From assembly GCA_017527065.1 (NCBI GenBank), contig JAFXQO010000078.1:1-45443 (forward strand): a stretch of 45,443 nucleotides of DNA. Direction: 5' to 3'. This document shows positions 1 through 45,443 of this stretch, piece by piece. The DNA is from Clostridia bacterium (GTDB lineage: Bacteria > Bacillota > Clostridia > Christensenellales > Aristaeellaceae). The notes beneath the pieces are model-generated. The model was not told where the DNA came from, made no database searches, and saw only the letters and a list, made by a program, of their open reading frames with translations. Numbering within the stretch: position 1 is the stretch's first letter; each line of letters opens with the position of its first letter. The position numbers and the translations under genes were made by a program.

Positions 1-638
1 CCGGGCTCGCCGATCAGCACGGGGTTGTTCTTCGTCTTGCGCAGCAGGATGCGGATGACGTTCCTGATCTCGCTGTCGCGGCCGATGACCGGGTCCAGCT
101 TCTGCTTCCGGGCCAGCTCGACCAGCTCCTGGCCGTATTTGTTGAGCGCGTCGTAGGTCTCCTCCGGCTGGTCGCTGGTCACCCGGGCGTTGCCGCGCAC
201 GGCCTGCATTTCCTTCAGGAAAGCGTCCTTCCTGATGCCGCAGGTCTCGAACACCCGCTTCGCCCCGGCGTTCGCCCTGTCCATCAGCGCCAGGAAGATG
301 TGCTCCACAGACACGTAGTCGTCCTTCATGCGGGCGGCCGTCTGCTCGGCCTCGGTGAGCGCCGCGTCCAGCTCGGGGGTGATGTACACCTTGTCCGGCT
401 CGCGGCCGCTGCCCGTCACCTTCGGGATGCGGGCGATTTCCGTTTCGCACGCCTGGATGAACCGGGCGGGCTCCACGTTCATTTTGGACAGAAGCTGGCC
501 GATCAGCCCGCCTTCCTGGTCGGCCAGGGCATAGAGCAGGTGCACCTGGTCGATCTGCATGTTCTGGTATTGAATGGCCACCGACTGCGCCGCGTGGATG
601 GCCTCCATGGATTTTTGCGTCAGCTTTTGCGCGTTCAT
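1..638 (-). CDS. clpB: ClpB disaggregase, N-terminal part (truncated by window edge)
   Basis: This is the first 212 codons of an AAA+ disaggregase that, in the ClpB family, works with DnaK to resolubilise aggregated proteins in the cytoplasm. The Clp N-domain is visible as two repeats (about residues 1-75 and 80-150), starting [14 protein letters not shown] and containing [11 protein letters not shown]. It is followed by the segment [15 protein letters not shown] that opens the first ATPase module; the window ends inside Walker A at NPVLIGEP. The phrase [18 protein letters not shown] before the ATPase domain is typical of ClpB rather than ClpC. ATG at 638-636 is preceded by GGAGGGG. A textbook promoter with a CtsR operator lies just upstream. 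The remaining three quarters lie left of base 1, so integrity cannot be judged. Confidence 0.93.
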
Positions 639-687
639 AGGATCCCCTCCTTGCAAGAGAGCCGCCGGCCCGTTTTTTCGACCGACG

Positions 688-738
688 TTTGACTTTCTTT
701 GACTATTAGTATTATAGCAGAGCGCGGCCAGAAGTCAA
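688..738 (-). promoter_or_regulatory. clpB promoter with CtsR operator
   Basis: On the minus strand, TTGACT (738-733), a 16-bp spacer and TATAAT (716-711) form a sigma-A-type promoter. Immediately downstream, at 704-688, two AGTCAAA heptads separated by GAA match the CtsR consensus RGTCAAA-NAN-RGTCAAA exactly. The operator would cover the transcription start, so CtsR binding should block clpB transcription until heat shock. CtsR itself is not in this window. Confidence 0.88.
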
Positions 739-920
739 GGGCATTCCCGAGAATTTACAATTCATTCATATTGGGGCGGCCCGCGCCGCGCCCGGCCGCG
801 AAATGAAATTTCCGCGGGTCCATAGTATCAATACCGGGCCAAAAACGCTAATTTTCAGTAAAAAATCGCATTTATCCGAATCTCTCCTGCAAATTCGGCG
901 GCGGGCGGGCCGGTAATTCA
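739..920. other. Intergenic region between the divergent clpB and gdhA promoters
   Basis: The whole gap runs from 639 to 981. It holds the clpB leader and promoter on the left and the gdhA promoter on the right. The middle is a GC-rich stretch (about 770-805) followed by an AT-rich one (about 840-890). I see no convincing gene, riboswitch or terminator; a 63-codon frame on the minus strand (957-766) has no ribosome site or recognisable motif. Confidence 0.6.
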
Positions 921-949
921 TTGACAAGCGGCGCAAAATCATATAAAAT
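921..949 (+). promoter_or_regulatory. gdhA promoter
   Basis: TTGACA at 921-926 and TAAAAT at 944-949 are separated by 17 bp, giving a good vegetative promoter that ends 32 bp before the gdhA ATG. Confidence 0.75.
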
Positions 950-951
950 AA

Positions 952-2313
<1,362 letters not shown>

Positions 2314-2397
2314 TATTCGGATACCGGATCCGGCGCCTCTCTGTATGCGCCGATGCCCGGGCGCTTTCAAATCCGCTGTTTTCCCATCCGGGAGCCT

Positions 2398-2435
2398 GGC
2401 TCCGCCGGTCGGCAACGTCCGGCGGGGCCTTTTTT
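2398..2435 (+). terminator. gdhA intrinsic terminator
   Basis: An 11-bp stem (2398-2408 with 2419-2429, one G-U pair) enclosing a 10-nt loop is followed directly by six T residues. It isolates gdhA from rny. Confidence 0.88.
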
Positions 2436-2533
2436 GCCGCCGGCCGGTTACCTTCTTCAAACTCATCCCATAATCCCAAACGCCTTTTGGAAAAATATGC
2501 AGAAAAGATGTAGTGAAGTTTAATGTTTTGTGC

Positions 2534-2563
2534 TTGACACGGCGCCTTTTTGCAGTCTAAAAT
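2534..2563 (+). promoter_or_regulatory. rny promoter
   Basis: TTGACA (2534-2539) and TAAAAT (2558-2563), 18 bp apart, lie 80 bp before the chosen rny start. A small CGGG/CCCG hairpin (about 2583-2597) sits in the leader. The rest of the 2314-2642 gap holds only the gdhA terminator. Confidence 0.75.
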
Positions 2564-2642
2564 ACATTTGTTAGCTTTTAATCGGGTATTATGCCCGGTT
2601 TAGACTGATAATTGATTGGAAAGGAAGGAGGAGAACAGGTCA

Positions 2643-4184
2643 TTGAGTCCCATCATCGCCATTATTCTGATCATCGTGGCGCTGGCGATCGGCACGGCTG
2701 CCGGTTTTCTCTATCGCCAGAACGTCACTGAAAAGAAAATCGGCCGCACAGAGGAATACGCCAACAACCTTCTGGCCGAAGCCACTCACAAGGCTGAGGA
2801 AAAGAAGAAGGAGGCCATTCTCGAGGCCAAGGAAGAAGTCATTCGCCTGAGAAGCGAACTCGATAAAGAGGTTCGCGACCGCCGCAGCGAAGTGTCCAAG
2901 CAGGAGCGCCGCCTGAACCAGCGCGAAGAAACCCTCGACAAGAAGCTGGACAACCTCGAAGCCCGCGAAGAGAGCCTGAACGAGAAGTACAAGGAAGCCG
3001 AGCGCATCGAAGCCGAGGCGCAGAAGCTCCACGACCAGCAACAGTCCGAACTCGAACGCATCTCCAACATGACCATGGAAGAGGCCAAGGACGTCCTGAT
3101 TTCCCGCATCCAGAAGGACGCCTACCACGACGCCGCCGTCATGGTGCGCGACATCGAGAGCCGCGCCAAGGAGGAGGCCGACAAGAAGGCCCGCAACATC
3201 ATCTCCCTCGCCATCCAGAAGTGCGCCGCGGATCAGGTGGCCGAGACCACCGTGTCCGTCGTCGCGCTGCCCAACGACGACATGAAGGGCCGCATCATCG
3301 GCCGCGAAGGCCGCAACATCCGCGCCCTGGAAACCGCCACCGGCGTCGACCTCATCATCGACGACACGCCGGAGGCCGTCATCATCTCCGGATTCGACCC
3401 GGTGCGCCGCGAGGTCGCCCGCATCGCCCTGGAAAAGCTCATCATGGACGGCCGCATCCATCCCGCCCGCATCGAGGAAATGGTGGAAAAGGCCCGCCGC
3501 GAGGTGGACAACCAGATCCGCGAGGCCGGCGAGCAGGCCATCTTCGAGACCAACCTGCACGGCATCCATCACGAGCTGGTCAAGCTCCTGGGCCGCATGC
3601 GCTACCGCACCAGCTACGGCCAGAACGTGCTCAGGCACTCCATCGAGGTGTCCCACCTGGCGGGCGTCATGGCCGCCGAGCTGGGCGCGGACGTGACCCT
3701 GGCCAAGCGCGCGGGCCTGCTGCACGACATCGGCAAGTCAATCGACCACGAGGTCGAGGGCACCCACGTGACCATCGGCGCGGAGCTGGCCAAGAAGTAC
3801 CACGAATCCGACGCGGTGGTGCACTGCATCATGGCCCACCACAACGACGTGGAGCCCACCACGGTCGAAGCCGTGCTGGTCCAGGCCGCGGACGCGATTT
3901 CCGCCGCCCGCCCCGGCGCGCGCCGCGAGTCCATCGAGAATTACATCAAGCGCCTGGAGAAGCTGGAGGAGATCGCCGATTCCTTCGAGGGCGTCGACAA
4001 GAGCTTCGCCATCCAGTCGGGCCGCGAGGTTCGCATCATGGTCAAGCCCGAGGACGTCAACGACGCCGGCACGCTCATCCTCGCCAAGGAGATCGTGAAG
4101 CGCATCGAAAACGAGATGGAGTATCCCGGCCAGATCAAGGTCAGCGTCATCCGCGAGACCCGCTCCGTGGAATTCGCCAAGTAA
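2643..4184 (+). CDS. rny: Ribonuclease Y
   Basis: Membrane-anchored endoribonuclease that starts bulk mRNA decay in Gram-positive bacteria. The 513-residue product shows, in order, an N-terminal membrane anchor ([16 protein letters not shown]), a long charged coiled coil (about 25-175), a KH RNA-binding domain with [15 protein letters not shown] near 216, and an HD domain with the metal-binding [10 protein letters not shown] near 360 and later HHN. The frame is open back to a TTG at 2616, but the strong AAGGAGGA site (2625-2632) lies inside that extension and 11 nt before a second TTG at 2643. The protein from 2643 begins as RNase Y proteins normally do, so I chose the TTG at 2643. The gene has its own promoter and terminator. 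Confidence 0.95.
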
Positions 4185-4196
4185 ACGCGCATACCG

Positions 4197-4236
4197 AAAG
4201 CCCCGCCGCCCTCGGGAGAGGGAAGCGGGGCTTTTT
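4197..4236 (+). terminator. rny intrinsic terminator
   Basis: A 10-bp perfect stem (4197-4206 with 4225-4234) ends in a T run. Its mirror-image A/T arms may also stop the converging XRE gene transcript on the other strand. Confidence 0.85.
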
Positions 4237-4259
4237 CACACGGAAAAACAGGCTCTGTT

Positions 4260-4805
4260 TCATTCCGCCGGCCGCGGCAGGATGCCCTTGCGCTCGCAGC
4301 GGGCGAGCACCATGTTCCGCCAGTGTTCGTGCGTGAGGCGCGCCTTCGCCTCCTCCGGGTCCACATAAGCGCCCTGCTCCAGCGCCTGGATCAGCAGCTC
4401 CGCCACCGCGGCCTCCCGCAGGAAATCCGTGGAGAGCAGCTCGTCCAGGTCGGTATTCATTTTGGCCTCAACGCCTTCGGCCATGCCCTGCCAGAGGGTG
4501 TTGTTCCGGCCCATCAGGCGCCGGGCCTCGGCCAGGCACTCGATGGCGCGCACCGTGTCGGCCACGCTCACCGCGCGGGTAAACTGCGCCTCCGCCGCGC
4601 CGCCGCGCAGCAGGTAGTCCGCGCTGGTGTATAGCGCCGCGGCCAGGTCGCTGAGAAGCGCCGTGTCCGGCAGCGTCTGGCCGGATTCCCACTTGCTCAC
4701 CGCCTGAGCGCTCACCATCAGCCGTTCGCCCAGCTGCGCCTGCGTCATGCCATACCGCTTTCTCAGCGCGGCGATCAGTTCGCCCGTTTTGACGGGATCT
4801 GTCAT
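4260..4805 (-). CDS. XRE-family transcriptional regulator
   Basis: A 181-residue cytoplasmic protein with an N-terminal XRE/Cro helix-turn-helix at about residues 9-66. The pattern is GMTQAQLGERLMVSAQAVSKW followed by LSDLAAALYTSADYLL, the usual two-helix DNA-binding unit plus closing helices. The remaining 115 residues are helical and contain no recognised sensor; they may dimerise or read a partner. ATG at 4805 is preceded by AGGGAGGA. It converges on rny and runs in the same direction as the downstream-facing genes at 4926-5768, but a 120-bp gap separates it from them. Target genes are unknown. Confidence 0.85.
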   Translation of the reverse strand: MTDPVKTGELIAALRKRYGMTQAQLGERLMVSAQAVSKWESGQTLPDTALLSDLAAALYTSADYLLRGGAAEAQFTRAVSVADTVRAIECLAEARRLMGRNNTLWQGMAEGVEAKMNTDLDELLSTDFLREAAVAELLIQALEQGAYVDPEEAKARLTHEHWRNMVLARCERKGILPRPAE

Positions 4806-4925
4806 CGTCCATTCCTCCCTTCCGGCGTCATTATACGCCGGGCAGCGCCGCCGTTCAATGACCGGACGGGGGAGTTTTGGCGAAAAATGACAACCGGCGG
4901 TTGAGCTCCCGCGCGCGTCCGCCCC

Positions 4926-5132
4926 TCAGCGTATGCGGAAATCGCCCGCGCCGCTGGCGCGCACCGCCGCGCCCAGCGCCTCGTCGGTCAGCTCGTCGCC
5001 CCGCCAGACGCGGATGGCGCTGCGCCCGGTCACCACTTCCGCGCCGATCACCCCGGAGAGGGCGTTCACGGCGTCCCGCGCCCTCATCAGCTGCCGCGCG
5101 CCGCAGTCCAGCGTTATTTCCCTTTGAACCAT
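4926..5132 (-). CDS. Small HMA-fold-like protein without the metal-binding CXXC
   Basis: A 68-residue protein whose layout (beta strand, CGARQLMRARDAVNALSG helix, beta hairpin GAEVVTGRSAIRVW, second helix, final strand) resembles heavy-metal-associated copper-chaperone folds. The metal loop that would read GMxCxxC is CGARQL here, with only one Cys, so metal binding by the usual mode is unlikely. GGAGGT lies 8 nt before ATG 5132. It starts 18 nt after the exonuclease gene stop and is probably co-transcribed with it. The fold assignment is an inference from the hydrophobic pattern; function is unknown. Confidence 0.65.
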   Translation of the reverse strand: MVQREITLDCGARQLMRARDAVNALSGVIGAEVVTGRSAIRVWRGDELTDEALGAAVRASGAGDFRIR

Positions 5133-5150
5133 CGGAATACACCTCCGGGC

Positions 5151-5768
5151 TCAGTCTGCCCGGCCGGCCAGCGCGCTATGCAGCAGCGCCTCCTCCGCGA
5201 AGCCCTCCAGATCGCCCCGCGCCGCCGCCGCGCGCACGCACAGCCATGTGGCCGCGGCGTCGAAGCGGGCGTCGTGCGGGGCGTCGCCGCCGGAGAACCA
5301 TTCGCCGCAGCGCGCGGCGGTCTCTTCGGCCGTCACGCCGTACCAGGCGCACAGCCGCCGAAGGCTGGGCCATCCGACGCGGGCATGATCCCTGACCCGC
5401 CGCATGCGAACGAAAAAGTCCCGCGTGCAGAAGGCGTTGATTTCGCCCATATCCAGGCCGCAGCGCAGGAACTCCGCGCGCAGGAAGCGCAGGTCTCCCG
5501 CCGCGCCGTGGCCCACGACGCAGCCGGCGGCGGTGAAATCCGCCAGGAGGGACGCCGCCTCATCCTCAAAGCGCCGGCCTCCCGAAAGCGCCGCCAGCGC
5601 CTCCGGGCTCAGGCCGTGAATCCCGAAGGCGCGGGGCGTCATGGCGTCCACGGTGAAATACAGGTTCCTGCCCGTCACCCGCGCGCCCTCGATCGTGAGA
5701 TAAGCGATCTGGCAGATCTGGCCGGGCTCGGGCGCGGTCATCTCCGCGTCGAATGCGATGACCTTCAT
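5151..5768 (-). CDS. DEDDh 3'-5' exonuclease (DnaQ/RNase T-like)
   Basis: A 205-residue exonuclease-domain protein of the family that includes DNA polymerase III epsilon and RNase T. The three exonuclease motifs are readable: Exo I FDAEMTAPEPG (Asp and Glu of DxE) at residues 6-16, Exo II VVGHGAAGDLRFLRAEF near 85-100 (Asp), and Exo III HDARFDAAAT near 165 (His and Asp, the DEDDh type). The insertion FGIHGLSPEAL is also typical of epsilon-like nucleases. There is no polymerase or helicase fusion, so its substrate (DNA repair intermediates or RNA ends) is open. ATG 5768 follows an AAAGGAG site. The HMA-like small gene follows in the same operon; radC is divergent on the other side. Confidence 0.88.
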   Translation of the reverse strand: MKVIAFDAEMTAPEPGQICQIAYLTIEGARVTGRNLYFTVDAMTPRAFGIHGLSPEALAALSGGRRFEDEAASLLADFTAAGCVVGHGAAGDLRFLRAEFLRCGLDMGEINAFCTRDFFVRMRRVRDHARVGWPSLRRLCAWYGVTAEETAARCGEWFSGGDAPHDARFDAAATWLCVRAAAARGDLEGFAEEALLHSALAGRAD

Positions 5769-5875
5769 GGGCGGCGCTCCTTTCGACGGAAATTTCGCCC
5801 TGCCGCAGGAGAACCGGCGCGCCGGGGCGAATAAAAAAGCAGCGGCCGGCGCGTCGCTGAGAGGAGGAAACCGCC

Positions 5876-6514
5876 ATGCCCACTTCGCGCGAGGAACTGG
5901 CGCTGCTCGCCAACCTGCTCTACATCGCCTCTCACGGGCGGCAGGGCGCGGAAACGGCCGAGCGGCTCATGCGCCGTTTCGGCTCGCTGGGGAACATCTT
6001 CGGCAGCAGCCCAGGCGCGCTGGCCCGGCTCGGCCTCCCCGAAGCGCAGGCGGCGCTGCTGCTGGCGGCGCATCCGGTCGCCCGGCGCCGCGCCATGGAA
6101 CGGCTGGGCCCCTCGCCCAACCTGCGGGATCCCGAGGCGCTGCGCGATTACGTGCGCGCGCTGTATGTGGGCGTGCGCAACGAGCGCTTCATCGTCATCA
6201 ACCTGGACGATAAGGGCCGCCTCATCGACGCGCCGGCGGTGGCCGAGGGCACCATGCGGGAGATCCCGCTCCTGCCGCGCACGCTGCTGGACCGCGTCGT
6301 GCGCGCCGGGGCGTCGTCGGTCATATTCGTGCACAACCATCCGGGCGGGCAGCGGGGGTTTTCCTCGTCGGACATCCTCTCCACCCAGGCCTTCGCGGCC
6401 GTGCTGCGGAGCGCCGGCGTCGCCCTGCTGGACCATATACTCTTCTCCGGCGGCGAGACCGTCAGCATGCGCGCCGCCTGCCGTCTGCCGGAAATCTTCG
6501 CCCCGCCGCGCTGA
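5876..6514 (+). CDS. radC: RadC/JAB-domain protein
   Basis: A 212-residue member of the RadC family, historically linked to DNA repair; its biochemical role remains unsettled. The N-terminal half is a helix-hairpin-helix-like region (about residues 20-60, with FGSLGNIFGSSPGALARLGL). The C-terminal half is the JAMM-like domain, with HNHPGGQRGFSSSD (residues about 146-159) carrying the two His and Asp metal ligands, and the earlier glutamate in VAEGTMREIPL. The C-terminal LLDHILFSGGETVSM is the standard RadC ending. GAGAGGAGG precedes the ATG. It is 107 bp from the divergent exonuclease gene and converges with the MreB-like gene, 19 bp apart. Confidence 0.92.
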   Translation: MPTSREELALLANLLYIASHGRQGAETAERLMRRFGSLGNIFGSSPGALARLGLPEAQAALLLAAHPVARRRAMERLGPSPNLRDPEALRDYVRALYVGVRNERFIVINLDDKGRLIDAPAVAEGTMREIPLLPRTLLDRVVRAGASSVIFVHNHPGGQRGFSSSDILSTQAFAAVLRSAGVALLDHILFSGGETVSMRAACRLPEIFAPPR

Positions 6515-6533
6515 CGCGCCCCGCGCGGAATCG

Positions 6534-7532
6534 CTAAAACCCAGGCCTCCGCACGGCCATGTCGGAGAGGACGGGGTCCTGCAGGATGCGGGCCATGCCC
6601 TTGCCGGTGCACAGGCCCGGCGTCTCCGGGATGTGGCAGCCGAGGCCGCAGCGGTCGGAGAGCGCCTTGTCCAGGCCCGAGAGCAGCGCGCCGCCGCCGG
6701 TGAGGATCACGCCGGTGCGCAGAAGATCCGCGGAGAGCTCGTCCGGGGCGTCCTGCACCGTCTCCTGAATGGCCAGCGCCAGCGCGTCCACGACGGGCTC
6801 CACCGCCTCGCGGACCAGCAGGGCGTTGATTTCCCGGGCGCCGGGAAAGCCGGTGGCCATGTCCAGGCCCGTGGCCTCGCAGGTCACCTCCCGCGCCGGC
6901 AGCGCGGAGGCGAGCACCAGCTTCACGTCCTCGGCCGTGCGCGGCCCGATGGAAAGCGCCGCCCTGGCGCGCACCAGGCGGGCAATGTCCTCGTCCACGC
7001 GGTTCATGCCGAAGGGAACGCGGCGGGCCCGGGCGATCCGGCCGTAGGATATGAGCGTCACGCTCATGCGGCCCGCGCCGATGTCGGCCAGCGCGAAGCC
7101 CTCGCCCCGGCGGATGTCCATGCCCGCGCCGGCGGCGGCGGCGATGTCGGAGGACAAGAGGCCGCACTCGCCCGCGCCCAGCTCCAGCGCGGTGTTCACG
7201 AGCATTTCCTTTTCGCTCCGGCTCATGAAGCCATTGTCCACGAACACCACCGAGGGCCGCGACAGCTTCGCGCCGGACGTAAACGGCTCCAGCAGCCGCG
7301 TGAGCCACTGGGCCGCCAGCTTCGGCTCGCACACGCGGCCGTTTTCCAGCGGCCGCGCCACGCGCACGCCGGCCGGCGCGCGCCCCTGCATCTCCTGCGC
7401 GTCCTCGCCGATGGCGACGAGGCGGTCGCCCCGCAGGGCCCCCAGCGACGGCGCGGAAAACGCCAGGCCGTTCTCCCGCGTCGCCAGGCGGACGGTATTT
7501 TCCCCCAATTCCAGCGCGATATCCCACTGCAT
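6534..7532 (-). CDS. Divergent MreB/Mbl-like actin homologue
   Basis: A 332-residue protein with the full MreB layout: an opening DIALELGENTVRLA (phosphate-1 strand pair), an AIGEDAQEMQGRAP segment that matches the MreB AVGEEA-MIGRTP element, RPLENGRV, the phosphate-2 motif ADIGAGRMSVTLI near 145, and TGGGALLSGL near 290. Important changes are visible: the MreB catalytic glutamate region, normally EEPMAAAIG, reads SSDIAAAAG (residues 127-135), and the phosphate-2 GGGTT is GAGRM. ATP may bind, but hydrolysis is doubtful. MreB normally guides cell-wall synthesis in mreBCD; no mreC or mreD is beside it, so I read this as a paralogue with a specialised, perhaps sporulation or morphology, role. 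It has its own promoter. Confidence 0.85.
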   Translation of the reverse strand: MQWDIALELGENTVRLATRENGLAFSAPSLGALRGDRLVAIGEDAQEMQGRAPAGVRVARPLENGRVCEPKLAAQWLTRLLEPFTSGAKLSRPSVVFVDNGFMSRSEKEMLVNTALELGAGECGLLSSDIAAAAGAGMDIRRGEGFALADIGAGRMSVTLISYGRIARARRVPFGMNRVDEDIARLVRARAALSIGPRTAEDVKLVLASALPAREVTCEATGLDMATGFPGAREINALLVREAVEPVVDALALAIQETVQDAPDELSADLLRTGVILTGGGALLSGLDKALSDRCGLGCHIPETPGLCTGKGMARILQDPVLSDMAVRRPGF

Positions 7533-7565
7533 GCGCGCGTCCTCCGTCTGTATGATGATGGATAC

Positions 7566-7594
7566 AGTATAGCACAGAGCGGGGGAATGCGCAA
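7566..7594 (-). promoter_or_regulatory. Promoter of the MreB-like gene
   Basis: TTGCGC (7594-7589), a 17-bp spacer and TATACT (7571-7566) precede the ATG at 7532 by 33 bp. Confidence 0.65.
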
Positions 7595-7618
7595 ATAGGC
7601 CCTGCCCGCTCCCAGGGG

Positions 7619-7992
7619 CGTCTCATTTAATGTCTCGTTCAACAAATTGGATGCAGTCGCGATAAGCAACGACCCTATCGCCTCGCTGCGCTCGGCACTT
7701 CCCCTGAGAGGGGAAGCAAGATCGTTTCTTTTGAGGCGTTCTTCTTGGCTCCCCTTTCAGGGGAGCTGGCGCGCAGCGCCTGAAGGGTTTCCCTCGTCGT
7801 GCGCCTATTTGTGAGTCGCGATAAGCAACGACCCTATCGCCTCGCTGCGCTCGGCACTTCCCCTGAGAGGGGAAGCAAGATCGTTCCTTTTGAGGCGTTC
7901 TTCTTGGCTCCCCTTTCAGGGGAGCTGGCGCGCTGCGCCTGAAGGGTTTCCCTCGTCGTGCGCCTATTTGTGAATAACACTATATAATGAGA
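7619..7992. repeat. Tandem 159-bp repeat with internal hairpins (two copies)
   Basis: Two head-to-tail units, 7656-7814 and 7815-7973, differ at only two positions that I can find (7727/7886 and 7775/7934). Each unit holds two stem-loops: one around CTTCCCCTGAGAGGGGAAG and one around GCTCCCCTTTCAGGGGAGC. The flanks, TCTCATTTA at 7619 and TAATGAGAT at the right end, are near-inverted copies, suggesting a MITE-like element with short terminal inverted repeats. A third, more divergent copy with the same left flank is at 18072-18252. No coding capacity is apparent. It fills most of the gap between the MreB-like gene and serA. Confidence 0.85.
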
Positions 7993-8012
7993 TACTCCGG
8001 TCCCGCTCCCAT

Positions 8013-8045
8013 GAAAAGGACCGCCCCCTGCGGAGCGGCCCTTTC
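8013..8045 (-). terminator. serA terminator
   Basis: A hairpin with arms 8015-8024 and 8035-8044. It pairs fully on the minus-strand transcript through one G-U pair and is followed there by a short U run. It lies 16 bp beyond the serA stop. Confidence 0.75.
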
Positions 8046-8060
8046 GTTTTATTGATCCGC

Positions 8061-9227
8061 TTACTCGAAATACCTCACCCGGTAGATGAAGTCCAGCGCC
8101 GCGATGCGGTCGAGGGTCTCCTTCGAGGCGGGCTCGTCCAGATCGAGCACGGTGTAGGCGAACTCCCCGCGGGACTTGTTCACCATGTTGTCGATGTTGA
8201 CGCCCTGTGCCGCCACCTGCGAGGTGATCGGGCCCACGGTGTTGGGCACGTTGGCGTGCAGCACGGCCAGGCGGTAGCGGAACGAGGCGTTCAGCGGGCA
8301 GGCCGGGTAGTTGACCGAATTCACGATGGAACCGAACTTGAGGTAGTCCTCCAGCTGGCGGCTCACCATGTCCACGCAGTTGTCCTCGCTCTCCGGCGTG
8401 GACGCGCCCAGGTGCGGAATGGCCACCACGCCCGGCGCGCCGATCAGCTCGTCCGCCGGGAAGTCGGTCACGTAGCGGCGCAGCTGGCCGGACGCCAGCG
8501 CCGCCAGAAGGTCTGCGTTGTTGACCAGCTCGCCCCGGGCCAGGTTGATGAGCGCCGCGCCCTTCTTCATCTTGGCAAACAGCGCCTCGTTGAAGGAGCC
8601 GCGGGTGGCGTCCATCAGCGGCACGTGGATGGACAGGTAGTCGCACTGGGGCAGCATCTCGTCCTGGTCGGTCATGTGCACGATCTTGCGGGACAGCTTC
8701 CAGGCGTTCTCCACGGAGATGAAGGGGTCGTAGCCCAGCACGCGCATCTTCAGGTCCGCCGCCGCGTTCGCCACCAGGCCGCCCACGCCGCCCAGGCCCA
8801 CCACGCCGATGGTCTTGCCCATCAGCTCCGGCCCCACGAACTGGCTCTTGCCCTTTTCCACCAGCTTGGCGACCTCCGCGCCCTTGCCCTTGAGGGTCTT
8901 CGCCCACTCGATGCCGCCCACGATGTCGCGGGAGGCCAGCAGCAGCGCGGCGATGGACAATTCCTTCACGGCGTTGGCGTTCGCGCCGGGCGTGTTGAAC
9001 ACCACGATGCCCTCTTTGCCGAAATCCGCCACGGGGATGTTGTTGTAGCCCGCGCCGGCCCGGCCCACGGCCAGCAGCCCCGCGGGCGGCGTCATGGCGT
9101 GCATGTCGGCGCTGCGCACGATGATGGCGTCCGGATTCTCGATCTCCGCGCCGACGGCGAACTCGCTCGCGGCGAGCACGTTTTTGTATACCGGGGAAAT
9201 GCTGTTGAGCGTTTTGATATTAAACAT
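8061..9227 (-). CDS. serA: D-3-phosphoglycerate dehydrogenase
   Basis: This 388-residue enzyme oxidises 3-phosphoglycerate to 3-phosphohydroxypyruvate with NAD, the first committed step of serine synthesis. Visible are the substrate-domain start RSADMHAM and VGRAGAGYNNI, the Rossmann turn VVGLGGVGGLVANAA near 145, the catalytic Arg in INLARGELVNN, the catalytic His in IPHLGASTPESE, and a short C-terminal ACT domain (VLHANVPNTVGPITSQVAAQGVNI). It belongs to the shorter class without the intervening domain. A frame extension to a TTG at 9236 exists, but AAGGAG at 9243-9238 is ideally placed (10 nt) for ATG 9227. The start overlaps the serC stop by 8 bp, so the two are translationally coupled. 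The ACT domain suggests serine feedback. Confidence 0.94.
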   Translation of the reverse strand: MFNIKTLNSISPVYKNVLAASEFAVGAEIENPDAIIVRSADMHAMTPPAGLLAVGRAGAGYNNIPVADFGKEGIVVFNTPGANANAVKELSIAALLLASRDIVGGIEWAKTLKGKGAEVAKLVEKGKSQFVGPELMGKTIGVVGLGGVGGLVANAAADLKMRVLGYDPFISVENAWKLSRKIVHMTDQDEMLPQCDYLSIHVPLMDATRGSFNEALFAKMKKGAALINLARGELVNNADLLAALASGQLRRYVTDFPADELIGAPGVVAIPHLGASTPESEDNCVDMVSRQLEDYLKFGSIVNSVNYPACPLNASFRYRLAVLHANVPNTVGPITSQVAAQGVNIDNMVNKSRGEFAYTVLDLDEPASKETLDRIAALDFIYRVRYFE

Positions 9228-10299
9228 GGCTTTCAAACTCCTTCATGAATTTGGCCAGCGCCTTCACGCCCTCCACGGGCATGGAATTGTAGATGCTGGC
9301 GCGGATGCCGCCCACCAGGCGGTGGCCCTTCAGGTTGACCAGGCCCTTCGCCGCGGCCTGCTTCACGAACTCGGCGTCGCGCTCGGGCGAATCGGTGACG
9401 AAGGTCACGTTCATGCGGGAGCGGGAGGCCGGGTCCGCCGTGCCCTTAAACAGGCGGCTGTTGTCGATCACGTCGTACAGCATGTTCGCCTTCTCGATGT
9501 TCACCGGCTCGATGCCTTCCGCGCCGCCCTGCTTCTTCAGCCACTTGAGGCACAGGCCCGCCATGTAGATGGCGTAGGTGGGCGGGGTGTTGATCATGGA
9601 GCCGTTTTCAGCCTGCTTCTGCCAGTCCATGATCTTGGGCGTGATGGGCATGCAGCGGCCCAACAGGTCCTTGCGGGCGACCACCAGCGTGAGCCCGGCC
9701 GGGCCGATGTTCTTCTGCGCGCCGGCGAAGATCACGCCGAATTTCGTCACGTCATAGGGCTCGGACAGGATGTTCGAGGACATATCCGCCACCAGCGGCA
9801 CGCTGCCCGTGTCCGGCAGGGCGGCATAGCGGGTGCCGAAGATGGTGTTGTTGGAGGTGATGTAGAAGTAGTCCGCTTCGGGATCGAAGGCCGCCTTGTC
9901 CCAGGCGGGGATGGCGCGGTAGTTCTCATCGCGCGATGAGGCCACCACGTTCACCTTGCCGTATTTGCCCGCCTCAACCAGCGCGCCGTGGGCGAAGTTG
10001 CCGCTGTCGATGTAGTCCGCGCGGCCGGAGCCGGTCATCAGGTTCATGGGGACGGCGGCGAACTGCTGCGTCGCGCCGCCCTGCAGCAGCAGGATGGCGT
10101 AGTCGTCCGGCACATGCATGAGCTCCTTCACCAGCGCCACCGTCTCGTCGTAAATGGCCAGGTACATTTTGGAGCGATGGCTCATTTCCATCACGGACAT
10201 GCCCGTGTCGCCGTAGCAGGTCATCTCCCGCGCGGCCGTCTCCAGCGCCTCAAGCGGCATCGCCGCCGGGCCCGCCGCAAAATTGTAAACGCGTCCCAT
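9220..10299 (-). CDS. serC: Phosphoserine aminotransferase
   Basis: A 359-residue PLP enzyme that converts 3-phosphohydroxypyruvate and glutamate to phosphoserine and 2-oxoglutarate. Family signatures are YNFAAGPAAMP at the start, MEMSHRSK near 40, LLQGGATQQFAAVP near 70, the PLP-lysine segment FAGAQKNIGPAG near 193, and GGIRASIYNSMP near the C terminus. It is first in a two-gene operon with serA and overlaps it. No phosphoserine phosphatase is adjacent, though the HAD domain of the divergent neighbour is a phosphatase of unassigned substrate. ATG 10299 follows GGGGGAGGA. Confidence 0.96.
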   Translation of the reverse strand: MGRVYNFAAGPAAMPLEALETAAREMTCYGDTGMSVMEMSHRSKMYLAIYDETVALVKELMHVPDDYAILLLQGGATQQFAAVPMNLMTGSGRADYIDSGNFAHGALVEAGKYGKVNVVASSRDENYRAIPAWDKAAFDPEADYFYITSNNTIFGTRYAALPDTGSVPLVADMSSNILSEPYDVTKFGVIFAGAQKNIGPAGLTLVVARKDLLGRCMPITPKIMDWQKQAENGSMINTPPTYAIYMAGLCLKWLKKQGGAEGIEPVNIEKANMLYDVIDNSRLFKGTADPASRSRMNVTFVTDSPERDAEFVKQAAAKGLVNLKGHRLVGGIRASIYNSMPVEGVKALAKFMKEFESHV

Positions 10300-10345
10300 T
10301 TCAAATCCTCCCCCGCAATGAATATCAGATGCAAAGATATGATAG

Positions 10346-10383
10346 TTGAGGCATATTATACCTCAAAGACCACGCATAATCAA
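10346..10383 (-). promoter_or_regulatory. serC-serA promoter with a palindrome over the -10 box
   Basis: TTGATT (10383-10378), a 17-bp spacer and TATAAT (10360-10355) precede serC. The -10 box is the centre of a 21-bp inverted repeat (10346-10366) with 10-bp arms beginning TTGAGG and ending CCTCAA, one mismatch. The placement suggests a repressor operator; the regulator is unknown. Confidence 0.7.
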
Positions 10384-10620
10384 GCGGATTCATGCAAAAC
10401 GGCCCCGAAAACTGCAATTTTACACAATTCTCCCTTCATTTAACGCATAAATAACCGTTTTTGCCCTCGCCGCCGCCCGCATCTTACACGGCGCGCCAAA
10501 ATTTGCCGGACGAAGTTTGCGGATTATTCACCGGCGCGCGCTTGAAATATCTCGGCGGGATGAGTAGAATATAATAGAATAATGACAGACATACGCGCCC
10601 CGCGCGCGGAGGAGTTCGCT
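10384..10620. other. Intergenic region between divergent serC and the HAD-Tmk gene
   Basis: AT-rich on the left (10384-10455) and GC-rich in the middle. A TATAAT at 10570-10575 probably serves the rightward HAD-Tmk gene; the best upstream hexamer, TTGAAA (10542-10547), is 22 bp away, too far for a standard pair. No T-box, riboswitch or small gene was recognised. Confidence 0.5.
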
Positions 10621-11904
10621 GTGAGATACGACGCCGTACTGTTTGACCTGGACGGGACGCTGACCGAATCGGAACCCGGCATTACGAAATCCGTCCAATA
10701 TGCGTTGGAAAAAATGAACCGGCCCGCCCTGGACCAGGCGACGCTGCGCCGTTTTATCGGCCCGCCGCTGATGGAATCCTTCATGGGGATCGCCGGCCTG
10801 GGCGAAGAAGACGCCGTCCGGGCGGTGGAAATATACCGCGAGCGCTTTTCCAGCGTGGGCTGGCGGGAGAATTCCGTGTATCCGGGCATTGCGCCGCTTT
10901 TGCGCTCGCTGAAAAAGAACGGGGCGTATGTGGCCGTGGCCACGGGAAAGCCGCTGGATTTCTCCCGGCGCATCCTCGATTACTTCGGCCTTTCGCCCTT
11001 CGTCGACCGGCTGGAGGCCGTATCCCTCTCCGACCGCCACGCCGACAAGCCCGCGCTGGTGCGGCGGGCGCTGCCGGCGTCCTTCCGCCGGGCCTGCATG
11101 GTGGGCGACCGGGCGGGCGACATGGAGGGCGCGGCGGCCAACGGCATAGACGGCGTCGGCGCGCTGTACGGCTACGGCTCCCGCGAAGAGCTGGCAAACG
11201 CCGGCGCGGCGCATATCGCCGAAAGCGTGGAAGCGCTGGCCGGATACCTGCTGGACGGCTCCCCCGCCGCGGCCGGCGTGTTCGTGACCTTCGAGGGCTC
11301 GGACGGCTGCGGCAAGACCACCCAGATGAACCGCGCCGCGGACTGGCTCCGCGCCTGCGGCTACGAGGTCGTATCCACCCGGGAGCCGGGCGGCTGCCCG
11401 ATTTCGGAGCGCGTCCGCGCCATCATACTGGACGTGGCCTCCGCCGGCATGACGGCGGAATGCGAGGCGCTGCTCTACGCGGCCTCCCGGGCCCAGCACG
11501 TGGCCCAGGTGATCCGCCCGGCGCTGGCCCGGGGCGCGGTGGTGCTGTGCGACCGGTTCCTCGACTCCAGCCTGGCCTATCAAGGCGAAGGCCGCCGCCT
11601 GGGCGAGGCGCTGGTGCGCGCGGTCAACGAGCCGGCGCTTCAAGGCCTCGAGCCGGACAAAACGCTCTTTTACGACCTGAGCCCCGACAAGGCCATGAGC
11701 CGCCGTCTGGCCGCCAGCGCGCCGGACCGCATGGAGCTGGAAAAAAAGGAATTCACCGACCGGGTTTACGGCGCGTACCTGCGCCTGGCCAGGGATAACC
11801 CGGCGCGGATCGCCGTGATCGACGGCGACCGCCCCATCGAGGCCGTGGAGGCCGACACCCGCCGCCTGCTGCTCGGCGCGCTGGCGGGCAAACAGGAGGA
11901 TTAG
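10621..11904 (+). CDS. HAD phosphatase-thymidylate kinase fusion
   Basis: A 427-residue protein with two complete enzyme domains. Residues 1-215 form a HAD hydrolase of the phosphoglycolate phosphatase-like group: motif I FDLDGTLTES (Asp9, Asp11), motif II VAVATGKP, motif III lysine in ADKPALVRRAL, and motif IV MVGDRAGDMEGA. Residues about 220-427 form a dTMP kinase, which makes dTDP for DNA synthesis: P-loop FEGSDGCGKTTQ, the REPGG loop, and CDRFLDSSLAYQG. Both active sites look intact. The frame opens at ATG 10582, but GGAGGAG lies 6 nt before GTG 10621, giving the standard HAD start. It ends 2 nt before the next gene, so they form an operon. A nucleotide monophosphatase role for the HAD part is inference. 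Confidence 0.92.
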   Translation: MRYDAVLFDLDGTLTESEPGITKSVQYALEKMNRPALDQATLRRFIGPPLMESFMGIAGLGEEDAVRAVEIYRERFSSVGWRENSVYPGIAPLLRSLKKNGAYVAVATGKPLDFSRRILDYFGLSPFVDRLEAVSLSDRHADKPALVRRALPASFRRACMVGDRAGDMEGAAANGIDGVGALYGYGSREELANAGAAHIAESVEALAGYLLDGSPAAAGVFVTFEGSDGCGKTTQMNRAADWLRACGYEVVSTREPGGCPISERVRAIILDVASAGMTAECEALLYAASRAQHVAQVIRPALARGAVVLCDRFLDSSLAYQGEGRRLGEALVRAVNEPALQGLEPDKTLFYDLSPDKAMSRRLAASAPDRMELEKKEFTDRVYGAYLRLARDNPARIAVIDGDRPIEAVEADTRRLLLGALAGKQED

Positions 11905-11906
11905 CC

Positions 11907-14441
11907 ATGGATACCGGCAAGCTGTGTATGTTCTGCATGGAGGACAACGGCGGCAACGACGTATGCCCGCACTGCGGCAAGGACGCAAACGCCCCGCTGA
12001 TCAAAAATCACCTGACGCCCGGCGAGGTCATCGGCGGGCGGTTCCTCGTGGGCCGCGCGGTCGGGCAGGACGCCTCCGGCATCGTGTACATCGTCTACGA
12101 CCTGCGCCGGGAGCGCACCATGCGCATCCGCGAGTACATGCCCCGGGGCATGGCCTACCGCGAGGCCGGCGAAACCGAGCTGCGCCCGCTGCCGGGCATG
12201 GAGGCCGAATTCACCGGCGGCCTCAGCGAGACCAGGGCCCGCGCCGAATCCAAAGACGACCCCGAAAAGGCCATGCCCTGCTTCGAGGAAAACGGCACGC
12301 TCTACGTGGTGCTGCGCCGCCGCAAGGGCGCGGCCGATCCCGCCGCCGCAAGGGCGGATCGCGACGAAAGGAAAAAGCGCCCCGCCGGCAATCCGGACGA
12401 AGACGAGGACGACGCGCCCGATGAAGACGAGGAAGAGGACGACGGCGGGGAATCCGCCGACGGCCTGGGCGAAAAGTTCAAAAAGAACGCCCCCGCCGCC
12501 CTCCTCGGGCTATTGATCGTGCTGCTGCTGGCGGGCGGAATCGTGTTCTACATCACCCGCGGCGGCCAGGACACCACCAACCAGCCCCAAAATCCCGACT
12601 CCCCGCTGGACGCCTGGTCCGCGCCGACCCACACGCCGGTGCCCACCGTCTCGGCGACGGACGCCTTCGGCAACATCGTCGCCCCCACGCAGGGCTGGCA
12701 GTATCAGCAGGGCGGCGACACCATCAACAACAACGTGAGCACCAACACGCCCATCCCGGACGATTACGAGCCCGACTGGCTGCGCGGCACGACCCCGCCC
12801 GCGGACGCCACCGCCGTGCCCCAGGACTTCGTGACGCCCGATCCCTTCGCGCCCACCGCGGCCCCGCGCGTGACCCTCGAACCCGTGCTGGTGGACAAGA
12901 ACACGCCCAAGGCCACCGTGAGCGCCCTGCAGGCCCGGCTGATCGAGCTGGGCTGGCTGGACATCGACCAGCCCACCGGCTATTACGGCGACCAGACCAA
13001 GAAGGCCGTGCGCGACTTCCAGCAGCTGGTGCGCGACCGCTACGACGGCTCCATGGACGTGGACGGCTACGCGGGCGTGGTCACTGTCGGCTGGCTGAAC
13101 CGCGACGACGCGCCCTGGAATCCCGACAGGCCCGGGGCGTCGCCGCTGCCGGACACCCTGCCCACTGTGACCCCCGCGCCCACGCCTTCGCCCGAACCCA
13201 CGCCCACGCCGAAACCCACCCCCACGCCCGAGCCGACGCCCACGCCCGAACCCACCCCCACGCCCTATATCCCGCCCGAGGACGTCACGGGCGAGGTGCA
13301 GGACCGGCTGATCGAGCTGGGCTGGCTGGACGCGAGCCAGAAGACCGGCGTCTACGACAACGCCACGCTGCTGGCGCTGAGCGACTTCCAGCGCTACCTG
13401 AACAACATCAACCCGGACGTGGTGCTTCCCACCGACGGCTATCCGGACGACGTGACCATGGCCTGGCTGCGCTGGACGAACGCGCCCAGCCGCCCCGCCG
13501 TGATCGAATACACGCCCGAGCCGTCGCCTGAGCCGTCGCCCGAGCCCGTCGTCATCTATTCCGAGACCATCGACGAAAATTCGGACGTGGAGGCCATACT
13601 CTGGCTGCAGGGGCGCCTGATCGAGCTGGGCTGGCTCAAGGGCTCCCCCAACGGCGTCTACGACGACACCACCCGCCAGGCCGTGTCCATGCTGCAGAGC
13701 CGCCTCAACACCCGCCACAAGCTGGCCCTGGACACCAGCGGCGTCGCAGGCAGCGCCACGCTGAACTACATCAACAACGACTACAACGTGGAACGGAATC
13801 CCGATCCCGGCCGCGCGCCGACGCTGAACGCCACCCTCCTGGAGACACAGCCGCCCGAGGACGCCTCCGATTCGGGGGACGGCGAGCCCACGGGCGAGCC
13901 CGCGCCGGAACCCGCCGGCGAACCTGAACCCACGGACGAGCCCACGCCGGAACCGACCGACGAACCCACGCCGGAACCCACCCTCGAGCCCACGCCCGAA
14001 CCCACGGACGAGCCCGAGCCTGACCCCACCGACGAGCCCGAACCCGAGCCTACGGACGAGCCCGAACCCAAGCCTACGGACGAGCCCGAGCCTGAGCCCA
14101 CCGACGAGCCCGAACCGGCGGGCACGCCCGAGCCGCTGCCGGAGGAGATCGTCCTGAACGAACTGTCCGCCGAGGAAGACGTGGCCGCGTTCAAGCAGAA
14201 GATGGTCCTGCTGGGCTGGCTGGACGCCGGCGCGGACATGAGCGGCCGCTACGACGAGGCCCTGGCCGAAGCCGTGACGGAGATGAAGTTCTGGCTGCTG
14301 GACAACTGGGACGAATCCCTCTACGGCGAGCGCCCCGAATGGACCGAGATCACCGGCGGCGCCGTCGACTGGCAGACCATGCGCGCGGTCCTCAACGAGA
14401 CGTACCCGCCCATGAAGCCGGCCGGTTACGATCCATGGTAA
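11907..14441 (+). CDS. Membrane protein: zinc ribbon, kinase N-lobe remnant, four PG-binding repeats
   Basis: This 844-residue protein starts with a CxxC...CxxC zinc ribbon (Cys7, 10, 20, 23). Residues 36-137 match the N-lobe of the clostridial Ser/Thr kinases that follow such ribbons: GGRFLVGRAVGQDASGIVYI replaces the Gly-rich loop, MRIREYMPRG stands where VAIKEYYP is expected (Lys to Arg75), and EENGTLYVVL marks the hinge. The C-lobe is absent. An acidic linker (150-190) and one membrane helix (about 197-217) follow. Outside are four PG_binding_1-like repeats near 337-397, 459-524, 560-625 and 759-835, each with an LIELGWLD-like core, joined by Pro/Thr/Glu-rich linkers. It is likely cytoplasm-in, wall-out. 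It is coupled to the HAD-Tmk gene by a 2-nt gap. Function is unknown; kinase activity is very unlikely. Confidence 0.85.
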   Translation: MDTGKLCMFCMEDNGGNDVCPHCGKDANAPLIKNHLTPGEVIGGRFLVGRAVGQDASGIVYIVYDLRRERTMRIREYMPRGMAYREAGETELRPLPGMEAEFTGGLSETRARAESKDDPEKAMPCFEENGTLYVVLRRRKGAADPAAARADRDERKKRPAGNPDEDEDDAPDEDEEEDDGGESADGLGEKFKKNAPAALLGLLIVLLLAGGIVFYITRGGQDTTNQPQNPDSPLDAWSAPTHTPVPTVSATDAFGNIVAPTQGWQYQQGGDTINNNVSTNTPIPDDYEPDWLRGTTPPADATAVPQDFVTPDPFAPTAAPRVTLEPVLVDKNTPKATVSALQARLIELGWLDIDQPTGYYGDQTKKAVRDFQQLVRDRYDGSMDVDGYAGVVTVGWLNRDDAPWNPDRPGASPLPDTLPTVTPAPTPSPEPTPTPKPTPTPEPTPTPEPTPTPYIPPEDVTGEVQDRLIELGWLDASQKTGVYDNATLLALSDFQRYLNNINPDVVLPTDGYPDDVTMAWLRWTNAPSRPAVIEYTPEPSPEPSPEPVVIYSETIDENSDVEAILWLQGRLIELGWLKGSPNGVYDDTTRQAVSMLQSRLNTRHKLALDTSGVAGSATLNYINNDYNVERNPDPGRAPTLNATLLETQPPEDASDSGDGEPTGEPAPEPAGEPEPTDEPTPEPTDEPTPEPTLEPTPEPTDEPEPDPTDEPEPEPTDEPEPKPTDEPEPEPTDEPEPAGTPEPLPEEIVLNELSAEEDVAAFKQKMVLLGWLDAGADMSGRYDEALAEAVTEMKFWLLDNWDESLYGERPEWTEITGGAVDWQTMRAVLNETYPPMKPAGYDPW

Positions 14442-14457
14442 CACACCGGTAAAAGCA

Positions 14458-14489
14458 GCCTGCCCGGCGAAAGGACCCGCCGGGCAGGC
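14458..14489 (+). terminator. Strong hairpin before mnmA, no clear T run
   Basis: A perfect 12-bp GC-rich stem (14458-14469 with 14478-14489) with an 8-nt loop starts 16 bp after the previous stop. Only CTTCG follows, so termination efficiency is uncertain; it could instead mark a processing site. Confidence 0.55.
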
Positions 14490-14536
14490 CTTCGCGCGAT
14501 GAAAGGAAAACCGGGAAAGGCCCGGCAGGTGACGGT

Positions 14537-15613
14537 ATGGCGCAGATCGTGGTCGGCATGTCCGGCGGCGTGGATTCCTCCGTGGCGGCGCTGCTGCTCA
14601 AGCGGCAGGGACACGACGTCGTCGGCGTGTTTATGAACAACTGGGAGGAGAAGGACGAGGCGGGGGTGTGCACCTCCGAGCAGGACTTCGCCGACGTGCG
14701 CCGCGTGTGCGACCGCATCGGCATCCCCTACTATTCGGTGAACTTCGCCCGGGAATACCGCGAGCGCGTGTTCAGCCATTTCCTGGAAGAATACCGCCGG
14801 GGCCGCACGCCCAATCCGGACGTGCTCTGCAACCGGGAGATCAAGTGGAACGTGTTTTTGAAATTCGCGCTGGGGCTGGGCGCGCAGAAGCTGGCCACGG
14901 GGCACTTCGCCCGGCTGGGCGGCAATGACGAAGAGGGCTGGCGGCTGCTGCGCGCGGCCGACGAAAACAAGGACCAGACCTACTTCCTCTACATGATCGG
15001 CCAGGAGGCCCTCTCCCACGCCCTGTTCCCGGTGGGCCATCTCACCAAGGCGCAGATTCGCGGCGTCGCGCGGGAGGCGGGCCTTCCCGTGTCCGAAAAG
15101 AAGGACTCCACCGGCGTCTGCTTCATCGGCGAGCGGAATTTCAAGAAATTCCTGTCGGAATACCTGCCCGCCCAGCCCGGGGACATCCGCACGCCGGAGG
15201 GCCGCCTCGTGGGCCGCCACGACGGGCTGATGTATTACACCCTCGGCCAGCGCCGGGGATTGGGCATCGGCGGGAGCGGCGACGGCCGGCGCTGGTTCGT
15301 GGTGGGCAAGGACCTGAAGACCAACACGCTGCTGGTGGAGCAGGGCGAGGACTCGCCGCTGCTCTATTCCGAGCGCACGGTGATCGAAGACCTTACATGG
15401 ATCGCGGGCCGCCCGCCGGCGGAGCCGGGCGAAACGCTCCTCTGCCAGGCGCGCTTCCGCCACAGGCAGCCGCTTCAAAATGTGTCCGTCCGCCTGCGGG
15501 AGGATGGCCTGATGGACATCGAATTTGAAACGCCCCAGCGCGCCGTCACGCCGGGGCAGTCCGCCGTGCTGTATCAGGGCGAGGAATGCCTGGGCGGCGG
15601 CGTCATCCAATAG
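14537..15613 (+). CDS. mnmA: tRNA-specific 2-thiouridylase MnmA
   Basis: This 358-residue enzyme adds sulfur to the wobble uridine (U34) of tRNA-Lys, -Glu and -Gln, using ATP and a persulfide relay. The PP-loop [15 protein letters not shown] sits at residues 7-21. The two catalytic cysteines are in [11 protein letters not shown] (near 97) and [13 protein letters not shown] (near 195). TGHFARL and [12 protein letters not shown] are further family marks, and length is normal. It starts a run with the LOR/SDH-type gene 22 nt downstream. No cysteine desulfurase is adjacent. Confidence 0.96.
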
Positions 15614-15635
15614 ACGAAAGGCAGGAGAAAAGCGC

Positions 15636-16724
15636 ATGAGTTGGCAGCTGAGGCCGTATATCGCGCCGGATTTCACGGAAAAGACCTTCATCGACGCGCC
15701 GGAGGCCGTCCTCCGGGAGGCCCCGCGGGACGGCGTGGCCCCCGCGGGTTTTCACGCCATGAGCATCTTCCCGGAGTATTTCAAGATCGGCGGGCGCTGG
15801 CTGCTGGCCGAGGAGAGCCGCATGGACTGCGTGGCCGTGTACGAGGGCGGGAAAATCCACGTGCGCGAGTTCCGGCTGCTGAAGCAGGGCGACCTGGTCG
15901 TCACGGGGCGCACGGAGCGCTGCGAGGAGGGCGTCTACGTGCACGCGGACGGCTTCCGCGAGCCCTCGGAACAGCGCGACGTGTTCGCCTTCCGGCGCAG
16001 CCGCTCCCGGGAGACCGCCTTCTCCCGGGACTACGACGAGCTCTACGAGGTGCTGCGGCACGACCGCGAGCACGGCAAGATCGTGTGGGTCATGGGCCCG
16101 GCCTTCGCCTTCGACTTCGACGCCCGGGCCGCCTTCGCGAAGCTGGTGGAGGCCGGCTATGTTCACGCGCTCCTGGCCGGCAACGCCCTGGCCACCCACG
16201 ACCTGGAGGCCGCCTACCTCAGGACCGCGCTCGGCCAGAACATCTACACCCAGAAGAGCCAGCCCAACGGCCATTACAACCACCTGGACACCATCAACCA
16301 GGTGAAGCTGCGGGGCGGCATCCCCCAGTTCATCGAGGCCGAGGGAATCTCGGACGGCATCATCTACAGCTGCGAAAAATACCGCGTCCCCTACGTGCTG
16401 GCCGGGTCCATCCGGGACGACGGCCCCCTGCCGCCGGTCTACGGCAACGCCTACGAGGCCCAGGACCGCATGCGCGACCAGATTCGCGGCGCGACGACCG
16501 TGCTGTGCATGGCCACAATGCTCCATTCCATCGCCGTGGGCAACATGACGCCCTCCTACCGGGTGCTGCCGGACGGCACGGTGCGGCAGGTGTATTTCTA
16601 CTGCGTGGACATCTCCGAATTCACCGTCAACAAGCTGAGCGACCGGGGGAGCCTGTCCGCCAAGGGCATCGTGACCAACGTGCAGGACTTCATCGTCACC
16701 CTGCGCAAGGGGCTGGGGCTGTGA
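15636..16724 (+). CDS. LOR/SDH-domain protein, archaeal ornithine cyclodeaminase-like
   Basis: A 362-residue protein of the TIGR00300/LOR-SDH family, also found as the C-terminal part of cyanobacterial ArgZ/AgrE, where it is tied to ornithine-to-proline conversion. The signature block is clear: VWVMGPAFAFDF, then GYVHALLAGNALATHDLEAA (about 180-200), the QPNGHYNHLDTINQ segment and the late VPYVLAGSIRDDGPLP. The N-terminal 120 residues form the expected accessory domain. ATG 15636 follows AGGAGAAA. The stop overlaps the GTG start of the next gene. The reaction here is inferred from family only; no arginine or proline genes are nearby, and the family also includes members of unproved function. 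Confidence 0.82.
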   Translation: MSWQLRPYIAPDFTEKTFIDAPEAVLREAPRDGVAPAGFHAMSIFPEYFKIGGRWLLAEESRMDCVAVYEGGKIHVREFRLLKQGDLVVTGRTERCEEGVYVHADGFREPSEQRDVFAFRRSRSRETAFSRDYDELYEVLRHDREHGKIVWVMGPAFAFDFDARAAFAKLVEAGYVHALLAGNALATHDLEAAYLRTALGQNIYTQKSQPNGHYNHLDTINQVKLRGGIPQFIEAEGISDGIIYSCEKYRVPYVLAGSIRDDGPLPPVYGNAYEAQDRMRDQIRGATTVLCMATMLHSIAVGNMTPSYRVLPDGTVRQVYFYCVDISEFTVNKLSDRGSLSAKGIVTNVQDFIVTLRKGLGL

Positions 16725-17116
16725 ACGCGCATGAACCTCTGAGCCTGGAGGAGCTGTTCTTCTTCGACGGAAAACCGGAGGCGCTGGCGCTGTATGAGCG
16801 TCTGCGCGCAGCCCTTCTTTCTCAGATCGGCGCGGAAAGGATCGAAGTCAAAAAGACGCAGATTTCCTTCTACAGCCGGCGTCTGTTCGCGGCGGTGTCC
16901 TTCCTTCCCGTGCGGCGGGCCGCCCTGCGGCCTTCCGCGTTCATCACGCTGACCTTCGGCCTGCGATACCGCCATGACTCTTCCCGCATCGACGCCGCCG
17001 CCGAGGCGCGGCCCAACCGCTGGACACATCACGTGATGATCAGCCGCGCGAATGAGATCGACGAGGAGCTGCTGGGCTGGATCAGGGAATCGGCGGCCGC
17101 GGCCGACGCGCGGTGA
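16721..17116 (+). CDS. DUF5655-type protein
   Basis: A 131-residue protein matching the pattern of DUF5655 proteins: an acidic start (LEELFFFDGKPEALALYERLR), a central VKKTQISFYSRRLFAAVSFLPVRR block and a closing WTHHVMISRANEIDEEL. These small proteins have no known activity; the central basic-aromatic motif is their most conserved part. Translation starts at GTG 16721, which overlaps the upstream TGA by the GTGA arrangement, so it is coupled to the LOR/SDH gene. Confidence 0.75.
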   Translation: MNAHEPLSLEELFFFDGKPEALALYERLRAALLSQIGAERIEVKKTQISFYSRRLFAAVSFLPVRRAALRPSAFITLTFGLRYRHDSSRIDAAAEARPNRWTHHVMISRANEIDEELLGWIRESAAAADAR

Positions 17117-17226
17117 CGGCTGTCACCGTCCGGCTTCGACAAAGCGAAATTACCGTCGACCGCGCAAAACGGCGGCATGGGCGAATATACTCTTGACAGA
17201 CGTTGCGTTTGCAGGAGGAAAATCCC

Positions 17227-18063
17227 ATGGCCGACCGCGTGGACATGCCCCTGATGAGGCGACTGAAGGGCGGACAGCAGCTGGTCCGCGTCCGATTGAG
17301 CGACATCGATCCCAACCCGCGCCAGCCCCGGCGCCGTTTCCCGGCGGAATCCATCGGGGAGCTGGCCGAGTCCATCCGGCGCTACGGGCTGCTTTCGCCC
17401 CTCATCGTGCGGCGGGCGGGGAGCCGGTTCGAGCTGGTGGCCGGAGAACGGCGGCTGCGGGCGCTGGAGCGGCTCGGCTGCGCCGCCTGCGACGCGCTGA
17501 TCCTGCCGGACGCCGGCCAGGACACGGCGCTCCTGGCGCTGGTGGAAAACCTGCACCGGGAGCCGCTGGGCTTTTTCGAGGAGGCCGAGGCCTACCGCGC
17601 CTGGATGGAGGAGCACGGCCTCCGCCAGGAGGAGCTGGCCGCGCGGCTGCTCAAAAGCCCCTCCGCCGTGGCCAACAAGCTGCGGCTCCTGAAGCTGCCG
17701 CCGTCCGTGCGGGAGGAATTGCAGCGGGCCGGGCTGACGGAGCGGCACGCGCGGGCGCTCCTGCGGCTGACCGGCGAGGCGCGGCAGCTGGCGGCGGCGC
17801 GCCAGGCGGCGGAGGACCGGCTGAGCGTGCGCCAGACCGAGGCGCTGGTCCGGCGCATGCTGACCGAGCCCCTGCGCGCGCCGGCGGTGAAGAACCTCTG
17901 CCGGGATCCCCGGCTGTTCGTGAACGCCGTGAACGCCACCGTACGCGCGCTGCAGCGCAGCAACGCCGCCGTGACCAGCCGCGTGGTGGAGCGGGACGAG
18001 GCCGTGGAAGTCATCGTAACCATCCCCCGGGCGGGCGGAGCGAAAGAGGCGGCGGGGCTGTAA
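17227..18063 (+). CDS. noc: ParB-family CTPase, probably nucleoid occlusion protein Noc
   Basis: A 278-residue ParB/Noc protein. The N-terminal CTP-binding domain contains DIDPNPRQPRRRF, LLSPLIVRR and the GERRLRAL phosphate motif (Gly73). ENLHREPLGFFEEAEAY leads to the DNA-binding HTH (LRQEELAARLLKSPSAVANKLRLL, about 125-150). The C-terminal segment with NAVNATVRALQRSN and a VEVIVTIPR end resembles Noc more than ParB. Noc binds dispersed sites, slides on DNA and attaches to the membrane to block septa over the nucleoid. I see no obvious N-terminal amphipathic helix, so membrane binding is uncertain. It is not beside parA, mnmG or rsmG as usual. AGGAGGA precedes ATG 17227. Confidence 0.82.
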   Translation: MADRVDMPLMRRLKGGQQLVRVRLSDIDPNPRQPRRRFPAESIGELAESIRRYGLLSPLIVRRAGSRFELVAGERRLRALERLGCAACDALILPDAGQDTALLALVENLHREPLGFFEEAEAYRAWMEEHGLRQEELAARLLKSPSAVANKLRLLKLPPSVREELQRAGLTERHARALLRLTGEARQLAAARQAAEDRLSVRQTEALVRRMLTEPLRAPAVKNLCRDPRLFVNAVNATVRALQRSNAAVTSRVVERDEAVEVIVTIPRAGGAKEAAGL

Positions 18064-18071
18064 CAGGAGCG

Positions 18072-18252
18072 GCTCATTTAATGTCCCGTTGAGCAAAATG
18101 GATGTCGTCGTGTTAAGCGACGACCCTATTGCCTCGCTGCGCTCGGCACTTCCCCTGAAAGGGGAAGCAAGATCGTTCCTTTTGAAACGCTCTTCTTGGC
18201 TCCCCTTCCAGGGGAGCTGGCGCGAAGCGCCTGAAGGGTCATCCCCAATGAA
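18072..18252. repeat. Third copy of the 159-bp hairpin repeat
   Basis: This single unit shares the left flank CTCATTTAATGTC and the double stem-loop layout with the tandem pair at 7619-7992, with more substitutions (for example CCTATTGCC and GAAACGCTC). It directly follows the noc stop. The rest of the gap up to 18368 holds only the ribosome site of the next gene. Confidence 0.8.
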
Positions 18253-18368
18253 ACGCCCTGCGGTCTGTAAAAATCCGGTATTGCGCAAAGTGAGGAAACA
18301 TGGTAAACTCTTGGTGTCAGCGCGGATGATCCCGCTTGAAAAAACACAGCCAGTGGGAGGGGATACCG

Positions 18369-19109
18369 ATGATTCACGTCACCGTATGGAACGAATACCG
18401 CCATGAAAAGAGCAGCCCGAAAGTCGCCGCCATTTATCCGAAGGGCATGCACGAGACCATCGCCGAATTCCTTCGCACGCAGCCCGACATCGAGGCCGGT
18501 ACCGCCACGCTGGACGAGCCGGAGCACGGCCTCACCCAGGAGGTGCTCGACAAGACCGACGTGCTGATCTGGTGGGGCCACATGGCGCATCAGGAAGTGC
18601 GCGACGAGATCGTCGAGCGCGTGCACAAACGCGTGATGGAGGGCATGGGCCTGGTCGTGCTGCATTCCGGCCACGCCTCCAAGATCTTCCGCAAGCTCAT
18701 GGGCACCAACACCCACAAGCTGCGCTGGCGCGAGGACGGCGAGATGGCCCGCATCTGGGTCATGGACCTGGCGCATCCCATCGCCCAGGGCCTGGAGGAC
18801 CACTTCGACCTGCCCATCGAGGAGACCTACGGCGAGCACTTCGACATTCCCAAGCCCGACGACCTGGTCTTCGTGAGCTGGGTGCCCGGCGGCGAGGTGT
18901 TCCGCAGCGGCTGCTGCTGGCACCGGGGCCTGGGCCGCGTGTTCTATTTCCAGCCGGGCCATGAGACCTGCCCCAGCTACCACGACAAAAACGTGCAGCT
19001 GGTCATCACCAACGCCGTGCGCTGGGCCTGCCGCCCGCGCCCGATCTACCAGTACGTGACCGACCACACCACCGCCCTCAAGGACATCAGCCTGGGAAAA
19101 GAAAAATGA
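18369..19109 (+). CDS. ThuA-like (trehalose utilisation-like) protein
   Basis: A 246-residue protein of the ThuA family, which has a class-I glutamine-amidotransferase-like fold. Recognisable are [10 protein letters not shown] at the start, [14 protein letters not shown], the [14 protein letters not shown] block near residue 60-75, and [14 protein letters not shown] near 97 at the nucleophile-elbow position, where a His-Ser replaces the usual Cys. [13 protein letters not shown] lies near the end. ThuA members are tied to trehalose or sucrose catabolism in rhizobia, but many are uncharacterised; no sugar operon is here. ATG 18369 follows GGGAGGGG; the frame opens earlier at a TTG without a ribosome site. 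Confidence 0.87.
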
Positions 19110-19120
19110 TTAAATGACGA

Positions 19121-19173
19121 AACTCCTCGTTCGGCCAGTTCGCTCACGAACTGTCCGGGCGAGGAGTTTTTTT
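19121..19173 (+). terminator. Terminator after the ThuA-like gene
   Basis: A long stem (19121-19129 with 19160-19168, continuing through a near-paired middle to an inner CAGTTCG/CGAACTG hairpin) ends in seven T residues. Confidence 0.9.
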
Positions 19174-19196
19174 GCCGGAAACACGCCGGGCTTATT

Positions 19197-19676
19197 TCAT
19201 TTCTGTACGGGTTCCGCCGCTATGACCTGCCTGACCCAGGCGATGATCTTCCCGCTGCTCTTAAGGGCCTTCGCCGTCTGAGCTTCATCCACTTCCATCT
19301 CGTTGGGGTATCTGGGCGCAACGCCGTATTTCGACAGACTGTCCGCCATCGTCATGAGGTCATGGCTGATTTCGATCCGCTTCCGTTCAAAAACGATGTG
19401 CCTGATCTGACCCAGAAGGAACGAAAGATCATGCGCCTTCGGCACGCCGCCCTGGCTGCCGAAATAGACAATCAGCGCTTTGATCGCCTTTTCGGCCGCC
19501 TGCTGGCAGTGATAACATATCACGTTCAGCGGCCTGGGATGAAGCGGGGCTTTGTTGAGATATTCGGCGCAGTCATAGTCGGTCTGCGCAAAGGCCAGCC
19601 ACGCCCTGCATTCGTCCATTTGCTCCGTCCCGTCAGGGACGATCGTGGCCCTTGATTCATTCCGCTCCCGGCTCAT
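19197..19676 (-). CDS. HEPN-domain protein
   Basis: A 159-residue protein with a HEPN core: WLAFAQTDYDCAEYLN, then NVICYHCQQAAEKAIKALIV near residues 51-70 and VPKAHDLSFLL near 80, ending with YGVAPRYPNEMEV. This is the common arrangement of the HEPN partner in HEPN-MNT pairs. These pairs are often toxin-antitoxin systems in which the nucleotidyltransferase modifies the HEPN RNase; other pairs seem non-toxic. A canonical Rx4-6H RNase motif is not clear to me, so RNase activity is unproven. The ATG overlaps the upstream MNT stop (ATGA), showing coupling. Confidence 0.85.
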   Translation of the reverse strand: MSRERNESRATIVPDGTEQMDECRAWLAFAQTDYDCAEYLNKAPLHPRPLNVICYHCQQAAEKAIKALIVYFGSQGGVPKAHDLSFLLGQIRHIVFERKRIEISHDLMTMADSLSKYGVAPRYPNEMEVDEAQTAKALKSSGKIIAWVRQVIAAEPVQK

Positions 19677-20065
19677 AGGACGTTTCTCCCCTGCGGCGTC
19701 GCGCTTGCGCGGTCGTAAAGCAGGATGCCGTTTCTCTCGACTTCTCCCTCCACCATGAGGGAATGGCCTGACTTTCTCTTTGTCTCAAATCTCGCGTTTG
19801 TGCCGACGACGATATCCACCGGGCGCTTTTTCACATACATGACGGCATTGTACGCCTGGTCGGTGGCGTCGCTCACATTCCGATTGTCGTCGACGACGAG
19901 GTAGAAATCATAGTCGCTTTCATCGGTATATGTCCCATCCGCAAAGGAGCCAAACAGAATGACCTTCAGGGGATCGACCCGGGAGACGAAGCATCGCGTC
20001 AATTCCCGGATGTTTTCCACCGAGCTGCGGTCGCGAATGGACGAAAGCGCTTCCTGTCCGATCAT
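19673..20065 (-). CDS. MNT-type nucleotidyltransferase
   Basis: A 130-residue minimal nucleotidyltransferase. The motif ILFGSFADGTYTDESDYDFYL carries the GS...DxD catalytic pattern (two Asp in SDYDF), with a third acidic position in RPVDIVVG. The final RNGILLYDRA is also family-typical. MNT proteins transfer AMP or similar groups to partner proteins; here the likely partner is the coupled HEPN gene. ATG 20065 has AAGGGAGGG 6-7 nt upstream; a TTG at 20089 would put that site inside the gene. It has its own promoter. Confidence 0.87.
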   Translation of the reverse strand: MIGQEALSSIRDRSSVENIRELTRCFVSRVDPLKVILFGSFADGTYTDESDYDFYLVVDDNRNVSDATDQAYNAVMYVKKRPVDIVVGTNARFETKRKSGHSLMVEGEVERNGILLYDRASATPQGRNVL

Positions 20066-20115
20066 TTGGCTCCCTCCCTTCCGTTTCAATCGCCGTTGCC
20101 GGTTCGCCCACGCCT

Positions 20116-20145
20116 ATTATACCACAAAAAGGCGCAAACGATCAA
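20116..20145 (-). promoter_or_regulatory. MNT-HEPN promoter
   Basis: TTGATC (20145-20140), 18-bp spacer, TATAAT (20121-20116). The transcript start would be about 45 nt before the MNT ATG. Confidence 0.7.
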
Positions 20146-20152
20146 CATCCCG

Positions 20153-21196
20153 TTACAGCTCGATCATCTTCCCCGTCCGCGCCGACTCGAACGCGGCCTC
20201 CAGCACGCGGAACACCGCGCGCACCTGCTCCGGCTTCACGATGAGCTCGGCCTTGCCGTCCACGGCGTCCCGCAGGTTGGCGTAGTATTCGGTGAGGTCG
20301 GCGGGCGGATCGGGCAGCTCCCGCTCCACGATCTCCTTCTTGCCCCGAGGCGCGAAGGTGCGGGTGGGGCCGGAGGTGGTCATGGCCACGATGACTTCCG
20401 GCTCCACGCTCTCGTCCACCGAGATGACGCCGCCGCTGCGGGTGAAATCGTTCACGTAGGCCGTGCCCTTCTCGCCCAGCACCAGCCAGCGGGGCATGGG
20501 CTTGAGAACCCAGGTGCCGATCTCCATCTGCACGTGCGCGCCGTTTTTCAGGTCGAGCAGCAGGAAGAAGTAGTCCTCCACCTCGGGGGTCTTGACCTTC
20601 TCGGTTTTGCAGAACACGCTCTTCACGCAGTCGAAGCCCATCATGAACAGCAGCTGGTCCACGAAGTGCACGCCCCAATCGTAGATCATGCCGCCGCCGT
20701 GCTCCGGCTCGGCGCGCCAGCCGAACATGGCCCCGCGGGCGCCGTGCAGGCGGGAGTGGATGGCGTAGACATGGCCCAGCTCGCCGCTGTCCCAGAGCGC
20801 CTTCACGATGCGGAAGTCCTTGTCCCAGCGGCGGTTCTGGTGCACGGTGAAGAGGACGTTGTTCTTCTTCGCGGTGTCGATCATCAGGTCCAGCTCGGCC
20901 ATGGACATGGCCACCGGCTTTTCGCAGATGACGTTCTTGCCGGCGTTCAGCGCCGCGCAGACCAGCTCGCAGTGCCTGTCGTTCGGCGTGGCCACAAGAA
21001 CCAGGTTGAACAGGTCGCTCTTCAGGAAATCCTCCAGCGTGTCGAAGCCGGCGAGGCCGATTTCCCGGGCCTCGGCCACCTTCTCGGGGTTGATGTCGTA
21101 GGCCGCCACGACCTCCACGCCCTCAACCCGCGGCGCGTTCTTCAGATGCCAGTGTCCCATATAGCCGAAGCCGATGATGCCCAACCTGATCGCCAT
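20153..21196 (-). CDS. Gfo/Idh/MocA-family NAD(P)-dependent oxidoreductase
   Basis: A 347-residue sugar or cyclitol oxidoreductase-type protein. The Rossmann domain opens with LGIIGFGYMGHWHLKN. The catalytic lysine is in NVICEKPVAMS (near 95), and the later YDWGVHFVDQLLFM (near 175) supplies the His of the substrate site. The C-terminal alpha/beta domain has a normal length. Substrate is unknown. It follows aspartokinase by 38 bp in the same direction, suggesting an operon; an amino-acid-related substrate is possible but unproved. ATG 21196 follows AGGGAGGA. Confidence 0.9.
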   Translation of the reverse strand: MAIRLGIIGFGYMGHWHLKNAPRVEGVEVVAAYDINPEKVAEAREIGLAGFDTLEDFLKSDLFNLVLVATPNDRHCELVCAALNAGKNVICEKPVAMSMAELDLMIDTAKKNNVLFTVHQNRRWDKDFRIVKALWDSGELGHVYAIHSRLHGARGAMFGWRAEPEHGGGMIYDWGVHFVDQLLFMMGFDCVKSVFCKTEKVKTPEVEDYFFLLLDLKNGAHVQMEIGTWVLKPMPRWLVLGEKGTAYVNDFTRSGGVISVDESVEPEVIVAMTTSGPTRTFAPRGKKEIVERELPDPPADLTEYYANLRDAVDGKAELIVKPEQVRAVFRVLEAAFESARTGKMIEL

Positions 21197-21234
21197 GGTA
21201 TATCTTCCTCCCTTTTTTGTCTTGTATTTTGCAA

Positions 21235-22548
21235 TTACACGAACTCGTAGTAGATGGCGCTCACGGCGCGCTCAAAGTCCTTGCCGTCCACGCCCACGAT
21301 GATGTTCAATTCGCTGGAGCCCTGGTCGATCATGCGCACGTTGATGTCCGCCACGGCCAGCGCCCGGAACAGGCGCGACGCGGTGCCGCGCTTGTTGACC
21401 ATGCCCCGGCCCACGGTGGCGATCAGCGCGACGCCGCTGTTGAACTCGATGGAGTCCGGATGGCAGCGGTCCTCGATGCGGTCGATGATCTCCTGCCTGT
21501 GGCGCTCCAGCTCCCTGTCCGCCACCACCACGCACATGGTGTCGATGCCGGTGGGCAGGTGCTCGAAGGAGATGCCCAGGTCCTCCAGGACGCCCAGCAC
21601 CCGCCGGCCGAAGCCCAATTCGCTGTTCATCATGGCCTTCTCGATGGAGATGAGCGTGAAGTTCTTGTGGCCCGCGATGCCGGTGATGGTGCGCTCTTCC
21701 CCCGAGGGATTGGGATCGGCGGAGATCATCGTGCCGGGATGCTCGGGATGGTTGGTGTTGCGGATGTTGGTGGGGATGCCCGCCTTGCGCACGGGGAAGA
21801 TGGCGTCCTCATGGAGCACGGTCGCGCCCATGTAGGACAGCTCCCGCAGCTCCCGGTAGGTGAGCCAGTCGATGGCGCGCGGGTTGTCGATGATGCGGGG
21901 GTCCGCCATCATCACGCCGGAAACGTCCGTCCAGTTCTCGTAGAGGTCGGCGCCCGCCGCCCGCGCCACGATGGCCCCGGTGATATCCGAGCCGCCCCGG
22001 GAGAAGGTCTTCACCTGGCCGGAGGGCATGCCGCCGTAAAAGCCGGGAATGACGGCGTATTCGTGCTGCCTGAGCGTTTCGGCCAGCTGCTCGTTGGTCC
22101 ATTCCGGCGCGAACACGCCCTGCCTGTCGAAGCGGACCACCTCCGCCGCGTCGATGAAGGGCCAGTTCAGGTAGCTGGCCAGAATGCGGCCGCAGAAGTA
22201 CTCGCCCCGGCTGGCGGCGTAGTCGGGATTGTCCTGCCGCGCGATTTCCCGCTCGGTCTCGTGCAGGTCGGGCAGGAGATCCAGATCGAGCCCCAGATCG
22301 CTCGCGATGCCGCACAGCCGCTCCACCACCTGGCTGAAGCACTCCGAATAGCTCTGGCCGGTGTGCGCCAGCCTGTAGCAGCGGTACAAGAGGTCCGTGA
22401 CCTTTTCGTCGTCCCTGAAGCGCCGGCCCGGCGCGGACGGCACCACGTAACGCCTGTCCGGATCGGACAGGAGAATATCCCTGACTTTTTTGAACTGCTC
22501 CGCGTCTGAAAGAGAGGAGCCTCCGAATTTCGCGACCTTGATGCCCAT
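21235..22548 (-). CDS. Aspartate kinase
   Basis: This 437-residue enzyme phosphorylates aspartate, the entry step to lysine, threonine, methionine and diaminopimelate. The kinase domain begins VAKFGGSSLSDAEQF; SRGGSDITGAIVARA (near 188) and ENWTDVSGVMMADPRI follow. Two ACT regions (from about residues 295 and 375, including ALIATVGRGMVNKRG and INVRMIDQGSSELNI) give feedback control. The insert pattern YFCGRILASYLNWPFIDA is of the single-chain type common in Clostridia. No other lysine or threonine gene adjoins; the Gfo/Idh gene follows in the same transcript. Confidence 0.95.
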   Translation of the reverse strand: MGIKVAKFGGSSLSDAEQFKKVRDILLSDPDRRYVVPSAPGRRFRDDEKVTDLLYRCYRLAHTGQSYSECFSQVVERLCGIASDLGLDLDLLPDLHETEREIARQDNPDYAASRGEYFCGRILASYLNWPFIDAAEVVRFDRQGVFAPEWTNEQLAETLRQHEYAVIPGFYGGMPSGQVKTFSRGGSDITGAIVARAAGADLYENWTDVSGVMMADPRIIDNPRAIDWLTYRELRELSYMGATVLHEDAIFPVRKAGIPTNIRNTNHPEHPGTMISADPNPSGEERTITGIAGHKNFTLISIEKAMMNSELGFGRRVLGVLEDLGISFEHLPTGIDTMCVVVADRELERHRQEIIDRIEDRCHPDSIEFNSGVALIATVGRGMVNKRGTASRLFRALAVADINVRMIDQGSSELNIIVGVDGKDFERAVSAIYYEFV

Positions 22549-22622
22549 TTGATTTTCCGTCCTCCGATCAGCCTTTGACCAGGCGGCTTCCGCCGTCCGG
22601 ATGAAAACGCGATTCCGGCATT

Positions 22623-22651
22623 ATTGTACGGGCGGAACCGCCGCCCGTCAA
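22623..22651 (-). promoter_or_regulatory. Aspartate kinase promoter
   Basis: TTGACG (22651-22646), 17-bp spacer, TACAAT (22628-22623), about 75 bp before the ATG. Confidence 0.68.
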
Positions 22652-22740
22652 TCACATTTATGCATCGTTCCGCGTTGACGTCCCGTTAAATCGTGGGGCG
22701 GCGCGGCCCCACGGCGCGCCCTTGTTTACATCAACATGCT

Positions 22741-22768
22741 TTGAACGGCGCCTGTTTTGCGGTATAAT
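22741..22768 (+). promoter_or_regulatory. Promoter of the membrane-protein gene
   Basis: TTGAAC (22741-22746), 16-bp spacer, TATAAT (22763-22768). It is divergent from the aspartate kinase promoter. Confidence 0.7.
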
Positions 22769-22802
22769 GGGGCAAACGACGACGGGACGGGGAGGGATGA
22801 CC

Positions 22803-23606
22803 TTGGCGCGGCTTTACAACCTGAAAAACCGCCTGGCGGCCGCGGCGCGCGTCCTCAGGCAGGACGCCGGCGCGCTCATCGCCGCGGCGCCGCTGCCGCT
22901 TTCGCTTTACGCCGCCGCCCTGCTGCTGCCGCCGGAGCTGGCGATGCGGCTGGGGCCCGAATGGCTCTCGCGGCTGGGCGATCTCTTCGGCACGCTGGCC
23001 CTGACGCCGCTGTTCGCCGCGCTGGCCGCGACGGCGCTGGCCGCCGCCTGGCGAAAGCGGCCCTGCCCGCCGGGCGAACCGGTAAAGGCCGTGTGGCGCG
23101 GGATCCTGCGGGCGCTGGCCACGGGCGTATGCGCCTGGGCGCTGACGCTGGCGCTGGATCTCGTCATCGGGCTGGTGGGCTCGATCTGCGGGCTTTTGAA
23201 CACGCTCACGGACTGGATCCCCGGCGTGGGCGCGGCGGTAGGCCTTTTCACGGGCGCGCTGACTTGGCTCGCGCTGCTGGCCCAGGAATACGCCGGCCTC
23301 GTCCTCCTCGTATACGCCATGGCGGCGCTGATGGTGGACGGCCTGTGGGCGCTGCCCCAGGCCAAGCGGGCGCTGGCCGTCCTCTGGGGCGGCCGGACGG
23401 ATTCGCTGCCGGCGCTGGGGCTGCTCTTCGGGGCATGGATCGCCGCGCGGGCGCTCATGGCCCTGGCCGGCGCGCTGGCCGGGGGCCCGGCCGCGGGCGT
23501 TTGCCTGGCGCTCGCCCAAACGGCCCTGACTGCCCTGTCCGCGGCGGCGATCCTGGCGGTTTACCTGCGGGAGCGCGACCGGCAGGACGGCGGCTGGACG
23601 CTCTGA
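22803..23606 (+). CDS. Polytopic membrane protein, family not recognised
   Basis: A 267-residue alanine/leucine-rich protein with about six membrane segments (near 22-45, 55-80, 100-130, 145-185, 205-230 and 235-258) and a charged C-terminal tail RERDRQDGG. No motif that I recognise is present; the general shape resembles small membrane proteins predicted in Clostridia genomes. The start is chosen at TTG 22803 because GGAGGG (22791-22796) is 6 nt upstream; the ATG at 22797 directly abuts that site and is less likely. It may share a transcript with the ACT gene 37 bp downstream. Confidence 0.72.
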   Translation: MARLYNLKNRLAAAARVLRQDAGALIAAAPLPLSLYAAALLLPPELAMRLGPEWLSRLGDLFGTLALTPLFAALAATALAAAWRKRPCPPGEPVKAVWRGILRALATGVCAWALTLALDLVIGLVGSICGLLNTLTDWIPGVGAAVGLFTGALTWLALLAQEYAGLVLLVYAMAALMVDGLWALPQAKRALAVLWGGRTDSLPALGLLFGAWIAARALMALAGALAGGPAAGVCLALAQTALTALSAAAILAVYLRERDRQDGGWTL

Positions 23607-23643
23607 GGCGAAGGATAACGACAGATCAAAGGGAGGCGGCTCC

Positions 23644-23913
23644 ATGAAAGCCATCGTCACCGTTCTGGGGACGGACAAGCCCGGCATCATCGCGGAGATC
23701 AGCGGATGCCTGTATCGCTATAACATCAACATCCTGGACATCACCCAGACCATTCTCTCCGGCTATTTCACCATGGTCATGATGGTGGACCTCTCCGCCA
23801 TGACCTGTGGTTTCGGCGAGATCACCGGCGCGCTGGACGCGCTGGGCGGCAAGCTGGGCCTGGAGATCCGCATGCAGCGCAGCGAAATTTTCGACGCGAT
23901 GCACCGCCTGTGA
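23644..23913 (+). CDS. ACT-domain protein (UPF0237)
   Basis: A single 89-residue ACT domain: KAIVTVLGTDKPGIIAEISG at the start with the ligand-loop DKPG, then INILDITQTILSGYFTMVMMV and a short final helix with LGLEIRMQRSEIFDAMHRL. Such GcvR-like ACT proteins probably sense an amino acid. It sits 11 bp before the DUF711 gene, a pairing found across Firmicutes, and may regulate it. Ribosome site GGGAGGCGG precedes the ATG. Confidence 0.93.
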   Translation: MKAIVTVLGTDKPGIIAEISGCLYRYNINILDITQTILSGYFTMVMMVDLSAMTCGFGEITGALDALGGKLGLEIRMQRSEIFDAMHRL

Positions 23914-23924
23914 GGTGACGCGGC

Positions 23925-25268
23925 ATGCTCAACACATCTGAGATCCTGTCCACGATCAGCATGATCAAGGAGCAGAAGCTGGATATCCGCACCATCACCA
24001 TGGGCATTTCCCTGCTGGAATGCGCGGGCGAGGGCGCGGCGGAAAAAATCTACGACCTGGTGACGCGCCGGGCCGAGCGGCTGGTGGCCGTGGGCGAGGA
24101 GATCGAGCGGGAATTCGGCATTCCCATCGTGAACAAGCGCATCTCCGTGACGCCCGTGTCCCTCATACTGGGCGAAAGGGAAGACCCGGTCGCCGTCGCC
24201 CTGGCGCTGGACCGGGCCGCCGGAACCACCGGCGTGAATTTCATCGGCGGCTATTCGGCGCTGGTTCAGAAGGGCGCGACCCGGAACGACCTGCGCCTGA
24301 TCCGCTCCATCCCGGAGGCCCTCTCCCGCACGGAGCTGGTCTGTGCCTCGGTCAACGTGGCCAGCACCCGGGCCGGCGTCAACATGGACGCCGTGAGGCT
24401 GATGGGCGAGATCATCCTGGAGACCGCCCGGCTGACCGCCGGCCGCGACGGCCTGGGCTGCGCCAAGCTGGTGGCCTTCGCCAACGCGGTGGAGGACAAC
24501 CCCTTCATGGCCGGCGCGTTCCACGGCGCGGGCGAGGGCGACACCGCCGTCAACGTGGGCGTGAGCGGGCCGGGCGTGGTGAAGCGGGCGCTGGAGGCCT
24601 GCCGGGGCGAGCCCTTCGACGTGGTGGCCGAGACCATCAAGAAGACCGCCTTCCGCATCACGCGCATGGGCCAGCTTGTGGCCCTGGAGGCGAGCAAACG
24701 CCTGGGCGCGCCCTTCGGCATCGTGGACCTGTCCCTGGCGCCGACGCCCGCCGTGGGCGACTCGGTGGCGCACATCCTGGAGGAAATGGGCCTGGAGCGC
24801 TGCGGCCAGCACGGCACCACCGCCGCGCTGATGATGCTCAACGACGCGGTGAAGAAGGGCGGCGTGATGGCTTCCTCCTCGGTGGGCGGCCTCTCCGGCG
24901 CGTTCATCCCGCTGAGCGAGGACATCGGCATGATCGACGCCGCAAGGGCCGGCACGCTCACGCTGGACAAGCTGGAGGCCATGACCAGCGTGTGCTCCGT
25001 GGGCCTGGACATGGTGGCCGTGCCCGGCGACACCCCCGCCGCCACCCTCGCCGCCATCCTGGCGGACGAGGCGGCCATCGGCGTGGTGAACCAGAAGACC
25101 ACCGCCGTGCGCATCATCCCCGTGCCCGGCAAGGGCGTGGGCGAATGGGTGGAGTTCGGGGGCCTGCTGGGCCGCGCGCCGATCATCCCGGTGCATCCGG
25201 AGTCCGCCGAGGCGTTCATCGCCCGGGGCGGGCGGATCCCCGCGCCCATCAACAGCCTGAAGAACTGA
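23925..25268 (+). CDS. DUF711/UPF0210 (PFL-like) family protein
   Basis: A 447-residue protein of the UPF0210/DUF711 family, structurally related to pyruvate-formate-lyase-like barrels but of unknown reaction. Diagnostic blocks are [15 protein letters not shown] near residue 20, [12 protein letters not shown] near 70, [15 protein letters not shown] near 105, [20 protein letters not shown] near 145 and [20 protein letters not shown] near 270. Length is normal. The ACT gene upstream and two degraded dehydrogenase-like genes downstream run in the same direction and could form one operon. A role in amino-acid or one-carbon metabolism is a guess from the ACT partner. Confidence 0.92.
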
Positions 25269-25316
25269 TCCGCCCCATAGGGCCGTAAAAAACGAACCGA
25301 CGCCAAACGAAAGCGG

Positions 25317-25925
25317 GTGTTTTGCTTGAAGGAGCTGCTGCTGAAAATTCGCGCCCTGCTGAGCCGCCTCGGGGAGAGCGGCGAGCCGCTGGCCGCCACC
25401 GCCGCCGTGGCGCTGGGCCTTCTGGAGGAGGGCGACCTGTTCGCGGACGGACCGGAGCTTTCGGCCGTCGGAGACGGCGCGCCGGCCGTCGAACGCGTCG
25501 CCCCGGCCGATCCCCTGCTGGCGGCCGGCGCGGCCTTCGCCCTGCAGCGGCGGGGAGAGGGCGGCGTGGTCGTGGCCCCGGCCCAGGACGCGGACCGGCT
25601 TTACGAGGCCATCGCCCTGGCGGTGCGGCTGGCGCTGCCGCTGGTGCTGCTGGTCAGCTGCCGGCAGTCGGCGCTGGACGGGCTGTCCTCCCGGGTGATG
25701 GCGGCGGACATGGCCTGTATCCCCGCCGACGGCCGGGGCGTGATGAACCTGATGCCCGCGCTGCGCCTGGCCATCGACAAGGCGCGGGAAGGCGACGGAC
25801 CCACGCTGATCGAGTGCGTATCCGACCAGGCCCCGGAGGATGAGGACACCCCCGCCTCGCCCCTCGATCGGCTCAACAGCGTGCTCATCCTGGAGGGCTA
25901 CGCGCTACCGGAGGAACTGGCATGA
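25317..25925 (+). CDS. E1-alpha-like protein, TPP motif lost (pseudo-dehydrogenase)
   Basis: A 202-residue protein whose centre and end align by eye with the alpha subunit of pyruvate/branched-chain 2-oxoacid dehydrogenase E1. ADPLLAAGAAFALQRRG matches the LPIAVGAALA region, LYEAIALAVRLALPLVLLV matches the NLAAVWKLPVVFV helix-strand, and ALRLAIDKAREGDGPTLIE is a near-perfect copy of the late E1-alpha signature, followed by a (T)PASPLDRLNSVLILEG match. The GDG...NN thiamine-diphosphate motif is gone (PAQD and CR at these places), and the normal 320 residues are cut to 200, so catalysis is not expected. Start GTG 25317 or TTG 25326; neither has a good ribosome site. Its stop overlaps the next start (ATGA). 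Confidence 0.75.
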   Translation: MFCLKELLLKIRALLSRLGESGEPLAATAAVALGLLEEGDLFADGPELSAVGDGAPAVERVAPADPLLAAGAAFALQRRGEGGVVVAPAQDADRLYEAIALAVRLALPLVLLVSCRQSALDGLSSRVMAADMACIPADGRGVMNLMPALRLAIDKAREGDGPTLIECVSDQAPEDEDTPASPLDRLNSVLILEGYALPEELA

Positions 25926-26830
25926 GTATGATGAACTGCTCCGCGGCCCTGCAGGCCGCGCTGGACCAGGCGGCCCAGCGCATGAATAACCTGATGGTGA
26001 TCCACGTCGACCCGGACGCGGCGGACGCGACTTCGGGACGCCGCCTGTCGCTGCCCCTTTCGTCCGACGCCCAGCTCGCCTTCGCGCTGGGCTGCGCCCA
26101 GGCCGGGCTGCGTCCCGTGCTGGACCTGACCGCCCTGCGGGACGCGCCCCAGCGGCTGCAGGCCGCCTTTGCGGCGCTGCCCCGGGCCAGCCGCCGGCCC
26201 CTGGTCATCCGGGTGGCCGCGCGGCGCTGCCCCGCCCTGCCGGGCGTGCGCGTCATCGCGCCGGCCAACGCGCGGGAATGCGCCGGGGCCATGCGCTTCG
26301 CGCTGCAGGCCGACCTGATCTCGGTGATCGTGGAAAATCCGCTGATCGCCTACGAGGCCTGCGAGGTGCCCGACGAGCCGGAGGAGCTGTTCTCCGGCGC
26401 GCCGCTGCCGGAGGAAACCCCGCCGGAGCCCCCCGCGGTTGCCCCTGTCGAAACCGCCGAATCACCCGCCGAACCGGAACCCGCTCCCGCCCCGCTTCGC
26501 GCCATGGCCTGCCGCATCCGCCCCTACGACCCGGCCGGGCTGACCCGCGTCGCCGCGCTGCTGGGCCGCGCCCGCGGCGAACTGGCGGCGCTGTGCTGCG
26601 CCAAAGCGGGCCGGACGGCGCAGGTTGATCTCGAAACGGACGCCGCGCTGGGCGAAACGGCCTGCCTGCCCCCGGAGGCAGGCGGCGCCCGCCTGTGGGT
26701 GGGCTGCGACCGGCTGGCGCTTTGCTGGGATCCCGGCGCGCTGCCGGAGGAAGAGGCCCGGTCGCTCCTCAGGGAAACAGCGGCGCTTTTGGAGACGCCG
26801 GAGCGGCTCATTCTGGAAAGGGACTCATGA
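25922..26830 (+). CDS. E1-beta-like protein with E2-like tail, active sites lost
   Basis: A 302-residue protein. Residues 1-155 follow the E1-beta layout: CSAALQAALDQAAQRMNNLMVIHVD (opening), SSDAQLAFALGCAQAGLRPVLDL (the ISE...GAA..GLRPV block), RRPLVIRVAARR, then LPGVRVIAPANARECAGAMR (the PGL-V-PS-P-DA block). The glycine-rich His loop between them is deleted. After a Pro/Glu-rich hinge (160-192), a last segment, LWVGCDRLALCWDPGALPEEEARSLL and LLETPERLILE, matches the end of E2 acyltransferases, but DHRxxDG is absent. I infer a non-catalytic assembly of PDH-derived modules. It overlaps the upstream gene by 4 bp and the converging sulfatase by 6 bp. Confidence 0.75.
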   Translation: MSMMNCSAALQAALDQAAQRMNNLMVIHVDPDAADATSGRRLSLPLSSDAQLAFALGCAQAGLRPVLDLTALRDAPQRLQAAFAALPRASRRPLVIRVAARRCPALPGVRVIAPANARECAGAMRFALQADLISVIVENPLIAYEACEVPDEPEELFSGAPLPEETPPEPPAVAPVETAESPAEPEPAPAPLRAMACRIRPYDPAGLTRVAALLGRARGELAALCCAKAGRTAQVDLETDAALGETACLPPEAGGARLWVGCDRLALCWDPGALPEEEARSLLRETAALLETPERLILERDS

Positions 26831-28327
26831 CCGCGTGATCTTCGCGAACCCGCCGTAATCGCCGAAGGCGGGGCCCTTGGCGAAGGCGGTGGACACGTGG
26901 GCGATCAGGTCGAGGGTGAGCCGCGCGCGCACGGCCGCGCAGGCGGGATCGTCGAAGAGGTTGCGCCACTCCATGGGGTCGCGCTCCAAGTCGTACAGTT
27001 CGCCCCGCATGGGCGTGTCGTCCAGCACGGAGCCGTCCCGGAAGAGGATGAGCTTCCACTTTTCCGTGCGCCACATCCAGGCCGGGGCGGGCTGGGTCTT
27101 CTCGCCGCCGCCCCCGTGGAACTCGCAGAACGCGCCGCGCCGGAACCAGTCGCCCAGCAGGTTCGTGCCGGGCAGGCGCGGGTCGGGTTTTACCCCCGCG
27201 GCGGCGCAGAGCGTGGGCACGATGTCGGTCAGCATGGCGGGCCGGCTGTCCCGCGTGCCGTGAAGCGCCGCGGGCACGGCGTCGCCCGCCAGGATCAGCG
27301 GCACCCGCACGCTGGAATCGAACAGGCAGTATTTGCTGTAGCGGTTGTCGCGCTCGCCCATCATGTCGCCGTGATCGGAGGCGAAGAGGAACAGCGCGTT
27401 TTTGTCCAGCCCCTTTTCGCGGATCTTATTCAGCACGGAGCCGATGAACCAGTCCATGAAGGTACAGTTGGCCCAGTAGCGCAGGGTGATGAGCCGCTTC
27501 TCCCGGGGGGAGAGGCGGTCCAGCGTCTCCTTGCGGCCGTAGTGCACCCGGTGAAGCGACTCGCTGACCCGCATGGCCGCGGCGATGTGGGTGTCCGGCT
27601 CCTCCTGCCAGGGGGGCTCGGGCAGGTCCGGGACGCCGTCCAGGTCGTACATCGCCTCGAACTCGGGCGGCACGTTGAAGCCCGCGTGGGGCTTGATGAG
27701 GGAAAAATAGAGGAACAGCGGCTTTTCGCCCGGCTCGTACCCCTCCAGGAATTCCATGCACTTGCGCCAGATGAAGCCGTCCCTATGGCGCTCCTTGGGC
27801 AAAAGCGAGGGCTTTCCGATGTAGCCCTTCGCGTTTTCCTCGCCGGAGCCGAACTCGGCGGTCTCGGCGTAGTAGGCGGCGAGGCCCTCGGGGTCCTCGT
27901 CGTCCATCATGGTCGCGCCTTCCTCCCAGAGCACGGAGTTTTTCGGCTGGCCCTCGGCGCGCACGTCGAAGCCCCGGCGCGAGCCGGCCTCGCCCTTGCG
28001 GCAGTTGTTCCAGTGGGTCTTGCCGAAGCCGGCGCAGAAGTAGCCCGCGTCGTGCAGGATCTGGGGCAGCGGCGCGGCGGGCAGGCGGCTCTCGTCCAGC
28101 AGCGCGCCGGCGTTGGAGCGCACGCCCGTCTGGGAGGGATACATGCCGAACATCAGGGAATTGCGGCTCGGCACGCACATGGGGCACTGGCACACCGCCT
28201 GGTCGAAGAGGACGCCCTCCCGCGCGAGCGAATCGACGCCCGGCGTGATGACATGGGGATTGACGCAGCCCAGCGCGTCGAAGCGCTGCTGGTCCGTCAT
28301 GATCATGATGATATTGGGCCGTTCCAT
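26825..28327 (-). CDS. Cys-type sulfatase, cytoplasmic form
   Basis: A 500-residue arylsulfatase-superfamily enzyme. The metal-binding start PNIIMIMTDQQRFDALG is followed by the formylglycine signature C51-VPSR (CMCVPSR). Later blocks are FGKTHWNN near residue 98, FLYFSLIKPHAGFNVP, and LFLFASDHGDMMGERD, supplying the rest of the metal and sulfate site. Being Cys-type it needs anaerobic maturase (anSME) or FGE; none is in the window. No signal peptide is seen, so it probably acts inside the cell on imported sulfated sugars or choline sulfate; the substrate is unknown. ATG 28327 follows GGGAGGT; a longer frame to 28447 has no ribosome site. A TATAAT lies at 28364-28359. Confidence 0.93.
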   Translation of the reverse strand: MERPNIIMIMTDQQRFDALGCVNPHVITPGVDSLAREGVLFDQAVCQCPMCVPSRNSLMFGMYPSQTGVRSNAGALLDESRLPAAPLPQILHDAGYFCAGFGKTHWNNCRKGEAGSRRGFDVRAEGQPKNSVLWEEGATMMDDEDPEGLAAYYAETAEFGSGEENAKGYIGKPSLLPKERHRDGFIWRKCMEFLEGYEPGEKPLFLYFSLIKPHAGFNVPPEFEAMYDLDGVPDLPEPPWQEEPDTHIAAAMRVSESLHRVHYGRKETLDRLSPREKRLITLRYWANCTFMDWFIGSVLNKIREKGLDKNALFLFASDHGDMMGERDNRYSKYCLFDSSVRVPLILAGDAVPAALHGTRDSRPAMLTDIVPTLCAAAGVKPDPRLPGTNLLGDWFRRGAFCEFHGGGGEKTQPAPAWMWRTEKWKLILFRDGSVLDDTPMRGELYDLERDPMEWRNLFDDPACAAVRARLTLDLIAHVSTAFAKGPAFGDYGGFAKITRS

Positions 28328-28454
28328 GGCGGCACCTCCCGCAGGTTTTGTTGAGGCTATTATAGCACATCCACCGTGGGCGCAACAGGGCGCAGGGGGA
28401 AAACCGGCTGAATAATTATCGTGAATTTTTTTACGAAAATGCCGCAATAAATGA

Positions 28455-28483
28455 TTGCGCTCCGGCGGAACCTACGGTATAAT
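28455..28483 (+). promoter_or_regulatory. yajC promoter
   Basis: TTGCGC (28455-28460), 17-bp spacer, TATAAT (28478-28483), with the ATG 34 bp further on. Confidence 0.7.
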
Positions 28484-28517
28484 AGAGTTCAGTTCAATAG
28501 ACAGAGGAGAGAATTCC

Positions 28518-28895
28518 ATGCTTGATATGATTTCAACCCTGCTCGACGCCACGACCGCCACCCCCGACGCCACCGGCGCCGTCGCCACCGCCTCCTGGCT
28601 CGACATGATCCCCACCCTGCTGATGATGGTCGCCATGGTCGGCATCTTCTATTTCATGCTCATCCGGCCCCAGCGCAAAAAGGACAAGGCCGTGAAGGAC
28701 ATGCTGGCCGCCCTCAAACCCGGCGACCGCATCTGCACCATCGGCGGCATCTACGGCACCATCGCCTCCATCAAGGACGAGACCATCACCCTGTACGTGG
28801 GCGCGCAGAAAATGCAGATGGTCGTGGCCCGCTGGGCGATCCGCTCCGTCGAGGACGCGCCCCTGGTTGAGAACGAATCCGAAGCGCTGGTGTAA
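28518..28895 (+). CDS. yajC: Preprotein translocase subunit YajC
   Basis: A 125-residue protein with one membrane segment (about 30-50, MIPTLLMMVAMVGIFYFMLI) followed by the classic RPQRKKDKAVKDMLAALKPGDRICTIGGIYGTI block. YajC joins SecDF in the Sec holotranslocon as an accessory part. The C-terminal extension is short and acidic. It usually lies with tgt and secDF, but here it stands alone between a promoter and a terminator. ATG 28518 is chosen over an earlier in-frame start because GAGGAGA is 7-8 nt before it. Confidence 0.95.
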   Translation: MLDMISTLLDATTATPDATGAVATASWLDMIPTLLMMVAMVGIFYFMLIRPQRKKDKAVKDMLAALKPGDRICTIGGIYGTIASIKDETITLYVGAQKMQMVVARWAIRSVEDAPLVENESEALV

Positions 28896-28908
28896 TCATC
28901 GCTCGGTC

Positions 28909-28944
28909 AAAGACGTTTGCCGTCAAGGGCGAACGTCTTTTTTC
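28909..28944 (+). terminator. yajC terminator
   Basis: A 13-bp stem including one G-U pair (28909-28921 with 28928-28940) with T residues running on to 28943. Confidence 0.92.
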
Positions 28945-29053
28945 TGCAAAAAACGCGAAAAAACCGGGCATTTTCAAAAACGAAACGGCTTCCCGGGCGA
29001 ATCGGCCGGATTATTCATTTTCTGAAAGACGCGTTCAAAGGGGTGAGGCGAAG

Positions 29054-30418
29054 ATGCGGCAAAAAAGGGGCGTCGACATGACGCGGGGCCCGATCATGCG
29101 GCAGGTCGCGCTGTTCGCCCTGCCCCTCTGCCTGGGGAGCATACTGCAGCTGCTCTACAGCACGGTGGATTCCATCGTCATCGGCAATTTTTGCGGCGCT
29201 TCCTCCCTGGCGGCGGTGGGCACCAGCTCCCAGCCCATCGAGGTGTTCATGTGCCTGTTTATGGGGGTCAGCTCCGGCATCACCATCCTGGTTTCCCAGG
29301 CGGTGGGAAAGGGCGACGCGGCCCGCCAGCGGCAGCTGGCCGTGAACACCGTGTTCTTCCTCTACCTGTGCGCCCTGCCGGTGACGCTGGCGGGCCTTGT
29401 GTGCGGGCCGCTGCTGCTGCGGCTCATGGCCGTGCCGGAGGACGCCTTCGCCCGGGCGGCGGGCTACATCCGCATCGTGTTCCTGGGCACCCTGGGGAAC
29501 CTGGGCTATAACCTCAACGCGGGCCTTTTGCGGGGGCTGGGCGACAGCCGGGCCACCCTGCGCTTCCTGGTCATTTCCTGCGCGGTGAACATCGCGCTGG
29601 ATCTGCTTTTCGTGGCGCTGTTCAGGTGGGACGTGACCGGCGCGGCCGCCGCCACCGCCGCGGCGATGTACGTGTCCTGGCTGTGCAGCGTGGCGTATCT
29701 GCGCCGCCGCTACCCGGAGCTGGGCTTCCGGCTGCTGCCCAACGGGCACGACTGGAGCGCCGTGCGGGACATGGCGCGCATCGGCCTGCCCCTGGCCCTG
29801 AACCACTCCGTGTTCTCCCTGGGACACATGGCCATGCAGACCTTCGTGAACATGCAGGGCTCGGCCTTCATGGCCGCCTGCGCCATCGGCAGCAAGATCA
29901 ACGGCTTCACCAGCGTGACGGTCAACGCCTTCGCCAGCGCCACCACCTCCTTCGCCGGGCAGAACCTCGGCGCGGCGCGCTACGACCGGCTCAGCCGGGG
30001 CGGCCGGATCATTCCGCTGGTGAACGGGGGCGTGGGGCTGGCGTTCGGCCTGCTGTTCATGGCCTTCTGCCGGCCGCTGGTGTCGCTGTTCACCCGGGAC
30101 CCCGAGGTGCTGGCCCAGGGGGCGGCCTTCGTGCGCGCCGTGCTGCCCTTCATCTGGTCCTTCGCGGTGTATAACAGCGTCATGTCCTTCTCGAACGGCA
30201 TCGGCAAAGTGCGCTACCCCATGATCGTCACCATCCTGATGCTGTGGGCCGTGCGCATCCCCTCGGCCTGGCTCATCAACCGCTTCTGGGACGGACACAT
30301 GATCATCCACTGCCACGCCCTCAGCTTTATGTTCGGCATGCTGGCGATGCTGCCCTTTTACCTCACCAAGCCCTGGCGGGATATCCGGGAGAAGGGCCGG
30401 GCGCAGGGAAACGCTTGA
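29054..30418 (+). CDS. MATE-family efflux transporter (first)
   Basis: A 454-residue, twelve-helix MATE exporter, which moves drugs or metabolites out against Na+ or H+. The opening RGPIMRQVALFALPLCLGSILQ and LLYSTVDSIVIGNFCG, the VSQAVGKGD turn and the inter-lobe repeat AMQTFVNMQGSAFMAACAIG and FAGQNLGAARYDR are characteristic of the NorM/DinF-like group common in Clostridia. Length is typical. Substrate is unknown. It has a ribosome site GGTGAGG and a palindromic terminator. Confidence 0.92.
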   Translation: MRQKRGVDMTRGPIMRQVALFALPLCLGSILQLLYSTVDSIVIGNFCGASSLAAVGTSSQPIEVFMCLFMGVSSGITILVSQAVGKGDAARQRQLAVNTVFFLYLCALPVTLAGLVCGPLLLRLMAVPEDAFARAAGYIRIVFLGTLGNLGYNLNAGLLRGLGDSRATLRFLVISCAVNIALDLLFVALFRWDVTGAAAATAAAMYVSWLCSVAYLRRRYPELGFRLLPNGHDWSAVRDMARIGLPLALNHSVFSLGHMAMQTFVNMQGSAFMAACAIGSKINGFTSVTVNAFASATTSFAGQNLGAARYDRLSRGGRIIPLVNGGVGLAFGLLFMAFCRPLVSLFTRDPEVLAQGAAFVRAVLPFIWSFAVYNSVMSFSNGIGKVRYPMIVTILMLWAVRIPSAWLINRFWDGHMIIHCHALSFMFGMLAMLPFYLTKPWRDIREKGRAQGNA

Positions 30419-30424
30419 ATCGAC

Positions 30425-30452
30425 GCGCGGCGATCGCCGCGCGCCTTTTTTG
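30425..30452 (+). terminator. Terminator after the first MATE gene
   Basis: An 18-bp perfect palindrome (30425-30442) followed by a run of T residues from 30445. Confidence 0.82.
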
Positions 30453-30480
30453 GTTCTTCATGCTTTCCTGTGGGATTACA

Positions 30481-30602
30481 ACTCCTTCAGTCACGCTTCG
30501 CGTGCCAGCTCCCTCAAAGAGGGAGCCTCGCAGCAGCGAAAAGGCACGCCATTGCCTCCCTCCCTGAGGGAGGTGGCTCGGCGCAGCCGAGACGAAAGGA
30601 GT
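30481..30602. repeat. Miniature palindromic repeat element (MITE-like)
   Basis: A 122-bp element bounded by imperfect inverted ends (ACTCCTTCAGTC left; GACGAAAGGAGT right). Inside are four small stem-loops: CACG/CGTG near 30492, GCTCCCTC/GAGGGAGC at about 30508-30526, CCTCCC/GGGAGG near 30557-30573, and CTCGG/CCGAG near 30577-30591. It has no coding capacity and differs from the 159-bp repeat family, though both contain Ag/Tc-rich inverted stems. It lies in the 303-bp gap before the sigma-factor gene. Confidence 0.75.
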
Positions 30603-30721
30603 CGGCATCCCACAACTATCCGTGATGAATCTTTTTTCCGGAACATGAACCTTCCGCCGCCGGAAAAACGACTATAAGGGTGAAAATCGATTTTCAGAAA
30701 CACAGCGTGGGAGGGATGCCG

Positions 30722-32023
30722 GTGGACGCCTTTGAAACCCGGCTCGCATCGGCCAGAACGGCGGTGGAGCGGTGGGTCAAAGCCCGCATCGCCAGCCCCG
30801 CCGACGCGGAGGACGTGCTGCAGGAGACCTATCTGGCCGCCTTCGAGGGCTATTCGGCCCTCCGGAACGAGAGCGCCTTCCTGCCCTGGATCCTCGGCAT
30901 CGCCCGCAGGAAATGCGCCGACTGGTATCGGACGCAGGCGCGCCGCCGGGAAATCCCCTCGGACAGCCTGCCGGAGCCGCCGGTTGAGACGCCCGCCTCT
31001 TCCGCCGTGGAGGAGACGATGGACGCCCTGCCCGAGCGCGACCGGCTGATGCTGCGCCTGTTCTATCAGGAGATGCTGTCGCAAAAGCAGATTTCGAGCC
31101 GGCTGCAAATCCCCGAGGGCACCGTCAAGAGCCGCATGAGCGCCGCCCGCTCCCGCTTCCGCGCCGCCTATCCCTGCCCGCCGAAAGGAGAAACTGCCAT
31201 GAAGCGAAAGGATTTGCCGAAACTGCCGGAAAAACTGCCAGAATATACCATTGAGTGGAAGGACGAGCCCGCCTTCCCCGTCGACTGCGAGGAGCTGACG
31301 GGCTGGTTCATCGCGCCCCGCCTCGGGGAGAAGCTCACCTGGGGCATGTACGACCTGCCCTCCCGCAGGCTGGACGTCTCCTACGAGATGGAAGTGACCG
31401 GCCCGGCCAGCGTGCACGGGCTGGAGGGGGTGGCCGTCAGCGCCAGGGTCATCCAGCCGAAGCCCGACCTGCCCCAGGGCGACCTGATGAACGGGCCGGT
31501 GGAAAATTCTTCCGGCGGCCGGGAGGAATGGACCTTCATCGCCCAGGAAAAGGACGGCTACACCCGCTTTCTCGCCGCCGAGCGCCTCGAGGGGGGAAAG
31601 CGGACGATCACCACCTTCCTCGACGGCGAAGCCTTCATGGACAACTGGGGCTTCGGCGAGGACAACCGCGGCATGCCGGTTCACCTGACGCCCCGGGGCC
31701 TGATCGCCCGGCGGGGCAGCGCCGTCACCGCGGCGGAGGGAAAGGCCCTCGCGGACGTGGTGGGCCGGTGCGACGTGACGCTGGGCGGCGTATTGCACGA
31801 GACAATCTGCCTGATGGACCTGGGGCTGTACGACGAGGGCACGATCAGCGAGCAGTACCTGGACCGGGAGGGGAAGACCGTGCTCTGGCGGCGCTTCAAT
31901 TGGGACGACTGGGCCCTCGACCGCTACGGGAAGCGCTGGTCCGAGCTGCTGCCCGAAAACGAGCGGATCACCGTGAACGGCCGGCGCTGCGTGCACTGGT
32001 ACGACTGCCTCGTCCTCCGCTGA
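30722..32023 (+). CDS. ECF-type sigma factor with a large extra C-terminal domain
   Basis: A 433-residue protein. Residues 1-155 are a normal ECF sigma-70 factor: region 2 with ADAEDVLQETYLAAFEGY and LGIARRKCADWYR, and region 4 with LPERDRLMLRLFYQEMLSQKQISSRL then IPEGTVKSRMSAARSRF. Residues 160-433 form an unfamiliar domain rich in Trp, Gly and acidic residues (TGWFIAPRLGEKLTWGMYDLP, WTFIAQEKDGYTRFLA), perhaps a beta-rich sensor. An AAAGGAG and in-frame ATG at 31199 sit exactly at the domain join, so the second part may also be made alone. Start GTG 30722 is chosen from GGGAGGG 6 nt upstream; the frame also opens at GTG 30680. No anti-sigma gene is beside it. Confidence 0.83.
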   Translation: MDAFETRLASARTAVERWVKARIASPADAEDVLQETYLAAFEGYSALRNESAFLPWILGIARRKCADWYRTQARRREIPSDSLPEPPVETPASSAVEETMDALPERDRLMLRLFYQEMLSQKQISSRLQIPEGTVKSRMSAARSRFRAAYPCPPKGETAMKRKDLPKLPEKLPEYTIEWKDEPAFPVDCEELTGWFIAPRLGEKLTWGMYDLPSRRLDVSYEMEVTGPASVHGLEGVAVSARVIQPKPDLPQGDLMNGPVENSSGGREEWTFIAQEKDGYTRFLAAERLEGGKRTITTFLDGEAFMDNWGFGEDNRGMPVHLTPRGLIARRGSAVTAAEGKALADVVGRCDVTLGGVLHETICLMDLGLYDEGTISEQYLDREGKTVLWRRFNWDDWALDRYGKRWSELLPENERITVNGRRCVHWYDCLVLR

Positions 32024-32037
32024 CCGGCGCATAACGA

Positions 32038-32075
32038 AACGGCAGCCCCGCGGGCGTTTCCGCGGGGCTGCCGTT
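32038..32075. terminator. Long hairpin between converging genes
   Basis: A perfect 16-bp stem (32038-32053 with 32060-32075) with a 6-nt loop lies between the sigma gene and the converging L,D-transpeptidase gene. No real T run follows on either strand, but position and stability suggest a shared terminator. Confidence 0.65.
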
Positions 32076-32091
32076 CATCATTGATTGGCCG

Positions 32092-33303
32092 TCAGTATAC
32101 GGTTACAGTCGTTCCCGACGGGCAGTTCTCGTAAATCCACTTGGCGTCCGCCACGGAGAGCCGCACGCAGCCGTGGGAGGCCTTCGAGCCCAGCTTGTAC
32201 ACCGAGCCCTGGATCAGGCTGTTCTCGTTCTGGCTGTTGTACAGCACCGAGTGGAACAGTATCGGCCCGTTGATGCGGTAGAGATACTGGGCCCACACGT
32301 CGAACTTCGGGAAGTAGCCCCAGCGGGTGACGGGCGAACCGCGGAAGGTGCCCTTGGGGGTGGGGGTCTTGCTCAGGCCGGTGGAGCACTTCATGGTGCG
32401 CGCCAGGTTGGAGAAGCTGTTGGTCTCGCCGGACCAGCTGTAGGCGTACACCCGCTGGTCCTTCGTGCTCACCTTCAGCACAAACGGGCCCTTTGCCTTC
32501 ACGTATTTCTTCGCCGCCGCGGAGAACAGCGCCGTCTGCGTCTTCTCGCCGGCCACGCCGTCCGCGCTCAGGCCGTTGGCGCTCTGGAAGGCGAGGATCG
32601 CCCCCGCCGTCGCGCTGCCCGCCAGGCCGTCCGCGCCGCCGGAAAGATACCCCAGCGAGATGAGCCGGGTCTGCAGGCGCTTCGTCTCGGGACCCCGCGC
32701 GCCGGCCTTCACGGTCTCCCTGTAAACGACGAAGCCGTCTCCCTGCAGGCCGTCCCACAGCGCCTGATCCACCGTGCCCGGATATTCCGGCGTGGCTTCA
32801 TCTTCTGTGGAAGGTTCCTCTGCCGCGGGAGCGGCTTCGTTCGCATCGCTTGGTTCGTCTGTATCGCTCGGTTCGTCGGTATCGTTCGGTTCGTCCGTCC
32901 CGGCCGTTTCATCTGACCGGATCGCGTCCAGGTAGCCCCGGAGCGCCTTCACGGCGTCCTCCGTCACGGGGCCGTATACGCCGTCCGCGCCGCCGGTCAT
33001 GAATCCCAGCTCGCGCAGCCTGTTCTGCAGCGCCTTCACCTCGTCTCCGCTGGAACCGGGCTGCATGATGGGTTCCGGCGTGGGCACGGGGGTGGGCTCG
33101 GGCGTCGGCTCCGGCGTGGGCTCCGGCGTCCGCCGGGGCGCCGGCGGCCGGTTTATCTCCGCCGCGGCCTGGCGGAAGGGATTCAGCCAGCCCAGGCGGA
33201 CCTCCTCGGGCAGCGCGCCCCGCGATTCGATCAGGATGTAACGGCTGAGCAGCAGCGCGACCGCCGCGATCACCACCGCCGCAATAATCAGCTTTTTCTT
33301 CAT
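32092..33303 (-). CDS. L,D-transpeptidase with two peptidoglycan-binding domains
   Basis: A 403-residue membrane-anchored wall enzyme that forms 3-3 cross-links in peptidoglycan. The N-terminal helix (KKKLIIAAVVIAAVALLL) is a membrane anchor. A Pro/Glu/Thr-rich stretch precedes PG-binding domain 1 (about 82-125, LQNRLRELGFMTGGADGVYG), a Thr/Asp/Glu-Pro tract and PG-binding domain 2 (about 200-258). The YkuD catalytic domain (about 275-403) ends in HGCVR with Cys379 as nucleophile. The linker style matches the protein at 11907-14441. ATG 33303 is preceded by GGAGGCGCAGTG. Confidence 0.93.
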   Translation of the reverse strand: MKKKLIIAAVVIAAVALLLSRYILIESRGALPEEVRLGWLNPFRQAAAEINRPPAPRRTPEPTPEPTPEPTPVPTPEPIMQPGSSGDEVKALQNRLRELGFMTGGADGVYGPVTEDAVKALRGYLDAIRSDETAGTDEPNDTDEPSDTDEPSDANEAAPAAEEPSTEDEATPEYPGTVDQALWDGLQGDGFVVYRETVKAGARGPETKRLQTRLISLGYLSGGADGLAGSATAGAILAFQSANGLSADGVAGEKTQTALFSAAAKKYVKAKGPFVLKVSTKDQRVYAYSWSGETNSFSNLARTMKCSTGLSKTPTPKGTFRGSPVTRWGYFPKFDVWAQYLYRINGPILFHSVLYNSQNENSLIQGSVYKLGSKASHGCVRLSVADAKWIYENCPSGTTVTVY

Positions 33304-33402
33304 AACTCACTGCGCCTCCTGTTCCGTTCCTTTGAGTTACGCTTGTCAGACGAGGCGGCTTTCACAAAAGTTTCTCATATATCGCGGCTGTGAATCATTC
33401 CC

Positions 33403-33438
33403 AAAAGCGCGGCGGACGGACAAAGCCGCCCGCCGCGC
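33403..33438 (-). terminator. Terminator of the DUF4965 gene
   Basis: On the minus strand, a 13-bp stem (33438-33426 with 33419-33407, one G-U) is followed by TTTT (33406-33403). It begins 9 bp after the stop codon. Confidence 0.78.
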
Positions 33439-33446
33439 CGGACGCC

Positions 33447-35468
33447 TCAGGCCTTACCCGTCCATTTGTCCATCAGAAGCGGCATGAACAGGCCGCCCTG
33501 CACGCTGCGGGCGATGAAGGCGCGGTATTTGCCGGTGCTGGTGAAGTACCAGTCCGAGAACGCCACCCGGGATTCGCTCTTGCGAAGGTAATGCGCCACG
33601 GGCTTCACCAGGGCGCGGAAGGTCTCCCCGTCCGCCATGGAGGCCGACCACAGTATCCAGTCGCTCTTTGTGTAATCCGAGCGGGAATCCAGCGGCAGGC
33701 CGAATTCGTTCTGCCGCGCGAGGTAGCTTTTGGTCTCCTTCTCGTAGAAGCCGTCGTCCAGCAGATGAAGGCCCAGCAGCTTGTCCCAAACCATGTTGTA
33801 CTTCATGCTCCAGCCCACCTTCTCGAAGGTGAGGTAGGTGTAATCGCCGGCGCTGGCGCGCTCCAGCCAGCTCTTCGCCATGGCGCGGGCCTTGTCCATG
33901 TACTCTTCACAGGCGGCCTCGTCCCCCAGGCCCCTGCGGATCAGCGCGTAGGCCGCCACGCCGCACACCGCCTTGGCGGAGAGGTTGATGTTGTGGGCCA
34001 GGTGCCCGGCGAAGTCGTCGGTGCACAGCTGCTCGCCGGGGTCCTCGCCGAAGTCGATCAGGTAGCGCACCCACTTGTCCAGAAGCGGCATGTATTTGGC
34101 CTCCAGGGACCAGTCGCCGTCCGCCCGGGAGGCGGCGCAGAGCATCAGCAGCATGTTGCCGCACTCCTCCACCGGCATCTGGCCCCGCAGATCGAATATG
34201 TCCGCCGAGGCGGGATACATGTAGATGGGCGGATAGACCAGGCCGTGCATGCGGCGTTCGTAGCCCCGGGTCTTCAGGCCGTACACCTGGCCGGTGGCGT
34301 GGGGATAGCGGCCGGCGTCGTGGGGCGCGAAGTCGTAGGTCCACACCGGCAGGGAGGCGAATTTCAGGATCGGGCGGCACATGCCGCGCACGAACTCGGG
34401 GTTGTACAGCAGGAACAGCGGGATGGAGGGATAGCTCACGTCCACCGTGCCGATGCAGCCGTTGGAGTTGTTCTCCTTGGAGAGGAACACCATGTCGCCG
34501 TTTTCGTCGGCGATGAGCTTGTGCGCGCCGATGGCGTGGCGGTAGGCGGCGCACACGATGAGCCGGTAGTCCTCGCCGCCCCGGGCGAAGGCCTTGTCCA
34601 TGAGCTCCTTGTCCAGCGCCGCGCAGGCGCCGAGCAGCTCGGCCCGCCGGGTGTGGAAGGTTTCGATGGCGTCCAGGATGGTCTTGCCGTCTCTCGCGTA
34701 CCAGGCGGGGGTCACGCGGCCGAAGTAGTTGATGGAGGCGATGTCGTCGTAGGCGGCGTAGAGGCTCATGCAAAGGGGCTCTTCGGGCGTCACTGTTCCG
34801 GACGCGCGGCCGACCAGCGCGGTTTCCTCCGCGGCGACCTCGCCTTCGCCGGCCAGGTAGAGATAGCCCCAGTCGATGGCGATGCCGTCGCCGGAATGGC
34901 CCACGACGCCCTGGTGGGCGCGGCCCGTGAAGGCCACGTTCAGCCCGTTTACCGCGTAGCTGTCCCGCAGCATGGCCGGGCGCTGGGCGCACAGGTAGCC
35001 CGGGTCGGTGGTGGCCTCGCGGCGCTCGGGGTCGGCCGGGAAGTCGCGCAGCTCGTAGCACAGGGCGTCGCTCATGCGGAAGCACAGCGACACCTCGTGG
35101 GCCTTTCCGTCCGTGGAGCGGGCCGAGACGTCCACGTAGGTCACGGGCATGGAGAGGATGTCCGGCCGGTCCAGAAGCAGCGGCGTGGTGAAGGCGATCG
35201 TCACCTCGACGCCCGCGGCGGCCAGCGCGGAGCGGGTGGCGGTGGGAGTCACGGCGAGCGAGACGGTCTCCATGGCGGGCTCCCGACCCGCGCCGAGGAA
35301 GCGCCAGGCCTTGCCGTCGATGACGGCCGCGCCGTCGAGGGGCTTGACTGCCCCGGCCCAGTGGGTGGTGGGCGCGTCGGTCAGCCTGTCGGCGGCGCAC
35401 CAGATGGAGAAGTAGGGGTCATTGACGATCAGCGGCAGCGCCGGAAGGCGGTCGAAGGACTGAGACAC
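33447..35468 (-). CDS. DUF4965/DUF5127 glutaminase-A-type protein
   Basis: A 673-residue protein of the family that includes fungal glutaminase GtaA and related glycoside-like proteins (DUF5127, DUF4965, DUF1793 in order). The start PALPLIVNDPYFSIWCAAD and PTTHWAG are typical, as are AAYRHAIGAHKLIAD, FLSKENNSNGCIGTVDVSYP near 340 and FAPHDAGRYPHATGQVYG near 395, which lie in the alpha/alpha-barrel. The enzyme class is uncertain; glutaminase activity is proven only for a few fungal members. No signal peptide is present. GTG 35468 is chosen because GGGAGGG is 7 nt upstream; the frame runs to ATG 35516. It has its own promoter. Confidence 0.88.
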   Translation of the reverse strand: MSQSFDRLPALPLIVNDPYFSIWCAADRLTDAPTTHWAGAVKPLDGAAVIDGKAWRFLGAGREPAMETVSLAVTPTATRSALAAAGVEVTIAFTTPLLLDRPDILSMPVTYVDVSARSTDGKAHEVSLCFRMSDALCYELRDFPADPERREATTDPGYLCAQRPAMLRDSYAVNGLNVAFTGRAHQGVVGHSGDGIAIDWGYLYLAGEGEVAAEETALVGRASGTVTPEEPLCMSLYAAYDDIASINYFGRVTPAWYARDGKTILDAIETFHTRRAELLGACAALDKELMDKAFARGGEDYRLIVCAAYRHAIGAHKLIADENGDMVFLSKENNSNGCIGTVDVSYPSIPLFLLYNPEFVRGMCRPILKFASLPVWTYDFAPHDAGRYPHATGQVYGLKTRGYERRMHGLVYPPIYMYPASADIFDLRGQMPVEECGNMLLMLCAASRADGDWSLEAKYMPLLDKWVRYLIDFGEDPGEQLCTDDFAGHLAHNINLSAKAVCGVAAYALIRRGLGDEAACEEYMDKARAMAKSWLERASAGDYTYLTFEKVGWSMKYNMVWDKLLGLHLLDDGFYEKETKSYLARQNEFGLPLDSRSDYTKSDWILWSASMADGETFRALVKPVAHYLRKSESRVAFSDWYFTSTGKYRAFIARSVQGGLFMPLLMDKWTGKA

Positions 35469-35521
35469 GGAAAATCCCTCCCTTGTATATCGCAGAGTGC
35501 GGCGGATCTGTTTCATTCCCT

Positions 35522-35550
35522 ATTATGAGAGCAATCGGCCCGCGTGTCAA
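35522..35550 (-). promoter_or_regulatory. Promoter of the DUF4965 gene
   Basis: TTGACA (35550-35545), 17-bp spacer, CATAAT (35527-35522), 54 bp before the GTG start. Confidence 0.78.
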
Positions 35551-35613
35551 TGCGGTTTTGGGGCGGCGGGGCGGGCAAAATATGAAAAATGCCCATGTTT
35601 TTTCAAAAAGAGC

Positions 35614-35642
35614 GTGACGCGGCGGGCTGAATCGTATATAAT
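35614..35642 (+). promoter_or_regulatory. Promoter of the methyltransferase gene
   Basis: GTGACG (35614-35619), 17-bp spacer, TATAAT (35637-35642), 34 bp before the ATG. The -35 box is weak (4 of 6). Confidence 0.6.
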
Positions 35643-35676
35643 AGAGATGTATGGATAATGGCAGGGAGTGAACCGT

Positions 35677-36933
35677 ATGCGTCTTCAGCAGATAAACGTT
35701 GAGCGGGAAGAGCAGGAGGGCCGCGGGCCGTCGGGCGAAATGCGCCTGGGCGACGTGCGGGCGCTGCTGCCCGGCCTGATCGAGCGCTACGCCGGGCAGG
35801 TGCAGGTGATCTACCTGGATCCCCCCTTCCGCACCGGCCAGACCTTCGTGATGCGCGTGCGGGTGGGTGAAAAGGAATGGAAAAGCGGCGCGGGCTCGCT
35901 GGCGCAGACCGCCTACGCCGACGACATGCCCTTCGACGCCTACATGGCCCTGATGCGCGAGACGCTCACCGGCGCGAAGCGGCTGCTCAGCGAAACGGGC
36001 GTCATCTATCTGCACATCGACTACCACATGCACCCGTACCTGCGGCTGCTGATGGACGAGATCTTCGGCGAGGCGAATTTCCTCAACGAGATCATCTGGT
36101 CGTATCAGACGGGCGGCCGCGCGCGGCGCTTTTTCAGCCGCAAGCACGACGTGATCCTGTTCTACCGCAAGAGCCGGAAGTACTACTTCAACCTGGAGAG
36201 CGTGCCCGTGTCCCGACAGGACACCCGCCGCAACCACATGAAGCGCCACGTGGACGCCGACGGCCGCGTGTACCGCTCCATCAAATCCGGCGGCAAGATA
36301 TACACCTACTACGACGACGAGCCCGCCTTTCCCGGCGACGTGTGGGACGACGTGAGCCACCTGCAGCAGAAGGACCCGCAGCGCACCGGCTACGACACCC
36401 AAAAGCCCCTGCGCCTGCTGGAGCGCGTCATACTCTCCAGTAGCCAGCCGGGGGATCTGGTGTGCGACCTGTTCGCCGGCTCGGGCACCACGCTGGAGGC
36501 CGCCTGGCTGAACGGACGCCGCTTCCTGGGAACCGACCTGAACCCCTATTCGCTGCAGACGGTGCGCCGCCGGCTGAACGGCGCGAACGTGACCTACACC
36601 GCGCCGGAATGCGCGGGCAGCCCCGCCGCCGAAGCGTCGGCCGCGCCGGGCATCGCGTTTTACGACGTGCGGCTGGAAAAATACGAGGTGGAGCCGGGGG
36701 TGTGCGCGCGGCTGTTCTCCGGGCTGGACGCGGTGGACAACTGGGCGGTGGGGTACCTTCGGGAAGGCGCGTTCCGGTGCATGGCCTCCGATTTCCGCCT
36801 GCGCCAGAAGCCGGAGCTGAAGACGGTGCTGCAGCTGCCCGTGCTGGAGGGCGTGCCCTGCCTGCGGGTGGGCGACGTGCTGGGACGATATTTTTACTAC
36901 GCGCTGGACTGCGCCGAAGGAGATCAACGTTGA
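35677..36933 (+). CDS. Orphan beta-class DNA amino-methyltransferase
   Basis: A 418-residue enzyme with the catalytic motif DPPF (D48) ahead of the SAM-binding motif LFAGSGTT (near 265), the order of beta-class N6-adenine or N4-cytosine methyltransferases, as in type III systems. MDEIFGEANFLNEIIWSYQTGGR and RKHDVILFYRKSRKYYF are further family marks, as is TQKPLRLLERVI. About 115 residues follow the SAM domain, with no known match. No restriction endonuclease gene is near, so it is probably a stand-alone regulatory methylase or a non-standard two-gene system with its coupled neighbour. ATG 35677 follows AGGGAGTG. Confidence 0.92.
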   Translation: MRLQQINVEREEQEGRGPSGEMRLGDVRALLPGLIERYAGQVQVIYLDPPFRTGQTFVMRVRVGEKEWKSGAGSLAQTAYADDMPFDAYMALMRETLTGAKRLLSETGVIYLHIDYHMHPYLRLLMDEIFGEANFLNEIIWSYQTGGRARRFFSRKHDVILFYRKSRKYYFNLESVPVSRQDTRRNHMKRHVDADGRVYRSIKSGGKIYTYYDDEPAFPGDVWDDVSHLQQKDPQRTGYDTQKPLRLLERVILSSSQPGDLVCDLFAGSGTTLEAAWLNGRRFLGTDLNPYSLQTVRRRLNGANVTYTAPECAGSPAAEASAAPGIAFYDVRLEKYEVEPGVCARLFSGLDAVDNWAVGYLREGAFRCMASDFRLRQKPELKTVLQLPVLEGVPCLRVGDVLGRYFYYALDCAEGDQR

Positions 36934-37490
36934 CTATGAACGACGGCTTTTTCCATTACCAGCTGAGCCTCTATGAAAAAATGAACGTGCTGGCCTCGCT
37001 GTTCGTGGATCCCGAAAACCCGGACGACTTCATCGCCGGCTACATCGCCCACATTAATCCCCGCCAGGTGGCGCTGAACACCGTGTCCCCGGTGGGCCAT
37101 TACGACGGCCTGATGGCCGTGCGCCTCACCGAGGTGAGCACCGTGCTGGGCGAGGACGAATACTCCGAGCGGCTGAGGCGGCTCCTGCTGCTGCGGGGCG
37201 AGGAGCCCCGAGAATCCCTCAGCGTGCGGGCGGAGGAGGACCTGTTCCACGCCATGTGCCGCAAGGCCATGGAGGAGGACCGGGTGATCACGCTGTGGTG
37301 CGGCGAGAGCGAATACGTGGGCCGCGTGACGGAATTAAACGACATGCGCGCGACCATCGGCGCGCTGGATTTCTTCGGCCAGAACCCGGCCGAGGTGACG
37401 CTGGCCCTCCGGGACATCGACATGGCCTCTTTAGGCTCGGAGGACGACGAGATGTTCGGGCTGCTGAGCGAGAACAGACTGCCAGAATGA
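36930..37490 (+). CDS. Unknown protein coupled to the methyltransferase
   Basis: A 186-residue acidic protein without a family that I recognise. Two similar modules are visible: DDFIAGYIAHINPRQVALNTVSPVGHYDGLMAVRLTEVSTV (about 27-67) and EYVGRVTELNDMRATIGALDFFG with VTLALRDIDMASLG (about 128-168). Each reads like a short bent beta-barrel (Sm-like) with an alternating hydrophobic pattern. The middle is a charged helix (RLRRLLLLRGEEPRESL). TTG 36930 overlaps the methyltransferase TGA and has AAGGAG 7 nt upstream; ATG 36936 is the alternative. The overlap implies translation with the methyltransferase, so it may be its partner. The name is not assigned. Confidence 0.75.
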   Translation: MTMNDGFFHYQLSLYEKMNVLASLFVDPENPDDFIAGYIAHINPRQVALNTVSPVGHYDGLMAVRLTEVSTVLGEDEYSERLRRLLLLRGEEPRESLSVRAEEDLFHAMCRKAMEEDRVITLWCGESEYVGRVTELNDMRATIGALDFFGQNPAEVTLALRDIDMASLGSEDDEMFGLLSENRLPE

Positions 37491-37523
37491 ATTAGGAATT
37501 TGGAATTAGGAATTGGGAATTGG
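37489..37523. repeat. Heptanucleotide repeat (GAATTNG)x5
   Basis: Five units of GAATTNG start at 37489, 37496, 37503, 37510 and 37517. The first unit overlaps the stop codon of the methyltransferase partner gene. The tract lies upstream of the pta promoter and is AT-rich in an otherwise GC-rich region. Confidence 0.85.
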
Positions 37524-37612
37524 GTTTGGGGGAATTAAATTTACCGGAATCGGCTTTCCACATTTTCCCAAATGGCGTATACTGACACTGTTTGGTGCGA
37601 GTTACCTATTTC

Positions 37613-37618
37613 TATAAT
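37613..37618 (+). promoter_or_regulatory. pta -10 box
   Basis: TATAAT 18 bp before the pta ATG. No good -35 at the right distance (CTGACA is 25 bp off, TTGGTG 15 bp), so strength is unclear. With the start so close, the leader would be about 12 nt. Confidence 0.45.
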
Positions 37619-37636
37619 GATTTGGAGGGAATCATC

Positions 37637-38629
37637 ATGGCTATCATCGACAAGATCAAGGCGAAGGCCGCGGCCAATGTGAAGACCATCGTGCTGCCCG
37701 AGGGCGAAGAGGACCGCAACGTGCAGGCGGCGGCGAAGGTCGTCGCGGCCGGGCTGGCGAAGCTCATCATGCTGGGCGACCCCGAGAAGGTGAAGGCGGT
37801 GGCCGCGAAGTACGGCGTGTGCCTGGAGGGCATCGAAATCATCAACCCCGCGACCAGCGACAAGGCCGCCGGCTACGCCGCAACGCTGTATGAGCTGCGC
37901 AAGGCGAAGGGCATGACCGAGGAGCAGGCCGCGAAGCTCGTGGCCGATCCCATGTACTACGGCGTGATGATGGTCAAGGCGGGCGACGCGGACGGCCTGG
38001 TCTCCGGCGCGATCCACTCCACCGGCGACATGCTGCGCCCGGCGCTGCAGATCATCAAGGCCAAGCCCGGCATGAAGACCGTGTCTTCCTGCTTCCTGAT
38101 CGAATCCCCCGTGAAGACCTTCGGCGACAACGGCATCATGATCTTCTCCGACTGCGCGGTCAACATCGATCCGGACGCCGAGCAGCTGGCCAACATCGCG
38201 CTGGGCGCGGCGGATTCCGCCCGCAGCCTGGCCGGCATGGAGCCGCGCGTGGCCATGCTCTCCTTCTCCACGAAGGGCAGCGCGAAGCACGACAACGTGA
38301 CCAAGGTTCAGGAAGCCACCCGCATCGCCCACGAAATGGCCCCCGACCTCATGCTGGACGGCGAACTGCAGCTGGACGCCGCCCTGGTGCCCGCCGTGGG
38401 CGAACTGAAGGCGCCCGGCAGCGCCGTGGCCGGCAAGGCCAACGTGCTGGTGTTCCCGGACCTGCAGAGCGGCAACATCGGCTATAAGCTGGCGCAGCGC
38501 CTGGGCCAGGCCGAGGCCTACGGCCCCATCCTGCAGGGCATCGCCAAGCCCTGCAACGACCTGTCCCGCGGCTGCTCCGTGGACGACATCGTCGCCACCG
38601 TGGCCATCACCGCCGCGCAGGCCCAGTAA
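37637..38629 (+). CDS. pta: Phosphate acetyltransferase
   Basis: A 330-residue short-type enzyme that converts acetyl-CoA and phosphate to acetyl phosphate in the cytoplasm. The start VKTIVLPEGEEDRNVQAAAKV, the central GVMMVKAGDADGLVSGAIHSTGDMLRPAL (about 112-142), the FSTKGSAKHDNVTKVQEA block and the SGNIGYKLAQRLGQAEAYGP ending are all standard. It is followed 42 bp later by ackA, making the acetate/ATP pathway. ATG 37637 follows GGAGGGA; a frame extension to 37592 lacks a ribosome site. Confidence 0.97.
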   Translation: MAIIDKIKAKAAANVKTIVLPEGEEDRNVQAAAKVVAAGLAKLIMLGDPEKVKAVAAKYGVCLEGIEIINPATSDKAAGYAATLYELRKAKGMTEEQAAKLVADPMYYGVMMVKAGDADGLVSGAIHSTGDMLRPALQIIKAKPGMKTVSSCFLIESPVKTFGDNGIMIFSDCAVNIDPDAEQLANIALGAADSARSLAGMEPRVAMLSFSTKGSAKHDNVTKVQEATRIAHEMAPDLMLDGELQLDAALVPAVGELKAPGSAVAGKANVLVFPDLQSGNIGYKLAQRLGQAEAYGPILQGIAKPCNDLSRGCSVDDIVATVAITAAQAQ

Positions 38630-38671
38630 CACAAGCGAATTCCCGATACCGCCAGAGAGGAGAGGGTTCCC

Positions 38672-39871
38672 ATGAAAATTCTCATCATCAACGCCGGTTC
38701 TTCCTCGCTGAAGTACCAGCTCATCGACATGCAGGACGAATCCGTGCTGGCCAAGGGCCTGGTCGAGCGCATCGGCATCGAGGGCTCCAACCTGGCCCAC
38801 AAGTACGGCGCGGGCCTGAAGCAGAAATTCGAGCTGGCCACCGCCATCCCGAACCACACCGAGGCCATGAACATCGTGCTGGCCGCCCTGACCGACAAGG
38901 AACACGGCGTCATCGCCAACACCGCCGAGATCGGCGCGGTGGGCCACCGCGTGCTGCACGGCGGCATGAAGTTCACCGCCTCCTGCGTGATCGACCAGGC
39001 CTGCATGGACGCCATCGAGGAGTGCATCCCCCTGGGCCCGCTGCACAACCCCGCCAACCTGCAGGGCATCCGCGCCTGCCAGGCCGTGATGCCGGATACC
39101 CCCATGGTGGCCGTGTTCGACACCGCGTTCCACCAGACCATGCCCCCCAAGGCGTACCTCTACGGCGTGCCGCTGGAGTATTATAAGAAGTATTCCATCC
39201 GCCGCTACGGCTTCCACGGCACCAGCCACCGCTTCATCGCCGGCCGCATCACCGAGATCCTGGGCATGGAGCACAGCAAGGTCGTCATCTGCCACCTGGG
39301 CAACGGCTCTTCCCTGAGCGCGGTGGTGGACGGCAAGTGCGCCGATACCTCCATGGGCCTCACCCCCCTGGAGGGCGTGCTGATGGGCACCCGCTCCGGC
39401 AGCCTTGACCCGGCCGTGGTCGAGTGCATCGCCAACAACGAGGGCCTCACCCCCACCCAGACCCTGAACGTGCTGAACAAGAAGAGCGGCCTGCTGGGCC
39501 TCAGCGAGTACTCCAGCGACATGCGCGACGTGCGCGCCAAGGCCGCCGCGGGCGACGAAAAGTGCAAGACCGCGCTGGACGTGTGGGCCTACGGCATCCG
39601 CAAGACCATCGGCGCCTACGCGGCGGCGATGGGCGGCCTGGACGCGCTGGTGTTCACCGCCGGCATCGGCGAGAACGACGGCGAGGGCCGCGAGTCCGTG
39701 GTGGAGGGCCTGCAGTTCATGGGCATCGAGCTGGACAAGGAGAAGAACGCCCGCATCCGCGGCGAGGAGGCCGAGATCTCCACGCCCAATTCCAAGGTGC
39801 GCGTGTTCGTCATCCCCACCAACGAGGAGCTGGCCATCGCCCGCGACACCCTCGAGCTGGTCACGAAGTAA
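38672..39871 (+). CDS. ackA: Acetate kinase
   Basis: A 399-residue enzyme that transfers phosphate from acetyl phosphate to ADP, giving acetate and ATP. The ASKHA family start MKILIINAGSSSLKYQLID, the HRVLHGG block (residue about 90), FDTAFHQTMP near 149, YGFHGTSHRF near 177, HLGNGSSLSAVVDGK near 208 and the FTAGIGENDGEGRE segment near 327 are all intact. It closes the pta-ackA operon and is followed by a terminator. Confidence 0.98.
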   Translation: MKILIINAGSSSLKYQLIDMQDESVLAKGLVERIGIEGSNLAHKYGAGLKQKFELATAIPNHTEAMNIVLAALTDKEHGVIANTAEIGAVGHRVLHGGMKFTASCVIDQACMDAIEECIPLGPLHNPANLQGIRACQAVMPDTPMVAVFDTAFHQTMPPKAYLYGVPLEYYKKYSIRRYGFHGTSHRFIAGRITEILGMEHSKVVICHLGNGSSLSAVVDGKCADTSMGLTPLEGVLMGTRSGSLDPAVVECIANNEGLTPTQTLNVLNKKSGLLGLSEYSSDMRDVRAKAAAGDEKCKTALDVWAYGIRKTIGAYAAAMGGLDALVFTAGIGENDGEGRESVVEGLQFMGIELDKEKNARIRGEEAEISTPNSKVRVFVIPTNEELAIARDTLELVTK

Positions 39872-39890
39872 TCCGTTCCGATCGCATCAT

Positions 39891-39925
39891 ATCCCGCCCG
39901 GGCGACGCGCCGGGGCGGGATTTTT
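39891..39925 (+). terminator. ackA terminator
   Basis: A 9-bp stem (39891-39899 with 39913-39921) and a T run to 39925. Confidence 0.85.
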
Positions 39926-39937
39926 CATGTCACGGAG

Positions 39938-41590
39938 TCAGAAGCGATCCCTCTTGAAGCCCCGCAGCCATCCGGTGATCAGCTGATCTTCGCCGTCATT
40001 GGCGTCCGCTTTTCCCCGAAGCAGGAAGACATCTTCGTCTTCGCGGACCGGCGGGGAGGCGGGCGCGTCGGGGGGCCTGCTGCGCGGCGTTCGCCTTCCC
40101 TTTCCGCCGGTTTCCAGGTCGCGGGCGTCGAACCGGATGCCGTGGCTTTTCAGGAACCGGGAAAAAATCACAACCGCCACGCCGCTGCATATCACGTCCG
40201 TGATGGGCGTCGCCATCACGATGCCGCAGACGGGGATCAGCGGGTTGAGCAGCAGCATGATGGGTATATCCAGCAGGCCCTTGCGCAGCAGGGCCAGAAA
40301 GAGGGAGCGCCCGCCCTTGCCGGTGGCCTGGAAGAAGGAGATGGTGGCGTAAGCCGCCGCGGAGAAGGGCCCGCCCAGGGCGAGGATGCGCAGGAACCTC
40401 GCGCCCCATTCCAATCCGTCCCCCGTCTGATTGAAAAGGCCCACCATCGGCCGGCTGAAAATCAGGCTTATCAGCATGCAGGCCGCCGCCATGGCGACGG
40501 ACATGGCCGCGGAATACAGGACCGCCTGCTTCATGCGATGGTAGTTTTTGGCCGCGTAATTGTAGCCGATGAGGGGAAGCACGCCCTGGCTCATGCCGCG
40601 CACGATGCAGTGGGCGAGCATGTTGATCTTCTTCGCCACGCTCAGCCCCGCCTGATAGAACACCTGGCCCCCGGCGGTATAGGCGCTCATCAGGTTTTCC
40701 AGCACGGCGAAGGAAACGTTCTCGAGCAGGGTCATCAGGCAGGCCGGCAGGCCGGAAACCAGCACGCTGCGCACCACCGGGCGGTCCAGCATGGCCCGCT
40801 CCGGCCGGAAGCGGAGGGAGGACGCACGGCGGTTGCGGAGGATGATAGCGGCGAAATAGGTCAGCGAAAGGACGTTTGACAGCGCGGTGGCTGCCGCCGC
40901 GCCGAGCACCTCCCGGCCGGGCTCAAGCAGCGCGAACATAAACAGCGGATCCAGCGCGATGTTGGAGACGCCGCCCAGCATGATCCCCAGGCTGGCCTCC
41001 AGGGAGCGGCCCTCCGAGCGGATGAGATGCGACAGGAGCGCCGCCATGGCGGTGGCCAGGCCGCCCAGCGCCACGGTGACCAGCAGGTAATCCGACGCGA
41101 AGCCGTGAACGGCGGCGTCCTGCCCTCCGCCCAGCAGATCGACAAAGGCGTCGCGGAACAGAAGGGCAAACAGCGAATAGCACAGCGTGAGGGCCGCGCA
41201 GCCCCAGCAGGCGAAGGACGACGCCTGGCGCACCCGCTCGTGATCTCCCCGTCCCAGCGCGCGGGAAATGGCGCCGGCCCCGCCGATCCCAAAGAGATTG
41301 CTGACGGCGGATATGAACATGAAGGCCGGCATGCAGACGCCCGCCGCGGCCACCATGGCCGCGTTGCCCGTCAGCGTGATGAAAAAGGTATCGGCCATAT
41401 TGTAGACCACCAGTATGATCTGCCCCATCACAACCGGCGCGGCCAGGCGCGTGACGGACCGCAATATCGGGCTGTGTTCAAACAGTTCCTTCTCATAAGA
41501 CCGCGACCGCACGTTATTCATCTCCCCCCGATCAACAGCGTCCGGAGCGGAAACAAAAAGAGGCGGCCTCCGCTGGCGCGAGTCCGTCAT
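39938..41590 (-). CDS. MATE-family efflux transporter (second)
   Basis: A twelve-helix MATE protein of up to 550 residues. Signature parts are LAAPVVMGQIILVVYNMADTFF, AVSNLFGIGGAGAISRALGRGDHE, the matching second-half VRGMSQGVLPLIGYNYAAKNYHRMKQ and ATGKGGRSLFLALLRKGLLDIP. It carries a soluble C-terminal tail of about 70 residues (Arg/Pro/acidic) not usual for MATE proteins. It belongs to a different subgroup from the one at 29054. The start is uncertain: ATG 41590 has GGAG 9 nt upstream, while ATG 41521 (beginning MNNVRSRSYEKEL) directly abuts GGGGGAG. Substrate is unknown. A TATAAT at 41652-41647 may be its promoter. Confidence 0.9.
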   Translation of the reverse strand: MTDSRQRRPPLFVSAPDAVDRGEMNNVRSRSYEKELFEHSPILRSVTRLAAPVVMGQIILVVYNMADTFFITLTGNAAMVAAAGVCMPAFMFISAVSNLFGIGGAGAISRALGRGDHERVRQASSFACWGCAALTLCYSLFALLFRDAFVDLLGGGQDAAVHGFASDYLLVTVALGGLATAMAALLSHLIRSEGRSLEASLGIMLGGVSNIALDPLFMFALLEPGREVLGAAAATALSNVLSLTYFAAIILRNRRASSLRFRPERAMLDRPVVRSVLVSGLPACLMTLLENVSFAVLENLMSAYTAGGQVFYQAGLSVAKKINMLAHCIVRGMSQGVLPLIGYNYAAKNYHRMKQAVLYSAAMSVAMAAACMLISLIFSRPMVGLFNQTGDGLEWGARFLRILALGGPFSAAAYATISFFQATGKGGRSLFLALLRKGLLDIPIMLLLNPLIPVCGIVMATPITDVICSGVAVVIFSRFLKSHGIRFDARDLETGGKGRRTPRSRPPDAPASPPVREDEDVFLLRGKADANDGEDQLITGWLRGFKRDRF

Positions 41591-41652
41591 CCCCGCTTGC
41601 TCCGGTTGTGGACGCTATTATAGACACTGTCAGGGGCAAAATGCAAATTATA

Positions 41653-41820
41653 ATTTAACACTTTATCATAAATTCGATTTATTTCTTAACAAACCAACTC
41701 GCTTCACAAACGGATTTGTGCGGTTTTGCAGCGGTTCAGGTGCCCGCTGTTTTCTCATTTCTATAAAATCAAATTATCTTTTTATTATAAATAATAAATT
41801 CTGTATATATTCATGCCGGC
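41653..41820. other. AT-rich intergenic tract
   Basis: Within the 310-bp gap 41591-41900, bases from about 41640 to 41815 are very AT-rich compared with the GC-rich surroundings. I see no gene, only the presumed MATE -10 at 41652-41647. The lysR terminator follows. It may be a regulatory or DNA-bending region. Confidence 0.5.
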
Positions 41821-41822
41821 GA

Positions 41823-41872
41823 TAAAGAGAAACGGCGGCCGCGCGAAAGCCCTTTCGCCTCCGCGCGGCCGC
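41823..41872 (-). terminator. Terminator of the LysR-type gene
   Basis: A long stem (41835-41845 with 41862-41872, 11 bp) contains an inner CGAAAG/CTTTCG hairpin; the minus strand then runs into TTTCTCTTTATC. Confidence 0.72.
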
Positions 41873-41900
41873 ATTATGGGTCTATGCTGTTTTTGCGTCC

Positions 41901-42797
41901 TCAGCCCCTGCTGAAGTGCCGCGCGTAGCTCTCGCGAATATCCTTCAGGATGTCCGGATGGGCGAAATCCCGCGGGTAGATCAGGTTGATGGGCCGCACC
42001 ATCTGGCAGTTCTCGATGGGCACGATCACCATGTCGCCGCGCTTCTCCTCGTCCAGGCACACGTTGTGGCTCAGGATGGAGATGCCCAGGTTCGCCATCA
42101 CGATCTCCTTGATGTTCGACACGCTGTCCAGCTCCATGATGATGTTGAAATCCCGCATCATGTAGCCGTGGCTGGTGATGTAGCTCTCAAACAGCTTGCG
42201 GGTCTCCGCGTTCTTCGGCCGCAGCACCAGGTTCTCCCCCTGGATCTCCTCGATGGTCACGCTCGTCCGCTTCGCAAAGTCGTGCTTCGGCGAGACGACC
42301 AGCCCCAGGTAGTCCGTGCCCAAGAGGAAGGAGTCCGTGGCGGCGTTTCGGATCATGCCGTCCACAATGGCGAAATCCAGCTCGTAAAAGGACAGCATGC
42401 TGTCGATGTTGCCGATGGTGTCCCGCACGATCTGGATGTGGGTGCTGGGGTGCTCGTTGCAGTAGGCCGCCAGCACCTGCGGCACCAGGATGTCGCTGGC
42501 CGTGGGCGTGATGCCCACGGTGAGGCTGCGGATGTCCCGGCGGCTGTCCTCGATCGCCTGGCGCACGCCCTCCGACAGCGCCATCGCCTGGCGCGCGTAG
42601 TTCAGCAGCACCTCGCCTTCCGCCGTGGGCTTGAGCTTGTTCTTGCTCTTCACGAAGATGCGGATGCCGTATTCCTCCTCCAGCAGGCGGATGTGATGGC
42701 TCACGGCCGGCTGCGTGAGCGAGAGCACCTCCGCCGTGTGCGTATAGGAGCCCAGCTGCTCCAGCGTCAGCAGTGTCTTGATTTTCGCGTCGATCAT
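41901..42797 (-). CDS. LysR-type transcriptional regulator
   Basis: A 298-residue LysR-family regulator. The winged HTH occupies residues 1-60 (LEQLGSYTHTAEVLSLTQPAVSHHIRLLEEEYGIRIF), followed by the linker helix and a periplasmic-binding-like effector domain from about 90 (SLTVGITPTASDILVPQVLAAY onward). The effector is unknown. LysR genes often sit opposite their target, but here the nearest genes (MATE, spoIIID) point the same way, so the target is not clear. ATG 42797 follows CGGAGG. Confidence 0.95.
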   Translation of the reverse strand: MIDAKIKTLLTLEQLGSYTHTAEVLSLTQPAVSHHIRLLEEEYGIRIFVKSKNKLKPTAEGEVLLNYARQAMALSEGVRQAIEDSRRDIRSLTVGITPTASDILVPQVLAAYCNEHPSTHIQIVRDTIGNIDSMLSFYELDFAIVDGMIRNAATDSFLLGTDYLGLVVSPKHDFAKRTSVTIEEIQGENLVLRPKNAETRKLFESYITSHGYMMRDFNIIMELDSVSNIKEIVMANLGISILSHNVCLDEEKRGDMVIVPIENCQMVRPINLIYPRDFAHPDILKDIRESYARHFSRG

Positions 42798-42893
42798 GGG
42801 GCCTCCGAATTATAAAAACCGTTGATGAAGCATTTGTACTTTATTAAATATTACTATATTGCGGCCAAATAGGCAATGGTTTTCGGTATTTTT

Positions 42894-43160
42894 TTACATG
42901 GAGGGCTTTCCGCGGGCCTCCAGGTATTTCCGGCGCGTGGCGTCGCCGCCGCGGATGTGGCGGTCCTCCCGGTTCCGCCGCATGGCCCGAGCCACCGGCC
43001 CGGCCAGGGCGGGGCAAACCCGCGGCAGGCGCTCCTTCATGTCCTTGTGGACGGTGGTCTTGCTCACGCCGTAGCGCCGCGCGCACTGGCGCACGGTGGC
43101 GCCCGTCCGGGCGATGTACCCGGCGATCTCCCGCACGCGGGCCTCAACATACTCCCTCAT
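42894..43160 (-). CDS. spoIIID: Sporulation transcription regulator SpoIIID
   Basis: An 88-residue DNA-binding protein that acts in the mother cell during spore formation, switching genes after sigma-E. The HTH is at residues 19-43 (TGATVRQCARRYGVSKTTVHKD), followed by the specific KERLPRVCPALAGPVARAM and the C-terminal HIRGGDATRRKYLEARGK basic helix. Length and end match the family. ATG 43160 has AAGGGAGGG upstream; a longer frame to 43286 has no ribosome site. Its presence implies that the organism sporulates or descends from a sporulating line. Confidence 0.95.
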   Translation of the reverse strand: MREYVEARVREIAGYIARTGATVRQCARRYGVSKTTVHKDMKERLPRVCPALAGPVARAMRRNREDRHIRGGDATRRKYLEARGKPSM

Positions 43161-43279
43161 GCTCCGCCCTCCCTTCGGCTGCTCCATCCTATGAGCCGCC
43201 GTTTTCCGGATAGAACGGGCCGCCGGCGTAGGGAAAAATGCCGGCCTCATGGGACAATAATGAGAAGTGAAAGAAAAAG

Positions 43280-43324
43280 TTGACAAGTTTTTTCTTGCTT
43301 CGCCATAGAGTATTGTGATAGAAT
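43280..43324 (+). promoter_or_regulatory. glgP promoter region (boxes uncertain)
   Basis: TTGACA at 43280-43285 has only a weak -10 (CATAGA, 43304-43309) at 18 bp. TTGCTT (43295-43300) with TAGAAT (43319-43324), also 18 bp apart, is the alternative. One of the two likely drives glgP. Confidence 0.5.
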
Positions 43325-43355
43325 AAGAGGGTTAAATCAGGAAGGAGCATGATGA

Positions 43356-45443
43356 ATGGCTGACAACCGTATGAATAAAGAACAAATCAAAGCGGCAATC
43401 GTCGCAAAACTGCAGCGCCAGTTCGGCTGCGACACCAGCGACGCCACCGACGAGCAGATCTACCAGGCCCTGGCCATGACCGTGCGCGACGAGGTCATGG
43501 AGCGCCGGGCCGCCTCCCGGGGCGAACGCAAGCGCCAGCGCGCGAAAAAGCTCTATTACCTCTCCGCCGAGTTCCTCGTGGGCCGCACCATGCACAACAA
43601 CATGGTCGCCCTGGTGAATGAGAAGGAATACATCCAGGCGCTGGACGAGCTGGGCATCGACAAGGCCCGCATCTATGAGCGCGAGCCCGAGCCCGGCCTG
43701 GGCAACGGCGGCCTCGGCCGCCTGGCCGCCTGCTTCCTCGATTCGCTCTCCGCCCTCAAGCTGCCCGCCATGGGCTGCACCATCCGCTACGAGCTGGGCC
43801 TGTTCCGCCAGCACATCTCCGACGGCTACCAGGTGGAGCTGCCCGACAACTGGCTGGAGAACGGCTACGTGTGGGAGATCTGCCGCCCGAGCGAGGCCGT
43901 GGAGGTGCGCTTCAACGGCTACGTCCAGGATTATACCGACGAGGACGGCGAGGTCAGATACCGCCTGTGCGACTTCAACGCCGTGCAGGCCGTGCCCTAC
44001 GACATCCCCGTGCTGGGCTACGACAGCAACATGGTCAACATGCTGCGCACCTGGTCGGCCCGCGCCCCCAAGCCCATCGACATGCAGGAGTTCAACCGGG
44101 GCCAGTACATCGAGGCCACCGAGGGCAAGGAGCTGGTGGAGATCATCTCCAAGGTGCTCTATCCCGAGGACAACCACGAGAAGGGCAAGGAGCTGCGCCT
44201 CAAGCAGCAGTATTTCCTGTCCTCCGCCTCGGTGCAGTACGCGCTGAACGACTTTGAAAAGGTCTACGGCCCCGACTGGGACCTGCTGCCGGAAAAGGTG
44301 ATGTTCCAGGTGAACGACACCCATCCCGGCCTGGCGATCCCCGAGCTCATGCGCATCCTGATCGACGAGAAGGGCCTGGGCTGGGAGGAGGCCGAGTCCA
44401 TCACCCGCCGGTGCTTCGCCTACACCAACCATACCATCATGCAGGAGGCGCTGGAGCGCTGGCCCGAGCAGATGCTGCGCATCCTGCTGCCTCGCATTTA
44501 CATGATCCTGGAGGAAATGAACCGCCGCCTGTGCGCCAGCCTGTGGGAGAAGTTTCCTGGCCAGTGGGACCGCATCGCCCACATGGCCATACTGGCCTAC
44601 AACCAGGTACACATGGCCAACCTCTGCGTGTCCATGACCTCCATGGTGAACGGCGTGTCCCAGATCCACGCGAATATTCTGCGCCGCACCACCTTCCGCG
44701 ATTACTGCCAGCTCGATCCGAACCGCTTCCTGGGCATCACCAACGGCATCACCCACCGCCGCTGGCTGATGATGGCCAACCCCGGCCTGGCCGACCTGAT
44801 CGACGAGGCCATCGGCGACGCCTGGCGCAAGGAGCCCGGCCGCCTGGCGGAGCTCATGCCTTTCGCGGACGACGCGGCCTTCCGCGAGAAATTCGACAGG
44901 GTGAAGCAGGCCAACAAGGCGCGCCTGTGCGCCCGGTTCGAGCGCGCCCAGCATATCACCCTCAACCCGGACACCATCTTCGACGTGCAGGCCAAGCGCC
45001 TGCATGAATACAAGCGCCAGCTGATGAACATCCTCGCGGTGCTCGTTCAGTACAACCGCATCGTGGACAACCCGAACTACACCATCCCGCCCCGCACCAT
45101 CATCTTCGGCGCGAAGGCCTCGCCGTGCTACTACCGGGCCAAGCTCATCATCAAGCTGATCAACAGCGTGGCCGCCCTGATCGAAAAGCATCCCCGGGCC
45201 CGCCAGATGCTGCACGTGGTGTTCCTGGAGAACTACTGCGTCTCCGCCGCCGAGATGCTCATGCCCGCGGCGGACGTGTCCGAGCAGCTGTCCACCGCCG
45301 GCAAGGAGGCCAGCGGCACCGGCAACATGAAGTTCATGATGAACGGCGCGGTGACCATCGGAACGATGGACGGCGCGAATGTGGAAATCTCCGAGCAGGT
45401 TGGCATGGAGAACATCTACATCTTCGGCATGCGGGCGGATACC
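43356..45443 (+). CDS. glgP: Glycogen/alpha-glucan phosphorylase (truncated by window edge)
   Basis: The first 696 codons of a family-35 phosphorylase that releases glucose-1-phosphate from glycogen or maltodextrin with PLP. Visible are KKLYYLSAEFLVGRTMHNNM near residue 65, EPGLGNGGLGRLAACFLDSL near 112, FQVNDTHPGLAIPELMRILI, AYTNHTIMQEALERWP, the DVQAKRLHEYKRQLMN block near 547 and the PLP-lysine segment EASGTGNMKFMMNGA near 660. About 110-140 residues of the C terminus lie beyond the window. ATG 43356 has AAGGAG 8 nt upstream. It probably mobilises stored glucan; no other glg gene is in the window. Confidence 0.97.
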   Translation, partial: MADNRMNKEQIKAAIVAKLQRQFGCDTSDATDEQIYQALAMTVRDEVMERRAASRGERKRQRAKKLYYLSAEFLVGRTMHNNMVALVNEKEYIQALDELGIDKARIYEREPEPGLGNGGLGRLAACFLDSLSALKLPAMGCTIRYELGLFRQHISDGYQVELPDNWLENGYVWEICRPSEAVEVRFNGYVQDYTDEDGEVRYRLCDFNAVQAVPYDIPVLGYDSNMVNMLRTWSARAPKPIDMQEFNRGQYIEATEGKELVEIISKVLYPEDNHEKGKELRLKQQYFLSSASVQYALNDFEKVYGPDWDLLPEKVMFQVNDTHPGLAIPELMRILIDEKGLGWEEAESITRRCFAYTNHTIMQEALERWPEQMLRILLPRIYMILEEMNRRLCASLWEKFPGQWDRIAHMAILAYNQVHMANLCVSMTSMVNGVSQIHANILRRTTFRDYCQLDPNRFLGITNGITHRRWLMMANPGLADLIDEAIGDAWRKEPGRLAELMPFADDAAFREKFDRVKQANKARLCARFERAQHITLNPDTIFDVQAKRLHEYKRQLMNILAVLVQYNRIVDNPNYTIPPRTIIFGAKASPCYYRAKLIIKLINSVAALIEKHPRARQMLHVVFLENYCVSAAEMLMPAADVSEQLSTAGKEASGTGNMKFMMNGAVTIGTMDGANVEISEQVGMENIYIFGMRADT

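Follow-up and report, generated by a model that had tools for sequence, protein, structure and literature searches.

The window analyzed here, that is, the whole stretch of 45,443 nucleotides, contains two adjacent open reading frames, ORF A and ORF B, on the forward strand. The first-pass annotation had described them as an open, tightly coupled pair retaining segments of the E1-alpha, E1-beta and E2 components of pyruvate dehydrogenase (PDH), and the positions of both frames, as well as their coupling via an ATGA overlap, are confirmed. ORF A is preceded by an ACT and DUF711 gene pair, with DUF711 ending 48 bases upstream of the ORF A GTG codon, and a sulfatase gene (26825–28447) converges on ORF B, the frame ends overlapping by six bases. 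The features are as follows.

25269..25316, + strand: gap between DUF711 and ORF A; the TTGxTT-N17-TATAAT sequence of five relatives is absent
25317..25925, + strand: ORF A, pseudo-E1-alpha, 202 codons from GTG 25317, with Pfam and NCBIfam matches
25515..25919, + strand: E1-alpha-like core, residues 67–201, by hhalign and alignment with intact E1-alpha; GDG, NN and RGH-loop positions deleted
25922..25925, + strand: ATGA shared by the stop of ORF A and the start of ORF B; all six homologous pairs have this overlap
25922..26830, + strand: ORF B, pseudo-E1-beta/E2 fusion, 302 codons, by PRK09212, 1ik6 and Foldseek
25922..26395, + strand: head similar to the E1-beta pyrimidine domain, residues 1–158, by hhalign; HSQS loop deleted
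26396..26506, + strand: linker rich in P, A, E and D, 37 residues in the window copy, by composition and low AF2 pLDDT
26507..26827, + strand: E2-like tail, residues 196–302; homology detectable only from approximately 26708; DHRxxDG replaced

TTG 25326, which aligns with the ATG of the homologue from a second genus (G116), may be the true start of ORF A.

Homology of the two proteins

ORF A matches the Pfam E1_dh model above threshold (25.5 bits with the gathering score of 22, E 7.6e-6), and E1_dh matches are found in all six pseudo-E1-alpha proteins, whereas the match to the NCBIfam model PDH_E1_alph_x (TIGR03181), at 5.8e-12, is far under the cut-off of that model. In profile–profile comparison (hhalign), residues 67–201 align with four intact E1-alpha proteins (99.1%, E 4e-19), and the best PDB match of the six-member ORF A alignment is PDH E1-alpha 3dva (2.8e-9). 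For residues 1–66, no convincing homology to E1 is seen (0.8%, score 16.0, with 15.1 for the best of 100 shuffles). The segment DKAREGDGPTLIECV is invariant in ORF A of all six genomes and partly common to intact E1-alpha; C167 and several charged residues are also invariant among the homologues.

The matches of ORF B to the NCBIfam E1-beta model PRK09212 (2.2e-5) and to Transket_pyr (5.9e-4) are both under cut-off, and at E up to 1 Transket_pyr is found in five of the six ORF B proteins. Residues 1–160 align with 17 intact E1-beta proteins (hhalign, 98.5%, E 1.5e-15), and the best PDB match of the six-member profile (A2) is archaeal E1-beta 1ik6 (4.7e-8). These profile–profile results bear out the E1-alpha and E1-beta ancestry proposed earlier. 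AF2 models, built from three-sequence alignments, are of low confidence (pLDDT 60 for ORF A and 52 for ORF B). Foldseek lists E1-alpha entries first for the ORF A model, with the best at 3.1e-3, TM about 0.3, and none reaching 0.001; for the ORF B model the top 12 rows are all E1-beta entries (best 4.6e-7), and the ORF B head is predicted to have the same fold as E1-beta. In residues 141–264 of ORF B pLDDT is mostly under 50. The linker varies from 37 to 120 residues among the six homologues, with P, A, E and D constituting 58–75% of it.

The E2 piece is the weakest part of the homology case. In local profile–profile alignment the last ~40 residues of ORF B match 26 E2 domains (79.7%, E 1.5e-5) with a score of 39.9, which is reached by none of 100 column shuffles (maximum 19.7); the global hhalign comparison of the tail is uninformative at 1.6%, the local alignment being the one used. 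By plain HMMER, 11 of the 26 E2 proteins outscore all 1,066 decoys, whereas 15, including the E2 of the genus itself, do not. A shorter PDB match of ORF B is to the C-terminal end of E2 succinyltransferase 9njt (3.6e-4). The tail has an LExPxxLI motif in all six homologues, aligned with the E2 end. As in ORF A, a cysteine (C225) and several charged residues are invariant in ORF B. Hence the E2 segment of the first-pass annotation stands for the last ~40 residues by profile comparison, but is weaker by HMMER.

Loss of catalytic signatures

Motif loss was read from alignments of the six pseudo homologues with intact E1 and E2 proteins. We take GDG...NN to be the ThDP/Mg motif, HSQS the His loop and ISE the glutamate motif of E1-beta, and DHRxxDG the catalytic motif of the E2 acyltransferase. 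In these alignments GDG and NN are absent from all six ORF A homologues, and the HSQS loop, from all six ORF B homologues; DHRxxDG is also absent from all six, its positions being substituted. The ISE glutamate is retained in one ORF B homologue out of six (G080). The loss of the catalytic signatures described in the first-pass annotation is thus seen throughout the homologues; intact TPP motifs in close relatives, which would indicate local degeneration, are absent in all six.

In most alignment rows gaps of the pseudo-E1 proteins coincide with the catalytic loops. In pseudo-E1-alpha, four residues are missing at the GDG position in five of six proteins (in G116 the length is kept and the motif is gone), 10 residues at the NN loop and approximately 15–17 at the RGH loop, and the C-terminal stretch of E1-alpha is gone. 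The ORF B homologues have a gap of approximately 9–13 residues at the N-terminal E1-beta loop and of 15 residues (12 in G116) at the HSQS loop. Pfam searches of the six members yield no match to Transketolase_C, the E1-beta C-terminal domain, at E up to 1, and none to PF00198 (E2 acyltransferase), the lipoyl domain or the E3-binding domain.

Accordingly, the pair shares with E1 alpha/beta of pyruvate and acetoin dehydrogenases (PF00676, PF02779, TIGR03181) the detectable core and the alpha-then-beta order, and differs from them both in length (about 200 and 160 residues compared to roughly 320–370 and 325) and in lacking GDG/NN, the HSQS loop and the E1-beta C-terminal domain. A partial parallel is the transketolase-like protein TKTL1, in which 38 active-site residues are deleted and a model variant of which reportedly cannot specifically bind thiamin (PMC3485151). 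Both are relatives of ThDP enzymes with active-site sequence deleted, but TKTL1 is one human protein with a single deletion, whereas the pair has lost sequence at several loops of two bacterial subunits.

Invariant charged residues and cysteines (C167 of ORF A, C225 of ORF B) might be expected of an enzyme that uses the E1 core for an altered reaction without ThDP. This explanation seems to us very improbable, as the E1 substrate and cofactor loops are shortened or changed, no coherent new polar cluster is seen in the alignments, and conserved pathway neighbors are absent at the pair loci; in particular, since the ThDP-binding loops are shortened as well as changed, an altered reaction becomes less likely.

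Conservation, selection and gene neighborhood

The gene pair is present in all five genomes of the genus and in one genome of a second genus (G116). Among 308 genomes of the family, 14 have matches to ORF A and 20 to ORF B, and the near-full-length short form of the pair is found in six; many of these genomes are incomplete, and the absence of the pair from any single one is uncertain. Nine further ORF A loci are located in eight other family genomes; seven of them are intact E1-alpha by profile, and L013 (G132, a 185-aa frame) and L014 (G072) match ORF A without being intact E1-alpha by profile. All 18 further ORF B loci, from 14 other family genomes, are E1-beta by profile. In the phylum-wide search 111 of 398 genomes match the ORF A profile (A1), with only the window's own protein full-length among the matches listed, and in the order-wide search ORF B has matches in three of 396 genomes, the window's own and two partial ones.

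ORF A homologues are 42–83% identical, and the identity of ORF B proteins to the window copy drops to 34%. In each of the two FastTree trees the six pseudo proteins group as a single clade (local support 1.0 and 0.957). As this clade is long-stemmed with no resolved sister in both trees, we rejected the origin of the pair from the fused E1 of the same genome. A viral origin was also rejected, the scan of viral contigs with A1 yielding 30 pattern matches and zero relatives, as was a role in defense, with no PADLOC match for ORF A or ORF B.

Selection was estimated in four congeners (six species pairs per gene) by the Nei–Gojobori method, which is rough for GC-rich genes. Whole-gene dN/dS is 0.335–0.497 for ORF A and 0.341–0.488 for ORF B (0.503 for one pair after realignment), rising by part up to 0.75 in residues 1–66 of ORF A and 0.79 in the linker. 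For comparison, dN/dS is 0.067, lower than in the pseudo pair, for the genuine E2, 0.06 to 0.31 for genuine-looking genes other than ORF A and ORF B, and 1.80 for the shadow frame overlapping ORF A. Among 11 shadow ORFs judged by eye, 10 have dN/dS above 1 (1.19–8.1), the exception being a frame antisense to the sulfatase (0.22); a twelfth control ORF (L043, 157 aa, 0.31) is of ambiguous class. Because one shadow ORF out of 11 is also below 1, dN/dS alone is no proof. All alignment gaps among the four congeners are multiples of three, and the case for selection is made jointly by these in-frame gaps, the kept ATGA overlap and the promoter.

The sigma70-like promoter sequence, TTGATT or TTGCTT followed by N17-TATAAT, is located 53–61 bases upstream of ORF A in all five relatives; the TTGNNN-N17-TATAAT pattern has just 10 sites in 274,880 strand-bases searched, and five of these are the ones upstream of ORF A. 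As the window copy lacks this promoter, transcription reading through from DUF711 may be required for its expression.

These data bear on the possibility that the pair is what is left of a PDH operon in slow decay, open by chance in GC-rich DNA. The catalytic signatures are gone, evolution is fast, and the window copy has no promoter of the type found in its relatives, all of which would be expected of decay; against it, whole-gene dN/dS is about 0.5 or less in every species pair, the indels are in-frame only, the ATGA overlap and the promoter are kept in all six pairs and all five relatives, respectively, and the frames are open at protein identities as low as 42% and 34%. Hence decay is disfavored and we consider it improbable. 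The first-pass view that the pair does not represent simple decay agrees with its occurrence in two genera (six genomes), the purifying selection acting on it, the indels that keep the frame and the promoter in five relatives; the search for the pair and the dN/dS estimates in relatives (0.34–0.50 for whole genes) had been proposed there as checks. From these sequence comparisons, a non-catalytic and evolutionarily conserved pseudoenzyme pair is well supported.

Upstream genes vary among the relatives. The ACT–DUF711 pair, noted earlier as the context of the pseudo-E1 genes, is present in the window but does not occur at that place in four relatives with at least 3 kb upstream (3–7 kb in these four; 263 bases in the fifth, G082); with tblastn matching the window only among the pair loci, it was rejected as a functional context. 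Downstream, an AAA_21-type ATPase gene lies directly 3' of the pair in two relatives (L024 8364–9113, L021 9350–10105) and not in the window, while in the second genus (G116) a short-chain dehydrogenase follows. The ATPase in G083 matched 151 PADLOC models (best 3.9e-17), a result without diagnostic value where AAA ATPases are concerned; a sulfatase is also found near the pair in this genome, past the ATPase.

Genuine PDH and possible function of the pair

The window's genome encodes a genuine E2 with lipoyl, E3-binding and catalytic domains, as well as E3 and a fused E1. The locus (L042 7004–12557, contig 17 of G000) has the order E2, E3, and an 823-residue E1 combining alpha and beta. E2 is above the Pfam cut-off in all five genomes of the genus (partial in G082), and the fused E1 is present in five of the six pair-bearing genomes, the exception, G082, being an incomplete assembly. 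The pseudo pair is located away from the PDH genes. Out of 302 family genomes without the pair, at least 54 (counted by eye) match E1_dh with an open frame of at least 800 aa. Fused-E1 PDH therefore does not need the pair, whose co-occurrence with PDH is not specific; as far as gene content indicates, the pair would be accessory to PDH at most. Two stand-alone proteins of ~300 residues, each weakly matching 2-oxoacid_dh, were also observed (L043 4727–5620 and L044 4767–5711), with no lipoyl region seen by eye; the L043 protein has relatives in G080 and G081.

We suggest the following scenario. ORF A and ORF B derive from E1-alpha, E1-beta and the end of E2, which, given the order of the parts, would have come from an operon encoding a 2-oxo acid dehydrogenase. 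The loops of the active site were shortened or changed; E1-beta lost its C-terminal domain, and its head became connected via a disordered linker to what remains of the E2 C-terminus. Joint synthesis of the two proteins from one message is probable, as the ATGA overlap is kept in six of six pairs and the promoter site in five of six, and they would most likely pair via the retained core, as E1-alpha and E1-beta do. Since the known ThDP-binding residues are missing, the pair probably performs a non-catalytic job, such as binding or regulation. With slightly better than even confidence, we interpret it as a pseudo-E1 heterodimer with trimmed loops and an E2-like tail that serves as a binding or regulatory module, most likely acting on the genuine PDH, this target being inferred.

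The main competing explanation is a stand-alone non-catalytic module with no relation to PDH, whose E1-like core binds another protein or a small ligand. An unrelated partner is a serious rival, since a lipoyl domain, an E3-binding domain and the C-terminal domain of E1-beta all escape detection in the pair, and its genes are unlinked to those of PDH. The invariance of DKAREGDGPTLIECV, part of which is shared with intact E1-alpha, the ATPase gene directly downstream in two relatives, and the long E1_dh frames of at least 54 family genomes without the pair also agree with it. Still, the neighbors are inconsistent (the short-chain dehydrogenase in the second genus, the convergent sulfatase in the window), and the E2-like tail is left unexplained, so that we regard this possibility as tentative, although worth keeping in view.

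If the module does act on the genuine PDH, the E2-like tail might tether it to the core formed by E2. In bovine E2, a hydrophobic C-terminal helix docks in a pocket of the neighboring trimer (PMC9681731). Speculatively, the LExPxxLI tail could reach such an E2 docking socket, with the two proteins acting as an adaptor or brake on the E1 side. An analog would be E3BP/PX of eukaryotic PDH, an inactive E2 paralogue that is reduced in fungi and, in fungi, binds inside the core (PMC10156792). Both have an inactive, reduced E2-like C-terminus after a flexible linker and an accessory role, the latter only proposed for the pair. In contrast to E3BP, the pair is bacterial, has an E1-alpha/beta-like head and no lipoyl or E3-binding domain; its E2-like part is much shorter, and its binding to the core is a proposal. 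A bacterial E1-side counterpart of E3BP, that is, an inactive heterodimer whose linker-tethered E2 mimic sits on the E2 core and tunes E1 occupancy or core assembly, is a doubtful, more specific version of the preferred reading.

Our literature search, of partial coverage, yielded nothing describing such a pseudo-E1 pair. Its significance lies in the joint loss of catalytic signatures by two bacterial subunits, with the gene coupling and the cores kept across two genera and a promoter in the relatives. If the pair acts on the genuine complex, it would represent control of pyruvate entry in a form that we have not found described; if its target is not PDH, it would clearly exemplify how an enzyme pair can become a binding module.
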